This document shows positions 1 through 46,539 of a stretch of 46,539 nucleotides of DNA, piece by piece (within the stretch, counting starts at the first letter, position 1; the number at the start of each line of letters is the position of its first letter). The translations under genes and the position numbers were made by a program. This DNA comes from Candidatus Gastranaerophilales bacterium (GTDB lineage: Bacteria; Cyanobacteriota; Vampirovibrionia; Gastranaerophilales; Gastranaerophilaceae): positions 1 to 46,539 of the forward strand of contig CANQMP010000014.1 of the NCBI GenBank assembly GCA_947624975.1, given 5' to 3'. The notes beneath the pieces were generated by a model. The model saw only the letters and a list, made by a program, of their open reading frames with translations. It was not told the DNA's origin and searched no databases.

Positions 1-55
1 TTCCATAACTTCCTACCTCCGTTATTAGTATAGCATAAATTCCTTATTATTGCAA
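1..55 (-). promoter_or_regulatory. Promoter, ribosome binding site and first codons of a leftward gene that leaves the window
   Basis: Read on the minus strand there is a -35 box TTGCAA (50-55), a 17-base spacer and a -10 box TATACT (27-32), followed by GGAGGT (15-20) and an ATG at 6-4. Spacing between the Shine-Dalgarno sequence and the ATG is 8 bases. Only two codons of the gene lie inside the window, so its product cannot be named. Confidence 0.6.
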
Positions 56-100
56 TGAAAAGTTGACAAACCCCTTATAAATGGAGGGGAAAAAACTGTA

Positions 101-206
101 CCCCACCCTAACCTAAATTTCTAAATTCGCATGCTCATTAAGAAATTTCCCTCTCGCAAAACGATAATTAATCGTTTTGCTCGGCAGAGTCCATCTGGGG
201 AGGGAA
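101..206 (+). repeat. 106-bp interspersed repeat, copy A
   Basis: This block recurs as an inverted copy at 4608-4713, with one mismatch in 106 positions. It contains a 10-bp stem with a 5-base loop (GCAAAACGAT / ATCGTTTTGC, about 155-180). It has no plausible coding content despite open frames across it. The two copies bracket the prepilin, tRNA, L,D-transpeptidase and hydG genes in opposite orientation. Confidence 0.85.
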
Positions 207-214
207 AATTATCC

Positions 215-376
215 GTCATTGCGAGCGAATGCGAAGCAATCCAGCTTATTATAAGCACGAAGTGCCGTAATATTTCCCTCTCCCCCTGCGGGAGAGGGCT
301 AGGGTGAGGGGTTAAATAAATCGGCACTATGTGCAAATTTAAAAAGCTGGATTGCTTCGCATTCGCTCGCAATGAC
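215..376. repeat. REP-like element with perfect 33-bp inverted arms
   Basis: Arms at 215-247 and 344-376 are exact reverse complements (core GCGAGCGAATGCGAAGCAAT). Between them is a second short palindrome rich in C and G (CCCTCTCCCCCTGCGGGAGAGGG-like, about 275-298). Partial copies of the same words recur at about 4448-4480, 4550-4577 and 4817-4842. This looks like a small palindromic interspersed repeat family of intergenic DNA, not a gene. Confidence 0.75.
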
Positions 377-515
377 AGTCTTACTCCCTCCCCTAATGGG
401 GAGGGCAGGGGTGCAATTATTTCGGTGCTTTAGCACCTGTAACGAACCTTTCACTTTTCACCTTTCACTTTTTAAATTTTTGTTAAAATTTTATAAAAAT
501 TTTCCATTTTCCCCC
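377..515. other. Gene-free stretch with simple repeats
   Basis: Together with the repeats to its left this makes a gene-free run of over 500 bases before the prepilin promoter. It carries short words (GGTGCTTTAG, repeated CCTTTCACTTTTCAC) that recur near 4722-4785, so the whole stretch belongs to the same repeat family as 4608-4785. I see no RNA gene in it. Confidence 0.6.
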
Positions 516-543
516 TTGCATTTTTTGAAAAATCGTTTATAAT
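516..543 (+). promoter_or_regulatory. Sigma70-type promoter of the first prepilin gene
   Basis: TTGCAT (516-521), 16-base spacer, TATAAT (538-543), with CCCC immediately before the -35 box. The second prepilin gene has almost the same promoter (CCCTTGCAT, 17-base spacer, TATAAT at 31401-31429 on the minus strand), suggesting shared control. Confidence 0.65.
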
Positions 544-576
544 GAGAATGTATAGAAAAAACGAAAGGAAAAAACT

Positions 577-1396
577 ATGAAGAAGATTACTACAACAGTG
601 TTAAACCCATCGGGGGGGGGGGGGATTTTCTCCTAGCAAGCGTTTCGGCGGTAGCCTAACCTTAAAAAACAAAAATTTCGGGTTTACCCTTGCGGAAGTT
701 TTAATCACCCTTGGAATTATCGGTGTCATCGCGGCAATAACTTTGCCGTCACTAATAAATGATACTAAAAACAAAGAATTGGAATCTGCTTTTAAAAAAT
801 CGTATTCTGCTTTATCACAAGCCATGCAATTAATGGTTATGGAAGATTACTTCGGTTCATTAAACATTTCTTCATTTGCCGAGTTTTTTAATATTATAAA
901 AAATCTTTCAAAATATATGAGAAATACCGGATATTGTTCTTTAGAGACTAAATATACTAAATGTCCGGCAGGATTTGTTTATGAAACAGCTGGTAGTACT
1001 GTTTCATGTCCAATAATGAAGAAAAAATATAAAAATTATACAGGCGGGACAGGTAGCGTTTTTTTCAATGATGGCGGAATGCTGCTTTCTGACGGAAGTT
1101 ATATTTTATTTGATATAGATTCTGGGCATGACGTAAAAAAAGATGAAAATGATGAAGAAACACATATTTACGTTGCAGTTGATGTGAATGGTGCTAAAAA
1201 ACCGAACAGATACGGATATGATTTTTTCGTGTTTGAATTTGGTCGTGACGGCAGATTGATACCTTCGGGTTCTGAAGATACCGTATTTACATCAGAAAAA
1301 TATTGTGTTGATTCAAATACATCCGAACCTCACAATGGGTTTGGTTGTACAGAAAGAGCATTTATTGACCACGATTATTTTAAAAATCTTAAATAA
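577..1396 (+). CDS. Type IV pilin-like / pseudopilin protein, out of frame at a 13-G tract (probable phase-variable gene)
   Basis: The ATG at 577 has a good Shine-Dalgarno (GAAAGGA, 562-568) and reads MKKITTTVLNPSGGGG before hitting TAG at 634. The downstream frame, free of stops from 605 to 1396, has no start of its own before the prepilin leader GFTLAEVLITLGIIGVIAAI, which carries the processing Gly, the +1 Phe and the +5 Glu followed by a hydrophobic helix. Removing one G (12 instead of 13; 9 or 15 would also work) joins the two frames into one protein of about 270 residues. After the helix comes a variable extracellular domain with several Cys residues, as in secreted minor pilins or pseudopilins. 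Such proteins are cleaved and methylated by prepilin peptidase and assembled in the inner membrane. The current state would be OFF. A sequencing or assembly error in the homopolymer, or simple decay, are the alternatives. Confidence 0.75.
612..624 (+). repeat. Homopolymeric tract of 13 G inside a coding region
   Basis: Thirteen consecutive G residues lie 12 codons into the prepilin gene in an otherwise AT-rich genome. Long G tracts near a 5' coding end are classic slipped-strand contingency loci. The in-frame lengths are 9, 12 or 15; 13 gives a stop 10 bases after the tract. Confidence 0.85.
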
Positions 1397-1502
1397 AGGT
1401 TCAAACAAGTCAGAAAAGACAATTCATATGCACGCAATGTTGATTTTACCCCATTCTAGCCCTCTTCCTAATGGGCGTGGAAATTGATTTTTCCCAAGAG
1501 AT

Positions 1503-1537
1503 AAAAAAAAGACAAGGTTTTAACCTTGTCTTTTTTA
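1503..1537. terminator. Bidirectional intrinsic terminator between the prepilin gene and the tRNA cluster
   Basis: The stem AAAGACAAGGTT / AACCTTGTCTTT is flanked by A-runs on the left and T-runs on the right, so it can stop transcription from the prepilin gene (plus) and from the tRNA cluster (minus). Confidence 0.8.
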
Positions 1538-1540
1538 TTT

Positions 1541-1622
1541 GGGCAGGGGTGGATTCGAACCACCGTAGTCTCGCGACGGCAGATTTACAGTCTGCTCCCT
1601 TTAGCCACTCGGGCACCTACCC
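1541..1622 (-). tRNA. tRNA-Tyr (GTA)
   Basis: The minus strand folds with acceptor GGGTAGG / CCTGCCC, a T-arm GGTTCGAATCC, a long variable arm as expected for bacterial tRNA-Tyr, and an anticodon loop CTGTAAA with GTA. Length is 82 nt. It is the last gene of a three-tRNA transcript. Confidence 0.95.
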
Positions 1623-1645
1623 ATAATTTCGCTTAGGACTTAAAA

Positions 1646-1718
1646 TGCCCTTGACGAGATTTGAACTCGTGGCCTCTCCCTTACCAAGGGAGTGCTCTAC
1701 CCCTGAGCCACAAGGGCA
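1646..1718 (-). tRNA. tRNA-Thr (GGT)
   Basis: Acceptor TGCCCTT / AAGGGCA, anticodon stem CTCCC/GGGAG around TTGGTAA gives anticodon GGT, and the T-loop is TTCAAAT. Length 73 nt. No encoded CCA. Confidence 0.95.
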
Positions 1719-1736
1719 TATTCTGTTTTCAAAAAA

Positions 1737-1809
1737 TGCCGACTATAGGAATCGAACCTACAACCTACGGTTTACAAAACCGTTGCTCTACCATTGAGCC
1801 AAGTCGGCA
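1737..1809 (-). tRNA. tRNA-Thr (TGT)
   Basis: Acceptor TGCCGAC / GTCGGCA, anticodon stem ACGGT/ACCGT around TTTGTAA gives TGT, T-loop TTCGATT. Length 73 nt. First gene of the cluster Thr(TGT)-Thr(GGT)-Tyr(GTA), which recalls the Thr/Tyr tRNA clusters of other bacteria. Confidence 0.95.
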
Positions 1810-1817
1810 CATGTGCT

Positions 1818-1846
1818 ATTTTATAAAGAAAAAACTTGACTGTCAA
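1818..1846 (-). promoter_or_regulatory. Promoter of the tRNA Thr-Thr-Tyr cluster
   Basis: On the minus strand: consensus -35 TTGACA (1841-1846), 17-base spacer, -10 TAAAAT (1818-1823), about 9 bases before the first tRNA. This is a strong promoter as expected for stable RNA. Confidence 0.7.
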
Positions 1847-1923
1847 GACTATTTATCTTTTTTATTTGTAAATAAAAATTAATATTTTGTCAAAAAATAT
1901 TCTTCACGTTACTTACTAATTCT

Positions 1924-2547
1924 ATGAAAATATTACCCGTAACAAATTATCAAAACCAAAATTTTACAGGAAACTTCAAAGCCCTTACAACTGCTTTCCT
2001 CTTTACCGCTTTAACTGCACCGACTACATTGTCAAACGATGTATTTATAAAAACTCAACCCGAAACAACCGTCTGCTCGGAAATTCCCGAAGAAAACGCT
2101 GTCCCCGATGCTCATATTAAAATCGCAGGAATTGACAAAATAGCAAAAATTGTCGTTGATTTGAATAAAAACTTGTTATACAAATACGACAAAGACGGTA
2201 ACGCCGTTGAAGTTTTTCATGTCGCCTCGGGAAATCAGTATAACAGAACCAAACCGGGAGTGAAAGTTATCTCATGGGTGGAAAGTTACCCTTATTCGGG
2301 AGCTTACGGAACTAAACGAAAAAGAAATCCGTCGGCATACGGACCGAATGCTTTAATTTTATTTAATATCGACACAGAAACAGGCAAAGTCGCCGAATAC
2401 TCTGACGGAGTATTTATCCACGGAACAAATAACCCCTCAAGCATTGGTAAATACGCTTCCAAAGGCTGTATAAGAATGAATAACAACGAAATCAAAAAAC
2501 TTGCAAAAGAAGTTGAAAAAGGCGATATCGTTATATTTAAACGTTAA
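1924..2547 (+). CDS. L,D-transpeptidase (YkuD domain) with an N-terminal hydrophobic segment
   Basis: 207 residues. The C-terminal half is a YkuD catalytic domain: the His-box VFIHGTNN and the catalytic-Cys box SKGCIRMNN are both present and spaced as in the family. Family members form or edit 3-3 cross-links in peptidoglycan or attach proteins to it, acting in the periplasm. The N-terminus MKILPVTNYQNQNFTGN precedes a hydrophobic stretch (about residues 21-40), probably an export or anchor signal. I have seen the NFTGN-like start described only loosely in gut Melainabacteria, so I treat it as a hint. Conserved residues appear complete. Followed 21 bases later by a small membrane protein gene on the same strand, possibly cotranscribed. 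Confidence 0.85.
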   Translation: MKILPVTNYQNQNFTGNFKALTTAFLFTALTAPTTLSNDVFIKTQPETTVCSEIPEENAVPDAHIKIAGIDKIAKIVVDLNKNLLYKYDKDGNAVEVFHVASGNQYNRTKPGVKVISWVESYPYSGAYGTKRKRNPSAYGPNALILFNIDTETGKVAEYSDGVFIHGTNNPSSIGKYASKGCIRMNNNEIKKLAKEVEKGDIVIFKR

Positions 2548-2568
2548 TTTTTGTTATATAATTAAACC

Positions 2569-2910
2569 ATGCTAAGAAGTATCGCTCCGATAATTTTACT
2601 TACAATTTCAAATGTATTTATGACTTTTGCATGGTACGGGCATTTGAAACACAAATCGACCGCCTTGTGGATCGTAATACTTGTCAGCTGGGGAATTGCG
2701 TTTTTTGAATACTGCTTTCAAGTTCCCGCAAACAGAATAGGACACGGAATTTATAACGCCGCACAACTCAAAACTATTCAGGAAGTCATTACCTTGGTTG
2801 TGTTCAGCGTGTTTTCCGTTCTCTATCTCAAAGAAGAATTCCGCTGGAATTACCTTGTCGGTTTTCTTTTTATAATTCTTGCAGTATTTTTTATATTTAA
2901 AAAGTGGTAA
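2569..2910 (+). CDS. DMT-like small membrane protein of the DUF486 family
   Basis: 113 residues with four predicted membrane helices, and the DUF486 signature regions (FMTFAWYGHLKH near the start, FFEYCFQVPANRIGHG in the middle, QEVITLVVFSVFSVLYLKEE later). DUF486 proteins belong to the drug/metabolite transporter clan; substrate unknown. The length is normal for the family. Its 3' end is 2 bases from the converging hydG gene, with no obvious terminator between them. Confidence 0.85.
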   Translation: MLRSIAPIILLTISNVFMTFAWYGHLKHKSTALWIVILVSWGIAFFEYCFQVPANRIGHGIYNAAQLKTIQEVITLVVFSVFSVLYLKEEFRWNYLVGFLFIILAVFFIFKKW

Positions 2911-2912
2911 AG

Positions 2913-4325
2913 TTAAAATTTTATATCTCTTTTACCGCATTCAATTTTTTCAAGGTTTTTGCAAACCGTATCTTTCAGCCCCGTAAGACTTTCGAGCTCA
3001 TTTTTAATAAGTTTTTCCCCGACGGCTCTGGTTGCATCTGATGCGTAATCAAGCAGATATTCTTTCAAAGTCATAATTGCGTTTGGCTGGCAGAAATTAT
3101 GAATTTGCTGACTTTTGCAGATTTCCATAAACCTGTCGCCTGTTCTTCCGCTGCCGTAACAAGCGGTGCAAAAGCTCGGCAGATAGCCGATTTCTATCAG
3201 CCATTTTATAACATCATCGAGTGAACGTCTGTCAGACACATCAAATTGTGCCGAATTATCCTTTTCAGGCATGGGGTTAAAATACCCTCCGACACTCGTT
3301 TTTGAACCGCCCGAAATTTGAGAAATTCCGAGTGATAAAACTTTTTCTCTGCACTCTGCCGATTCACGTGTAGAAACAATCATGCCTGTGTACGGCACAG
3401 CGATTCTTATGCAGGCAACGATTTTGGCAAACGTATCATCGTCAATTCCGTTGTCAAACTCATCAGGGTCAATATCATCGGCTTTTTTAATCCTCGGAAC
3501 ACTTATGGTATGAGGTCCGACGCCAAAAACGGCTTCAAGGTGTTCGGCATGCATTAACAAGCCGGTAAATTCATACCTGTAGGATTCCAGCCCGTACAAA
3601 ACACCTAATCCGACATCATCAATTCCGCCTTGCATAGCCCTGTCCATAGCCTCGGTATGATAAGCATAATTGTGTTTCGGACCTGTAGGGTGAAGTTTCT
3701 CGTAACTCTCTTTGTTATAAGTTTCTTGAAACAGAATGTAAGTCCCAATTCCGGCATCATGCAGTTTTTTGTAATTCTCAACCGTTGTAGCCGCGATATT
3801 TACATTAACACGTCTGATAGAGCCGTTTTTATGCTTTATCGAATAAATAGTTTTAATCGAGTCTAAAATATATTCAATCGGGTTGTTAACGGGGTCTTCA
3901 CCAGCCTCTATCGCAAGTCGTTTGTGTCCCATGTCCTGAAGTGCGATAACTTCCTGCCTTATTTCCTCTTGAGAAAGTTTTTTGCGTGGAATATGAGAGT
4001 TCTTTTTATGATAAGGGCAATAGACACAGCCGTTAACGCAGTAATTAGAAAGATAAAGCGGTGCAAAAAGCACGATTCTGTTTCCGTAATAATCCTGCTT
4101 AATCTGTCTTGCCAGTGCAAAAATCTTTTCATTAACGTTTTTATCATCGCATGCCAAAAGTACTGATGCCTCCCTGTGAGTTAAACCTTTGGCTTTTGAG
4201 GCTTTTTGCAGAATTTGTTCGATAAGTTCACGATTATTCTTATTGTCATCAGCGTATTTTAAAGTTTCTAAAATTTCCTGATGAGATATAAATTCTTCGG
4301 CTTTGTGTGATTTCGGATTATACAT
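2913..4325 (-). CDS. hydG: [FeFe]-hydrogenase H-cluster radical SAM maturase HydG
   Basis: 470 residues, the usual HydG length. The radical-SAM motif CVNGCVYC (CX3CX2C) lies near residue 100, and the C-terminal auxiliary cluster motif CTAC...C (FCTACYGSGRTGDRF, then NFCQPN) is intact. HydG cleaves tyrosine to make the CO and CN ligands of the H-cluster Fe(CO)2CN unit in the cytoplasm. Its presence implies an [FeFe]-hydrogenase and fermentative hydrogen metabolism elsewhere in the genome. The partners HydE and HydF are not in this window. The ATG at 4325 follows GAGGGGAAG at good spacing. Confidence 0.95.
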   Translation of the reverse strand: MYNPKSHKAEEFISHQEILETLKYADDNKNNRELIEQILQKASKAKGLTHREASVLLACDDKNVNEKIFALARQIKQDYYGNRIVLFAPLYLSNYCVNGCVYCPYHKKNSHIPRKKLSQEEIRQEVIALQDMGHKRLAIEAGEDPVNNPIEYILDSIKTIYSIKHKNGSIRRVNVNIAATTVENYKKLHDAGIGTYILFQETYNKESYEKLHPTGPKHNYAYHTEAMDRAMQGGIDDVGLGVLYGLESYRYEFTGLLMHAEHLEAVFGVGPHTISVPRIKKADDIDPDEFDNGIDDDTFAKIVACIRIAVPYTGMIVSTRESAECREKVLSLGISQISGGSKTSVGGYFNPMPEKDNSAQFDVSDRRSLDDVIKWLIEIGYLPSFCTACYGSGRTGDRFMEICKSQQIHNFCQPNAIMTLKEYLLDYASDATRAVGEKLIKNELESLTGLKDTVCKNLEKIECGKRDIKF

Positions 4326-4607
4326 AACTTCCCCTCAAATTACATCATAAAACCCTGAAAAATAAAAGTAAAGTAGTGAACTTATCCACTAACTTCCCAA
4401 GTGCTAGGGGTTGGTTTAATTCTTTGCTTGAAACGTAAAAATAGGTCGTCATTGTGAGCGGATGCCCCCAGCTTATTATTCATACGAAGTGCCTAATATT
4501 TGACCCCTCACCCGAATTTCTTAGTTCACTGCGTTCACTAAGAAATTCCTCCCTCTCCCGCAGGGGGAGAGGGGATTTTTATGCAAGGGGCGAGGGTGAA
4601 TCTTTTG

Positions 4608-4713
4608 TTCCCTCCCCAGATGGACTCTGCCGAGCAAAACGATTAATTATCGTTTTGCGAGAGGGAAATTTCTTAATGAGCATGCGAATTTAGAAATTTC
4701 GGTTAGGGTGGGG
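4608..4713 (-). repeat. 106-bp interspersed repeat, copy B (inverted)
   Basis: Reverse complement of 101-206 with a single difference. The near identity indicates a recently spread or homogenised repeat, and the inverted pair could recombine to flip the 4.4 kb between them. Confidence 0.85.
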
Positions 4714-4920
4714 TGCAATAATTTTGGTGCTTTAGTACCCGAAATGGACCTCTTACCTTTCACTTCTCACTTTTCACTTTTTTAAAACTTGTTGGGGTAA
4801 AACCCCAACTTACAGTTTGCTTCGCATTCGCTCGCAATGACAGAGGGGATTAATCAACTCCGTCCGTCCGCAAATCCGCCGAACTCAAAATAGAGTTCTC
4901 GCCACTATCATCAGGCTAAT

Positions 4921-4950
4921 AAAAAAGAGCCACAAGAGTGACTCATTTTT
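4921..4950 (-). terminator. Original terminator of the tRNA-Gly gene, left behind at the far end of the element
   Basis: On the minus strand GAGTCAC-TCTT-GTGGCTC is followed by six T. It sits just 3' of the displaced tRNA-Gly 3' end (4955-4996), so it is most simply the ancestral tRNA terminator, now 16.6 kb away from the functional gene. Confidence 0.6.
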
Positions 4951-4954
4951 ATTA

Positions 4955-4996
4955 GCGGGAGACGAGGCTCGAACTCGCGACATCCTCCTTGGCAAG
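4955..4996 (-). repeat. attL: displaced 3' end of tRNA-Gly
   Basis: 42 bases identical to 21582-21623 (extends to 43 with a leading A). It holds the anticodon-loop part, T-arm and 3' acceptor strand of tRNA-Gly but then reads into unrelated DNA (AATACATAAG), so it is not a functional tRNA. Confidence 0.9.
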
Positions 4997-5127
4997 AATA
5001 CATAAGTCAAGTTTGACGTTTTTGATGAGTTTGTTCAGTTTTTCAAAAGTCTTACTAATCCAAGTTATTCAGGGTTTTACTTAGTTTGCTCTTTTTACTC
5101 ATTTGACTGGTTTACGAAGACTACAAA

Positions 5128-5147
5128 AGCAAAATAAAAGCAAAATT
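5128..5147 (+). repeat. Arm-type repeat, left end
   Basis: AGCAAAATAAAAGCAAAATT. The same 20-mer with one change occurs at 21515-21534 near the other end, in the same orientation. It is itself a tandem of AGCAAAAT. Probable arm-type binding site of the integrase N-terminal domain. Confidence 0.55.
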
Positions 5148-5245
5148 TTGATTCTTTAATTCAAAATACCAAAGTCAGACAAGTCAGACATAACACTTAT
5201 ATTTTAGTACAAAGACTATTTAAAACAAAAGAAACGGAGAGACTT

Positions 5246-5656
5246 ATGAAACGATTACTAAACCTAATAAAATACCAACAGGTAGGATTTGATTTACCAT
5301 TGAAAACTGTCCAAATGCTTACGTACTATGCCTTTGATGCAAGGCTAATTGATATGGATAGATTTATTGCAGATACATTGAAAAGTTATATTAAGGATAA
5401 TGGTAATCACGTAAGACGTGGGGATATAGTTGAAATCTCACCTGATATGTATGTAACTTTATATGTCCAGTTGCCACGATTACTAATTTTGAATGCGTGG
5501 TGGGTATCATTAAAAGCTTGTGTCTCAATGACGTCCATACTAAGTGAGGCACTAGGTCATTCACTACCTTTCCTCATGGAAATTGAACAAACTCAAGAAG
5601 ATTTTATGTTTGAACAGGCTGAAAATCCTGACAGTACAAATAATAAGGAGAAATAA
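5246..5656 (+). CDS. Hypothetical protein, first gene of the element's left operon
   Basis: 136 residues, preceded by ACGGAGAG at good spacing. No family recognised. The middle holds a short hydrophobic segment (LYVQLPRLLILNAWWVSLKA) and the C-terminus is acidic. It starts a same-strand run with the small RHH-like gene (1 base apart) and two large genes to 8495, so it is likely part of the element's replication or maintenance unit. Function unknown. Confidence 0.7.
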   Translation: MKRLLNLIKYQQVGFDLPLKTVQMLTYYAFDARLIDMDRFIADTLKSYIKDNGNHVRRGDIVEISPDMYVTLYVQLPRLLILNAWWVSLKACVSMTSILSEALGHSLPFLMEIEQTQEDFMFEQAENPDSTNNKEK

Positions 5657-5657
5657 A

Positions 5658-5864
5658 ATGGCGGAAAGAATTACCATAAGGTTAGATGAGGAATTGCAAC
5701 ACCTTATCTTAAAAATAAAAAACAAAGGCTTATACAACTTAAGTGCATTGCTACGACAGGCTTTGAAGGATAAGTTGAGTGTTTTGTCATACATAGATAA
5801 TAGCTCCCAACTTATCCCCTTAGAGAAAGAAAGGGATGAAAACAATGAGACATCTTACATTTGA
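5658..5864 (+). CDS. Small ribbon-helix-helix-like DNA-binding protein
   Basis: 68 residues from the ATG at 5658, which has AAGGAG (5644-5649) upstream; a longer reading from 5583 would overlap the previous gene without a good Shine-Dalgarno. The start MAERITIRLDEELQHLI is typical of the beta-strand plus first helix of ribbon-helix-helix proteins (CopG/MetJ-like), followed by a second helix (NLSALLRQALKDKL). Such proteins repress plasmid copy-control or toxin-antitoxin operons. Its place just before the large replication-like genes fits an autoregulator. The exact family is not certain. Confidence 0.7.
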   Translation: MAERITIRLDEELQHLILKIKNKGLYNLSALLRQALKDKLSVLSYIDNSSQLIPLEKERDENNETSYI

Positions 5865-7287
5865 GAATACAAGAACTCTAATTAACAGCATCAGTGTAGG
5901 TAAGAGGTTCTTAATGAATATCATAAAACATTACGGACAGGAAGATAATGAAGATATAATAAGTGAATTAGAATATATGGTTCGTTCAATAGGTAGCATA
6001 GAGAATGTTGATAACTTTTACTTACATAATAACTTAAGAGAGTTATTTGATAATGAAAAAGCGTACAGTGAGTTAGCTAAAAAATTGAACAGACATTTAG
6101 TTCTGTATGACGATTTTGGATATTGTTTCATGTATCATACGAGGAACACAATTAGAGAATTGGACAAACTTACTAATGGATTTAACAAGCCTGAGAGTAA
6201 AATGCACAATTACTTCAAACTATCTCCAAAAGAACCTGATGACTACTCAAATATTTCCGATACAAATACTAAGTTCGATTCGGTTATGTCTAAAATGTAT
6301 CTTAGCAAGTATAACAAGTACGTTGACGAAAATGACAACGGAGCTGGTGCATGGACATTCCAACTTTGTACTATGTACCTGATAATAGTAGATAAGCTAT
6401 ACAGACTCCTTCAACCTTATATAACAGACGTTGCTGATTTCTTCTTTCGTTGCGTAGTTGAGTTAAATCCTATCATTACAGGCTTTACCTATACAACCGA
6501 GATTATGTCTAAAATAAATGCGTTAGAGTTCATATATGAGTTAGCGCAACTGACTTCTATAGGTCGCCACTTGACCATTAAGAAGAATGAAGATAAATCC
6601 GAAATTACTTTTATTTTTACTACTTTGAATGGAACTTTTACTAACAACGAGCAACAGCATTACAGTCCTATCTTCCGTAAAGATAATAAGGGAAAAAGGA
6701 AAGTTCAAGTTCGTATAACTGGAAGCGGTAAGAGGCTATTTTTGAAAGTAGATATTATTGGTTTACAAAGTATTCAGGATTTAACAGAACAAGCGTGCAA
6801 GCCTTCCCTATTTTCTCTGAATACCGATGAATCTTATATAGAAGTAATCACATACAAAATATTAAGTACGATGCTTTCACATACTCAACAGTTTCAAAAA
6901 GACTTAGAAGCCAGTAACAAAAATGCACGTAAGATAGTTAATTCAGGTAAAGTCGAGAGTATTGCAAGTGAGGAAGACATAAGAAAGTTCTATGCTGAAG
7001 AACAGTTAAGAAAAAATGTTTTCAAGTCTTTACAACATGAGACACTGCTAAGACCTTTACTGTATTTACATAAGAAATTCCCTATAAAGAAATACAATGT
7101 TACCTATTATAGATATGTTGTTAGTGCGTTGAGCATGGGGGATAGGGAAATATCAGAAATGTTAAAGCCTATCGGGAGTAAGCAACAAGCTGTAATCAGA
7201 AAAATGATAAATGCTGTTAAGTCTCTTAACTATACTGGTATTCCAGCGCTTCATCACTTATATAAAGCTGTTACTTATAGGAGTTGA
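5845..7287 (+). CDS. Large hypothetical protein of the element's left operon
   Basis: 480 residues from the ATG at 5845, chosen over ATG 5836 because AAGGGA (5831-5836) then has an 8-base spacing. It overlaps the end of the previous gene by 20 bases. No domain recognised: mainly alpha-helical, with a mid-region of beta character (about residues 235-310, KSEITFIFTTLNG, KRKVQVRITGSGKRLFLKV) and a basic C-terminus (YKAVTYRS). It is translationally coupled to the next gene (AGGAG inside its last codons). Coupling to a possible replication protein suggests a role in element replication or mobilisation, which is inference. Confidence 0.7.
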   Translation: MRHLTFENTRTLINSISVGKRFLMNIIKHYGQEDNEDIISELEYMVRSIGSIENVDNFYLHNNLRELFDNEKAYSELAKKLNRHLVLYDDFGYCFMYHTRNTIRELDKLTNGFNKPESKMHNYFKLSPKEPDDYSNISDTNTKFDSVMSKMYLSKYNKYVDENDNGAGAWTFQLCTMYLIIVDKLYRLLQPYITDVADFFFRCVVELNPIITGFTYTTEIMSKINALEFIYELAQLTSIGRHLTIKKNEDKSEITFIFTTLNGTFTNNEQQHYSPIFRKDNKGKRKVQVRITGSGKRLFLKVDIIGLQSIQDLTEQACKPSLFSLNTDESYIEVITYKILSTMLSHTQQFQKDLEASNKNARKIVNSGKVESIASEEDIRKFYAEEQLRKNVFKSLQHETLLRPLLYLHKKFPIKKYNVTYYRYVVSALSMGDREISEMLKPIGSKQQAVIRKMINAVKSLNYTGIPALHHLYKAVTYRS

Positions 7288-7292
7288 ACGAC

Positions 7293-8495
7293 ATGTTGGG
7301 TGATACTATACTTGATAAATTACGTTTGAATTATGCGAAGAAAGAAGTTTCTCAGGAACTCAGGGAAACTTCAAGTACTCATTTGAAAGAACTGTTCCCA
7401 ACTGCAACCGTTAATAGTAAAGCTGGCAACATACAGAGTACCTTTAACCCTGCAAAATTAATTGATTCGGAACGTGGCAATGACAACGGACATAACTTAC
7501 AGATGATACCAGAAAATAGATTAGCTCACGCTCTACGGAGTAGCTTTCCTGAGCAGATAAGAGAGGGTGTTAGTGTTTCAATTATGCATATTGCGGAAGA
7601 TTATATAGTTAAAAACCCTGTTGAAGATTATATTGGAATGCTTTCTAACATTGATAACCCATGTATAACAGGAACAACGGTTGAATCTAACGTATCGATA
7701 AGTTTGTACTTGCACTTTGTTCAGGATTTTGAATCCGAAGAAATCCCACATTTCAGACTAAAGTTTTACGATAAAGGTGCAGAATACTGTAAAAGGCACA
7801 ACAGCCCTATTTGTAAGTTGTATGAACCTATAACGGAGAAAGAAATAAAACTACTGGGAGATTCTTATGACCCCGATAGTCATAGTATTGATATGAGTAA
7901 AGTTAATATGTTGAGGATTGAACTGGAGCTTGTACAAAAGGACAAGCTGACTCCTGTAATAAAACGTCTTGACAGTACTGCTGATAAATTTACCTTATCA
8001 ATGATGCTCATGGCATTAGATAATAACTCCTTATACAAAGTTTTAAGAGAAGTTTTTCATGAGAAGCTACGTAAATATGTATTTACAGCTTACGATACTC
8101 TTGACCATGTGGCAGAAGAAAATAATTTATCAAATATCAGTAAAAATGCTTACAAGTTACAACTTGAGGATGGTAATTCAAAGCACTTTACCAACTTAAT
8201 GACGGAATTAGGTTACAAAGATAGCGTAACTACAATGAACAGACTAGTTCGTAAAATCATACCTGATTCTAAACTCTACTCAGAGTTATACAGTGCGATA
8301 TTTTCCAATGACAATACGGTTATTACGGAAGAGACAACGGAGGAGTTAGTTGCAACAACTCCTGACAGTACTGCCGTTGATTCAACTGCAAGAAATATTG
8401 TATCAAAAGAAAATATTGCAAGTCATGACCTGAATGACTCTGTATTAAAGGGGTTCATCCTCGTATATGAAGTACTTATTTTTGACGATAGCTGA
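7293..8495 (+). CDS. Possible phage/plasmid replication initiation protein (rolling-circle Rep-like, tentative)
   Basis: 400 residues from the ATG at 7293, which has AGGAG (7279-7283) 9 bases upstream; a TTG at 7284 is less likely. The centre reads HFRLKFYDKGAEY, then about 55 residues later MLRIELELVQ. This Y-[DN]-K-G-x-E followed by [LV]-R-[IV]-E pattern is seen in gene II/X-like proteins of filamentous phage and in Rep_trans replication initiators. A clear HUH pair is not visible, so this is a hint and not proof. The stretch downstream (8496-8773) is rich in palindromes and would suit an origin. The C-terminal 60 residues are Thr/Ser-rich and look disordered. Confidence 0.55.
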   Translation: MLGDTILDKLRLNYAKKEVSQELRETSSTHLKELFPTATVNSKAGNIQSTFNPAKLIDSERGNDNGHNLQMIPENRLAHALRSSFPEQIREGVSVSIMHIAEDYIVKNPVEDYIGMLSNIDNPCITGTTVESNVSISLYLHFVQDFESEEIPHFRLKFYDKGAEYCKRHNSPICKLYEPITEKEIKLLGDSYDPDSHSIDMSKVNMLRIELELVQKDKLTPVIKRLDSTADKFTLSMMLMALDNNSLYKVLREVFHEKLRKYVFTAYDTLDHVAEENNLSNISKNAYKLQLEDGNSKHFTNLMTELGYKDSVTTMNRLVRKIIPDSKLYSELYSAIFSNDNTVITEETTEELVATTPDSTAVDSTARNIVSKENIASHDLNDSVLKGFILVYEVLIFDDS

Positions 8496-8773
8496 CCTCA
8501 TAATATCAAATTAAATAACTGGGGGTATTATAAAGTACCTTTTCATAATTTAAGGCACCTTGTTGACGTCAACAGCTGTCTTATATTGAATGTTTAATAT
8601 TATATGAGGTCGTAATGATGATATAGCCTTCATTTTGACCTTACATTTTATTCCAAAACGGAATTATTTCGTTTTGGTTGAGCTTGCAATTTCTAAATTG
8701 CATACGTTTTTTTATCTTTTTACATTTTTAGTTGCATCGTAAGTGTTAGGTACGATGCATAAAGAGGTGTAAT
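8496..8773. other. Palindrome-rich non-coding region, candidate origin or recombination site
   Basis: It holds: an imperfect long-range inverted repeat (GACCTCATAATAT at about 8493 against ATATTATATGAGGTC near 8597-8611); a perfect 14-bp palindrome TGTTGACGTCAACA (8561-8574); and three consecutive hairpins, CCAAAACG/CGTTTTGG (8653-8677), TGCAATTT/AAATTGCA (8685-8702) and TGCATCGTA/TACGATGCA (8733-8759). The last ends 14 bases before a tyrosine recombinase start codon. Such density of dyads suits a replication origin for the preceding Rep-like gene, recombinase binding sites, or autoregulation of the recombinase. Confidence 0.55.
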
Positions 8774-9334
8774 ATGAATTTCGTTGAGCCTATTAAAAAC
8801 AAAAAAGATATTGAACGTGTTGAAGAATATCTCACAAAGCACAGCAAAAGGAACAGGCTTATTTTTGCTTTTGGAATTAACACAGGGTTAAGGGTTTCAG
8901 ATATTCTCAGCTTAAATATTGAGGACGTTAAGGGAAAGAACCTTGTTGAAATTAAGGAAAAGAAAACAGGTAAATACAAACGATTTCCTTTAAATGGAAA
9001 GTTAAAAAAACTTATTAATGAATACCTGAAAGAACGAGAAAAGATTTATTCTATTCTTAAAGATGACCCGTTATTTGTAGGTAAGAAACATTGCAGATTG
9101 GATAGGTCACAGGTGTACAGATTTATCAACGAAGCCTGTAAAAACATAGGATTGAGAATAAATGTAGGTACCCATACCATGAGAAAATCCTTTGGATATC
9201 ACTTTTACAAAAAGTATAACGACTTGGCTTTATTACAAAAGATACTTAATCACTCATCACCTGCGATAACTCTTAGGTATATTGGCATTGAACAAGAAGA
9301 AATAGACTTGTCATACAACAATTTTGAACTTTAA
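8774..9334 (+). CDS. Short tyrosine recombinase 1 (catalytic domain only)
   Basis: 186 residues, about half the size of ordinary integrases because the N-terminal DNA-binding domain is missing. The catalytic set is present: Arg in TGLRVSD, Lys in KEKKTGK, His-x-x-Arg in HTMRKSFG, His in NHSSPAIT and Tyr in LRYIGI. GAGGTG precedes the ATG. It closely resembles recombinase 2 at 17631-18179 (both share NEACK, VGTHT, LNHSS, ITLRYIGI and end NFEL), and the two face inward around the cargo operon. Short recombinases of this type often act as DNA invertases, and a 21-bp inverted-repeat pair lies only 26 bases downstream. Most likely it flips that segment. Confidence 0.85.
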   Translation: MNFVEPIKNKKDIERVEEYLTKHSKRNRLIFAFGINTGLRVSDILSLNIEDVKGKNLVEIKEKKTGKYKRFPLNGKLKKLINEYLKEREKIYSILKDDPLFVGKKHCRLDRSQVYRFINEACKNIGLRINVGTHTMRKSFGYHFYKKYNDLALLQKILNHSSPAITLRYIGIEQEEIDLSYNNFEL

Positions 9335-9359
9335 AAGTTCAAACGCACCATATATCAAC

Positions 9360-9527
9360 ACTCCACAATACAAATTGTGGTGAAAATCTACCACAAAACT
9401 ATATTAACATAAAAATCTAAAATTGCAACGGTGTATAAGTTGAATAAAAACGGAATAACCGCACAGTGCCAACTACTGACAATGTGCGGTTATTCGTATT
9501 TATGCCCCACAATTTGTATTGTGGAGT
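9360..9527. promoter_or_regulatory. Candidate invertible promoter segment bounded by perfect 21-bp inverted repeats
   Basis: Positions 9360-9380 and 9507-9527 are exact reverse complements. Each arm holds its own dyad CCACAAT-ACAA-ATTGTGG with an asymmetric 4-base centre, the geometry of a tyrosine recombinase crossover site; the centres point in opposite directions, which predicts inversion. A further CCACAA half-site lies at about 9391-9396. The 126 bases between contain a 13-bp stem (GAATAACCGCACA at 9453-9465, TGTGCGGTTATTC at 9483-9495) that could stop rightward transcripts, and a leftward promoter-like pair TTGCAA-N16-TAATAT (9401-9428, minus strand) that would face the operon after inversion. 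The repeats are seen; the switch function is inferred. Confidence 0.7.
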
Positions 9528-9550
9528 ATAAAGTAAAAGGAAAACTAAAA

Positions 9551-9748
9551 ATGATTATGACTAATGAGGATAGCAATGAAATAAAGGTAATTTCAAATAG
9601 GGATGGAAATTTAGATAGCATCACTGATATTTATTTTGAACAACTATTAGATAAAAAACCACGAATGAGATTAATGAAAGACAGCAAAAATAAACCTGAA
9701 TCAGAGAAGAACGGTTCAAGGACTCACACTAAAAAAGACGAAAAATAG
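9551..9748 (+). CDS. Small hypothetical charged protein, first gene of the cargo operon
   Basis: 65 residues from the ATG at 9551 with AAAAGG upstream; a longer reading from 9431 would run through the inverted-repeat segment and is not credible. It is hydrophilic, with a Lys-rich C-terminus (KNKPESEKNGSRTHTKKDEK) that is probably disordered. No family recognised. It begins a run of same-strand genes up to 17448 with gaps or overlaps of a few bases. Confidence 0.55.
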   Translation: MIMTNEDSNEIKVISNRDGNLDSITDIYFEQLLDKKPRMRLMKDSKNKPESEKNGSRTHTKKDEK

Positions 9749-9780
9749 ATACATAAAGGCAAACAATGATAGGGAAGTAA

Positions 9781-9993
9781 ATGACTAAACAAATTAAAAT
9801 CAGAATATTACCTGACGGACATATTGAATCAGAGACCGTAGGGATTAAAGGTAAATCTTGTCTTAACTACGTAAAAGAAGTTGAAAACTTAACAGGTGCA
9901 AAGACTGTAAAATCTGAATTTACAAAAGAATACAATGAAACAGAACAGCATCTTTACACTTCAAATGAGGAGTTTCAACAGAGTGGATATTAG
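9781..9993 (+). CDS. DUF2997 family protein
   Basis: 70 residues. The pattern K-I-x-I-L-P-D-G-x-I-x-x-E-x-x-G-I-K-G-K-S-C, then L-x-G-A-K and T-K-E-Y, matches the DUF2997 family, including its single conserved Cys (residue 27). DUF2997 genes are commonly found beside DUF1257 (Ycf35) and Ycf46-like AAA+ genes, as here. No activity is established; the conserved Cys next to a radical-SAM gene makes it a candidate substrate or carrier, which is inference. Its last codons overlap the start of the next gene. Confidence 0.85.
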   Translation: MTKQIKIRILPDGHIESETVGIKGKSCLNYVKEVENLTGAKTVKSEFTKEYNETEQHLYTSNEEFQQSGY

Positions 9994-10561
9994 GATAAAT
10001 TCATATATTCCTATAACAGATGTTGAAGGTGTTGGAACACGATTTGCTATTTGGGTTCAAGGGTGTTCAATTCGCTGTAAAGGTTGTGCAAACTTCCACA
10101 TGTGGGATTTTGATAGCGGTACCTCATATAATGTGAATGATTTTATTGATTTAATCAAATCCTATAAAGATAAAGTTGAGGGTATAACTTGGTTAGGTGG
10201 TGAGCCAATAGAACAAATAAAGGCTGTAACAGAGATAAGCAAGGCAGTTCAAGAATTTGGGCTGTCAGTTATTCTTTTTACGGGAAATGAATTAAAAGAC
10301 CTTGAAAACAATGCAGATTTTCAAGAGTTGATTAAATATGTGGATATTTTAATAGACGGCAGATATGAACAGAATAAAACCGATTATTCACGTGCTTGGG
10401 TTGGTTCAAGTAATCAGAATTATTATTTTTTAACCGACAGATACAACAAATCCGTTATATATGAAAACAAAAACAAAATTGAAATACGCATATCCCCTGA
10501 TAACGAAGTTATAATGACAGGCATGGGTGATTTTAAAGAAATAATGGAAGTAATGAGGTAA
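9983..10561 (+). CDS. Radical SAM activase-like protein (4Fe-4S single cluster, NrdG-like)
   Basis: 192 residues from the GTG at 9983, which has AGGAG 10 bases upstream; an ATG at 9965 is an alternative. The motif GCSIRCKGC gives the CX3CX2C cluster site, followed by WLGGEP (the GGE SAM-binding motif) and the NrdG/PflA-like layout VEGVGTRFAIWVQGC. Family members use SAM to make a radical on a partner protein (ribonucleotide reductase, pyruvate formate-lyase) or modify peptides. No ribonucleotide reductase lies nearby, so the partner is probably a neighbour in this operon: DUF2997, the AAA+ protein, or the proteins with the shared C-terminal tag. Confidence 0.85.
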   Translation: MDIRINSYIPITDVEGVGTRFAIWVQGCSIRCKGCANFHMWDFDSGTSYNVNDFIDLIKSYKDKVEGITWLGGEPIEQIKAVTEISKAVQEFGLSVILFTGNELKDLENNADFQELIKYVDILIDGRYEQNKTDYSRAWVGSSNQNYYFLTDRYNKSVIYENKNKIEIRISPDNEVIMTGMGDFKEIMEVMR

Positions 10562-10565
10562 TACT

Positions 10566-12266
10566 ATGGCAAAAAGTGAACAAATAGAAGGGATTAAAAA
10601 GACCGAACAATATCTAACCAACTTGTTTAAGGCACGTTTTTCATTCATATATATTCCTACTTGGGAAGAAATACGAATTGTAGAACTCATTACAAAAATC
10701 GCCAATAATACTTCGCAAATAAAGAGTAAGAGAGATGTTTTTATTTGGAGTTCGACTGAGGGAATGAAAAAGAACCTTGAAAAAGGGCAAGAAAGAGTCG
10801 GTAATATTGATAATCCGAATGAAGCACTGAAGTTTATAGATGATTATAATAAACCGGCAATATTAATTTTGAAAGACGTACATACTTTGTTTGGTGTACA
10901 AGGTAGAAATGCAGATTATAATTTTATTCGTAAAATACGTGATGTAGCAGGTTCACTTAAGGATGCCGAGTGTTCAAAAAATGTCGTGATTATTGCACCT
11001 TCATTAGTTTTACCAATCGAACTTCAAAAAGACATAACCGTAGTTGATTTTGATTTACCTACGTTAGAAGAAATAAAAGGGCTTTTAGACGTTATGATTG
11101 AACGAAATGAGGGTTCTGGCATAACTATTGACCTAACTGAAACCGATAAAGAACAGCTATGTAAAGCAGCACAGGGGTTGACCTTGCAAGAAGTAGAAAA
11201 TGCTTTTGCACGTGCTATGGTTACCAAAGGGCAACTAACTGTTAAGGAACTTGATATAATTCTTGAAGAAAAATGCCAAGTAATTAAAAAGACAGGAATT
11301 TTAGAATTTGTTAATACGAATTTAAACATTAACGATATTGGGGGCTTGGAAAATCTTAAAAAATGGCTTACCAAACGTAATAATTCATGGCTTGGTAAGG
11401 CACAAAAAGATTATAATTTACCTGCACCAAAAGGGGTTTTAATTACGGGTGTTGCGGGATGCGGAAAGTCAATGACTGCAAAGGCAATGAGTGCTATGTG
11501 GCAATTACCGCTGTTAAGACTTGATGTAGGAAAGATATTTTCGGGTTTAGTCGGAAGCAGTGAAGAAAATATGAGAAAAGCAATACAAACTGCTGAAGCG
11601 GTAGCACCTTCAATTCTTTGGATTGATGAAATTGAAAAAGGTTTTGGCGGAAGTTCTGGCGGTGAAATGGATGGCGGAACTACTACAAGAGTATTTGGAA
11701 CTTTCTTAACATGGATGAATGAAAAAACGAAACCTGTATTTGTAATTGCAACAGCTAATAATATTTCAAGATTACCTGCTGAAATGCTACGTAAGGGAAG
11801 ATTTGATGAAATATTTTTTGTTGATTTGCCAACAGTAAATGAACGAAAAATTATTTTTAAACTGCACCTTGAAAAGAGATTAAAAGGCAGTAAGTCAAAG
11901 GACTTTGAGATTACAGATGATTTATTGATTAAACTTGCAAAAGCTACTGAAGGATTTGGCGGTTCTGAAATTGAGCAAGTTGTAATATCTGCTTTATTTG
12001 AGGCATTTGCAGAAGACAGAACTCTTGACGAAAGTGATTTATTTAAAACCATTAATAACACGGTTCCTTTGTCAACAACGCAGTCAGAGCAGATTTTAGC
12101 AATAAGAGAATGGGCAAATGAAAGAGCTGTATCTGCTACGGCGCATGATGAAAGTTATAATTATGTACCCGAAGAAACCGAAGAAAGTACTAAAAAGAAA
12201 GCGAAAGCTAAAAAAGATACCGAAACCGTTAAACGTGCAAGGGGAGGAAGAACTATTGACTTTTAG
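10566..12266 (+). CDS. Ycf46-like AAA+ ATPase ending in a GRTIDF tag
   Basis: 566 residues. The N-terminal half resembles an inactive AAA+-like domain (residues 1-240), the second half is a complete AAA+ module: Walker A GVAGCGKS (about 298), Walker B ILWIDEIEKG (about 355), sensor-1 ATANN and the RKGRFDE arginine-finger region. This two-part layout is that of Ycf46 of cyanobacteria and plastids, a protein of unsettled function. A Lys-rich linker (about 535-558) leads to the C-terminus RGGRTIDF, a tag shared with three other proteins of the operon. The codons of GGR (GGAGGAAGA) also supply the Shine-Dalgarno of the next gene, whose TTG start lies inside this gene's last codons. Likely an ATP-driven remodeller of neighbour proteins. 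Confidence 0.9.
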   Translation: MAKSEQIEGIKKTEQYLTNLFKARFSFIYIPTWEEIRIVELITKIANNTSQIKSKRDVFIWSSTEGMKKNLEKGQERVGNIDNPNEALKFIDDYNKPAILILKDVHTLFGVQGRNADYNFIRKIRDVAGSLKDAECSKNVVIIAPSLVLPIELQKDITVVDFDLPTLEEIKGLLDVMIERNEGSGITIDLTETDKEQLCKAAQGLTLQEVENAFARAMVTKGQLTVKELDIILEEKCQVIKKTGILEFVNTNLNINDIGGLENLKKWLTKRNNSWLGKAQKDYNLPAPKGVLITGVAGCGKSMTAKAMSAMWQLPLLRLDVGKIFSGLVGSSEENMRKAIQTAEAVAPSILWIDEIEKGFGGSSGGEMDGGTTTRVFGTFLTWMNEKTKPVFVIATANNISRLPAEMLRKGRFDEIFFVDLPTVNERKIIFKLHLEKRLKGSKSKDFEITDDLLIKLAKATEGFGGSEIEQVVISALFEAFAEDRTLDESDLFKTINNTVPLSTTQSEQILAIREWANERAVSATAHDESYNYVPEETEESTKKKAKAKKDTETVKRARGGRTIDF

Positions 12267-13590
12267 TTATCAAAAAGCTATTAAAGATTATTTAAAAGTG
12301 ATTGAATTAGCCCCTAAAAAATCTTATGGATATTTGGGCAGAGCGGATTGTTATAAAGGACTTAAACAATATGACCTTGCATTAAAAGATTATTCAAAAG
12401 TGATTGAATTAGCCCCTAAAGAATCTTATGGATATTCTGGCAGAGCGGATTGTTATAAAAGACTTAAACAATACGACCTTGCCATAAAAGACTATTCAAA
12501 AATGATTGAATTAAAACATGAAGACTATTTTGGATATAAAGGCAGAGCGGATTGTTACGTAGAACTTAAACAATACGACCTTGCATTAAAAGATTATTCA
12601 AAAGTGATTGAATTAAACCCTAAATACGATTTGAATTACATTGAAAGAGCAAGATGTTACGTAGAACTTAAACAATACGACCTTGCATTAAAAGATTATT
12701 CAAAAGTGATTGAATTATCCCCTAAAGAATCTGATGGATATTCTTGCAGAGCGGATTGTTATAAAGAACTTAAACAATACGACCTTGCCATAAAAGACTA
12801 TTCAAAAATGATTGAATTAAAACATGAAGACTATTTTGGATATAAAGGCAGAGCGGATTGTTACGTAGAACTTAAACAATATGACCTTGCATTAAAAGAT
12901 TATTCAAAAGCGATTGAATTAGACCCTGAAAACTATTGGAATTATTTTAGCAGAGGTCAATGTTATTATAAACAGAATCAATATAAAGAAGCGATTGAAG
13001 ATTATACAAAAGCTATTGAAATTGATTCTAATCGGTGGTGTTCTTATCGAAACAGAGCGGATTGTTATAAAGAACTTAAGCAATATGACCTTGCCATAGA
13101 AGACTATACCAAAGCGATTGAATTAGAATCTGAAGACTATTTGGGATATAAAGGCAGAGCAAAATGTTACGAAGAACTCAAAAAACACGAACTTGCCCAA
13201 AAAGATTATAAAAAAGCACTGGAATTAAGCTTCGATACGGGAATGAAGTTATTTAAAGACGGGGATTTTGAAAATGCGATTGATTGTTTAAAGGTTGTTG
13301 CAGAACTTAACCCTGATGATAAAGAAATTACTTACGCACTTGAGTCCGCACAAAAAGGCAAGATTGATATTATGTTTTGCAGTAAAAAAGGGTTATTAAC
13401 ACTCGATTTTATCGATGAGCAAAAAGCTAACGATATCATAAAAGCAAGAAATGACGGTAAGATTTGGTATGGATATGAAGAATTTGCACAAGAATTTAAC
13501 TTCCAGCCTCATGAACAGTTAGATATTGAAGCAAAAATAGCTTTTCCGCTTAAACAAGGTGCTAAATTAGGCAGAACTATTGATTTTTAA
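12256..13590 (+). CDS. TPR-repeat protein with HhH-like C-terminal module and GRTIDF tag
   Basis: 444 residues from the TTG at 12256, preceded by GGGGAGG (12241-12247) at 8 bases and overlapping the AAA+ stop; the ATG at 12118 would overlap that gene by 149 bases. About ten 34-residue TPR units (consensus GRADCYxELKQYDLALKDYSKVIEL) fill residues 1-320, so it is a protein-binding scaffold. After two divergent repeats comes a module of about 75 residues (KIDIMFCSKKGLLTLDF, then ANDIIKARNDG, YGYEEFA) that recalls helix-hairpin-helix folds and is shared almost exactly with the protein at 14807. It ends KLGRTIDF. It is cytoplasmic, with no signal or membrane segment. Confidence 0.85.
   Translation: MTFSYQKAIKDYLKVIELAPKKSYGYLGRADCYKGLKQYDLALKDYSKVIELAPKESYGYSGRADCYKRLKQYDLAIKDYSKMIELKHEDYFGYKGRADCYVELKQYDLALKDYSKVIELNPKYDLNYIERARCYVELKQYDLALKDYSKVIELSPKESDGYSCRADCYKELKQYDLAIKDYSKMIELKHEDYFGYKGRADCYVELKQYDLALKDYSKAIELDPENYWNYFSRGQCYYKQNQYKEAIEDYTKAIEIDSNRWCSYRNRADCYKELKQYDLAIEDYTKAIELESEDYLGYKGRAKCYEELKKHELAQKDYKKALELSFDTGMKLFKDGDFENAIDCLKVVAELNPDDKEITYALESAQKGKIDIMFCSKKGLLTLDFIDEQKANDIIKARNDGKIWYGYEEFAQEFNFQPHEQLDIEAKIAFPLKQGAKLGRTIDF
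12277..13230 (+). repeat. Tandem 102-bp TPR-coding repeats
   Basis: Successive 102-bp units code for 34-residue TPRs and are very similar in DNA. A block of more than 130 bases near 12468-12605 is repeated almost exactly near 12772-12909. Such identity allows unit gain or loss by recombination, so repeat number may vary between strains. Confidence 0.8.
13358..13490 (+). repeat. 133-bp near-exact repeat in TPR gene 1 (partner 16491-16623)
   Basis: 132 of 133 bases match 16491-16623 (the one change is at 13461, G against T). Both copies encode the same part of the C-terminal module. Third-codon positions are also identical, pointing to recent duplication or gene conversion. Confidence 0.9.
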
Positions 13591-13649
13591 AGAAAGAGGT
13601 AAATATTGATAAAGCGAGATTCTTTAAACTACAAGCAAAGGAAGGACTG

Positions 13650-13946
13650 TTGAGTTTTAATTACATTGAATACAGAAAATTATATATAAAGATAATCGTG
13701 CTACTTGTTATTCTTATAGTACTAGTCGGGGGCGGATTTTCATTATTTTTGATTCATAAACTCAATTACACAATATGGACTTCAGTACTGTGTGCAGGAA
13801 TTACAACCGCGGTAATATTAAAAGACCTTGCGAGAGTATCCGCAATAATCGTTATTCGGTTTTCAGATGTTGAATATTCAGATGATATTCCCGAAGGTAA
13901 AGTTATCAAAATCAAAGACTACTTAAGAAAAAAAGGTAGGATATAA
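13650..13946 (+). CDS. Small membrane protein of the cargo operon
   Basis: 98 residues from a TTG at 13650 with AAGGAAGG just upstream (spacing short, about 4 bases). Two predicted membrane helices (about residues 13-36 and 41-62) precede a short cytoplasmic tail. It ends LRKKGRI, which looks like a cut-down form of the GR-x-[IL]-D tag of its neighbours. No family recognised. Its TAA overlaps the ATG of the mini-gene that follows. A membrane partner for the TPR and nuclease proteins is plausible. Confidence 0.6.
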   Translation: MSFNYIEYRKLYIKIIVLLVILIVLVGGGFSLFLIHKLNYTIWTSVLCAGITTAVILKDLARVSAIIVIRFSDVEYSDDIPEGKVIKIKDYLRKKGRI

Positions 13947-13978
13947 TGGCAAGTCAAGGTAGAAAGATTTATTTTTAA
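13946..13978 (+). CDS. Ten-codon mini-gene MASQGRKIYF, carrying the operon tag
   Basis: ATG at 13946 overlaps the previous stop (TAATG) and has AAGGTAGG upstream at good spacing, so ribosomes should reinitiate. The 10-residue product ends GRKIYF, close to the GR-x-[IL]-D-F tag, and starts MASQ, like the MAKS starts of two neighbours. The bases around its stop and the following spacer (TTTTTAAAGAAAGAGGTAAATAT) are the same as after TPR gene 1. It is either the relic of a gene whose body was deleted, leaving start and tag, or a real tag peptide. Confidence 0.4.
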   Translation: MASQGRKIYF

Positions 13979-13992
13979 AGAAAGAGGTAAAT

Positions 13993-14805
13993 ATGTCAAT
14001 AAATATAGCGTTAATTCCTTTAGCATTGGTAATGAGAGTTGTAATGGGCGAAAAAGGTTTTGAAGATTTTGTAAGAAAAAATGAAGATGTTAGATATACT
14101 AAATTTAAAAGTTTTAAAGATATAAAAAGAATAGTACAAAGGTCTGGTTACGATTTTGTTGAACAGTGGGGAATGTTTAAAACTCACTTTAAAACAAAAG
14201 ATTATTTCATCTGGGAAATTCGAAGCGGGTATGTGTGTGCTGTGTTTTCGGTATATGACGCTGATTTGGATGTAAATAATTTTATTCGTACAATTGAAAA
14301 AACTATAGGGGCAAAATGTTTTTATAATTCAACTAAAGAAATAAATACAGAAGAAATAAATATAAATGCTCAGCGCAAAAAAGAAATGCAAGCACAAAGA
14401 GTTATTGAACCGCAAAAAGAAATTCAAGTAAAAAAAGAAATTCAACCGCCTATAGTTCAACAAGTTTTTCAAACAAAATTTACCGATAAAAACCTGTTAA
14501 TTAAAGCATTGGCTTCTATTGGGTTAAATTGCGTTGAAAAAAATAATGAAATTACTTGTAGCAGTGATAATTATACTTTGATATTCACTAATAAAAATAA
14601 CATGTATGAGTTTAGAATAAAAGGCGATGTTTCAAATAAGGAAGCATATCAAAAGTATAAAGATATTGATACAAGATATACTAAAGAGCTTCAGCAGGAA
14701 ATTATACAAAATGTTAAACAAAAAGTGGCAAAGAGTCCTACAATGCAGTTAGAGCAAGAAGAAGTGTTAGAGGATAACTCGGTATTACTGACAATAAGGG
14801 TGTAG
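13993..14805 (+). CDS. DUF1257 (Ycf35)-like protein with an extra N-terminal domain
   Basis: 270 residues. The last 110 residues follow the DUF1257 pattern: DKNLLIKALASIGLNC, a short beta region, YEFRIKGD, then a helix (YTKELQQEIIQNVKQKV) and a final strand NSVLLTIRV. DUF1257 genes usually sit with DUF2997 and Ycf46-like genes, as here, so the match is backed by context. The first 115 residues form a separate alpha/beta domain not recognised, joined by a Gln/Lys-rich linker (about 120-155). It lacks the GR-x-[IL]-D tag. AAAGAGG precedes the ATG; the next gene starts one base after the stop. Confidence 0.65.
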   Translation: MSINIALIPLALVMRVVMGEKGFEDFVRKNEDVRYTKFKSFKDIKRIVQRSGYDFVEQWGMFKTHFKTKDYFIWEIRSGYVCAVFSVYDADLDVNNFIRTIEKTIGAKCFYNSTKEINTEEININAQRKKEMQAQRVIEPQKEIQVKKEIQPPIVQQVFQTKFTDKNLLIKALASIGLNCVEKNNEITCSSDNYTLIFTNKNNMYEFRIKGDVSNKEAYQKYKDIDTRYTKELQQEIIQNVKQKVAKSPTMQLEQEEVLEDNSVLLTIRV

Positions 14806-14806
14806 A

Positions 14807-16723
14807 ATGGCAAAAAGTGACGAAAATATCGGTTGTATTGGTACTATTGTTATTATTGTAATATTATTGCCATTTGCCGAAATAATTAGAAAGATACTTT
14901 GTGGTGCCGCTGTGGTAATTTTAGTGGGTACCCTAATTTGGATTATTTGTAAATATCTGTCAAATCCGATTGATAAGTTGTACAATAAAGCTGACAAACT
15001 TTGCAAAAATGGTCAGTACATGGAAGGGATTGAAATATATAAGAAAGCTCATTCATTAGAATCTCTTCCCAATCCATATTTCTTTTATGCGGTCGGATTG
15101 GCATATTATGAGGCAGGTGATTATAAACAGGCTAAACAGTATTTGAAAAATGCTATATCAAAAGACGATAAATACTATCTTTGCCATAATCCAGAATTCT
15201 ATTATGCACTAGCAAGAACGTATTTACGGTTAAATAAATATAAAATTGGACTAACTTACATTGATAAACTTCTAGATAAACTCGACAAAAACAGCATAAA
15301 TTATGAGGAATGTAAAAAGTTTAAAGCCGAGTATCTTTTTAGACAATCTGTGATAGATAAAGATGCTTATAGATATCCCGAAGCAATACAAAATTTAGAA
15401 GAAGCGATTGACCTTATACCTGACAATCTTGATTTTAATAACCAGAGTGAAACCCTCCAAAAATTTGAAAATATGTATGAAGAACTCCAAAAATTATACA
15501 AAGAAGAAGAATTAAAAATTGAAGATTTATACAATCAAGCCGTTGCTTTAAAAGAAAATAAACAGTACAATCAAGCACTGGAAATTATAAATAATTGTAT
15601 TGCCCTTGCAAAAAAGCAAAATATATCCGACAATAAATTTGATACGTTGAAGGAAAGTATTTGTGTCATTATAAATAACATAAAACTTGCTGAAGAAAAA
15701 TATGATATTGCCATCAAGAAATCAAATGAAAAAAGATTTAATGATGCGATACAAAATTTAGAAGAAGCAGTTAAGTTAAATGCTAATAGTGAAAAATACA
15801 AAGATACACTGGAAATATTTAAACAAAAAAGAGTGAATGTACAGAAAAAAGCTGAGGAATTTTATTTAGAATCTGAAAACCATTTTAAAAATAAGGATTT
15901 TGATAAAGCATTATCGAGTATAAATAGTGCGATAGATTTGATAGAAGATAGCAGGTATTCTTCTTTAAAGGCAGATATAGAGAGAGAATATGCAAACATT
16001 ATCGCAGAAAAGGAAGCTGAAGAACTGTATATTAAAGCTAAAACCCTTTATGATAAGACTAAGACAAGCAATCCGAATTATAACGATATTGTTAATTTAC
16101 TGGAGAATGCAAATAAGAAGTGCTTAAAAAATGAATATCAAAACTTTTTGCAAAAAGTAAAATCAGAGAGAGATACTTTATGGGCTGAAGATTTTTACGA
16201 AAATGCTAAGAGCGATTTTAAAAATAAAAGATATGAATCTGCTTTGTCATCCATAAATGAAGCTATTAAACTGTTACCTAATAACAGTATGTATATTGAT
16301 TTAAAACAGAAAATAAATTGGGAAAAGCATGAATATGATACAGAGCAGGAGGCAAACCAATCCCACAAAGACGGTCTTCGAGCATATAATAACGGTGATT
16401 TTGTAGGTGCAATTAATAGCCTTACCCAAGCCTGTAATATAAAACCCGATAACGAGGAATGGCAGGGCTTATTAGAAAAAGTAAAGACACGCAAGATTGA
16501 TATTATGTTTTGCAGTAAAAAAGGGTTATTAACACTCGATTTTATCGATGAGCAAAAAGCTAACGATATCATAAAAGCAAGAAATGACGGTAATATTTGG
16601 TATGGATATGAAGAATTTGCACAGGCATTTAGTTTTCAACCACACCAATACCCAGACATTGAAGAAAAAATTTTATTCCCATTAAAACAAGGGAATAAAT
16701 ACGGCAGGAGGTTAGACGTATAA
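14807..16723 (+). CDS. Membrane-anchored TPR protein with shared C-terminal module and GRRLDV tag
   Basis: 638 residues. A hydrophobic N-terminus (about residues 9-50, one or two helices) anchors it. TPR or TPR-like helices follow (about 55-560), including FYENAKSDFKNKRYESALSS-type units. The last 75 residues repeat the module of the protein at 12256 (KIDIMFCSKKGLLTLDF onward), nearly base for base. It ends KYGRRLDV. The codons for GRR (GGCAGGAGG) also give the Shine-Dalgarno for the next gene, whose ATG overlaps the stop by one base. Likely the membrane-side scaffold partner of the soluble TPR protein. Confidence 0.85.
   Translation: MAKSDENIGCIGTIVIIVILLPFAEIIRKILCGAAVVILVGTLIWIICKYLSNPIDKLYNKADKLCKNGQYMEGIEIYKKAHSLESLPNPYFFYAVGLAYYEAGDYKQAKQYLKNAISKDDKYYLCHNPEFYYALARTYLRLNKYKIGLTYIDKLLDKLDKNSINYEECKKFKAEYLFRQSVIDKDAYRYPEAIQNLEEAIDLIPDNLDFNNQSETLQKFENMYEELQKLYKEEELKIEDLYNQAVALKENKQYNQALEIINNCIALAKKQNISDNKFDTLKESICVIINNIKLAEEKYDIAIKKSNEKRFNDAIQNLEEAVKLNANSEKYKDTLEIFKQKRVNVQKKAEEFYLESENHFKNKDFDKALSSINSAIDLIEDSRYSSLKADIEREYANIIAEKEAEELYIKAKTLYDKTKTSNPNYNDIVNLLENANKKCLKNEYQNFLQKVKSERDTLWAEDFYENAKSDFKNKRYESALSSINEAIKLLPNNSMYIDLKQKINWEKHEYDTEQEANQSHKDGLRAYNNGDFVGAINSLTQACNIKPDNEEWQGLLEKVKTRKIDIMFCSKKGLLTLDFIDEQKANDIIKARNDGNIWYGYEEFAQAFSFQPHQYPDIEEKILFPLKQGNKYGRRLDV
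16491..16623 (+). repeat. 133-bp near-exact repeat in TPR gene 2 (partner 13358-13490)
   Basis: Second copy of the shared module DNA. Identity stops sharply at both ends, with the flanking protein sequence only loosely similar, as expected for a conversion tract. Confidence 0.9.
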
Positions 16724-17448
16724 TGTCAAGACGTGGTGATTACAGGACTTATTACACAACAATTAAAGCCCTTATTGTATTTATTATTGCAGCTATTACG
16801 GTGTTGTTCAGGTTTTTAAAAGAAGTAAACCGATTGAAATTATGGGGTGAACTTGCTAAATCATTATTGATTTCATTTATAAGTTTAACAATCATTGCTG
16901 CAATAGCACAAGTTAGTGAAGAAGTTGCAGGGCTTTTAGTAATTGCAGGGCTGATTTATTTTTGTTGGTGGTGGCATAAAAAATTATCCTATACAGATAC
17001 ACGGCTTAATGCAGATATGTGGCAACAACGTCAATGGTGGTGGACTTTAGACGGTTGGCAATTTGAGCAGGAAGTAGCAAAAGTATTTAGAATAAATGGC
17101 TATAAAGCAACAGTAACAAAGGGGAGTGGCGATGGTGGAGTTGATATTATCCTTAAGCAGGGCGACTATACCGCTATAGTCCAATGCAAGCACTATCAAA
17201 ATCCTGTACCGCCTGAACCAGTGAGAGCATTGTGGGGTTGTAAAGACGATTTTGGCGCAGATGAAGTTATCATGGTTGCTTCATCGGGATTAACCGAAGC
17301 AAGTGCTAAATTTGTACAAAACAAGCCTAATTATAAGGTGCTGAACCTTGACGATATAATCCGAATGAGTCAGCAAGTTAGTACCTTTTCATCACAAGCT
17401 GATTATGTTACAAGTGATAGGAAATACGGTAGAAAGTTAGATATATAG
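16723..17448 (+). CDS. Membrane-anchored Mrr-type restriction endonuclease-like protein with GRKLDI tag
   Basis: 241 residues. Residues about 12-90 contain three predicted membrane helices. Residues about 105-210 form an Mrr-like PD-(D/E)xK nuclease domain: WQFEQEVAKVF, then GSGDGGVDIIL with the catalytic Asp, then AIVQCKHY with the Q-x-K pair. The catalytic residues are intact. Such membrane-tethered Mrr domains are common in defence systems, where they cut incoming or modified DNA. It is the last gene of the operon and ends KYGRKLDI, so the tag is not explained by a following ribosome binding site. Effector role is inference. Confidence 0.85.
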   Translation: MSRRGDYRTYYTTIKALIVFIIAAITVLFRFLKEVNRLKLWGELAKSLLISFISLTIIAAIAQVSEEVAGLLVIAGLIYFCWWWHKKLSYTDTRLNADMWQQRQWWWTLDGWQFEQEVAKVFRINGYKATVTKGSGDGGVDIILKQGDYTAIVQCKHYQNPVPPEPVRALWGCKDDFGADEVIMVASSGLTEASAKFVQNKPNYKVLNLDDIIRMSQQVSTFSSQADYVTSDRKYGRKLDI

Positions 17449-17630
17449 TAAATGTTATAGTCAAAGCTACTGATTCAAGGCAAAATTCGTATGTTGTAAT
17501 TTCTTCATTGAACACCTAACTTTTTATGGACTGTTAAAAGTTTAAAACAACAGTATAATCAAAAGGAAAGAGTAGCCAAACATTATGACTACTCACTTAT
17601 ACACAAAAGAACTGAGAAACGATTATTTTG

Positions 17631-18179
17631 CTATAACTCAAAATTTTGCAATGTGCTTTCAACATTATCTTGTGTAATTCCGATATATCTTAAAGTTATT
17701 GAAGGGCTTGAATGATTGAGCAAGTATTGAAGTATAGCAACATCATGAAATGTTTGATAATGGTGATAACCGAAAGTTTTTCTTAATGTGTGTGTACCTA
17801 CAGAATCATTAATGCCAGCTTTTTTGCAAGCCTCATTTATTATCATATATGCCATAACTCTTGTAATTGGTCTGTTTTTTCCGTTACGGCTTTTGAATAG
17901 GTATTCGTTGTCGGATTTTCCCTTGGTATAATCATCAATCATTGATTGAAGATTACCAAGCAAAGGAAACCTTTTTATTTTGCCTGTTTTCTGTTCTTTA
18001 ATCTCAACATGGCTTTTGCCCTTTACATCAATAACTTTCAGTTTAAGTAAATCCGATATTCTCAAACCTATATTTATTCCCATTGTAAACAGCAATAAAT
18101 CCCTTGTTCCGTTACATCTTAGGTATGATTTAATTTCTTCAATTTTGTTCTTTTCTCTGATTGGTTGAACGTGCTTCAT
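17631..18179 (-). CDS. Short tyrosine recombinase 2 (catalytic domain only)
   Basis: 182 residues, same architecture as recombinase 1 at 8774: Arg in IGLRISD, Lys in KEQKTGK, HTLRKTFG, NHSSPSIT and Tyr in LRYIGI; both end NFEL. GAGGTGA precedes the ATG. It points toward the cargo operon from the right, convergent with it. Its upstream region (18205-18345) has four copies of a TGTTAA word in direct and inverted order, unlike the CCACAA sites near recombinase 1, so the two enzymes may have different targets. The pair may mark the ends of a nested cassette. Confidence 0.85.
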   Translation of the reverse strand: MKHVQPIREKNKIEEIKSYLRCNGTRDLLLFTMGINIGLRISDLLKLKVIDVKGKSHVEIKEQKTGKIKRFPLLGNLQSMIDDYTKGKSDNEYLFKSRNGKNRPITRVMAYMIINEACKKAGINDSVGTHTLRKTFGYHHYQTFHDVAILQYLLNHSSPSITLRYIGITQDNVESTLQNFEL

Positions 18180-18204
18180 TTTATCACCTCATTTCCTTAT
18201 GTTT

Positions 18205-18345
18205 TGTTAAGTTGAATTTACGCTTGTAAATCATTGTGTTAAGTTGAGTTCTTGTTTTTCTGAGAGCTTATGCCCTTAATCCTTTGACAGTCTATATTTA
18301 AGTCGTTTTTATCGAATTTAACAAAATACCTATTGTGTTAAATTC
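18205..18345. repeat. Cluster of TGTTAA-type repeats upstream of recombinase 2
   Basis: Direct repeats TGTTAAGTTGA at 18205-18215 and 18237-18247, and an inverted pair GAATTTAACA (18314-18323) / TGTTAAATTC (18336-18345). A short stem ATTTAC/GTAAAT lies between the direct copies. These are candidate recombinase or operator sites. Confidence 0.55.
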
Positions 18346-18355
18346 AGGAGAAAAT

Positions 18356-18754
18356 CTACCATTCAAACTTCTTTTTATAATCTGAAATTTTCAGTGGCTT
18401 GAAATTGAAATCTAAGTTGATAAGTGGTATAGCTTTAAAAATATACTCTAAATCAATATAACCAGCCTCTAGAGTACCGTGTCCTATACTGGTATATCCA
18501 AAATGTTCACGGCTTTTCTTATCAATTTCCGTAACATATATGTCAATATTGCCGTAAAAATAATGTAACACTGGTTTGACACTGTCTCCTTTTTCGTCCG
18601 TTTCATATAGTGCTGGAGCCTTGGCAACTACTTTACTGATTTTCTTTGCCACGTCAAGAAAGTAAGAACCTTCCGCACCGCTCAAACCGCTAAGGAAACA
18701 TAATGCCTGACTTTCGGGCATAAATTTCAAAATATTATCCACATATTGGTTCAT
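18356..18754 (-). CDS. Hypothetical protein, possibly DUF2958-like
   Basis: 132 residues with GAGGTC before the ATG. The segment VLHYFYGNIDIYVTEID followed by FGYTSIGHGTLEAGYIDLEY recalls DUF2958, a small family of phage and plasmid accessory proteins, but the match is from memory and partial. It is the second gene of a leftward pair with 18791-19081 in the element's right part. Function unknown. Confidence 0.6.
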   Translation of the reverse strand: MNQYVDNILKFMPESQALCFLSGLSGAEGSYFLDVAKKISKVVAKAPALYETDEKGDSVKPVLHYFYGNIDIYVTEIDKKSREHFGYTSIGHGTLEAGYIDLEYIFKAIPLINLDFNFKPLKISDYKKKFEW

Positions 18755-18790
18755 TGTTCTGACCTCGAATGAGGAGTGTAGGGCGGAACC

Positions 18791-19081
18791 CTACACAACC
18801 TCAAATTTCAGATAACTAGTGACCTTAAGAAGTGCCTTATATATCTCACTGTATCTGGTTTTAAGTGCCTTTGTATCGACATTGTTTCTAGTGATTTCTT
18901 GAAGTTTGAATGTAAACATACCAGCTTTAAGTTCAAATACATTCGCTTTTGTCATAACTTCTTTAACTTCGGCTACCTTTTCGTCCCTAAGTTCTTTCAA
19001 CTCTGCGATTTTGCTGTCAAGAGCTTTAATAACTCTTGCATTGTCTTCTAAATTGATGTTTGTTGCAATTACTGTTGTCAT
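18791..19081 (-). CDS. Small phage/element accessory protein
   Basis: 96 residues, AAAGGAG before the ATG. The first 50 residues form a charged coiled-coil-like helix (DSKIAELKELRDEKVAEVKE), and the end (NVDTKALKTRYSEIYKALLK) resembles a C-terminal pattern seen in small phage early proteins. I cannot name a family. It has a recognisable promoter (19117-19145) and probably drives 18356-18754 as well. Confidence 0.6.
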   Translation of the reverse strand: MTTVIATNINLEDNARVIKALDSKIAELKELRDEKVAEVKEVMTKANVFELKAGMFTFKLQEITRNNVDTKALKTRYSEIYKALLKVTSYLKFEVV

Positions 19082-19116
19082 AATCGTTTCTCCTTTCGTT
19101 TGCTGACTACGTTAAC

Positions 19117-19145
19117 ATCATGTCACTAATCCGTGAATTTGTCAA
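19117..19145 (-). promoter_or_regulatory. Promoter of the leftward accessory pair
   Basis: Minus strand TTGACA (19140-19145), 17-base spacer, CATGAT (19117-19122). A second TTGACC word lies further upstream, so tandem sites are possible. Confidence 0.5.
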
Positions 19146-19232
19146 CAAATTTTGCCATTGGTCAACACAAAAATTTACAAAATAGTGACACCTCTTATAA
19201 ATAGTGGTATTGTAAAAAAGGGGTATAAAATT

Positions 19233-19523
19233 ATGGCAAAGATATATTCAGTTAATACAAAGCACTTGCAGGATAAACTAAGGGCTAAAATAAAAGAGCT
19301 AATGAAAGAGAAGGGACTAGATGCTCAGGCACTTGCTGATAAGTTAAAAGATAATTATAAAGGTTACTCTGATTCACGGACAAATGTGCTTAATAAACTT
19401 AAAAGAGCATCGATAAAATACACGGAAGCAGTGCAAATATTTGACGTGCTTGGTTATGAGTTAAAATTGGTTCCCAAAAGTACAATAGAGACCCCAAAAT
19501 ATGAAGATTCTAAACAAAAATAA
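19233..19523 (+). CDS. Small HTH-type protein
   Basis: 96 residues from the ATG at 19233, with AAAAGGGG upstream; the longer reading from 19152 lacks a good start. The pattern LRAKIKELMKEKGLDAQALADKLKDNYKGYSDSR...VLNKLKR is that of a lambda-repressor-like helix-turn-helix. It sits alone between the accessory genes and the repressor, in the regulatory part of the element. Probably a DNA-binding regulator; no closer assignment possible. Confidence 0.6.
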   Translation: MAKIYSVNTKHLQDKLRAKIKELMKEKGLDAQALADKLKDNYKGYSDSRTNVLNKLKRASIKYTEAVQIFDVLGYELKLVPKSTIETPKYEDSKQK

Positions 19524-19582
19524 TAGGCTGACAAATTTTTTAGAATGGTGGAAAAGTTACCATTTGAAAGTATAGGGTTTTA

Positions 19583-19993
19583 TTATAAATGGCGTGACCT
19601 AGTATAAGTAACAGTAGATTGAGTTTGTATAAATGTATCTATTAGTGCAATGAGAGTTGGTAAATTATCTTTCTTTACACCATACCTAAGTAATACGTGT
19701 TCAACGTCCTCTTTACTGCATTTATTAGCTTCTTGTACTTTCTCAATTTTCCCTTGTATAAGACTTGTAAACATATCCTCTGGTAATTGCAATGCACTTG
19801 CTAACTTAATGAAATTAGCAAGAGTCGGAACACGTCCTCTATGATTTATTAAGTCAGAAATCACACCAACGCTAACTCCTGACTTTTGTGAAAGTTCAGC
19901 AACAGTCAATCCTAACAATTCTCTTTGCTCTTGGATTACGTTTCCAATTACATCGAGCATGGAATCTATATTTATTTCTTCATGATTATTCAT
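19583..19993 (-). CDS. XRE-family repressor, cI-like
   Basis: 136 residues from the ATG at 19993. Residues about 15-75 form an XRE helix-turn-helix (LLGLTVAELSQKSGVSVGVI, then LINHRGRVPTLANFIKLASAL). The C-terminal half is helical, without a visible LexA-type protease dyad. It is transcribed away from the excisionase-integrase pair, the usual place for an element's master repressor. The -10 box ends only 6 bases before the ATG, so the message is probably leaderless, as for lambda cI from its maintenance promoter. Likely target is the palindrome at 20093-20122. Confidence 0.85.
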   Translation of the reverse strand: MNNHEEINIDSMLDVIGNVIQEQRELLGLTVAELSQKSGVSVGVISDLINHRGRVPTLANFIKLASALQLPEDMFTSLIQGKIEKVQEANKCSKEDVEHVLLRYGVKKDNLPTLIALIDTFIQTQSTVTYTRSRHL

Positions 19994-19999
19994 AAGAAC

Positions 20000-20027
20000 A
20001 TTATACCACAACCTGTCAAATATGCAA
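20000..20027 (-). promoter_or_regulatory. Promoter of the repressor, likely giving a leaderless mRNA
   Basis: Minus strand TTGCAT (20022-20027), 16-base spacer ending in TGG (extended -10), TATAAT (20000-20005). The start site should fall at or next to the ATG at 19993. Confidence 0.65.
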
Positions 20028-20062
20028 TATCGAAGATTTCAGAAAAAATATTCGCAAAATGG

Positions 20063-20091
20063 TTGACAAAATTCCGACTCTGTGTTAGAAT
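20063..20091 (+). promoter_or_regulatory. Promoter of the excisionase-integrase operon
   Basis: Consensus -35 TTGACA (20063-20068), 17-base spacer, TAGAAT (20086-20091). Divergent from the repressor promoter 36 bases away. Confidence 0.75.
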
Positions 20092-20092
20092 G

Positions 20093-20122
20093 TTTTTACA
20101 TTCGATATGTCGAATGTAAAAA
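20093..20122. promoter_or_regulatory. 30-bp palindromic operator at the integrase promoter start site
   Basis: TTTTTACATTCGA (20093-20105), centre TATG, then TCGAATGTAAAAA (20110-20122): a perfect 13-bp dyad directly downstream of the -10 box, over the expected transcription start. The natural reading is the repressor's operator. It would also form a 5' hairpin in the mRNA. Confidence 0.75.
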
Positions 20123-20163
20123 CGAGATACACTACAATAAAACGAATGCTGAAAGGAGAAAAA

Positions 20164-20418
20164 ATGCATTTAAAAGAATACATAACCGATAAGGTGTCGG
20201 AAAGGACAGAACCTCAAGATTTAATGTCTATCAGAGAACTCAGCCTGAAACATGGTTACAATTATGACTATCTCTACAAACATTCAATACTAAGAGGTAA
20301 CATTACCGTGTATTTTAGAGGGATTTGGAAACTTAGTGAGAGTGAAGTCCTAGAGTTTAGCCATAACCTAGCAGAAAAAAGGTTGCAGAGAATAAGAGTT
20401 GGTAAAGGAGGTGAATGA
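20164..20418 (+). CDS. Excisionase-like small HTH protein
   Basis: 84 residues from the ATG at 20164 with AAAGGAG upstream (a reading from 20107 would start inside the operator). The segment LMSIRELSLKHGYNYDYLYK followed by GIWKLSESEVLEFSHNL resembles MerR-like winged helix excisionases. It overlaps or touches the integrase gene (stop 20416-20418), the standard xis-int order. Expected to direct excision of the element. Confidence 0.65.
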   Translation: MHLKEYITDKVSERTEPQDLMSIRELSLKHGYNYDYLYKHSILRGNITVYFRGIWKLSESEVLEFSHNLAEKRLQRIRVGKGGE

Positions 20419-20420
20419 TA

Positions 20421-21515
20421 ATGGCTGGCTCAAGTAAAAAAAAACATGAAAGTAAAGGTAAAATAGTCTCATACTATACAGCTACTTGGTACGATATGTA
20501 TGGTAAGCAACATACAGGGGGACATTTTAAAAATAGAGCTGATGCAATAAAGTACGGTTCAGAGCAAGAAAATCGTCAAACCAGTGTAGCAAATATTACC
20601 TTTGAACATATCTTTAAACCATACATGGAACATGTATTGCCAAAGCTTTCTCATACTACATATAAAACATATAATCTGTACATTGAAAATCACCTTAAGA
20701 AGTTATTTACAGTAAAATATGAAAAAATAAGTTCAGTAGATTTGCAGAAGTTTATTGATGAGATTGAACAATCTCGTACACCATTTGTAGCTCAGTTATG
20801 CTTAAAAATTGCGAAAGCCGTTTGTAATTATGCCCTCAAACATAAACTTATAAACGAAAATAAGTTTCTAGCCGTAAATAATGTTATAGTCCCGTCTCCG
20901 GAAAAACACCACTTGACCGAGACTCAAGAAAAAAAAGTATTAAATGCTTGCCAAAAACTATATCCAAGGTATTACGTTTTATTGGCTACGCTTATGGGAA
21001 CTGGCATGCGTATTGGAGAACTCATTGCTCTTGAAGTTACTGATATTAATTACGAAAACAAGAGTATAAAGGTCAATAAACAATTTACCAAAGGGAAGCT
21101 CAAGGACGGGACAAAAAACCCTGCTAGAAAAATTCAGGTTAAAGAACGCGAAGTATATATAACGGACGACATTGTTGCTCTTTTATTGGAATACACTAAC
21201 TCTTTACCCAAGGGTACAAAATTATTATTTCCAAACAAAGTTAATGGGTATTTAAACGATAAAAATCTTAGGATACGAGTGTGGAAACCACTACTAGATT
21301 TTGTTGATATAACTGATAGGGTACGACTTCACGATTTAAGGGGTTCGTATGCGGATATTGCTCTCCAGCACGGAGCTAGCATTAAATTCATACAAAATCA
21401 ACTGGGACATTCAAAAGCTGAAACTACTTTGAACATATACATGAAAAATAATGACGATGCTATAAAGAAAGCACTTGAACAAATGAAAGGAGTATTCAAA
21501 AATGAAGAAATATGA
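20421..21515 (+). CDS. int: Tyrosine integrase of the element
   Basis: 364 residues from the ATG at 20421, which has AGGAGG 9 bases upstream (ATG 20415 is too close). Three parts: an arm-type DNA-binding domain (about 10-45, YYTATWYDMYGKQHTGGHF), a core-binding helical domain (about 55-165) and the catalytic domain with Arg in GTGMRIGEL, HDLRGSYAD, LGHSKAETT and Tyr in LNIYMK. It is of the Tn916/phage integrase class that uses tRNA genes as attB. It lies 66 bases from the tRNA-Gly it uses. Confidence 0.92.
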   Translation: MAGSSKKKHESKGKIVSYYTATWYDMYGKQHTGGHFKNRADAIKYGSEQENRQTSVANITFEHIFKPYMEHVLPKLSHTTYKTYNLYIENHLKKLFTVKYEKISSVDLQKFIDEIEQSRTPFVAQLCLKIAKAVCNYALKHKLINENKFLAVNNVIVPSPEKHHLTETQEKKVLNACQKLYPRYYVLLATLMGTGMRIGELIALEVTDINYENKSIKVNKQFTKGKLKDGTKNPARKIQVKEREVYITDDIVALLLEYTNSLPKGTKLLFPNKVNGYLNDKNLRIRVWKPLLDFVDITDRVRLHDLRGSYADIALQHGASIKFIQNQLGHSKAETTLNIYMKNNDDAIKKALEQMKGVFKNEEI

Positions 21516-21534
21516 GCAAAATGAAAGCAAAATT
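21515..21534 (+). repeat. Arm-type repeat, right end
   Basis: AGCAAAATGAAAGCAAAATT, 19 of 20 identical to 5128-5147 in direct orientation. It begins at the last base of the integrase gene and ends 47 bases before the attR core. Confidence 0.55.
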
Positions 21535-21545
21535 GCTTATACAAT

Positions 21546-21576
21546 AAAAGACAAGAGCCTAAAACTCTTGTCTTTT
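21546..21576. terminator. Bidirectional terminator supplied by the element
   Basis: Stem AAAAGACAAGAG / CTCTTGTCTTTT with loop CCTAAAA. On the plus strand it ends the integrase message; on the minus strand it lies 5 bases after the tRNA-Gly 3' end and so replaces the terminator displaced to 4921-4950. Confidence 0.8.
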
Positions 21577-21581
21577 ATGGA

Positions 21582-21623
21582 GCGGGAGACGAGGCTCGAA
21601 CTCGCGACATCCTCCTTGGCAAG
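21582..21623 (-). repeat. attR core, inside the functional tRNA-Gly
   Basis: Identical to 4955-4996 over 42 bases. The element's copy restores the 3' part of the tRNA, so the host keeps a working gene. Confidence 0.9.
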
Positions 21624-21652
21624 GAGGCATTCTACCACTGAATTACCCCCGC
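21582..21652 (-). tRNA. tRNA-Gly (GCC)
   Basis: 71 nt on the minus strand with acceptor GCGGGGG / CTCCCGC, anticodon loop TTGCCAA in stem CCTCC/GGAGG, and T-arm GAGTTCGAGCC. The 3' 42 bases derive from the integrated element. No encoded CCA. Confidence 0.95.
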
Positions 21653-21719
21653 ATCGGGTTGTGTTTCTATTATAAACATAAATATATTTTTTTTGCAACA
21701 ACTTTTTTTTAAATTTTTT

Positions 21720-24700
21720 TTAAACCGCCGCAGGCTCGTCCTGTTCGTCCAATGAATGCACATTTACGCTCAAACGACCTTTAAATTGGTTTTCTAAGCT
21801 GTGTACCAGCTCGTTTGATGAATTAACCCAATAATTAGACGATGAAAGCACTTTCAAACAGTCATCTTCCTCATTCAGCCTGAAAATCACGGGATCAGAA
21901 CCGGCAAAACGATTAAGTATGTTTTTTATTAAATGAAGTTCCTCATATTTGAAATCGTCCTCTATGTTTATCGTGAATATATTTGAATTTTCGATGGTTT
22001 TTACACTGTCAACCACCACCGAAACACCATCTTCACCTTCACGGCGGTTTACTTTCCCCGAAATGATTACCCGCTGTTCGCTTTGAAGCATGTCGCCGTA
22101 AGCACGTATTTTATCGTCAAATGCTACAACATCAACTTTTCCGGATAAATCTTCTAATGTTATAAATCTTATAAATTTTGTCGGGTCTTTTTTGGTCGGA
22201 ATTTGCCGCATCGCAGTTATTAAACCGCAAATTGTAACAGCTTTATCTTTCGGCTGTGCGGAAATTTCCGTGGTTTTGTGCGTCATTAAAAACGGCAGCT
22301 TGTTACGAATTGTTGACAGCGGATGACTCGTTACGTAAAATCCCAAAAATTCCTTCTCAAAATTTTGTAACGTTCTTGCATCATATTCCTCATCCGAACC
22401 CGCTAAATGAAATTTTGCCTCCTGTATTGCGGATGCGTCGCCTAGCATGTCAAATAAACTTCCCTGACCCGAAGCCCTTGCTTTTGATTCATTTGAAGCC
22501 GTCGCAATAATGTAATCAATATTTTCCATTAACTGTTTACGGCTTTTCTCTACGGATGAAAACGCTCCAGCTTTTATCAAACCTTCAAGGGTTTTCTTGT
22601 TTGAACACTTTATGTCAAGTCGTTTTATGTAATCATAAACCGATTCAAATTCTCCGTTTTCTTCACGCTCTTTGATAATTTCTTCAATTACGCCTTCTCC
22701 GACCTGTTTAATCGAAGCAAGCCCGAAACGAATGTCATGCCCGTCAGGTGCGTATTCCAAATATGATTTGTTTATGTCGGGCGGTAAAACTTTTATTCCG
22801 TATTTTAAGGCTTCTTCTATGTAACTCTGGGTTTTATCCTGATCGTTCGATACACTTGAAAGCAAAGCCGATAAATATTCTACGGGATAATGACATTTCA
22901 GATAAGCTGTTTGATAAGCCACAAAAGCATAAGCAGATGAATGGGCACGGTTAAAACAGTATTCAGCAAAATTTTGGATTTGGTCGAAAAGTTTTGTCGC
23001 ATCTTCGGGTTTCATTCCGTATTTTGCCGAACCTTCGATTAATTTATCCTTTTGTGCCGCCATTGCAACAGGGTCTTTATGCCCCATCATACGCCTAACC
23101 TGATCTGCCTGACCCAGTGAATAGTCCGCAAGAACCTGGAATATCTGCATAATTTGTTCCTGATAAACCATTGTACCGTATGTGTCTTTCAAAATAGGTT
23201 CAAGTCTGGGGTGTGCGTAAGTAATTGCCTGACGTCCGTGCTTTCTTTCCACAAAGTCATCTACCATCCCCGAACCGAGCGGCCCCGGTCGAAACAGGGC
23301 AACCAATGCTCCTAAATCTTCAAAAACGTCAGGTTTTAATTTCTTCACAAGACTTGTCATGCCTGATGATTCGAGCTGGAAAACACCTACCGTTTCTCCG
23401 CGGCAGAGCATATCGTAAGTAGGTTTATCATCAAGCGGAATGTGGTTTATATCCACGTCAATTCCTTGACATTGTTTTACAAGCTTGCAGGTTTTGTGAA
23501 TCATTGTAAGGTTTCTAAGCCCTAAAAAGTCCATTTTTAAAAGCTTGAGTTTTTCCAAAATTTCCCTGTGGTATTGGGTTATGATAATTCCTTCTTTTGA
23601 AGGCTGAACGGGTACAATTTGGTCTAACGGTTTGTAAGAGATTATTACGCCTGCCGCATGCATACCAAATCCGCATTTCAGACCTTCAACACATTTTGCG
23701 GTATCAATTACGCGTTTAATTTCTGCATCCGTATCGTAAAGATTTTTAAGTTCGGAGCCTTCTATCATTGAACCGTCTATTGTATCGTCGATTAAAGATG
23801 CGGTTTTGTTGCTTTTTGCGTATTCCATTCCGAAAACTCTTGCGACACTTTTGAAAGCGTTTCGGGCTGCAAGCGTATTGAACGTAATAATCTGACAAAC
23901 TTTGTCCTCGCCGTATTTTTTAACAACGTAATCAATAACCTGCCCGCGTTTTTCGATACAAAAATCGGTATCAATATCAGGCATGCTGAAACGTTCGGGG
24001 TTTAAAAATCTTTCAAACAAAAGATGATGACGGATTGGGTCAAGATCGGTTATGTCAAGAGCGTATGCGACAACCGAACCCGCTGCCGAGCCTCTGCCCG
24101 GACCGACAGGAATGTCATGGGTTTTTGCATAATGTATAAAATCCCATGTTATGAGAAAATATGCGGAAAATCCCATTTTTTCTATAATTCCGAGTTCGTA
24201 ATTCACACGTTCTTTCAGTTCGGGAGTTACTTCTCCGTATTTTCTTTTTAACCCTTCCATAACAAGTTCCGTCAGATATGAATCCTTTGTATGGTTTGGC
24301 GGAACTTGAAAATCGGGAAGCGGTGATTCCCATTTTATTGTTATGTGGCATTGTTCGGCGATATCAACGGTATTTTTTATACATTTGTCAAAAGTTTCCG
24401 AATCCATCCATTTGAAGGCGTCCCTAAGCTCGGATACGGTTTTTACGTAAAATTCGTTGTTTGGGAAATGCATTCGGTTTTCTTCGCTTTTTAAAGATTG
24501 GGTTTGCATGCACAAAAGTGTGTCATGCCAGTCTGCATCCTCTTTTTTAAGGTAGTGGGAATCGTTTGTGATTACCATTTTTATGTCTAATTCGTTTGCA
24601 ATACGGATTAAGTCGGGGTTAGTGCGTTTTTGTTCTTCAAGTCCGTGGTCTTGAAGTTCAATGTAGTAATCATCGCCGAAAAGCTCTTTATATTGCTTTG

Positions 24701-25175
24701 CAACAGCTTTTGCACCGTCGTAATCACCTTTTAGCAGATGTTGTATTACTTCTCCGCCAAGGCATGCGGAAAGACAAATCAAGCCGTTGTGATGTTCTTT
24801 CAGCATCTCAAAATTTATGCGGGGTTTCATGTAAAATCCTTTGCATGCTGCATCGGAGGCTAGTTTAACCATGTTCATGTAGCCTTCGTTGTCTTTGGCA
24901 AGTAAAACGAGGTGATATCTGGGATTATTGTTCTGGTCGTGTTCCGTAATATCGCCCGTATGAACATAAAATTCACACCCGATAATCGGTTTTATTCCCG
25001 CTTCTTTAGCTTCCAAATACAAATCAAGAGCACCGTACATTACACCGTGATCGGTTACGGCAACGGCAGGCATGTTGTGTTCTTTTGCAAAATTGCATAA
25101 TTCTTTGAGCCTTATCGCTCCGTCAAGCAAAGAAAATTCGCTGTGCAGGTGAAGCGGTACAAATTGTGTTTCCAT
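21720..25175 (-). CDS. dnaE: DNA polymerase III subunit alpha
   Basis: 1151 residues from the ATG at 25175 (METQFVPLHLHSEFSLLDGA); an in-frame ATG at 25193 adds six residues. Domains in order: N-terminal PHP domain (LHLHSEFS, VTDHGVMYG), polymerase palm with the catalytic pair in PDIDTDF, fingers with the LGLRNLTMIH and FRPGPLGSGM regions, a helix-hairpin-helix part, and an OB-fold near the end (VTICGLITAMR onward). It replicates the chromosome in the replisome. Length and motifs are normal for the DnaE1 type; no built-in proofreading exonuclease. It is divergent from the acyltransferase gene. Confidence 0.95.
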   Translation of the reverse strand: METQFVPLHLHSEFSLLDGAIRLKELCNFAKEHNMPAVAVTDHGVMYGALDLYLEAKEAGIKPIIGCEFYVHTGDITEHDQNNNPRYHLVLLAKDNEGYMNMVKLASDAACKGFYMKPRINFEMLKEHHNGLICLSACLGGEVIQHLLKGDYDGAKAVAKQYKELFGDDYYIELQDHGLEEQKRTNPDLIRIANELDIKMVITNDSHYLKKEDADWHDTLLCMQTQSLKSEENRMHFPNNEFYVKTVSELRDAFKWMDSETFDKCIKNTVDIAEQCHITIKWESPLPDFQVPPNHTKDSYLTELVMEGLKRKYGEVTPELKERVNYELGIIEKMGFSAYFLITWDFIHYAKTHDIPVGPGRGSAAGSVVAYALDITDLDPIRHHLLFERFLNPERFSMPDIDTDFCIEKRGQVIDYVVKKYGEDKVCQIITFNTLAARNAFKSVARVFGMEYAKSNKTASLIDDTIDGSMIEGSELKNLYDTDAEIKRVIDTAKCVEGLKCGFGMHAAGVIISYKPLDQIVPVQPSKEGIIITQYHREILEKLKLLKMDFLGLRNLTMIHKTCKLVKQCQGIDVDINHIPLDDKPTYDMLCRGETVGVFQLESSGMTSLVKKLKPDVFEDLGALVALFRPGPLGSGMVDDFVERKHGRQAITYAHPRLEPILKDTYGTMVYQEQIMQIFQVLADYSLGQADQVRRMMGHKDPVAMAAQKDKLIEGSAKYGMKPEDATKLFDQIQNFAEYCFNRAHSSAYAFVAYQTAYLKCHYPVEYLSALLSSVSNDQDKTQSYIEEALKYGIKVLPPDINKSYLEYAPDGHDIRFGLASIKQVGEGVIEEIIKEREENGEFESVYDYIKRLDIKCSNKKTLEGLIKAGAFSSVEKSRKQLMENIDYIIATASNESKARASGQGSLFDMLGDASAIQEAKFHLAGSDEEYDARTLQNFEKEFLGFYVTSHPLSTIRNKLPFLMTHKTTEISAQPKDKAVTICGLITAMRQIPTKKDPTKFIRFITLEDLSGKVDVVAFDDKIRAYGDMLQSEQRVIISGKVNRREGEDGVSVVVDSVKTIENSNIFTINIEDDFKYEELHLIKNILNRFAGSDPVIFRLNEEDDCLKVLSSSNYWVNSSNELVHSLENQFKGRLSVNVHSLDEQDEPAAV

Positions 25176-25241
25176 AACTATATCGTAACACACCGAAGTT
25201 TAAAAAAAACTACATTGTTAATTATTTTGAAGTAAAAACTT

Positions 25242-25270
25242 TTAACAGTGCCTTGAATTTATGGTATAAT
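25242..25270 (+). promoter_or_regulatory. Promoter of the acyltransferase-nitrilase-PBP4 run
   Basis: TTAACA (25242-25247), 17-base spacer ending TGG, TATAAT (25265-25270). The predicted start falls near 25277, which either makes the ATG at 25278 leaderless or gives a short leader for the ATG at 25305. Confidence 0.65.
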
Positions 25271-25304
25271 ACTTGTTATGGTAAGACTGATTAACGACGG
25301 AAAC

Positions 25305-25955
25305 ATGAACTTTTTATCCGATACTTTGTATCGGCTTTTGCGTTTACAGGAATGTTTTACGCATATTGTTGAATATAATAATCCGTGTGTTTTTCCTTGT
25401 ATTTATGTCATGTGGCATGCTAATCAATTTTTGGTTCACGGAATCCAACGTCGTGATAGGCTTAACATTCAAATAAGTAATTCCATTGACGGAGAAATTA
25501 TTGCACGAACGGTTGAAAAGTGGGGCTTTAAGGTCGTTCGCGGGTCAACAGGGAAAAAAGGTGCGGTTGAATCTACCATGCAAATGATTTCAAGACTTAA
25601 AGACGGTGAATGCGTGGGAATTATGGTTGACGGGCCTCACGGACCTTTGCATAAGGTGAAAAACGGTGCGGTTAAACTGGCTCAAAAAACAGGTGCTCCT
25701 ATCGTACCCGTTCATTGGTATTCTCCGCAAAGGACTTTTATTTCGCTTCCATCGTGGGACAAAATGAAAATGCCTTTGGGACGTTGCAATATCCTTAATA
25801 CTTACGGTGAACCTGTTTATGTAAAAGAGGATGCTTCGGATGAAGAAATTGAACAGGTAAAAGAAAATATAAAAACACAGCTTTTAAATCTTGAAAAAAA
25901 TGCCCAAAAATACTATGATGAGGCTTGCAAAAGGAAATTATGGGAAAAACAATAA
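25305..25955 (+). CDS. Lysophospholipid acyltransferase family protein (DUF374)
   Basis: 216 residues from the ATG at 25305, which has ACGGA upstream and a short leader from the mapped promoter; ATG 25278 would add nine residues as a leaderless start. The family boxes are visible: WHANQF (a variant acyltransferase His box) and GIMVDGPHGP, then GAPIVPVHW. DUF374 proteins resemble LpxL-type acyltransferases that act at the inner membrane on lipid A or phospholipid precursors; substrate not known here. The next gene begins inside its last codons. Confidence 0.85.
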   Translation: MNFLSDTLYRLLRLQECFTHIVEYNNPCVFPCIYVMWHANQFLVHGIQRRDRLNIQISNSIDGEIIARTVEKWGFKVVRGSTGKKGAVESTMQMISRLKDGECVGIMVDGPHGPLHKVKNGAVKLAQKTGAPIVPVHWYSPQRTFISLPSWDKMKMPLGRCNILNTYGEPVYVKEDASDEEIEQVKENIKTQLLNLEKNAQKYYDEACKRKLWEKQ

Positions 25956-26749
25956 AAATTTCAGCCGTTCAAATGTGTTCAAAAATTGCGGATAAAAAGG
26001 CAAATTTTGACAAAGTTGAACATCTTATCGAACGTGATATCATAGACGATACGGATATAATCGTACTGCCTGAGGTTTGGACGGTCGGGTGGTCGCCGAA
26101 AAATTTTCAAAAAAGTGCGGATAAATTGGAAAATTCCGAAACACTTGAATTTTTGTCAAAAATTGCAAAGCGATACAATTCATGGATTATCGGAGGAAGT
26201 TTTATAACCGATGAGGGCGGAGTTTTTTATAATACCTGTCCGGTACTTAACCGAAACGGCGAACTTGTTGCCCTTTACAGAAAAAATCACCTGTTTTCAT
26301 ACTACGGATGTGAGGAAGGAAAATTTGTCAAAGCGGGTGAAAGACCTGTTATGGTTGATATTGAAGGGATTAAAACGGGGCTTACAATTTGTTATGATAT
26401 AAGATTTCCCGAAATTTACAGAGCTTACAGAAAGGCGGGTGCGGATTTATTGGTAAATTGTGCCGCATGGGGACTTAAAAAGCCTGTGCCGTGGGAGTGT
26501 ATGACTCGTTCAAGAGCCGTTGAAAACCAAACTTACATGGTTGCCTTAACTCAGTCGGGTTACATTGAAGATGATGAATGGAACATCGGACATTCAAGAA
26601 TTATTGATTATAAAGGCGACTCACTCTCGGAAATCACTGACCAAAAAGAAGGTGTGATGAGTGCCGTTTTAAATTTTGATGAAATGTATGAATTTCGCAG
26701 CAAATGTACTATACTAAATGATATAAAAGATAAATACGAGGTATTATGA
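25940..26749 (+). CDS. Carbon-nitrogen hydrolase (nitrilase superfamily, omega-amidase-like)
   Basis: 269 residues from the ATG at 25940 with AAAGGA upstream, overlapping the previous gene by 16 bases. The Glu-Lys-Cys triad is complete: Glu in VLPEVW, Lys in YRKNHLF, Cys in LTICYDIRFPE. This spacing is that of Nit2/YafV-type amidases, which hydrolyse small omega-amides in the cytoplasm. It has no signal peptide. Operon with the acyltransferase before it and the PBP4 gene, whose ATG overlaps its stop. Confidence 0.9.
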   Translation: MGKTIKISAVQMCSKIADKKANFDKVEHLIERDIIDDTDIIVLPEVWTVGWSPKNFQKSADKLENSETLEFLSKIAKRYNSWIIGGSFITDEGGVFYNTCPVLNRNGELVALYRKNHLFSYYGCEEGKFVKAGERPVMVDIEGIKTGLTICYDIRFPEIYRAYRKAGADLLVNCAAWGLKKPVPWECMTRSRAVENQTYMVALTQSGYIEDDEWNIGHSRIIDYKGDSLSEITDQKEGVMSAVLNFDEMYEFRSKCTILNDIKDKYEVL

Positions 26750-28074
26750 AAAAAATTATTTACGTTTTAATAATATTTTTAATCGGATTACAGGTGAACG
26801 CCTCAGGAATTGACGCTCAAATTCGGCAATCGGGAATTAATAAAGGTGCCGTATCGGTCAGTGTTAAGGATGCCCAAACAGGCAAAACGGTTTACGGACT
26901 GAATGATCGTCAGCCTTCCATGCCTGCTTCAACGCTGAAACTCGTTACGCTTAGTGCATCTTTGGATACTCTCGGTGAGAATTATGAATTTGCGACAAAG
27001 CTTTATAAAACTTCAAACAATGAACTTTACTTGAAACTCAGTGCCGACCCGTTTTTAAGTTCGGATGATTTAAAGAATTTGGCGGAAACTGCTTCCAAGA
27101 AAAATATTTTTGAGCCTAAGGCGTTTTATATTGATGATTTTGTTCTTGATAACGTTGAATGGGGCGAAGGCTGGCAATGGGACGATGATTTGAATTCTCT
27201 TATGCCTAAATTCAGCTCTTACAACATTGACGGAAATTTGCTTTCCGTGGTAATTTCTCCGACTTCATCGGGAGCGCCAGCAGAAATCAGGACGGCAAAA
27301 TTTTATCCCGTGACTTTTATGAATTTGGTTAAAACATCCTCAGTCAACAGCGTTAATTTGTCCCGAAACAACAGCATTTCACCTGATATAATTACCGTTG
27401 AAGGTACCGTGCAAAAACAGTTTATTGAGAAAATACCCGTAAATAATCCTAAAAGATATTTTACTTTGAGATTAGAGGATGCTTTGCGTTCCGCAAAACT
27501 CGGTTATTACGGTAATTTCCCGAGTAAAAAGCTTCCCGCCGATAAAATTTATCTCGTTGCGGAAGTAAAACACCCGATAAATTCAGCCGTTAATAAAATT
27601 CTGCATGAGAGCAATAATATGGTTGCGGAAACGATATTCAAATCCGCAGGAGCAAAGTTTGCAAACGGGACGGGAACTTTAGAAAATTCTCAAAAAATGC
27701 TTTATGAATATTTGAAAAAATCCGATATAAATTTTGATGATGTGAAAATAGTTGACGGAAGCGGTGTTTCAAAAAATAACATTGTAACGGCGGATTTTAT
27801 GACTGATTTTCTCATTAAAAACAAGGATAAGTTGAAAGAAAATCTTCCTACGGCGGGTGAAGGCACACTTACAAACCGCATGCTGTATTTTAAAGACAAT
27901 ATAAGAGCAAAAACGGGTACTTTATCCGACGTCAGCTCTATTGCGGGTTATATAACCTCAAGGAGCGGCAAAACTTACGTATTTGACATTATTATTAATG
28001 ATGCAAAATCAAAATCGGGCGAGAAAAAATCTCTGGAAGAATACATTCTTCGTGAAATTTACGCAAGTTATTAA
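26746..28074 (+). CDS. dacB: D-alanyl-D-alanine carboxypeptidase/endopeptidase, PBP4 family
   Basis: 442 residues. A signal peptide (MKKIIYVLIIFLIGLQVNAS) leads to a class C penicillin-binding protein: S-x-x-K in PASTLKLV (about 64), S-x-N in HESNNMVAE (about 288), K-T-G in RAKTGTLSD (about 387). The long insert between the first two boxes is typical of PBP4/DacB. It trims or cleaves peptidoglycan stem peptides in the periplasm. ATG overlaps the previous stop (ATGA), so it is translationally coupled. Confidence 0.92.
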   Translation: MKKIIYVLIIFLIGLQVNASGIDAQIRQSGINKGAVSVSVKDAQTGKTVYGLNDRQPSMPASTLKLVTLSASLDTLGENYEFATKLYKTSNNELYLKLSADPFLSSDDLKNLAETASKKNIFEPKAFYIDDFVLDNVEWGEGWQWDDDLNSLMPKFSSYNIDGNLLSVVISPTSSGAPAEIRTAKFYPVTFMNLVKTSSVNSVNLSRNNSISPDIITVEGTVQKQFIEKIPVNNPKRYFTLRLEDALRSAKLGYYGNFPSKKLPADKIYLVAEVKHPINSAVNKILHESNNMVAETIFKSAGAKFANGTGTLENSQKMLYEYLKKSDINFDDVKIVDGSGVSKNNIVTADFMTDFLIKNKDKLKENLPTAGEGTLTNRMLYFKDNIRAKTGTLSDVSSIAGYITSRSGKTYVFDIIINDAKSKSGEKKSLEEYILREIYASY

Positions 28075-28149
28075 GTTAAATGTTAACCTCTGTAAACAAT
28101 TCGTAAATTTAATCTGCTTATGTTATCCTTTTAATAAGGAGAAATAATT

Positions 28150-29049
28150 ATGGCAGAACCTACCGTAACAGTAATAACGCCTGTATACAACCTGCTGGAA
28201 AATAATATGGCAGACAGTTTCAACCTGCTTGTTCAACTGTTGGATATGCAGACTTACCCGAATATTGAACATTTGATTATTGATAATTCCTCAACGGACG
28301 GCACTATTGAGTTTTTAAAAGATTATAAAAATCAAGAGTATTTAACGTTTTACTCCGAACGTGATACGGGTAAATTCAGTGCTTACAACAAAGGAATTAT
28401 GCATGCCAAAGGTAAATATATTACGTTTTTAAGTTGTGACGATTTTATCCATGATATTACGGCAATTTATGATATCGTAAATCTTATGGAAGCGAATGAC
28501 TCTGATTTTACTTTTGCACCGGCTTATTGCAGGCATCCGGAGGGGTTTGTATTCTTGTTTAAACCCGCTATGCATACGGCGTTTTTGGTTATGCCATGCG
28601 CAAGACAGGCGATGTTTTTCAGAAAATCCATGCTTGTTAAAGAAAATTATTTTGATGAGAAATTCAAATATCTTGCGGATTTTGATTTAATTATGAGAAT
28701 AATTATGAAGGGTTACAGACCTGCTTATTTTGATACAAATTACGTAACCTACAAATTCGCTACTAAAGCTATGGAAAATGAGGATAAATTTATCGCGGAA
28801 ACCAAAGCGATTTATAATAAAAATCTAAGAACGCTTTATAATTTTAACGATGATACATTAACAAGAATGGCTAAATACTCGGAAGTTCCGAAAGAACTTT
28901 TGGATAAACTTGTAAAATATTTCCCCGAATCGGACAGCGAGATATTTTACGATAACTGCGAACAGCTTCATCAGCTAAGAGTTCAGGCAATGAGAACGAA
29001 AGAGGCTGCTGATGCTGCATTGGATGAACAACGGAAGGAAGAATTATGA
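28150..29049 (+). CDS. Glycosyltransferase family 2 protein
   Basis: 299 residues, AAGGAG before the ATG. Starts with TVTVITPVYNLLENN and has the nucleotide-sugar region IDNSSTDGT, DTGKFSAYNKG and the metal-binding SCDDF, all in GT-A fold order. The remaining half lacks membrane helices. It probably adds a sugar to a surface glycan. Overlaps the next gene by 4 bases (ATGA), so it forms an operon with the oxidoreductase and CDP-alcohol transferase genes. Confidence 0.9.
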   Translation: MAEPTVTVITPVYNLLENNMADSFNLLVQLLDMQTYPNIEHLIIDNSSTDGTIEFLKDYKNQEYLTFYSERDTGKFSAYNKGIMHAKGKYITFLSCDDFIHDITAIYDIVNLMEANDSDFTFAPAYCRHPEGFVFLFKPAMHTAFLVMPCARQAMFFRKSMLVKENYFDEKFKYLADFDLIMRIIMKGYRPAYFDTNYVTYKFATKAMENEDKFIAETKAIYNKNLRTLYNFNDDTLTRMAKYSEVPKELLDKLVKYFPESDSEIFYDNCEQLHQLRVQAMRTKEAADAALDEQRKEEL

Positions 29050-30044
29050 CAGAACAAAAAGTTGCGGTTATAGGATGCGGAGTTTGGGGCAGAAACATTG
29101 TTCGTAATTTTTATAATCTGAATGTGCTTGATACGGTTTGCGATATAGATGAAGATAACCTTAAAAAAGTAACCGAACAGTATCAGGGTGTGAAAGTTAC
29201 AAAAGATTTTAACGATATTATTAATAACAGGGATATAACCTGTGTTTGTGTTGTAACGCCGAGCCATACGCATTACAAAATGGTTAGAGCCATGCTTGAG
29301 GCGGGAAAAAATGTTTATGTCGAAAAACCGATATCAACAGTCGCAGATGAGGCAAGAGATTTGTCAAGACTCGCACATGAAAAAGGTTTAGTTCTTATGG
29401 TCGGACATTTGCTGCTTTATCATCCCGCCGTTAATCGTTTGAAAATGCTTATTGAAGAAGGTGCTTTGGGAAAAGTTGTTTACGCACAAAGCGACAGACT
29501 TAATGTCAACTATTTTAAAAACGACAGAAGTGTTATGTGGGATTTGGCACCGCATGATGTTTCAATGATTAGTTACGTAACGGGAAAGCAGCCTTTGCAT
29601 GTCATATCTGCCGTCGGATGTTCATCCGAGCAAAACGATATTATGGATATTACGCATATCGGTATTCAGTTTGAGGACGGTGTTATCGGTCAAATTTCAG
29701 ACAGCTGGATTACACCGAGAAAACATGTTCAACTTCTTGTCAGAGGAACTAAGGCAACCGCAATTCTAGATGATACGGTTGCGGAAAATAAACTCGTTAT
29801 TTTTGATAATTTTGTTAAGGATAATACGCAGAATATTAAACTTGATTACCTTGAAATTGAACCGTTAAAGCTTGAATGCCAGCACTTTATAAGCTGCTGC
29901 GCATCGGGAAAACAAGCACGTTCGGACGGTGATAACGGTTTTATGGTAACTCAGATTTTGGAAGAAGCCGAAAAGCTTATGCTCGGTGACAGAGTAAAAA
30001 AACTGGATGAAGTTAATTTTGCACTTTCAAGAACAAAGAAATAG
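29046..30044 (+). CDS. Gfo/Idh/MocA family oxidoreductase
   Basis: 332 residues. Rossmann start VAVIGCGVWGRNIVRNFY, the cofactor/substrate loop VEKPIST (about residue 97) and the C-terminal beta-sheet domain are all present. Members oxidise or reduce sugars, often nucleotide-activated ones, with NAD(P). Between a glycosyltransferase and a CDP-alcohol transferase it most likely makes or alters a sugar for surface polysaccharide. Confidence 0.9.
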   Translation: MTEQKVAVIGCGVWGRNIVRNFYNLNVLDTVCDIDEDNLKKVTEQYQGVKVTKDFNDIINNRDITCVCVVTPSHTHYKMVRAMLEAGKNVYVEKPISTVADEARDLSRLAHEKGLVLMVGHLLLYHPAVNRLKMLIEEGALGKVVYAQSDRLNVNYFKNDRSVMWDLAPHDVSMISYVTGKQPLHVISAVGCSSEQNDIMDITHIGIQFEDGVIGQISDSWITPRKHVQLLVRGTKATAILDDTVAENKLVIFDNFVKDNTQNIKLDYLEIEPLKLECQHFISCCASGKQARSDGDNGFMVTQILEEAEKLMLGDRVKKLDEVNFALSRTKK

Positions 30045-30053
30045 AGGGAAAAT

Positions 30054-30668
30054 ATGGATATAAAAAACAATACGGCAAATATAGTATCGGTTTCGAGGAT
30101 TTTTGTTGCGTTTGGTGCGATTGCACTGTTGTATGTACAGACGACTTGGGCATATCTGCTTGCATTTATTCTTACGGCAATAGCGTTTTCTATGGACGGT
30201 GTTGACGGATATATTGCCAGAAAGTATAATCAGTCTTCCGAATGGGGTTCGGTGCTTGATATTTTGGGCGACAGAATTGTAGAGGCTTCTTATTGGATTG
30301 TTTTTGCCGTTCTCGGTTGGATTAGTATCTGGTTCCCGTTGATTTGTGTCACAAGGGCGTTTACAACGGACGGGATAAGGAGTGTTGCTCTGTCAAAAGG
30401 TTATACCGCATTCGGAGAAAAAACCATGCAGTCAAGCAAAATCGGTAAATTTATTTGTGCGTCAAAGTTCATGCGAATAAGTTATGCGGTAGCAAAAGTT
30501 GCTGCGTTTATGCTTTTGATAATTGTAAACACTCCCGGCATGGAGCTTTGGGAAGGCACATTGGCTTTGCGTACGGTGACTATGGTTATTGCATGGCTTG
30601 CGATTATATTTTGTGTTGTAAGAGCTATTCCTGTTGTCGCAGAAAGCGGAAAGTTTTTTAAATCTTAG
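30054..30668 (+). CDS. CDP-alcohol phosphatidyltransferase family protein
   Basis: 204 residues with about five membrane helices. The family signature D-G-x2-A-R-x8-G-x3-D-x3-D is complete (DGVDGYIARKYNQ, then GSVLDILGDR). Such enzymes move a phospho-alcohol group between CDP-diacylglycerol (or CDP-alcohol) and an acceptor in the inner membrane, making phosphatidylglycerol, phosphatidylinositol or similar lipids. The acceptor is not predictable. Last gene of the GT2-oxidoreductase run; it overlaps the converging prepilin gene by 4 bases. Confidence 0.9.
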   Translation: MDIKNNTANIVSVSRIFVAFGAIALLYVQTTWAYLLAFILTAIAFSMDGVDGYIARKYNQSSEWGSVLDILGDRIVEASYWIVFAVLGWISIWFPLICVTRAFTTDGIRSVALSKGYTAFGEKTMQSSKIGKFICASKFMRISYAVAKVAAFMLLIIVNTPGMELWEGTLALRTVTMVIAWLAIIFCVVRAIPVVAESGKFFKS

Positions 30669-31375
30669 TCACATTTATGTTTGCCGTTGAAGCTTAATCC
30701 TTTACAGTGCAAATAATCCATATTTTCAAATTGGATTATCCATGCAGTTGCTGACTCTCCGGTCGACAAACCACTATCTCCAATCCACTTAGATACATCT
30801 TCAGAACCTACCGTGCCATCGAGTCTCTCATCATTCTCCGGATTACCACCCGGTATAACTCGTCTTGGAAGTACATAAAATGTAAACAAATCTTTCCCTA
30901 AAATATTAGGCCCTTTAAATCCATTTACATCCACAAATACTTTTCCAAATTCCGAACGTTCTTCCAATGCTATTAATGTACCATCTGTCATTATAAATTT
31001 ATAAGTTCTTTTAGCTGTTTCAATGTTAAACCAGCCTTTGTTAGACACATAGTTGTATAATATTTTAGGAAAACATCCTTTACTTTCATGTCCGCAAATT
31101 TTATTTGTTTTCAGGTATGGTACGATTTTATCCGCAAATACAGTGGAGGTAGTATCTGCGGTCAGTGTTCCCCATTCACTGTAATCACCATTTTCTATTT
31201 TTGACATTTCATACGCATTAGAAATAACGGAATATATTTTTTTAACCTTTGCAATCGTAACTTTTTCCTGATGTTTTTGTATTAAAACGGGCAAAGTCAA
31301 AGCCGCCACAACACCGATAACACCTAAAGTAATCAAAACTTCTGCCAATGTAAAACCTGATTTTTTATTGTTCAT
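30665..31375 (-). CDS. Type IV pilin-like / pseudopilin protein
   Basis: 236 residues. After seven residues comes the prepilin leader GFTLAEVLITLGVIGVVAAL with Gly(-1), Phe(+1) and Glu(+5). The extracellular part has paired Cys residues (KICGHESKGCF; LHCKGLSFNGKHKCD at the end). It shares leader, early residues and promoter type with the gene at 577, which suggests a family of secreted pseudopilins with different heads. No assembly genes lie beside it, so it is an orphan minor pilin. Confidence 0.9.
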   Translation of the reverse strand: MNNKKSGFTLAEVLITLGVIGVVAALTLPVLIQKHQEKVTIAKVKKIYSVISNAYEMSKIENGDYSEWGTLTADTTSTVFADKIVPYLKTNKICGHESKGCFPKILYNYVSNKGWFNIETAKRTYKFIMTDGTLIALEERSEFGKVFVDVNGFKGPNILGKDLFTFYVLPRRVIPGGNPENDERLDGTVGSEDVSKWIGDSGLSTGESATAWIIQFENMDYLHCKGLSFNGKHKCD

Positions 31376-31400
31376 ATTTCTTCCCTCGCTTTCTAAAATT

Positions 31401-31429
31401 ATTATAAACTATAAATCCATGTAATGCAA
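31401..31429 (-). promoter_or_regulatory. Promoter of the second prepilin gene
   Basis: Minus strand TTGCAT (31424-31429) preceded by CCC, 17-base spacer, TATAAT (31401-31406). The match with the promoter at 516-543 suggests common regulation. Confidence 0.65.
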
Positions 31430-31496
31430 GGGTTTTAGTATATATTTGTAATATTAATATTACAGAAATATTTATATTATATGAAAAAATACTGAT

Positions 31497-31706
31497 ATGG
31501 GTATAAGAAAGCTCAGAAACGATATAGGCAGAAAAATTAAAAATCTGAGATTAGAGAGAAACTTGACGCAGGAAAAACTCGCCGAATACGTTAATATGTC
31601 AAGAGAACATATTTCCTGCATCGAAAGAGGGAAAAATCTGCCGACTGTGGAAACTCTCTATTATATCGCCGAATATTTTCAAATTGATATAAAATCCTTT
31701 TTTTGA
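31497..31706 (+). CDS. Small XRE-family regulator
   Basis: 69 residues, nearly all one helix-turn-helix domain: IGRKIKNLRLERNLTQEKLA, then MSREHISCIERGKNLPTVET. Proteins this short bind DNA as dimers and sense through partners or level. It lies 12 bases before trmL on the same strand, so the two may share a message. Target unknown. Confidence 0.85.
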   Translation: MGIRKLRNDIGRKIKNLRLERNLTQEKLAEYVNMSREHISCIERGKNLPTVETLYYIAEYFQIDIKSFF

Positions 31707-31718
31707 TATAAAATTTGT

Positions 31719-32162
31719 ATGATTAATATAGTTTTATATGAACCCGAAATTCCGCAAAATACGGGCAATATCGCAAGATTATGCGCCTGCACGGGAGCAA
31801 GCCTTTATTTGGTTGGCAAATTAGGGTTTTCACTTTCCGATAAATACACTAAACGTGCGGGATTAGATTATTGGGACAGCGTTGATATCCGCAAAATCAA
31901 CACCATGGATGAATTAATCAGCCAAAATAAAGACGCTGACTTTTATTACCTTACAACAAAAGCCTCAAAACTCTATACCGATGTTAAGTTTAAAGACGGT
32001 GATTTTTTGGTATTCGGCCCCGAAACAAGAGGTTTGCCCGATATTTACGTAAAAGATAAAAACGCCGTTACGATCCCGATGAGAGAGGGTCAAAGAAGTT
32101 TAAATCTCTCAAATTCCGTTGCTATTGTTACTTATGAGGTTATAAGACAAAATGGATTATAA
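31719..32162 (+). CDS. trmL: tRNA (cytidine(34)-2'-O)-methyltransferase, TrmL
   Basis: 147 residues, the usual size. The SPOUT-fold motifs are present: PEIPQNTGNIARLCACTGA at the start, VFGPETRGLP (SAM knot) and IPMREGQRSLNLSNSVAI. It methylates the wobble base ribose of tRNA-Leu in the cytoplasm. The stop overlaps the start of nnrD by 11 bases. Confidence 0.93.
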   Translation: MINIVLYEPEIPQNTGNIARLCACTGASLYLVGKLGFSLSDKYTKRAGLDYWDSVDIRKINTMDELISQNKDADFYYLTTKASKLYTDVKFKDGDFLVFGPETRGLPDIYVKDKNAVTIPMREGQRSLNLSNSVAIVTYEVIRQNGL

Positions 32163-32961
32163 ATTGCCCTTCAGAGAGGAAAATTCAAATAAAGGCACAT
32201 TTGGTAAGGTGTTGAACATCTCGGGTTCAAGATATATGAGAGGGTGTGCTTATCTGTCATCCGTTTCGGCGTTAAAAATCGGGGCAGGATACGTCGTGCT
32301 TTGTGCCGATGAAAAGGTTCTTGATAATTTGAATGCGCCTGAAGTTGTTCTCGCACCGTTAAAAAAGCTTGAAAAACTTATAAACGAATGCGATGTTATC
32401 TCGATAGGATGCGGACTTTCAACGGATGAAAATGCCGTAAAATCGTTTAAAAAATTCGTAAAATTAAGGAATTTTAAACCCTCGGTTATTGATGCGGACG
32501 GAATTAATATTTTAGCGAAAAATTTTGTGAAACTTGATAAAAATACTATTTTAACCCCTCATCCCAAAGAAGCTTCAAGGCTTTTAGGGTGTTCGGTTGA
32601 GGAAATTTCGGAAGATATAGAAAAATCCGCAAAAATGATTTGTGAAAAGTACGGCTGTATAACGGTTTTGAAAGTTCATAACACGATAGTATGCGACGGC
32701 GATAATATTTACCGTAACGAAACAGGTTCCAGTGCACTGGCAAAGGCAGGTTCGGGAGATGTCTTGACAGGAATTATTGCCGGACTTTTGGCACAAAAAA
32801 TGAAGCCGTTTGAGGCGGCTTCACTTGGTGTATATCTTCACGGACTCGCGGGAGATATTGCATCGGGTGAATTGAGCAAATATTGCGTTCTTGCATCCGA
32901 TTTGATAAAATATCTTCCTTATGCCGTTAAAAATTATTTATCCGAAGAAATCAATAATTGA
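32152..32961 (+). CDS. nnrD: ADP-dependent NAD(P)H-hydrate dehydratase
   Basis: 269 residues. Ribokinase-like NnrD fold with GKVLNISGS, KIGAGYVVL, VIDADGINIL, TPHPKEASRLL and the ATP/ADP site SSALAKAGSGDVLTGIIAGL. It repairs hydrated NADH and NADPH. The epimerase domain (NnrE) often fused at the N-terminus is absent, so epimerisation must come from another gene. Overlaps trmL at its 5' end and the converging small gene at its 3' end by 24 bases. Confidence 0.92.
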   Translation: MDYKLPFREENSNKGTFGKVLNISGSRYMRGCAYLSSVSALKIGAGYVVLCADEKVLDNLNAPEVVLAPLKKLEKLINECDVISIGCGLSTDENAVKSFKKFVKLRNFKPSVIDADGINILAKNFVKLDKNTILTPHPKEASRLLGCSVEEISEDIEKSAKMICEKYGCITVLKVHNTIVCDGDNIYRNETGSSALAKAGSGDVLTGIIAGLLAQKMKPFEAASLGVYLHGLAGDIASGELSKYCVLASDLIKYLPYAVKNYLSEEINN

Positions 32962-33171
32962 ATTTTCTGATAACGGTTTAGCCTGAGGCATATCAACGGC
33001 ACTTACGGGTGAAAACGGGCTGAAGTATTCGCTTTTCTTAGGTAACGATGCTTGTACCGCTTTATGCTCGGGAAGTATTGAAGATGCTTTTACAAATAAA
33101 GATTTTTCTTGAGGCATCTTAATCCCTTTTGGCAGTGACAAATGTGACGTAATTTTTTCTAAATTTAACAT
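32938..33171 (-). CDS. Small hypothetical protein
   Basis: 77 residues with a clear AAAGGAG before the ATG, which is why I keep it. Pro/Ser/Lys-rich, without hydrophobic segments or a recognised domain (MLNLEKITSHLSLPKGIKMP at the start), so it is probably disordered. Its 3' end overlaps nnrD by 24 bases on the other strand. Function unknown. Confidence 0.5.
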   Translation of the reverse strand: MLNLEKITSHLSLPKGIKMPQEKSLFVKASSILPEHKAVQASLPKKSEYFSPFSPVSAVDMPQAKPLSENSIIDFFG

Positions 33172-33261
33172 TTTTTTCTCCTTTGTATTAGTATTAAATT
33201 CTATAAAAAATAATTTTTGTTAATATTTAAAAGAAATGTTTACAAAAGTTTATATAAAATT

Positions 33262-34380
33262 CTAAATGCAGTTAACGATTTTACCCATGACTGTTCGTTT
33301 TTCAGCTCCCGTGCATGATGGCAGGTTGTTCGGGATATTGTAGTAAGTGCAATATCCTAAAAGTGCAAAAGCCATGGCTTCTTTAAAGTTATTTGAGATG
33401 CCGTAATCTTCATGGGTTTTCAACTCGAGGTGTTTCGGAAGATAGAAACGCAACAACCGCATAAGTTCACGATTATAAGCCCCGCCGCCGCCTATAATAA
33501 CTTCTTTTATGCCGTCGGTATTGATAAATCTTTGATAAGAAAGTGCGATAGCCTTGGCAGTCAAAGCTGTTACGGTTGCGATAATATCTTCTGGCTTTTC
33601 GGGAGCATATTTAAGTGCGTTTTCAATATATTTTGGCGAAAAATATTCACGTCCCGTTGTTTTTGGCGGATTTTTAAAATAATATTCATCCTGCAAAAGA
33701 CATTCCAAAAAGCTTTCCGAAACTTTTCCCGATGCGGCGATTTCGCCGTCCCTGTCGTAAGGTTTGCCGAAATATTTATTCGTGCAATAGTCAATAATCA
33801 TGTTTCCGGGAGCGTTATCAAACCCGAAAGTCAAATTGTTATCGCTGATTACCGTAACGTTTGAAATCCCGCCGATATTTTGTACAAGTGCATTTTTAAA
33901 CCATTTTTCATCTGCAAAACATACAAGCGGAGCTCCTTGACCGCCGCAGGCAATATCCGCTTCTCTGAAATTTGAAACGGTCATACAGCCTGTTTGTTTG
34001 GCTATCACAGAACTTTCCCCTATCTGAAATGTACTTTTAAGGCTTATATCATCAAGTTTTTCATCAAAAGGGTAATGGTAAACGGTTTGCCCGTGACTTG
34101 ATATAAAATCGGGTTTTCCATGCTCGGATATCAAAATATTGCATGCCTTTGCAAAACATTCGCCCACCGCAAAATTCATCATGCATAAATCTTTTACGGT
34201 ACAGTTTTCGGAGAAAATCTGAAACAGTTTTGAGCGGATGTGGTGCGGATATTTATAATTGATACCTTCAATAAGTTTGACACTCATATCAGGATGAACT
34301 TCGCACAATGCGGCATCAATACTATCGCATGAAGTTCCCGACATCAAACCTATTACCCGCTTAACACCCAATTCTTCCAT
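33262..34380 (-). CDS. anmK: Anhydro-N-acetylmuramic acid kinase
   Basis: 372 residues from the ATG at 34380, matching the usual 370 or so; a longer reading from a TTG at 34482 would run through a hairpin with terminator features and adds 34 unconserved residues. The ATP-binding start VIGLMSGTSCDSIDAAL, SSHGQTVYHYP, FGFDNAPGNMIIDY and GGGGAYNREL are all family motifs. It phosphorylates and opens anhydro-MurNAc during cell-wall recycling. The Shine-Dalgarno at the ATG is weak. The chromosome also carries PBP4 and a lytic transglycosylase, whose products feed this pathway. Confidence 0.92.
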   Translation of the reverse strand: MEELGVKRVIGLMSGTSCDSIDAALCEVHPDMSVKLIEGINYKYPHHIRSKLFQIFSENCTVKDLCMMNFAVGECFAKACNILISEHGKPDFISSHGQTVYHYPFDEKLDDISLKSTFQIGESSVIAKQTGCMTVSNFREADIACGGQGAPLVCFADEKWFKNALVQNIGGISNVTVISDNNLTFGFDNAPGNMIIDYCTNKYFGKPYDRDGEIAASGKVSESFLECLLQDEYYFKNPPKTTGREYFSPKYIENALKYAPEKPEDIIATVTALTAKAIALSYQRFINTDGIKEVIIGGGGAYNRELMRLLRFYLPKHLELKTHEDYGISNNFKEAMAFALLGYCTYYNIPNNLPSCTGAEKRTVMGKIVNCI

Positions 34381-34393
34381 AATCTCAGGATAC

Positions 34394-34422
34394 AAAAAAG
34401 CTTGCAAATATGCAAGCTTTTT
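34394..34422 (-). terminator. Terminator-like hairpin in the anmK leader (possible attenuator)
   Basis: Perfect 12-bp stem AAAAAGCTTGCA / TGCAAGCTTTTT with a 4-base loop, 14 bases upstream of the anmK ATG on the minus strand. It may terminate transcription before anmK or be a processed leader structure. Confidence 0.5.
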
Positions 34423-34753
34423 AACAACTATTCTCAAATCTTCATTTGTAAATCCTTTTAAAAAAAATATCCCTAACCTCAACTATTCTTTGCCATCACC
34501 TCTTTTTCTTATTTATCTCCCTTTGTTATTATCAATGTAAATCTAAGTAAAATATTTGACAAGTAAAAAAAAGTAAAATAAAATTTACAATTGACCATGC
34601 CCCCCGTAATGTTAAAGAAAAATTCATGTTCTCAAATCTTAATGAAGAAAATTTAATGAAATTAGGTAAAAAAACGAAGATTTTTTATTGACAATATGTT
34701 TTTTTGTAAAAACTTGCAAGTGAAGTGCATTTTGTGATAAAGTTTGATAGGGT
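34423..34753. other. Intergenic region between divergent anmK and the WYL-like genes
   Basis: About 330 AT-rich bases holding the leader and presumed promoter of anmK and the upstream region of the regulator pair. A TTGACA at 34689-34694 and a second TTGCAA at about 34714 are possible rightward -35 boxes, without a convincing -10. I see no RNA gene. Confidence 0.4.
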
Positions 34754-35692
34754 ATGAAAGAATTCATAAAAAATCAAACCGTTACATATAATCTCATGTC
34801 ATTCACGGCTTACAAGGCTCTTTTGTTCTTTTCGATGCTTACGGAAGGTCCTAAGTCTGCGGATGAAATTATAAATTTTTTCCTGAATCATCCGTATTTG
34901 CACGAAAAAATTTCATCGGATACAATACGAGTTTATATCAATTCACTTAAACGTATCGGGTGTGAGATTATAAGAGTCAGAGGCGAAGATAAAATTTCAA
35001 GATACGTAATTGCAGACCACCCTTTTAATCTTAAATTGGATGAAGAACAAATCAAAAGTATTACCAAAATTTACAGGTTATTGGTAAAAAATATCGACGT
35101 TAAGGAACTTTATTCACTTGAACTGTTTTTTGAAAAAATCGGTGCATATATCAAAAATGACGATTTTGTCGCGGAAATCAAAAAGATTTCCATGCTCAAA
35201 GATACCGACAAATCTTTGCTGAAAACTTTGATTGAATGCTGTGAGAATAAGGAACAAATAGTTATATCTTATAATTCACCCGCTTCAGGCGTGAAAAATA
35301 TTGAAATTCTCGCGGATAAGCTTGAAATTAATAACGGCAAAATTTATCTCTGCGGAGTCGGGTTTGAATACAAGCAGTATGCTAAATTTGTGTTAAACAG
35401 AATTAAAGAACTTGTTATGATAAAAGCCGAAAAAACTATTCCCGAAATTCCGAATACCATAAAAGTTCAGTACGAACTGAAAGGCATAAAACCCGAATTA
35501 GACGAATATGACAAAGTTTTATCTAAAAACAGCGATGTTTATTTAATCGAAAGGGAAACTTCAAACGCATTTTTAACAAGGCAAAAACTGCTTGAATACG
35601 GTTCAAATTGTACGGTTATCGCCCCGAAAGAGTTTAGGGATGAGTTTGTACAGCTTCTTAAAGATATGAAAGCGGAGTATTATTGTGGATAG
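34754..35692 (+). CDS. WYL-domain-like transcriptional regulator, copy 1
   Basis: 312 residues. The N-terminal 90 residues form a winged helix (SADEIINFFLNHPYLHEKIS, SSDTIRVYINSLKRIGCEI), the rest fits a WYL-type sensor (about 170-240, QIVISYNSPASG, KIYLCGVGFEYKQYAKFVLNRI) and a C-terminal extension. The W-Y-L triplet itself is degenerate. WYL proteins sense ligands, often nucleic acid or nucleotide-derived. Its stop overlaps the start of copy 2, so the two are coupled and may work as a heterodimer, like paired WYL regulators in other bacteria. Confidence 0.7.
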   Translation: MKEFIKNQTVTYNLMSFTAYKALLFFSMLTEGPKSADEIINFFLNHPYLHEKISSDTIRVYINSLKRIGCEIIRVRGEDKISRYVIADHPFNLKLDEEQIKSITKIYRLLVKNIDVKELYSLELFFEKIGAYIKNDDFVAEIKKISMLKDTDKSLLKTLIECCENKEQIVISYNSPASGVKNIEILADKLEINNGKIYLCGVGFEYKQYAKFVLNRIKELVMIKAEKTIPEIPNTIKVQYELKGIKPELDEYDKVLSKNSDVYLIERETSNAFLTRQKLLEYGSNCTVIAPKEFRDEFVQLLKDMKAEYYCG

Positions 35693-36599
35693 AAATTATA
35701 ACTTAAAATATAACGACTCTTGCATAAAATTGTTTGAATTTATCAAAATGCTCTATGACGGTGATGTTGAGCTTAATGCGGTTATAAATATGCTCTCCGA
35801 AGGCGGTCATTTCAACAAGGCACGCACCCATGTAACTCTCAATAAGTATCTTAACGCCATGAAAATTTTCGGTATTGATATCAAAAAAGTCAACGGAAAA
35901 TATAAGATGCTTTCATCGCTTTATAAGTTTGATTTTGATGCTAATGATATTAAAAGTATCAATATTTTGACTAACTTTCTTGATTTTCTGTCCGATGGCA
36001 AGCATAAAAACAATTTGAAAAGTTTTTTGAGAAACCTTGAAATCAGATTTGATGAAAACGCGCGTTATCTTATGGCTGAATATCAAGGCCGTTCGGGATT
36101 TTTCCCTGCGGAGCTTCTGGAAAAAGTTAAACTCTGCGCTCAATATTGCAGTGCAAAAAGAAAACTCGAAATTGTTTTTGAATCGGACGGTGAAGAAATT
36201 AACCTTCTTTGTTCGCCGCTTGAATATTTTTATGAGCATAACGATGTATATTTGCGCGTACTCGGTAATAACGGGTCGAGAATATATGAAATTCCTTCAG
36301 GCAAAATCATTCGTGTTCAACAACTTCATTCAACCGCATCAAGACAGGCTATTGCGACAACTGTCGTTTATAAAATCAAAAATCGTCTGGCAAAAAATTA
36401 CAACCTGAGAGATTGGGAAGTTCTTGAAGGTATTGATGCAGACGGATGTAAAATTATCGTAAACAAAAACGAAGATTTTAATCAACTTCTTCACAGGCTT
36501 ATGAGATACGGCAAAGAGTGCGAAATTATATCTCCTAAGTTCATAAAAGAAGAAATGATAAATATGATTACAAAAACTCTTGATAATTATAAAACATAA
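35685..36599 (+). CDS. WYL-domain-like transcriptional regulator, copy 2
   Basis: 304 residues from a GTG at 35685 with GCGGAG upstream. Same layout as copy 1: N-terminal HTH (LNAVINMLSEGGHFNKARTH), middle domain with KLEIVFESDGEEINLLCSPL and YLRVLGNNGSRIYEIPSGKI, and a C-terminal part ending CEIISPKFIKEEM, like CTVIAPKEFRDEF in copy 1. The copies are diverged. Placed just before trigger factor, with its own promoter between. Confidence 0.65.
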   Translation: MDRNYNLKYNDSCIKLFEFIKMLYDGDVELNAVINMLSEGGHFNKARTHVTLNKYLNAMKIFGIDIKKVNGKYKMLSSLYKFDFDANDIKSINILTNFLDFLSDGKHKNNLKSFLRNLEIRFDENARYLMAEYQGRSGFFPAELLEKVKLCAQYCSAKRKLEIVFESDGEEINLLCSPLEYFYEHNDVYLRVLGNNGSRIYEIPSGKIIRVQQLHSTASRQAIATTVVYKIKNRLAKNYNLRDWEVLEGIDADGCKIIVNKNEDFNQLLHRLMRYGKECEIISPKFIKEEMINMITKTLDNYKT

Positions 36600-36602
36600 C
36601 CT

Positions 36603-36630
36603 TTGCATAAAATCATTTTTGGGTTATTAT
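36603..36630 (+). promoter_or_regulatory. Promoter of trigger factor
   Basis: TTGCAT (36603-36608), 16-base spacer, TATTAT (36625-36630), 33 bases before the tig ATG. Confidence 0.6.
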
Positions 36631-36663
36631 AAAAATCGTAAGACTAAAGAAAAGGGAAAAAAT

Positions 36664-37956
36664 ATGAAAGTTACTTTAGAAAAAGAAAAAGAAAATTTAG
36701 TAAAATTAGACATTACAATACCTGCAAAAGATGCGGTAGATGCTTATAATAATGCAGTCAGACGCATTTCTCAGTATGTAAATATTGACGGTTTCAGACG
36801 CGGAAAAGCTCCGCGTGCGGTCGTTGAAAGACAGGTCGGAACCGAAAGAATTAAGCAGGAGGCTATTGAAACTTTGATGCCTAAAGCAATTTCACAGGCT
36901 ATTAAAGAAAATCAACTTGATTTGATTACTCAGCCCTATATTTCAAACTATAATTTTAATGTGGGCGAAGACTTGACCGTTACCGCTCATGCAGAACTTC
37001 GTCCCGAAGTTAAACTCGGTAAATACAAAGATTTAACAATAGAAGTTAAGGATACTCCGGTTGAAAAAGACGGTGTTCAAAAATCATTGGACAGACTTCT
37101 TGAACAGCATTCAAAACAGGAAACAGTAATTGACAGAGCAACAAAAGAAACCGATATCGCCGTAATTGATTTTGACGGTTACGCTAACGGTGAAAAAATT
37201 AAAGGTGGTGAGGCGAAGAATTATCCGCTTGATTTGGCTCATTCAAACTTTATTCCGGGATTTGCGGAACAGCTTGTCGGTAAAAATTTGAATGACGAGT
37301 TTGAAATAAAAGTTACTTTCCCCGAAAAATATCACGATGAAAAATTACAAGGTCAGGAAGCTACTTTTAAAATTAAAATAAACGAAATTAAGGAAAGAAA
37401 ACTTCCCGAACTTAACGACGAATTCGCTCAAAAAGTAGGGCCTTTCAAAACGGTTGACGATTTGAAAGCCGATATTGAAAAGTATCTTGAAACCCAAAGA
37501 GAAAATACAAATAAACAAAACAGCGAAAATGAAGTATTTAAAAAGATAATCGAATCTTCAAAAGTTGATATTCCGCAGTCTATGATAGACAGAGAAGTTG
37601 TTTCCCTCAAAGAGGAGTACAAACAGCGTCTTTCCATGCAGGGTATTGATTGGGAAAACCTGATTAAGGCACAAGGTGAAGAAGAAATTAACAAAAATCT
37701 TTCCCAAGATGCCGTTACAAGAATTAAAAATACTTTAATTATCGACCAAATTGCAAAAGAAGAAAATATCAAGCTTGAACAGAAAGATTTGGAATTGAAA
37801 TTCGCTCAAATCGGAACTGCTTACGGCATAAAACCGCAAGATTTGGTAAAACAGTTAGGGCAAAATCCCGATGTGATTACTTCTATCTCTCAACAGGCGT
37901 TGAACGATAAGGTCAGAGATTTTCTTATGCAGAACAACAAAGTTGAATTAAAATAA
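36664..37956 (+). CDS. tig: Trigger factor (ribosome-associated chaperone and prolyl isomerase)
   Basis: 430 residues from the ATG at 36664 with AAAGGG upstream. N-terminal ribosome-binding domain with the signature GFRRGKAPRAVVERQVG (about residues 40-56), central FKBP-type isomerase domain (about 155-240, VIDFDGYANGEKIKGGEA, FIPGFAEQLVGKN) and helical C-terminal arms. It binds the ribosome exit tunnel and shields new chains. The tig-clpP-clpX order is the common bacterial one. Confidence 0.95.
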   Translation: MKVTLEKEKENLVKLDITIPAKDAVDAYNNAVRRISQYVNIDGFRRGKAPRAVVERQVGTERIKQEAIETLMPKAISQAIKENQLDLITQPYISNYNFNVGEDLTVTAHAELRPEVKLGKYKDLTIEVKDTPVEKDGVQKSLDRLLEQHSKQETVIDRATKETDIAVIDFDGYANGEKIKGGEAKNYPLDLAHSNFIPGFAEQLVGKNLNDEFEIKVTFPEKYHDEKLQGQEATFKIKINEIKERKLPELNDEFAQKVGPFKTVDDLKADIEKYLETQRENTNKQNSENEVFKKIIESSKVDIPQSMIDREVVSLKEEYKQRLSMQGIDWENLIKAQGEEEINKNLSQDAVTRIKNTLIIDQIAKEENIKLEQKDLELKFAQIGTAYGIKPQDLVKQLGQNPDVITSISQQALNDKVRDFLMQNNKVELK

Positions 37957-37965
37957 AAAAATAAT

Positions 37966-37994
37966 ATATGTGCCGTATTTACAACGGCACATAT
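37966..37994 (+). terminator. Hairpin between tig and clpP
   Basis: Perfect 11-bp stem ATATGTGCCGT / ACGGCACATAT with a 7-base loop. The following T-run is short, so it may be a weak terminator or an mRNA processing/stability element. Confidence 0.55.
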
Positions 37995-38023
37995 TTGATT
38001 AATATTAATAACAAAAGTATAAT
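37995..38023 (+). promoter_or_regulatory. Promoter of clpP
   Basis: TTGATT (37995-38000), 17-base spacer, TATAAT (38018-38023), 19 bases before the clpP ATG. It gives clpP-clpX transcription independent of tig. Confidence 0.6.
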
Positions 38024-38042
38024 AGTGAAAGAGAGGAAAATT

Positions 38043-38633
38043 ATGAGTTTTGTACCCGTAGTAATAGAGCAATCAAGCAGAGGCGAACGTTCTTTCGACA
38101 TATTTTCAAGATTGTTGCGTGAAAGAATTATCTTTTTGGGAACACCTATTGATGATATGGTCGCTAACCTTGTAGTTGCCCAGTTATTGCTTTTGGATAG
38201 CGAAAATCCCGAAAAAGATATCATGCTTTACATAAACAGTCCGGGAGGTTCCGTAACCGCTGGTTTTGCTATCTATGATACCATGCAGCACATCAGAGCC
38301 GATGTTTCTACAATATGTTTGGGACAAGCGGCATCAATGGGTGCGTTTTTGTTGTCATCAGGCGCGAAAGGCAAACGTCTGGCACTGCCGCATTCAAGAG
38401 TATTAATTCACCAGCCTTTAGGCGGTGCGCAAGGTCAGGCTACGGATATTGAAATTCAAGCTGCCGAAATTATAAGAATTAAAAAATCATTAAATGAAAT
38501 TTTGGCTGCAAATACGGGTCAGTCAATTAAGAAGATAGAAAAAGATACCGACAGAGATTATATCATGACTCCTGCTGAGGCTTTGGAATACGGTATGATC
38601 GACAAAGTCGTATCCCGTGATGTGTTGAAATAG
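38043..38633 (+). CDS. clpP: ATP-dependent Clp protease proteolytic subunit
   Basis: 196 residues from the ATG at 38043 with GAGAGG upstream. Catalytic triad present: Ser in [11 protein letters not shown] (about 98), His in [12 protein letters not shown] (about 123), Asp in DRDYIMTP (about 172). Forms the two-ring peptidase chamber that works with ClpX, encoded 44 bases downstream. Confidence 0.96.
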
Positions 38634-38677
38634 CCCTAACTGTATTAATTAGATAAATTTTCAATAAGGATAAAAAA

Positions 38678-39973
38678 ATGGCAAAACATGATGATAGCAG
38701 ATTAAAATGTTCATTTTGCGGTAAATCGCAGGATCAGGTTAAGAAATTAATCGCAGGACCTGAGGTTTACATTTGTGATGAATGTGTTGATCTTTGCAAC
38801 CAGATTCTTGATGAAGAATTCTTTGAAAACAAGGAAAAAGAAGAAGATGACAATACTTCAGGCGAAAAGCCCATTCCAAAACCGCATGAAATTAAAGCGT
38901 ATTTGGATGAATACATTGTTGGTCAGGATGCTGCCAAAAAAGTTTTATCCGTAGCCGTTTATAACCATTATAAACGTTTAAAACATAATAAATCAGCAGA
39001 TTTAAAGGACAACGTCGAAATTCAAAAGTCGAATATATTGCTTGTAGGGCCGACAGGTTCGGGTAAAACATTGTTAGCACAAACATTGGCTAAGATGTTG
39101 GATGTTCCTTTTGCCGTCGCTGATGCAACTACGTTAACCGAGGCGGGTTATGTGGGTGATGATGTTGAGAATATCCTTTTGAGATTGTATCAGAATGCCG
39201 ATTATGATTCTGCAAAAGCTGAACGCGGAATTATTTATATTGATGAGATAGATAAAATTTCAAGAAAATCGGAAAATACATCCATTACCCGTGATGTATC
39301 GGGTGAAGGTGTTCAGCAGGCGTTGTTAAAGATGATAGAAGGTACTGTTGCGCATGTTCCTCCGCAGGGCGGTCGTAAACATCCTCATCAGGAATTTATT
39401 GAAATTGATACAAGCAACATATTGTTTATAGTCGGCGGTGCGTTTGTTGGTTTGGAAAAAATCGTTGAACGCAGAGCAGGTGAGGGTATTTCTATCGGTT
39501 TTGGCGCGAAAGCTCCGTTAACGCAGGCTGAAAGAGAGGCTGCTGCGGTTAAAATGCTCAAAAAATTGCAGCCCGAAGATTTGTTGAAATTCGGTTTGAT
39601 TCCTGAATTCATCGGTCGTGTTCCCGTTTATGCGGTGTTAGATCAGTTGAACGAAAAAACATTGAAAATGATTTTGACCGAGCCGAAAGATGCAATAGTT
39701 AAGCAATATAAATGTTTACTTGAAATGGATGGCGTTGATTTGGATTTTGAACCCGAGGCGATTGATTTAATCGCACAGGAGGCTTTAAAACGTAAAACAG
39801 GCGCAAGGGCATTACGTTCAATAGTTGAAGAAATAATGCTGGATGTTATGTATGAAGTTCCTTCAAAGGGTGATATGACGAAATTTGTAGTAACCGCCGA
39901 TATGGTTAAAAACAGGAATAATGCTGAGCTTATACAACTTCCGACACCAAAGGATAAAGAAATAACTGCTTAA
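38678..39973 (+). CDS. clpX: ATP-dependent Clp protease ATP-binding subunit ClpX
   Basis: 431 residues. N-terminal zinc-binding domain with four Cys (CSFCGKS, then CDECVDLC), Walker A GPTGSGKT (about 127), Walker [11 protein letters not shown], the pore loop region and the [11 protein letters not shown] sensor-2 part. Unfolds tagged proteins and feeds them to ClpP. Confidence 0.96.
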
Positions 39974-40013
39974 CATATTTGAATTCTGTGCGGATTTGTG
40001 AGAGAATATTTGT

Positions 40014-42842
40014 ATGGGAAAGACATTAATTCTTATTGACGGTCATGCTCTTGTGTTTCGGCAGTATTATGCTTTGGAACGTACGGATATGAGGTCTGCC
40101 GACGGCACTCCGACATGGGCTGTGTATGGTTTTTTTAAAGCGATTTTTGATTTGTTAAGAAATAAAAATATTAAAGCGGATGCGGTAGCGGTTGCTTTTG
40201 ATTTAAGTCATCATACGTTCAGGACGGAGGCATATTCCGATTATAAGTCGAACCGCAGTGAGATGCCCGATGAAATGTCTGTTCAGATGAGGCTAATTTA
40301 TGAGGGGTTAAACGCTTTTAACATTCCGATTTATACAAAAGAGGGTTATGAGGCGGATGATGTTATCGGGTCGATTTCCCGTGAGGCATGTGAGCTGGGG
40401 CATAAAGTTTTGATATTGACGGGTGATTATGATTCTTTCCAGCTTATTGATCAGAATGGATGTGTAAAAGTAATTATTCCGTCAAAAGGCGAACTTTTGG
40501 AATACGATTGGGCTAAGGTTTACGAAAAGTTGGGCGTTTATCCTAATCAAATTATAGATTACAAGTCATTAAGGGGCGATACATCAGATTGTATTCCCGG
40601 AATTTACGGAATTGGTCCAAAGACTGCTCAATCCCTGCTTTCAAAATACGGCTCTTTGGAAAATGTTCTTGCGGATTGTGAAAACATAAGTGAACCCGGT
40701 ACCAGAACAAAAGTTTGTGAAGGCAAGGAACAGGCAAAGTTGAGTAAATATCTTGCAACTATAGTAAGAGATTTGGATGTGGAATTTGATTTTGGGGAAA
40801 CGCAAATTGTGCTTCCCGATTTAACGGTTGTTTCTGAGTTTTTGAAAAAATATCAGTTCCATAGATTTCTTAAAGAGATTAATGAAATTTTGTCAGCATT
40901 TGATAAGAAAAAAAGAACAAGAGCTTCAAAGCGTGCATCTTCTCAGCTAAGTATTTTTTCGGATGCGGTAGCAAACGAAATTAATAAAAATTGTGAATTT
41001 ACATATTCTAAAAAATTGATTACAGACAGTGAAGATTTGGCAAATCTTGCACAAAATTTGAAACAGCAGTCGTTAATTGGCTTTAAGGTGTATGCTGATT
41101 TTACAAACGCTATTACAACATCCCTTAAAGGTATTTCTTTTTCTTATTGCGCAGATTATTTTGCTGACAACAGAATACATTATGAAGATAATTCATCGGA
41201 AATTGAAACTTTTTATATTCCGTTATCGCATTCAAACATCGAAAACCAGCTGAAATACGAGGATGTTGCAAGCGTATTAAAACCGATTTTTGAAGATAAT
41301 AAGATTAAAAAGACGACATTTGATTTAAAGAACCAATACAATATTTTAAGAAATTGTGGAATATTTATGGAAGGCATGATTTTTGATGTTTATCTTGCAA
41401 GTTATGTAAAAGATCCCTCACAAAGTCATGACCTTGAAGCGCAAACTTTGAATAATCTTAATTTTATGATAAGTGATTTCGCTAACTGTGACAAGAAAAA
41501 TCCCGAAAATTTTGACAATGCAAATGCCGATACGGTTTTAACAAATGTTGCGGATGAAGTTTCATCTATATTGAAACTCAGTTCATATTGGGTAGATTGG
41601 CTTAATGAGAAAGAATTAAACCTTGTTTATGATATCGAAGTTCCTTTATCGGTTGTGCTTGCGGATATGGAACATAACGGAGTTTCCATAGATGTGAACT
41701 ATTTATCTTCGCTCACATCTGTTATGGATGAAAGACTAAAAGTTTTGGAATGCGATATTTTTAATATAGCGGGTTGTTCATTCAATATAAATTCGCCCAA
41801 GCAGGTGAGTGAGGTTTTGTATGTAAAACTCGGTTTACATGCAAAAAAGAGACGCGGAAAAGATAAGTTTTCAACGAGTGCAGCGATACTTGAAGAACTT
41901 TCTCAAGAATATGAAATAGCGGGCTTGATTTTGGAATACAGAAAGTATGCAAAATTAAAATCGACTTATACCGAGGCTTTACCTGAACTTATATCGCCGA
42001 TAGATAACAGAATTCACACAACGTATAATCAGGCGGTAACGTTGACGGGCAGATTATCTTCATCTAACCCGAATTTACAAAATATTCCCGTACGCACAGA
42101 TGACGGAAATAAAATCAGAAGTGCGTTTGTCGCAGGTGATAAGCAAAACGGACTTATTTTATCCGCAGATTATTCTCAGATAGAACTAAGGCTTCTGTCA
42201 CATATTTCGGGCGATAAGAATCTTTTGGACGCTTTTCAGCATGATATAGATATTCACACAATTACTGCTTCAAAAATTTATAATGTTCCTGTAGAACAGG
42301 TAACAAAAGAGATGCGCATTCAGGCAAAGGCAGTAAATTTCGGAATTATATACGGACAGAGTAAGTACGGACTTGCAAAAAACCTCGGTATATCAAATGA
42401 TGAGGCTGCGGAATTCATCACCCGATATTTTGCGACTTATCCTAATATCAAGGCTTATATGGATGCAACCGTCGAATGTGCGGAACGCAACGGTTATGTG
42501 GAAACTATTTTCGGACGTAAACGCTATTTGGCGGCAGAATTCTCCAGTTCCAATGCATCGATAAGAGAGTTCGGAAGGCGTGCGGCAATAAATCAGCCTA
42601 TTCAAGGCAGTGCCGCAGATTTGATGAAAATCGCCATGATAGATTTCTATAAAAAATTGAAAGAAAACAACCTTAAATCAAAAATGATTATGCAGGTTCA
42701 TGACGAAATAGTTGTGGATGTTTACAAGCCGGAACTTGAACTTGTGACGACTCTTGTAAAAGATTCGATGGAAAATTGCTGTAAACTGTCTGTTCCGTTG
42801 CGTGTTGATGTTTATACGGGTGAATCATGGCAGGAAAAATAA
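40014..42842 (+). CDS. polA: DNA polymerase I, with a degenerate proofreading domain
   Basis: 942 residues. N-terminal 5'-3' exonuclease (LILIDGHALVFRQYYAL, then EADDVIGS, LTGDYDSFQL, IPGIYGIGPKTA), a middle 3'-5' exonuclease-like domain, and the polymerase domain with motif A SADYSQIELRLLSH, motif B RIQAKAVNFGIIYGQS and motif C MQVHDEIVVD. In the middle domain the expected D-x-E of Exo I is not visible (GFKVYADF in its place) and Exo II is altered (FDLKNQYNIL), so proofreading is probably lost, as in several other bacterial Pol I enzymes. Role: Okazaki fragment and repair synthesis. Confidence 0.95.
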   Translation: MGKTLILIDGHALVFRQYYALERTDMRSADGTPTWAVYGFFKAIFDLLRNKNIKADAVAVAFDLSHHTFRTEAYSDYKSNRSEMPDEMSVQMRLIYEGLNAFNIPIYTKEGYEADDVIGSISREACELGHKVLILTGDYDSFQLIDQNGCVKVIIPSKGELLEYDWAKVYEKLGVYPNQIIDYKSLRGDTSDCIPGIYGIGPKTAQSLLSKYGSLENVLADCENISEPGTRTKVCEGKEQAKLSKYLATIVRDLDVEFDFGETQIVLPDLTVVSEFLKKYQFHRFLKEINEILSAFDKKKRTRASKRASSQLSIFSDAVANEINKNCEFTYSKKLITDSEDLANLAQNLKQQSLIGFKVYADFTNAITTSLKGISFSYCADYFADNRIHYEDNSSEIETFYIPLSHSNIENQLKYEDVASVLKPIFEDNKIKKTTFDLKNQYNILRNCGIFMEGMIFDVYLASYVKDPSQSHDLEAQTLNNLNFMISDFANCDKKNPENFDNANADTVLTNVADEVSSILKLSSYWVDWLNEKELNLVYDIEVPLSVVLADMEHNGVSIDVNYLSSLTSVMDERLKVLECDIFNIAGCSFNINSPKQVSEVLYVKLGLHAKKRRGKDKFSTSAAILEELSQEYEIAGLILEYRKYAKLKSTYTEALPELISPIDNRIHTTYNQAVTLTGRLSSSNPNLQNIPVRTDDGNKIRSAFVAGDKQNGLILSADYSQIELRLLSHISGDKNLLDAFQHDIDIHTITASKIYNVPVEQVTKEMRIQAKAVNFGIIYGQSKYGLAKNLGISNDEAAEFITRYFATYPNIKAYMDATVECAERNGYVETIFGRKRYLAAEFSSSNASIREFGRRAAINQPIQGSAADLMKIAMIDFYKKLKENNLKSKMIMQVHDEIVVDVYKPELELVTTLVKDSMENCCKLSVPLRVDVYTGESWQEK

Positions 42843-43231
42843 AATACCTTTTATTATTTGTTTTATTAACTTTTTTACCGGCATTTGCCGATGAAAATGT
42901 TTCGCTTGTTACACCGCAGCATGTTTCTTTCGACATTTGTACAAAAGATTATGCAATAGGTGCCGAGCGTTTGTTTTACCTTGCAATATCCGCAGTTAAG
43001 GCAAACAAATTTGAGATAGAAGAAATTCAATCCAAAACGGGCTATATACTTTTTACGGCGGCAGGTAAGCAGTATCTTGCAAGCATCGTCAAAGTTGATA
43101 ACTCGCATACTCAATTAAAAATTACGCCAACAAATAACAATTACTATTTTGCACCCGGAATCGTGCTGAACTTCTTTAAATACATTGATTTAAACATCAA
43201 TTCCGCACTGACACCGCTTCCTAAGGCTTAA
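42827..43231 (+). CDS. Hypothetical exported protein
   Basis: 134 residues with a signal peptide (MAGKIKYLLLFVLLTFLPAFA). The mature part is a small alpha/beta domain (GAERLFYLAISAVKANKFEI, then TGYILFTAAGKQYLASI). It overlaps the polA 3' end by 16 bases and so is read from the same message. I do not recognise a family. It may be periplasmic or a lipid-free outer surface protein; no Cys lipobox. Confidence 0.7.
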   Translation: MAGKIKYLLLFVLLTFLPAFADENVSLVTPQHVSFDICTKDYAIGAERLFYLAISAVKANKFEIEEIQSKTGYILFTAAGKQYLASIVKVDNSHTQLKITPTNNNYYFAPGIVLNFFKYIDLNINSALTPLPKA

Positions 43232-43920
43232 AGATAATTTGCGAGAATGCTTTTTACATAATTTTGTGTTTCGGGATACGGCGGAACACCGTCATATTTG
43301 TCGACTGCTCCGGGGCCTGCATTGTATGCCGCAAGTGCAAGAATTACGTTGCCGTTGTATTTGTTAAGCATGGATTTTAAATATTTTACTCCGCCTTCGA
43401 CATTTTGAACCATGTTGTAAGGATCGTTAACCCCTAAACTCCTTGCCGTAAAAGGCATTAATTGCATTAACCCCATAGCACCCGCTTTGGATTTGGCATT
43501 AGGGTTAAAGCCTGATTCTTGCCTTATTAAAGCTTGAACGAGTTTTTCATCAACGCCGTGTTTTTTTGAAATATTAGAAATAACATTCAAAATCTGTGCT
43601 TTTGAAGGGGTAATATTAGCCTGAATTGCGGCAGCTTCGTTAATTGCGTTTGTTAAACTTGTTTGAGGTGACTGTTTTACAATTTCACCGTTCACCTCTT
43701 TCAGACGCGGATCTAAAAGAAGTGAACCAAAATTTGTTTTCGTTTGTGCCTGCAAGACTTTTTCAAACGATGGTGCGTTGAGTTGTTTATTTTCAGGGTA
43801 AAGCGTATCAAGCGGACTGTTTTGACGTGCGTTAACCTTGTTTGCTATCTGTGCGTAACGCTGAACAGCCTGAGCTTGCCCGCCCGTATTCAAAAGATTT
43901 TGAATAAAATTTGAAAACAT
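43228..43920 (-). CDS. Lytic transglycosylase (SLT domain)
   Basis: 230 residues. The C-terminal 110 residues are a soluble lytic transglycosylase domain: catalytic Glu in LIRQESGFNPNAKS, GAMGLMQLMP, and ALAAYNAGPGAV. It cuts the glycan backbone of peptidoglycan to give anhydro-MurNAc ends, which AnmK (33262-34380) later recycles. The N-terminal 110 residues are low-complexity and without a clear signal peptide, so export may be by another route (flagellar or type III-like LTs look similar). Converges on the exported protein gene. Confidence 0.9.
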   Translation of the reverse strand: MFSNFIQNLLNTGGQAQAVQRYAQIANKVNARQNSPLDTLYPENKQLNAPSFEKVLQAQTKTNFGSLLLDPRLKEVNGEIVKQSPQTSLTNAINEAAAIQANITPSKAQILNVISNISKKHGVDEKLVQALIRQESGFNPNAKSKAGAMGLMQLMPFTARSLGVNDPYNMVQNVEGGVKYLKSMLNKYNGNVILALAAYNAGPGAVDKYDGVPPYPETQNYVKSILANYL

Positions 43921-44001
43921 ACCTACCTCTTTAAAACTAATTCTACATTCAAATTGATTTTAAAGTATCCTCTATTTGAATTAATGATTTTTTAGGCTAA
44001 G

Positions 44002-45045
44002 TCAATTTATAAACATGCAATCGCCGTAAGAGAAAAATCTGTAATTATTTTCAACAGCCTGAGTGTAGGCTTCAAAAATAAAATCTTTACCTGCTATTGC
44101 ACTTACAAGCATTAAAAGAGTGGATTTGGGCAGATGAAAATTTGTTATAAGGCTGTCAACAACCTTAAATTCGTAAGGCGGGTAAATAAAAAGCTGCGAG
44201 CTGTCATGGCAAGGTTTTATGCAGCCGAATTTTTGATAAACGGTTTCAAGAGTTCTGACTGACGTTGTTCCGACTGCGGTGATTTTTTTACCGCTTTTAA
44301 TTGCGTTGTTAATCTGTTCTGCTGCTTTTTCACTAACTTCAAAGCTTTCGGAGTGCATTTTATGTTCCAAAATATTTTCGCAAGTTACGGGTCGAAAAGT
44401 TCCAAGCCCGACGTTTAAAGTCACATAACACAGCTCAACCCCTTTTTGTTCAAGTTTTGCAAGAATTTCTTTCGTAAAATGCAAACCTGCCGTCGGTGCT
44501 GCAACAGAGCCTTCATCATTTGCGTAAACAGTCTGATAGCGTTCAAAATCAAGTTTTCTGAAATCGTCGTTTTTGCGTCGAATATAAGGCGGAAGCGGAA
44601 TTTGTCCGTTCCTGTGAAGTATTTCAAGCAAATTTCCCGAATAAATAAGCTCAACGAGCCATTCACCGTTATCTTCAAGCCGTTCAAGAACTTTTGCCGA
44701 CAGTTCATCGCTTATAACGATTTCAGTTCCGACCTTAACCCGTTTTGAAGGCTTTATAAGCACATCCCAAATGTTTGGTCGGCTTGTCGGTTTTAAAAGA
44801 AAAACTTCCGTTTTTGCTCCCGTTTGCTTATGTCCGATAAGCCTTGCGGGTAAAACTTTCGTGTCGTTCAGCACAAGAAGCGTATTCGGCTCAATTAAAT
44901 CAACAATGTCGTAAAAATGTTTGTGAATAATGGTTTTTGTTTTGCGGTTTAAAACCATCATTCTTGAATTTTCTCTTTTGTCCGCAGGAAATTGAGCGAT
45001 AAGGTTTTCGGGCAAATTGTAATCGAAATCCGAAAGTTTCAGCAT
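44002..45045 (-). CDS. queA: S-adenosylmethionine:tRNA ribosyltransferase-isomerase
   Basis: 347 residues, standard length. Family segments: DFDYNLPENLIAQFPADKRE at the start, NDTKVLPARLIG, the SVAAPTAGLHFT box, LNVGLGTF and LITNFHLPKSTLLML. Makes epoxyqueuosine from preQ1 in tRNAs with GUN anticodons, which include the tRNA-Tyr(GTA) at 1541. It lies 9 bases after yidC on the same strand. Confidence 0.95.
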   Translation of the reverse strand: MLKLSDFDYNLPENLIAQFPADKRENSRMMVLNRKTKTIIHKHFYDIVDLIEPNTLLVLNDTKVLPARLIGHKQTGAKTEVFLLKPTSRPNIWDVLIKPSKRVKVGTEIVISDELSAKVLERLEDNGEWLVELIYSGNLLEILHRNGQIPLPPYIRRKNDDFRKLDFERYQTVYANDEGSVAAPTAGLHFTKEILAKLEQKGVELCYVTLNVGLGTFRPVTCENILEHKMHSESFEVSEKAAEQINNAIKSGKKITAVGTTSVRTLETVYQKFGCIKPCHDSSQLFIYPPYEFKVVDSLITNFHLPKSTLLMLVSAIAGKDFIFEAYTQAVENNYRFFSYGDCMFIN

Positions 45046-45054
45046 AATGAGAAA

Positions 45055-46143
45055 CTACTCCTTGTTGTCAATTTTTTTAGCGTTATTAAGCTCAATGTCG
45101 TCGACTTTTGCCGAATTCTTTTCGTTTTCCGAATCGATTTGTTTGTTAACGATTACTGTTTGCAGAATTTGTATAATATTGCTTGTAACGAGGTACAGTA
45201 AAACGCCTGCGGGTATCGGGATTATAACAAACGTACCGATAATCATAATGGGCATGAATGTTCCCATGGATTTTTGAATAGCTTCCTGTGTCGGGTCAAC
45301 TGAGCCGTCTTTGGGCTTGTTTGCCGCCATCATGACTTTTTGTGATGCGAACATGGTTATTGCAAACAGAGCTATGAGCAAAAATACATCCCAGTGGAAC
45401 GACCGTGCAGCCGCCGTTGTCGGGACCGATGCGGCTAAAATACTTCCCTGTTTTGTGAACGTAACATTTTCAATTTCTTTGTTAGTCATATCCGTTACGG
45501 CAATTTCCGCCTTTTGGATTTGGTCTAGCTGTGCAAATTTAAGGTTTAAATGGTCTAAATCAATTTTGAAATCAATATTTTCACCCGGCTTGAATTCACC
45601 TTGAATTTCAACGGCTTTGGCGGGATTAACCACTTTAACGTTATCAAGAACTTCATCTGGCAGATAAACTTTTGCGGTCTTTGCGAGAGTAAACGTATCG
45701 CCTTGCGAAACGCCGAAACTTCCGTCATAAGACCTTCCTGCGGTAGCTCTAAGTGTTGTATCAAGTCTGCCGAGAAATCCGAAGGAAGTATCACCTGCGA
45801 TTTGAATGAATTGCGGGCTCATCAAAGCGGAATACAAAAGAATGAATATCGGAAGCTGGATAAGCAAAGGCAGACAGCCTCCCATCGGGTTAAACTTATG
45901 TTCTTTGTAGAATTCCATAAGTTTTTGCTGCATCATTTGCGGATTACTTTTGTACCTGTCTTGAATAGCTTTTATTTTTGGCTGAAGATTTTGCATCATC
46001 TTCATGGAGCGTTGTTGTGAAACGTTAAGCGGCCACATAGCAAGCCTTATAATAACAGTCAAAACGATAATGGCTATTCCGTAATTCCCGACGACGGAAG
46101 CCAGAGCTTTTAATACTTCAATAGTTAAAGTTGTAAAATCCAA
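45055..46143 (-). CDS. yidC: Membrane protein insertase YidC/Oxa1 family
   Basis: 362 residues, with five or so helices and an inserted soluble region (about residues 125-225). Family motifs: IAIIVLTVIIRLAMWPLNVS, the Met-rich cytoplasmic loop (QRSMKMMQNLQPKIKAIQ), NPMGGCLPLLIQLPIF and MPIMIIGTFVIIPIPAGVLL. The large N-terminal periplasmic domain of proteobacterial YidC is missing, as in cyanobacteria and Gram-positives, but here an extra domain lies between the first helices. Inserts membrane proteins with or without Sec. Confidence 0.93.
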   Translation of the reverse strand: MDFTTLTIEVLKALASVVGNYGIAIIVLTVIIRLAMWPLNVSQQRSMKMMQNLQPKIKAIQDRYKSNPQMMQQKLMEFYKEHKFNPMGGCLPLLIQLPIFILLYSALMSPQFIQIAGDTSFGFLGRLDTTLRATAGRSYDGSFGVSQGDTFTLAKTAKVYLPDEVLDNVKVVNPAKAVEIQGEFKPGENIDFKIDLDHLNLKFAQLDQIQKAEIAVTDMTNKEIENVTFTKQGSILAASVPTTAAARSFHWDVFLLIALFAITMFASQKVMMAANKPKDGSVDPTQEAIQKSMGTFMPIMIIGTFVIIPIPAGVLLYLVTSNIIQILQTVIVNKQIDSENEKNSAKVDDIELNNAKKIDNKE

Positions 46144-46221
46144 TTTCCCTAATCCTCATAGTGTAAACCTCTATAAGCATATTATAAAATTAAGTTCAAG
46201 TCAATAATAATTGATATAGTC

Positions 46222-46249
46222 TTGATAAAATTTTTTTTTTTGATAATAT
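46222..46249 (+). promoter_or_regulatory. Possible promoter of tRNA-Pro
   Basis: TTGATA (46222-46227), a 16-base spacer with a run of 11 T, TAATAT (46244-46249), 10 bases before the tRNA. Boxes are imperfect. Confidence 0.4.
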
Positions 46250-46259
46250 AGATTTCATA

Positions 46260-46336
46260 CGGGATGTAGCGCAGCTTGGTAGCGTACTTCGCTTGGGACG
46301 AAGGGGTCGCAGGTTCAAATCCTGTCATCCCGACCA
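46260..46336 (+). tRNA. tRNA-Pro (TGG)
   Basis: Acceptor CGGGATG / CATCCCG, anticodon stem CTTCG/CGAAG around CTTGGGA gives TGG, T-loop TTCAAAT, and an encoded CCA end. Length 77 nt. The other tRNAs in the window lack an encoded CCA. Confidence 0.95.
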
Positions 46337-46337
46337 T

Positions 46338-46365
46338 AAAAAAGACCGGCAACGGTCTTTTTTTT
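46338..46365 (+). terminator. Intrinsic terminator of tRNA-Pro
   Basis: Stem AAAAAAGACCG / CGGTCTTTTTT with loop GCAA and a run of eight T. Confidence 0.85.
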
Positions 46366-46539
46366 CATGCTTAAAACGAACGGGAAAACGTGGAAAAAAG
46401 TGAAAAGTGGCAGATATATTTTCACACCCATTTCGATTATAACAGACAGTTTGATTTTTATGCCTGAAACCCCTAATTTTACGGGATTTTTTCTGTCGGA
46501 AATTTTCCGAAACAGGAAAAATCAAACTGGACAAGAACG

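Follow-up and report, generated by a model that had tools for sequence, protein, structure and literature searches.

The prepilin gene that ends at position 1396 of the window (the whole stretch of 46,539 bases that we analyzed) probably belongs to a set of some forty type IV prepilin genes that have in common a cassette of promoter, leader, and poly-G tract, are mostly OFF, and are switched by slips of the tract. The evidence comprises the anatomy of the locus, its repetition in the same genome, tract-length differences among the paralogues, a bias in their reading frames, intact bodies under selection, and like tracts in surface-glycan genes, all of which are directly observed. In the proposed mechanism, the start site would drive a short leader ORF, with the G run placing the prepilin body out of frame; the replicating DNA polymerase would slip within the run, shifting the frame and turning single copies ON, and different cells of a population would carry, and presumably display at their surface, different pilins.

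Anatomy of the prepilin locus and its product

Thirteen G at 612–624 lie between an ATG at 577 and a prepilin body that occupies a different frame and ends at 1396, which confirms the earlier note, where the tract had been described as the joint between a start and a body in separate frames. The leader between the ATG and the run measures 35 nt, that is, eleven codons plus two bases, and the frame set by the ATG extends for 19 codons across the tract before the stop codon TAG at 634–636. The prepilin frame is open from past TAA at 602–604 as far as the stop at 1394–1396, and it contains no ATG, GTG, or TTG between the G tract and the prepilin motif. The features of the locus are as follows.

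Positions 470 to 611, forward strand: shared cassette, made up of the 35-nt leader and about 100 bp ahead of the ATG, present about 40 times in the genome (DNA matches; conservation fades beyond about −110)
Positions 516 to 543, forward strand: promoter-like pair, TTGCAT (516–521) and TATAAT (538–543) separated by 16 nt (read from the sequence; conserved when the upstream regions of 27 leader copies are aligned)
Positions 564 to 569, forward strand: Shine-Dalgarno sequence AAAGGA, 7 nt before ATG 577 (read from the sequence; conserved among copies)
Positions 577 to 636, forward strand: short leader ORF of 19 codons in the assembled sequence, ATG to TAG 634–636 (ORF reading)
Positions 612 to 624, forward strand: poly-G tract of 13 G, the proposed switch (sequence)
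Positions 626 to 1396, forward strand: prepilin body frame, open, in which no usual start precedes the prepilin motif; stop at 1394–1396 (ORF reading; Pfam N_methyl)
Positions 683 to 1393, forward strand: predicted mature pilin of 237 aa, beginning with FTLAEV after Gly −1 (alignment, profiles, structure model)

The promoter-like pair and Shine-Dalgarno sequence that had been proposed for this start are conserved among the copies, although a consensus promoter scanner did not call the promoter-like pair at 516–543. Within the window, 612–624 is the sole run of at least 8 G or C, with 6 overlapping matches to G8 observed against 0.16 expected by chance, and the 13 G constitute a homopolymer of at least eight bases that decides the frame, as is characteristic of phase-variable genes.

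The surroundings of the locus show several further features. Directly before the first promoter hexamer stands a run of C, which counts 5 in the window (511–515), 9 in the copy L104 (minus strand, 2553), and 8 in L158 (minus strand, 1611), and it is possible that this run is a second, transcriptional, variable site. An inverted repeat of 37 nt (97%) pairs 215–251 with 340–376 in a region, 190–410, that is rich in repeat-like intergenic sequence; in some congener prepilins (L068 and L069), stretches resembling this region are seemingly read as part of the long N-terminal leader. Between the prepilin and a tRNA-Tyr gene, a perfect 15-bp stem with A and T tails (1505–1536) is possibly a terminator for both strands.

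The encoded body matches Pfam N_methyl (26.6 bits; cut-off, 21.2) and TIGR02532 (16.5; cut-off, 16.3), and the type IV prepilin pattern of Gly or Ala at −1, Phe at +1, and Glu at +5 is present, with Gly at −1 in the window protein and F1 and E5 invariant across the 26 sequences aligned. An AlphaFold model (mean pLDDT 76.8) predicts a helix at 3–55, strands, and an alpha-beta head. Sequence profiles matched the solved pilins geopilin, PilA, and GspG, with coverage of the N-terminal region only, and a Foldseek search with the pilin model returned zero matches at E 0.001, the best match being Dichelobacter FimA (weak; E 0.18). The window contains a second prepilin gene (30665–31375, minus strand; TIGR02532, 23.8 bits), which is free of G runs of at least 8.

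A family of copies with a common leader and G tract

The earlier note had considered a single gene; this view gave way to that of a system found throughout the genome, which comprises 1,909,137 bases in 59 contigs, and throughout the genus. Searches of the genome yielded 130 matches to the window body, 104 matches to Pfam N_methyl, and 47 matches to the DNA of window positions 540–720. The genome contains 87 tracts of at least 8 G, and the surroundings of all 87 were read: the leader precedes 42 of them, including 37 with a readable prepilin body (36 recognized by a motif pattern and L105, which the pattern missed and which was added by hand), 4 cut by contig ends (L103, L118, L131, and L156), and 1 without a prepilin ORF (L093:2862). 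The last five, along with the non-leader rows L094:1467 and L121, were excluded from the frame counts. An alignment of 27 upstream regions showed conservation of about 100 bp before the ATG and of the 35-nt leader, with no conservation farther upstream. The distance from ATG to tract is 35 nt in all 31 copies in which the ATG is visible, and tract lengths away from contig ends range from 8 to 16; length variation with constant flanks, another characteristic of phase-variable genes, is found among paralogues only. One pair of copies, L091 (G13) and L114 (G14), which share 93.6% over 811 bp, was considered as a length variant and given no weight, the L114 tract being located at a contig end.

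The bodies behind the tracts are largely intact. The body of the window gene is open for 256 codons, and an open stretch of at least 224 codons is present in 35 of 36 bodies, all but L094 (93 codons). In 15 pairs of paralogues, dN/dS is 0.12–0.40, and in the 11 pairs that join two OFF copies, it is 0.12–0.35. OFF bodies that are open and under purifying selection are not decayed genes, and the purifying selection on the family indicates that expression is needed at some time. The frame, broken as assembled, would fit a decaying pseudogene, and the earlier note had named a single fixed 13-G length with further decay of the gene among the observations that would speak against a switch; however, given the open body, the selection on the family, and the fact that most siblings share the break, such decay is hardly credible.

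The alignment of the family copies shows a near-invariant first helix and divergent heads. Combined with the common leader, this pattern is compatible with a silent repertoire in which the OFF copies would supply sequence by recombination to an expressed pilin, in the way that pilS supplies pilE in Neisseria. However, wherever upstream DNA is visible, the copy is equipped with a promoter region, a start, and a leader of its own, and no single expression locus was seen, making a donor role very improbable.

When the frame is called from the leader ATG as the start, 6 of the 37 copies are ON, 24 have one base too many (+1), and 7 have one too few (−1; chi-square p 0.0002); the corresponding counts are 6, 21, and 6 (p 0.001) without the four tracts touching contig ends and 6, 19, and 6 (p 0.004) for the ATG-visible copies alone, all p values being guides only because the copies are paralogues and not independent. 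The +1 frame occurs at tract lengths 10, 13, 16, and 19, the last at a contig end, and with varied downstream spacings. The window copy is OFF as assembled, in the same +1 frame as most of its siblings; because its run extends one base beyond frame, slips of −1+3k would be productive, in agreement with the earlier claim that twelve G would restore the frame.

The even spread of frames expected of free switching is not what the prepilin copies show, and the concentration of 24 of 37 in one OFF frame counts against it. This dominance points to either a default-OFF switch or recoding. According to the latter explanation, which is the main rival, the copies are normally fixed out of frame, and RNA polymerase slippage on the homopolymer or ribosomal frameshifting yields a fraction of the product, such that the run sets a low level of expression and no genetic switch is involved. 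Programmed recoding accords with the dominance of one OFF frame across four tract lengths, from 10 to the 19 at a contig end, but 6 copies in this genome are in frame at the DNA level. Furthermore, the leader RNA is less structured than shuffled sequences (z +1.9), and no stimulating structure was seen after the tract.

The G tracts outside the family provide a reference for these counts. There are 44 such tracts, 28 of which have ORFs on both sides; 9 of these are ON, 6 are +1, and 13 are −1, with no significant frame bias (p 0.27). The prepilin and non-family distributions differ (p 0.004, a guide only, given the kinship among copies). The comparison bears on the explanation by assembly error, under which the consensus would miscount by one base a tract that is really in frame. 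Homopolymers are indeed error-prone, and several contigs start or finish in the leader and tract; nevertheless, with no +1 excess in the non-prepilin tracts (6 of 28), such an error would need to hit prepilins alone. Moreover, the usual stutter makes runs shorter, whereas the bias here is toward one base too many. We consider an assembly error quite improbable.

Pfam matches were obtained for 18 of the 20 scanned ORF pieces that adjoin non-family tracts, mostly to glycosyltransferases and sugar enzymes. They include glycosyltransferase families 2, 8, 10, 61, and GT-D, a polysialyltransferase-like protein, epimerases, and polysaccharide deacetylase, as well as GDSL lipase, FkbM methyltransferase, DUF4422, ACP synthase III, and one prepilin. 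These gene classes vary through G runs in Campylobacter and Helicobacter, and in the company of such classic phase-variable genes, a switch, rather than an accident, is the natural reading. A run of 26 G at L124:1204 precedes a glycosyltransferase of the GT-D fold and is in frame as assembled. General loss of mismatch repair does not appear to explain tract instability, given the presence of MutS1, which scored above the cut-off in the window's genome and in 32 of the 33 genomes of the genus.

The phase variation of the prepilin envisaged in the earlier note thus gains from the anatomy, the forty or so parallel copies with differing lengths and frames, the selection on OFF copies, and the company of phase-variable gene classes, whereas unbiased switching finds no counterpart in the uneven frames, among which one OFF state dominates.

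G tracts across the genus and the ten-base site of congeners

Tracts of at least 10 G are present in 31 of the 33 genomes of the genus, with a maximum of 176, and their counts track the prepilin counts over the 33 genomes (rho 0.77). Two genomes are exceptions, G029 and G021, with 98 and 134 prepilin matches, respectively, yet only 2 and 4 tracts of at least 10 G; these congeners have a prepilin repertoire without the switch. The leader pattern of the window has 35 matches in its own genome and one in each of two congeners, and the window-type leader accordingly appears, by its sequence pattern, to be confined to its own species. The same pattern matched 8 loci of unrelated organisms in a named collection of genome contigs, which we took as chance, and none in viral contigs or phage records.

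In most congeners, the tract has a fixed form. In G026, 79 of the 80 tracts examined measure exactly 10 bases, and C is found on both flanks in all 80; of its 49 prepilin genes with a nearby ATG, 48 are one base short, with G on the coding strand in 35 and C in 13, a count that omits the 13 of 62 prepilin tracts classed as unclear (without a near ATG). The prepilin is likewise one base short in G006 (8/8) and G025 (6/7); in the three genomes, nearly all of these genes carry ten G or C exactly. The same offset was found in 11 of 12 loci with an ATG in other congeners. G005 deviates, with mixed tract lengths of 9–15, and was left out of the motif statistics for this reason. The offset is thus +1 in the window's species versus −1 in the congeners. 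All 10 tracts classed as lying inside other genes are in frame, but the definition of this class itself partly selects for in-frame tracts. The flanks of the congener site are conserved at non-prepilin sites, too (z 7.8 and 6.6 versus a composition control), and a search for TCG10CA across 192 genomes of the order found it in 33, comprising 21 of the 22 from the genus and 12 of the 170 others; a reversed control was near zero.

These regularities weigh on both principal readings. The almost invariable length of ten is odd for a hypermutable run and counts against slippage, and it favors recoding, as does the nearly constant frame of the congener prepilins in G026, G006, and G025, ten bases being approximately the length of the RNA-DNA hybrid. 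Recoding is, however, at odds with the opposite offsets in the window's species and the congeners, with the occurrence of either G or C on the coding strand of the congener site, and with the conservation of the flanks as DNA, non-prepilin sites included. Taken together, these observations make programmed recoding unlikely, and we favor poly-G switching of a prepilin repertoire that is OFF by default.

The strand of the congener tracts seldom changes between neighbors: 1 of 95 times in G026 (among the 100 tracts listed), 2 of 71 in G006, and 4 of 47 in G025 (hand count). In these three genomes, the orientation of C-G10-C tracts stays the same for hundreds of kilobases, even against gene direction. 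In G026, the G strand follows the sign of the GC skew on contigs C1 and C2 and the first part of C3, and the match fails on the later part of C3 and on the single C4 stretch. The orientation of the congener tracts may be linked to the direction of replication.

A broader reading, which we offer tentatively and regard as possible but doubtful, is that most of the hundred or so prepilins per genome are silenced genus-wide by a DNA site that is dedicated to slipping and lies close to the start codon. For the majority of species, the site would have the fixed form of approximately TC-G10-CAAYTYT-AAGCTYY, nearly always one base short, and its G strand would follow long chromosome stretches whatever the gene direction, so that a gene would carry G10 or C10 according to its stretch. 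The site would act as a replication-coupled, default-OFF stochastic chooser of surface fibers, and the window's species would have lost the fixed form and would rely on a longer G tract that runs free within a copied cassette. The question raised is why a slippage tract should be exactly ten bases long, lie on a single strand over long stretches, and be nearly always one base off.

Relation to known poly-G switches

Poly-G phase variation and the switching of pili through G runs are already known kinds of variation; in Helicobacter, for instance, poly-G contingency loci consist of G runs within surface-glycan ORFs. If our reading is right, the genus, which is presumed to be gut-associated, keeps an unusually large poly-G contingency repertoire around type IV prepilins, OFF by default, and the surface diversification of such cells would be open to an amplicon-level test. 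Our literature search, thin on subscription journals, found no report of a prepilin repertoire this large under poly-G control or of poly-G tracts in this lineage; a paper on termite-gut Melainabacteria mentions pil genes, and tracts are not among the points given from it (PMC5877343).

Like the other tracts in the window's genome, the poly-G loci of Campylobacter are G runs within surface-glycan ORFs, and the portion of the source consulted gives 18–39 putative phase-variable genes for Campylobacter jejuni, with tracts mostly of 9 or 10 G (PMC6321876). By comparison, the window's genome alone has 87 tracts of at least 8 G and a congener has 176 of at least 10, with prepilins leading. In Neisseria, pilC and pilE/pilS are similar in that pilus production is switched via G/C runs in reading frames, but pilC exists in one or two copies and encodes a pilus-associated protein, and the account drawn on describes no large family of separately switched prepilins (PMC5953494).

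Bifidobacterium breve has pili encoded at two loci that are OFF by default and in which −1+3n slips are productive, as was reported on the basis of deep sequencing and electron microscopy (PMC9187656). In this gut commensal, bbr_0113 and bbr_1889 of strain UCC2003 resemble the window gene in combining an upstream ORF that has the start signals, a pilin body in another frame, a G tract as the joint, and a default-OFF state (PMC9187656). The window gene shows the same arrangement of an upstream ORF with start signals and a startless pilin body, in which a −1+3n slip would be productive, the likeness being one of anatomy only. The B. breve loci differ in number and in product: they are two and encode sortase-dependent LPXTG pilins (PMC9187656), whereas the translated window prepilin contains no LPXTG and is a type IV prepilin, one of a repertoire with a shared cassette.

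Follow-up and report, generated by a model that had tools for sequence, protein, structure and literature searches.

The window analysed here, a stretch of 46,539 nucleotides from a Candidatus Gastranaerophilales bacterium, is contig C14 of a 1.9-Mb assembly (G000) that is 99.95% complete. It contains an integrative mobile element of ~16.6 kb, which carries a full-length integrase and is bounded by exact direct repeats (att), the right-hand one within a tRNA gene. Inside this element, a short tyrosine recombinase gene is followed by a segment of 168 bp enclosed by inverted repeats, and this segment heads the cargo operon (Table 1).

Table 1. Features of the recombinase, the segment, the cargo operon and the carrying element, with positions in the window.
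Feature	Position	Strand	Evidence or remark
att repeat, 43 bp, left end of element	4954-4996	.
Short tyrosine recombinase, 186 aa, catalytic domain only, predicted invertase	8774-9334	+	PF00589 3e-28
Left inverted repeat, candidate crossover site	9360-9380	+	CCACAA-TACAAA-TTGTGG core; exact reverse complement of 9507-9527
Interior of putative invertible segment, present state OFF	9381-9506	.	alignment to OFF/ON relatives
Predicted promoter module: ATACACC motif, -35 TTGCAA (9428-9423), extended -10 TGTTAATAT (9409-9401)	9398-9439	-	model from relatives
Strong hairpin, probable two-way insulator/terminator	9453-9495	.	folding; same place in relatives
Right inverted repeat, candidate crossover site	9507-9527	-	exact reverse complement of 9360-9380
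First cargo ORF, 65 aa, no assigned function	9551-9748	+
DUF2997 protein	9781-9993	+	PF11211 2e-13
Radical SAM activase-like protein (NrdG/PflA type)	9935-10561	+	PF13353 2e-35; TIGR02491 7e-34, below cut-off
AAA ATPase	10566-12266	+	PF00004 3e-29
TPR protein (start uncertain)	12274-13590	+
Small ORF, 98 aa, no assigned function	13650-13946	+
Conserved 270-aa protein	13993-14805	+	homologues 28-91% identical in same operon elsewhere
TPR protein	14807-16723	+
Mrr-type restriction endonuclease domain protein	16723-17448	+	PF04471 2e-23
Full-length integrase of carrying element	20415-21515	+	PF00589 + N-terminal SAM-like domain; phrog_1 3e-55
att repeat, 43 bp, right end of element	21581-21623	.	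inside tRNA-Gly(gcc) 21578-21652 (-)

The start codon of the radical SAM reading frame is uncertain, and the frame overlaps that of the DUF2997 protein. An earlier reading of this DNA from its letters alone (the sequence-only reading) had spoken of a Ycf46/DUF1257/DUF2997 operon; DUF2997 and an AAA ATPase are confirmed, while the 270-aa protein that had been called DUF1257 matched no Pfam family, and a search of five sequences, comprising the window protein and homologues, gave no hit to DUF1257 with a threshold as lax as E <= 5. PADLOC found no complete known anti-phage defence system, but generic AAA (IetA) and Mrr-domain similarities. The recombinase precedes the same operon in eight more loci (L087-L089, L091, L093, L178, L180 and L181), in one of which, L178, the recombinase gene is split.

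The short recombinase and its inverted repeats

The recombinase is encoded by an intact reading frame in which PF00589 is the sole domain (model positions 6-168 of 172), in line with the earlier description of a catalytic-domain-only enzyme adjoining the segment. Its R40, H134, R137, H160 and Y169 align with the catalytic domains of XerH and XerA, and K64 was assigned by inspection, which completes the R-K-H-R-H-Y set of a tyrosine recombinase. The protein is a relative, not a member, of the FimB/FimE-type 'tyrosine-type DNA invertase' models (PRK09870/PRK09871; 5e-15 and 55 bits, where the cut-off is 222), and it falls in phrog_216, an integrase-type phage family. The nearest matches come from metagenome-assembled genomes of Candidatus Gastranaerophilales, which are non-photosynthetic Cyanobacteria, and the recombinase family is present in 197 of the 288 genomes of the taxonomic family.

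The two repeats are exactly reverse-complementary over 21 nt and enclose 126 bp, just as the sequence-only reading had described them, and complementarity continues at 84% out to 32 nt. This is far above shuffle expectation: the window holds two exact inverted repeats of at least 15 nt with arms 50-400 nt apart, against a mean of 0.08 in 100 dinucleotide shuffles, while repeats of at least 17 nt at the same arm spacing were absent from all 100. Moreover, within 450 nt after the recombinase gene the local inverted repeat scores 21, compared with a best of 11 in 60 shuffles of that stretch. A search that tolerated up to 3 mismatches found no second copy of the site in the rest of the 1.9-Mb assembly. 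The segment adjoins both neighbours as claimed earlier, with the gaps counted as 25 nt from the recombinase stop to the repeat and 23 nt from the repeat to the ATG at 9551, instead of 26 and 24. Each repeat is by itself a dyad that folds at -8.1 kcal/mol.

The sole other exact inverted repeat of at least 15 nt at such spacing (215-229 and 362-376, GTCATTGCGAGCGAA) resembles a dispersed repeat. In addition, extra copies of a half-site-like motif lie outside the left site (GCACCAT, 9341-9350) and beside the -35 box (ACGGTGTAT, 9427-9440), at positions that are kept in relatives, and the recombinase might through them also bind at its own promoter.

Flipped segments in relatives and the present state of the window

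Homologous recombinases at 40% identity or more were collected from 106 distinct loci, 95 of which have at least 400 bp on either side. An inverted repeat with a score of at least 15 occurs downstream of the recombinase in 28 of these 95 loci and upstream in one; by this score test, roughly two in three homologous recombinases have no strong repeat downstream. An all-against-all comparison of the loci yielded natural flipped pairs, of which three were mapped to base level. Between L180 and L181, a 150-bp block is 99.3% identical once inverted, with collinear flanks, and the half-sites are exchanged around a common core, TATCTAT/ATAGATA, as predicted by strand exchange in a short overlap. This segment directly precedes a DUF2997-radical SAM-AAA operon, which is the same operon as in the window. 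L062 and L063 differ by the reversal of 176 bp (98.3% identity) ahead of a methyltransferase operon, and L017 and L018 by the reversal of 169 bp (100% identity) ahead of a glycan-type gene. At a greater distance (68-74% identity), L059 (= L087) is reversed relative to L058, L060, L069 and L071, all of which carry the window-type operon or its AAA-TPR-Mrr version. The comparison of related genomes for both orientations, which the sequence-only reading had proposed, thus found both of them in orthologous loci, including a pair with the same operon. No flipped copy of the window's own locus was found, its segment being present only in G000 among the 33 genomes of the genus, and the exact 18-bp site occurs in none of the IMG/VR contigs. 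As the core of the window (TACAAA, a near-perfect dyad) is unlike the TATCTAT of its close relatives, the activity of the window copy is one that we infer.

Two invertible segments stand in tandem behind a single recombinase in L180 (9545-8650) and L181 (2382-3280), one ahead of a small secreted-type protein and the second ahead of the DUF2997 operon, and orientation differs between the genomes for the second only. Contigs end just downstream of the recombinase in 13 cases and just upstream in 4 (hand count, sign test p 0.049), and L007 and L064, perhaps from one genome, terminate exactly in the core, TATCTA; these breaks are suggestive of mixed populations, too weakly to be relied on.

The leftward promoter-like pair that had been noticed at 9401-9428 was found again with a position-weight model built from relatives, the window excluded, which ranks 9439-9398 (-) first of ~93,000 window positions; with the misaligned relative L091 included, the same site comes second with a weaker score. 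The support from region-only shuffles is modest (5 of 500 reach the score of the window), and the promoter, whose -35 and -10 boxes each match 4 of 6 bases, is passed over by a generic sigma-70 scan. The -10 box lies in the same register as TATTAT/TATAAT of the relatives, and CACC and the -10 box are spaced 27 nt apart (hand count) in the window as well as in L087 and L088. Copies in the ON state run in the order recombinase, site, hairpin, ATGCACC-like motif, extended -10 promoter (TGTGTTATTAT, TGCTATCAT and similar), site and gene. The interior of the segment aligns in the same orientation with that of the OFF relatives L086 (z 8.4) and L088 (z 5.0), and is inverted relative to that of the ON relative L087 (z 6.5), and the sequenced state is therefore read as OFF, as had been supposed from the direction of the promoter. 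After computed inversion the -10 box (TAATAT) occupies 9481-9486 and is 64 bp away from the first cargo ATG, so that the predicted internal promoter would face the operon in one state only. Moreover, L177 and L179 possess the operon with no recombinase; there the promoter faces the operon, and a relict right-hand site alone is left. These loci are a natural 'locked ON' control, and they also show that the promoter goes with the operon.

The central hairpin has a folding energy of -22.5 kcal/mol (z -5.4), with a strong fold on both strands, and relatives have a hairpin of different sequence in the equivalent place. The sequence-only reading had placed it toward the operon in the present orientation; its existence and position stand, whereas a block specific to the OFF state does not, because the hairpin separates recombinase and operon whichever way the segment points. 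It is probably a two-way terminator that insulates the operon.

A candidate invertible promoter and its alternatives

Taken together, the flipped orthologous segments, the promoter conserved in register and the recombinase-less copies frozen ON support the reading of 9360-9527 as an invertible promoter (inverton) for the cargo operon, served by the adjacent short recombinase, to which we assign a probability of about 0.88 and which had already been put forward from the letters of the window. In the OFF state, the segment promoter would fire leftward into the recombinase gene, and the operon would have no local promoter of its own. The recombinase would exchange strands in the short asymmetric centres (TACAAA/TTTGTA in the window, TATCTAT/ATAGATA in the relatives) and flip the segment, and the operon would then be ON, while the internal hairpin might shield it in both states against read-through. 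Flipping of the window copy by the recombinase, promoter activity and switching of expression are all three predictions from sequence comparison.

The alternative that deserves most attention is a fossil switch, in which the family inverts while the recombinase or the sites are dead here, with the operon locked OFF or using another promoter. Broken or missing recombinases are known in the family (the split gene of L178; L177 and L179), and the core of the window is unlike that of close relatives; however, the recombinase frame is intact with its catalytic residues kept, the repeats are perfect over a length that drift would erode, and the promoter and its spacing are retained, which makes a dead copy unlikely. 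It is considerably less probable that the recombinase works for the mobile element, in excision, integration or dimer resolution, with the repeats as binding or resolution sites and no switch at all. The position of the module inside an element with att repeats at tRNA-Gly and the phrog_216 assignment would suit such a service, yet the element has a separate full-length integrase beside its att site, the repeats are inverted rather than direct, exactly this segment is inverted among relatives, and homologues of the same layout precede glycan-type genes. The folding of each repeat and the strength of the central hairpin could also be taken to mean RNA or operator elements, such as an attenuator, a terminator or repressor dyads, with no recombination involved; we give this hardly any credence, as it leaves unexplained both the adjacent recombinase and the segments inverted between relatives.

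The invertible-promoter reading can be set beside known systems. The fimS switch of E. coli, which controls pili, spans ~314 bp with 9-bp repeats and depends on two recombinases and host factors. The window resembles it in having a short tyrosine invertase (~190-200 aa in FimB/FimE, to whose models the window protein is related below the cut-off) near a promoter segment, and differs from it in segment and repeat length, in the number of recombinases, in the host factors and in the target. In Clostridioides difficile, several switches are served in trans by the tyrosine recombinase RecV. These switches share with the window ~21-bp inverted repeats around a segment of 150-200 bp; in contrast, the site occurs once in the genome here, and the family members examined have local sites of their own. 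Invertible promoters are well known in gut Bacteroidota, Akkermansia and others from PhaseFinder surveys, where they have been linked to restriction and mobilisation genes (PMC11892184, PMC8748976). Those invertons likewise have a promoter within ~20-bp inverted repeats, an invertase gene nearby, surface, restriction or mobile-element cargo and both states among genomes (here, among relatives), while the present case differs in lineage (Gastranaerophilales relatives), repeat motif and cargo, and in that recombinase and switch would form the fixed head of a mobile element with exchangeable cargo. Phase-variable restriction-modification by DNA inversion, represented by hsdS shuffling and by inverton group 145, which is also linked to mobilisation genes (PMC11892184), has restriction-type cargo tied to inversion as well; it rearranges coding sequence, whereas the window would turn a promoter.

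No inverton report for Gastranaerophilales, Melainabacteria or Vampirovibrionia was found among the best 15 of 104 matches in the open-licence literature, and the present analysis would add a widespread switch family for this cyanobacterial lineage. It would also offer a clear case of a mobile element equipped with an on/off switch for the genes it carries, restriction systems and an uncharacterised AAA/radical SAM/Mrr operon included. As the flipped natural pairs narrow the crossover down to ~7 bp, the mechanism is directly testable, and the operon is a candidate that has to be brought into the ON state ahead of any test of its function.

Probable cargo exchange and further recombinases

The head formed by recombinase and switch precedes other cargo elsewhere, of restriction-modification, surface and glycan kinds among others: Eco57I-type methyltransferases with a helicase-like protein (L096, L104), HsdM/HsdS (L100), a type IIG-like enzyme (L099), a 2185-aa repeat-rich protein (L097), AlgX-like and sugar acetyltransferase genes (L101, L103) and radical SAM genes (L094, L105). 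These loci were compared by layout, and a flipped partner was sought for part of them. Backbone genes of the element (18791-19081, 19152-19523 and 7284-8495) recur with other cargo in L012, L094 and L096. The shared layout, with element ends determined for the window alone, suggests that the cargo slot of the mobile element has a built-in switch. We lean towards the broader view that integrative elements of Gastranaerophilales keep a recombinase and an invertible promoter at a fixed place and exchange the cargo behind them, namely restriction-modification, AAA/Mrr operons and radical SAM genes; if so, new and possibly costly or defensive cargo would be randomly on or off from the start.

G000 contains 11 matches to the recombinase family at E <= 1e-20, the window included, with further recombinases on contigs C2, C6, C23, C24, C26, C29, C31 and C45 (L042-L049). 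Three of them (L044, L046 and L048) are each followed by an inverted repeat, 19-25 nt long, which makes several independent switches in one genome likely. Near the end of the cargo lies another short tyrosine recombinase (17631-18179, -) that shares ~50% identity with the first; half-sites of the TTAAGTT/GAATTTAACA type recur upstream of it (18200-18347). L090 and L093 have close homologues in the corresponding position, and a 99% identical one is found in L105. A recombinase 58% identical to the first was also met in L015, a record labelled Helicobacter sp. 13S00401-1, followed by an imperfect downstream inverted repeat and a nucleotidyltransferase-like gene, which would point either to transfer between phyla or to a mislabelled contig.
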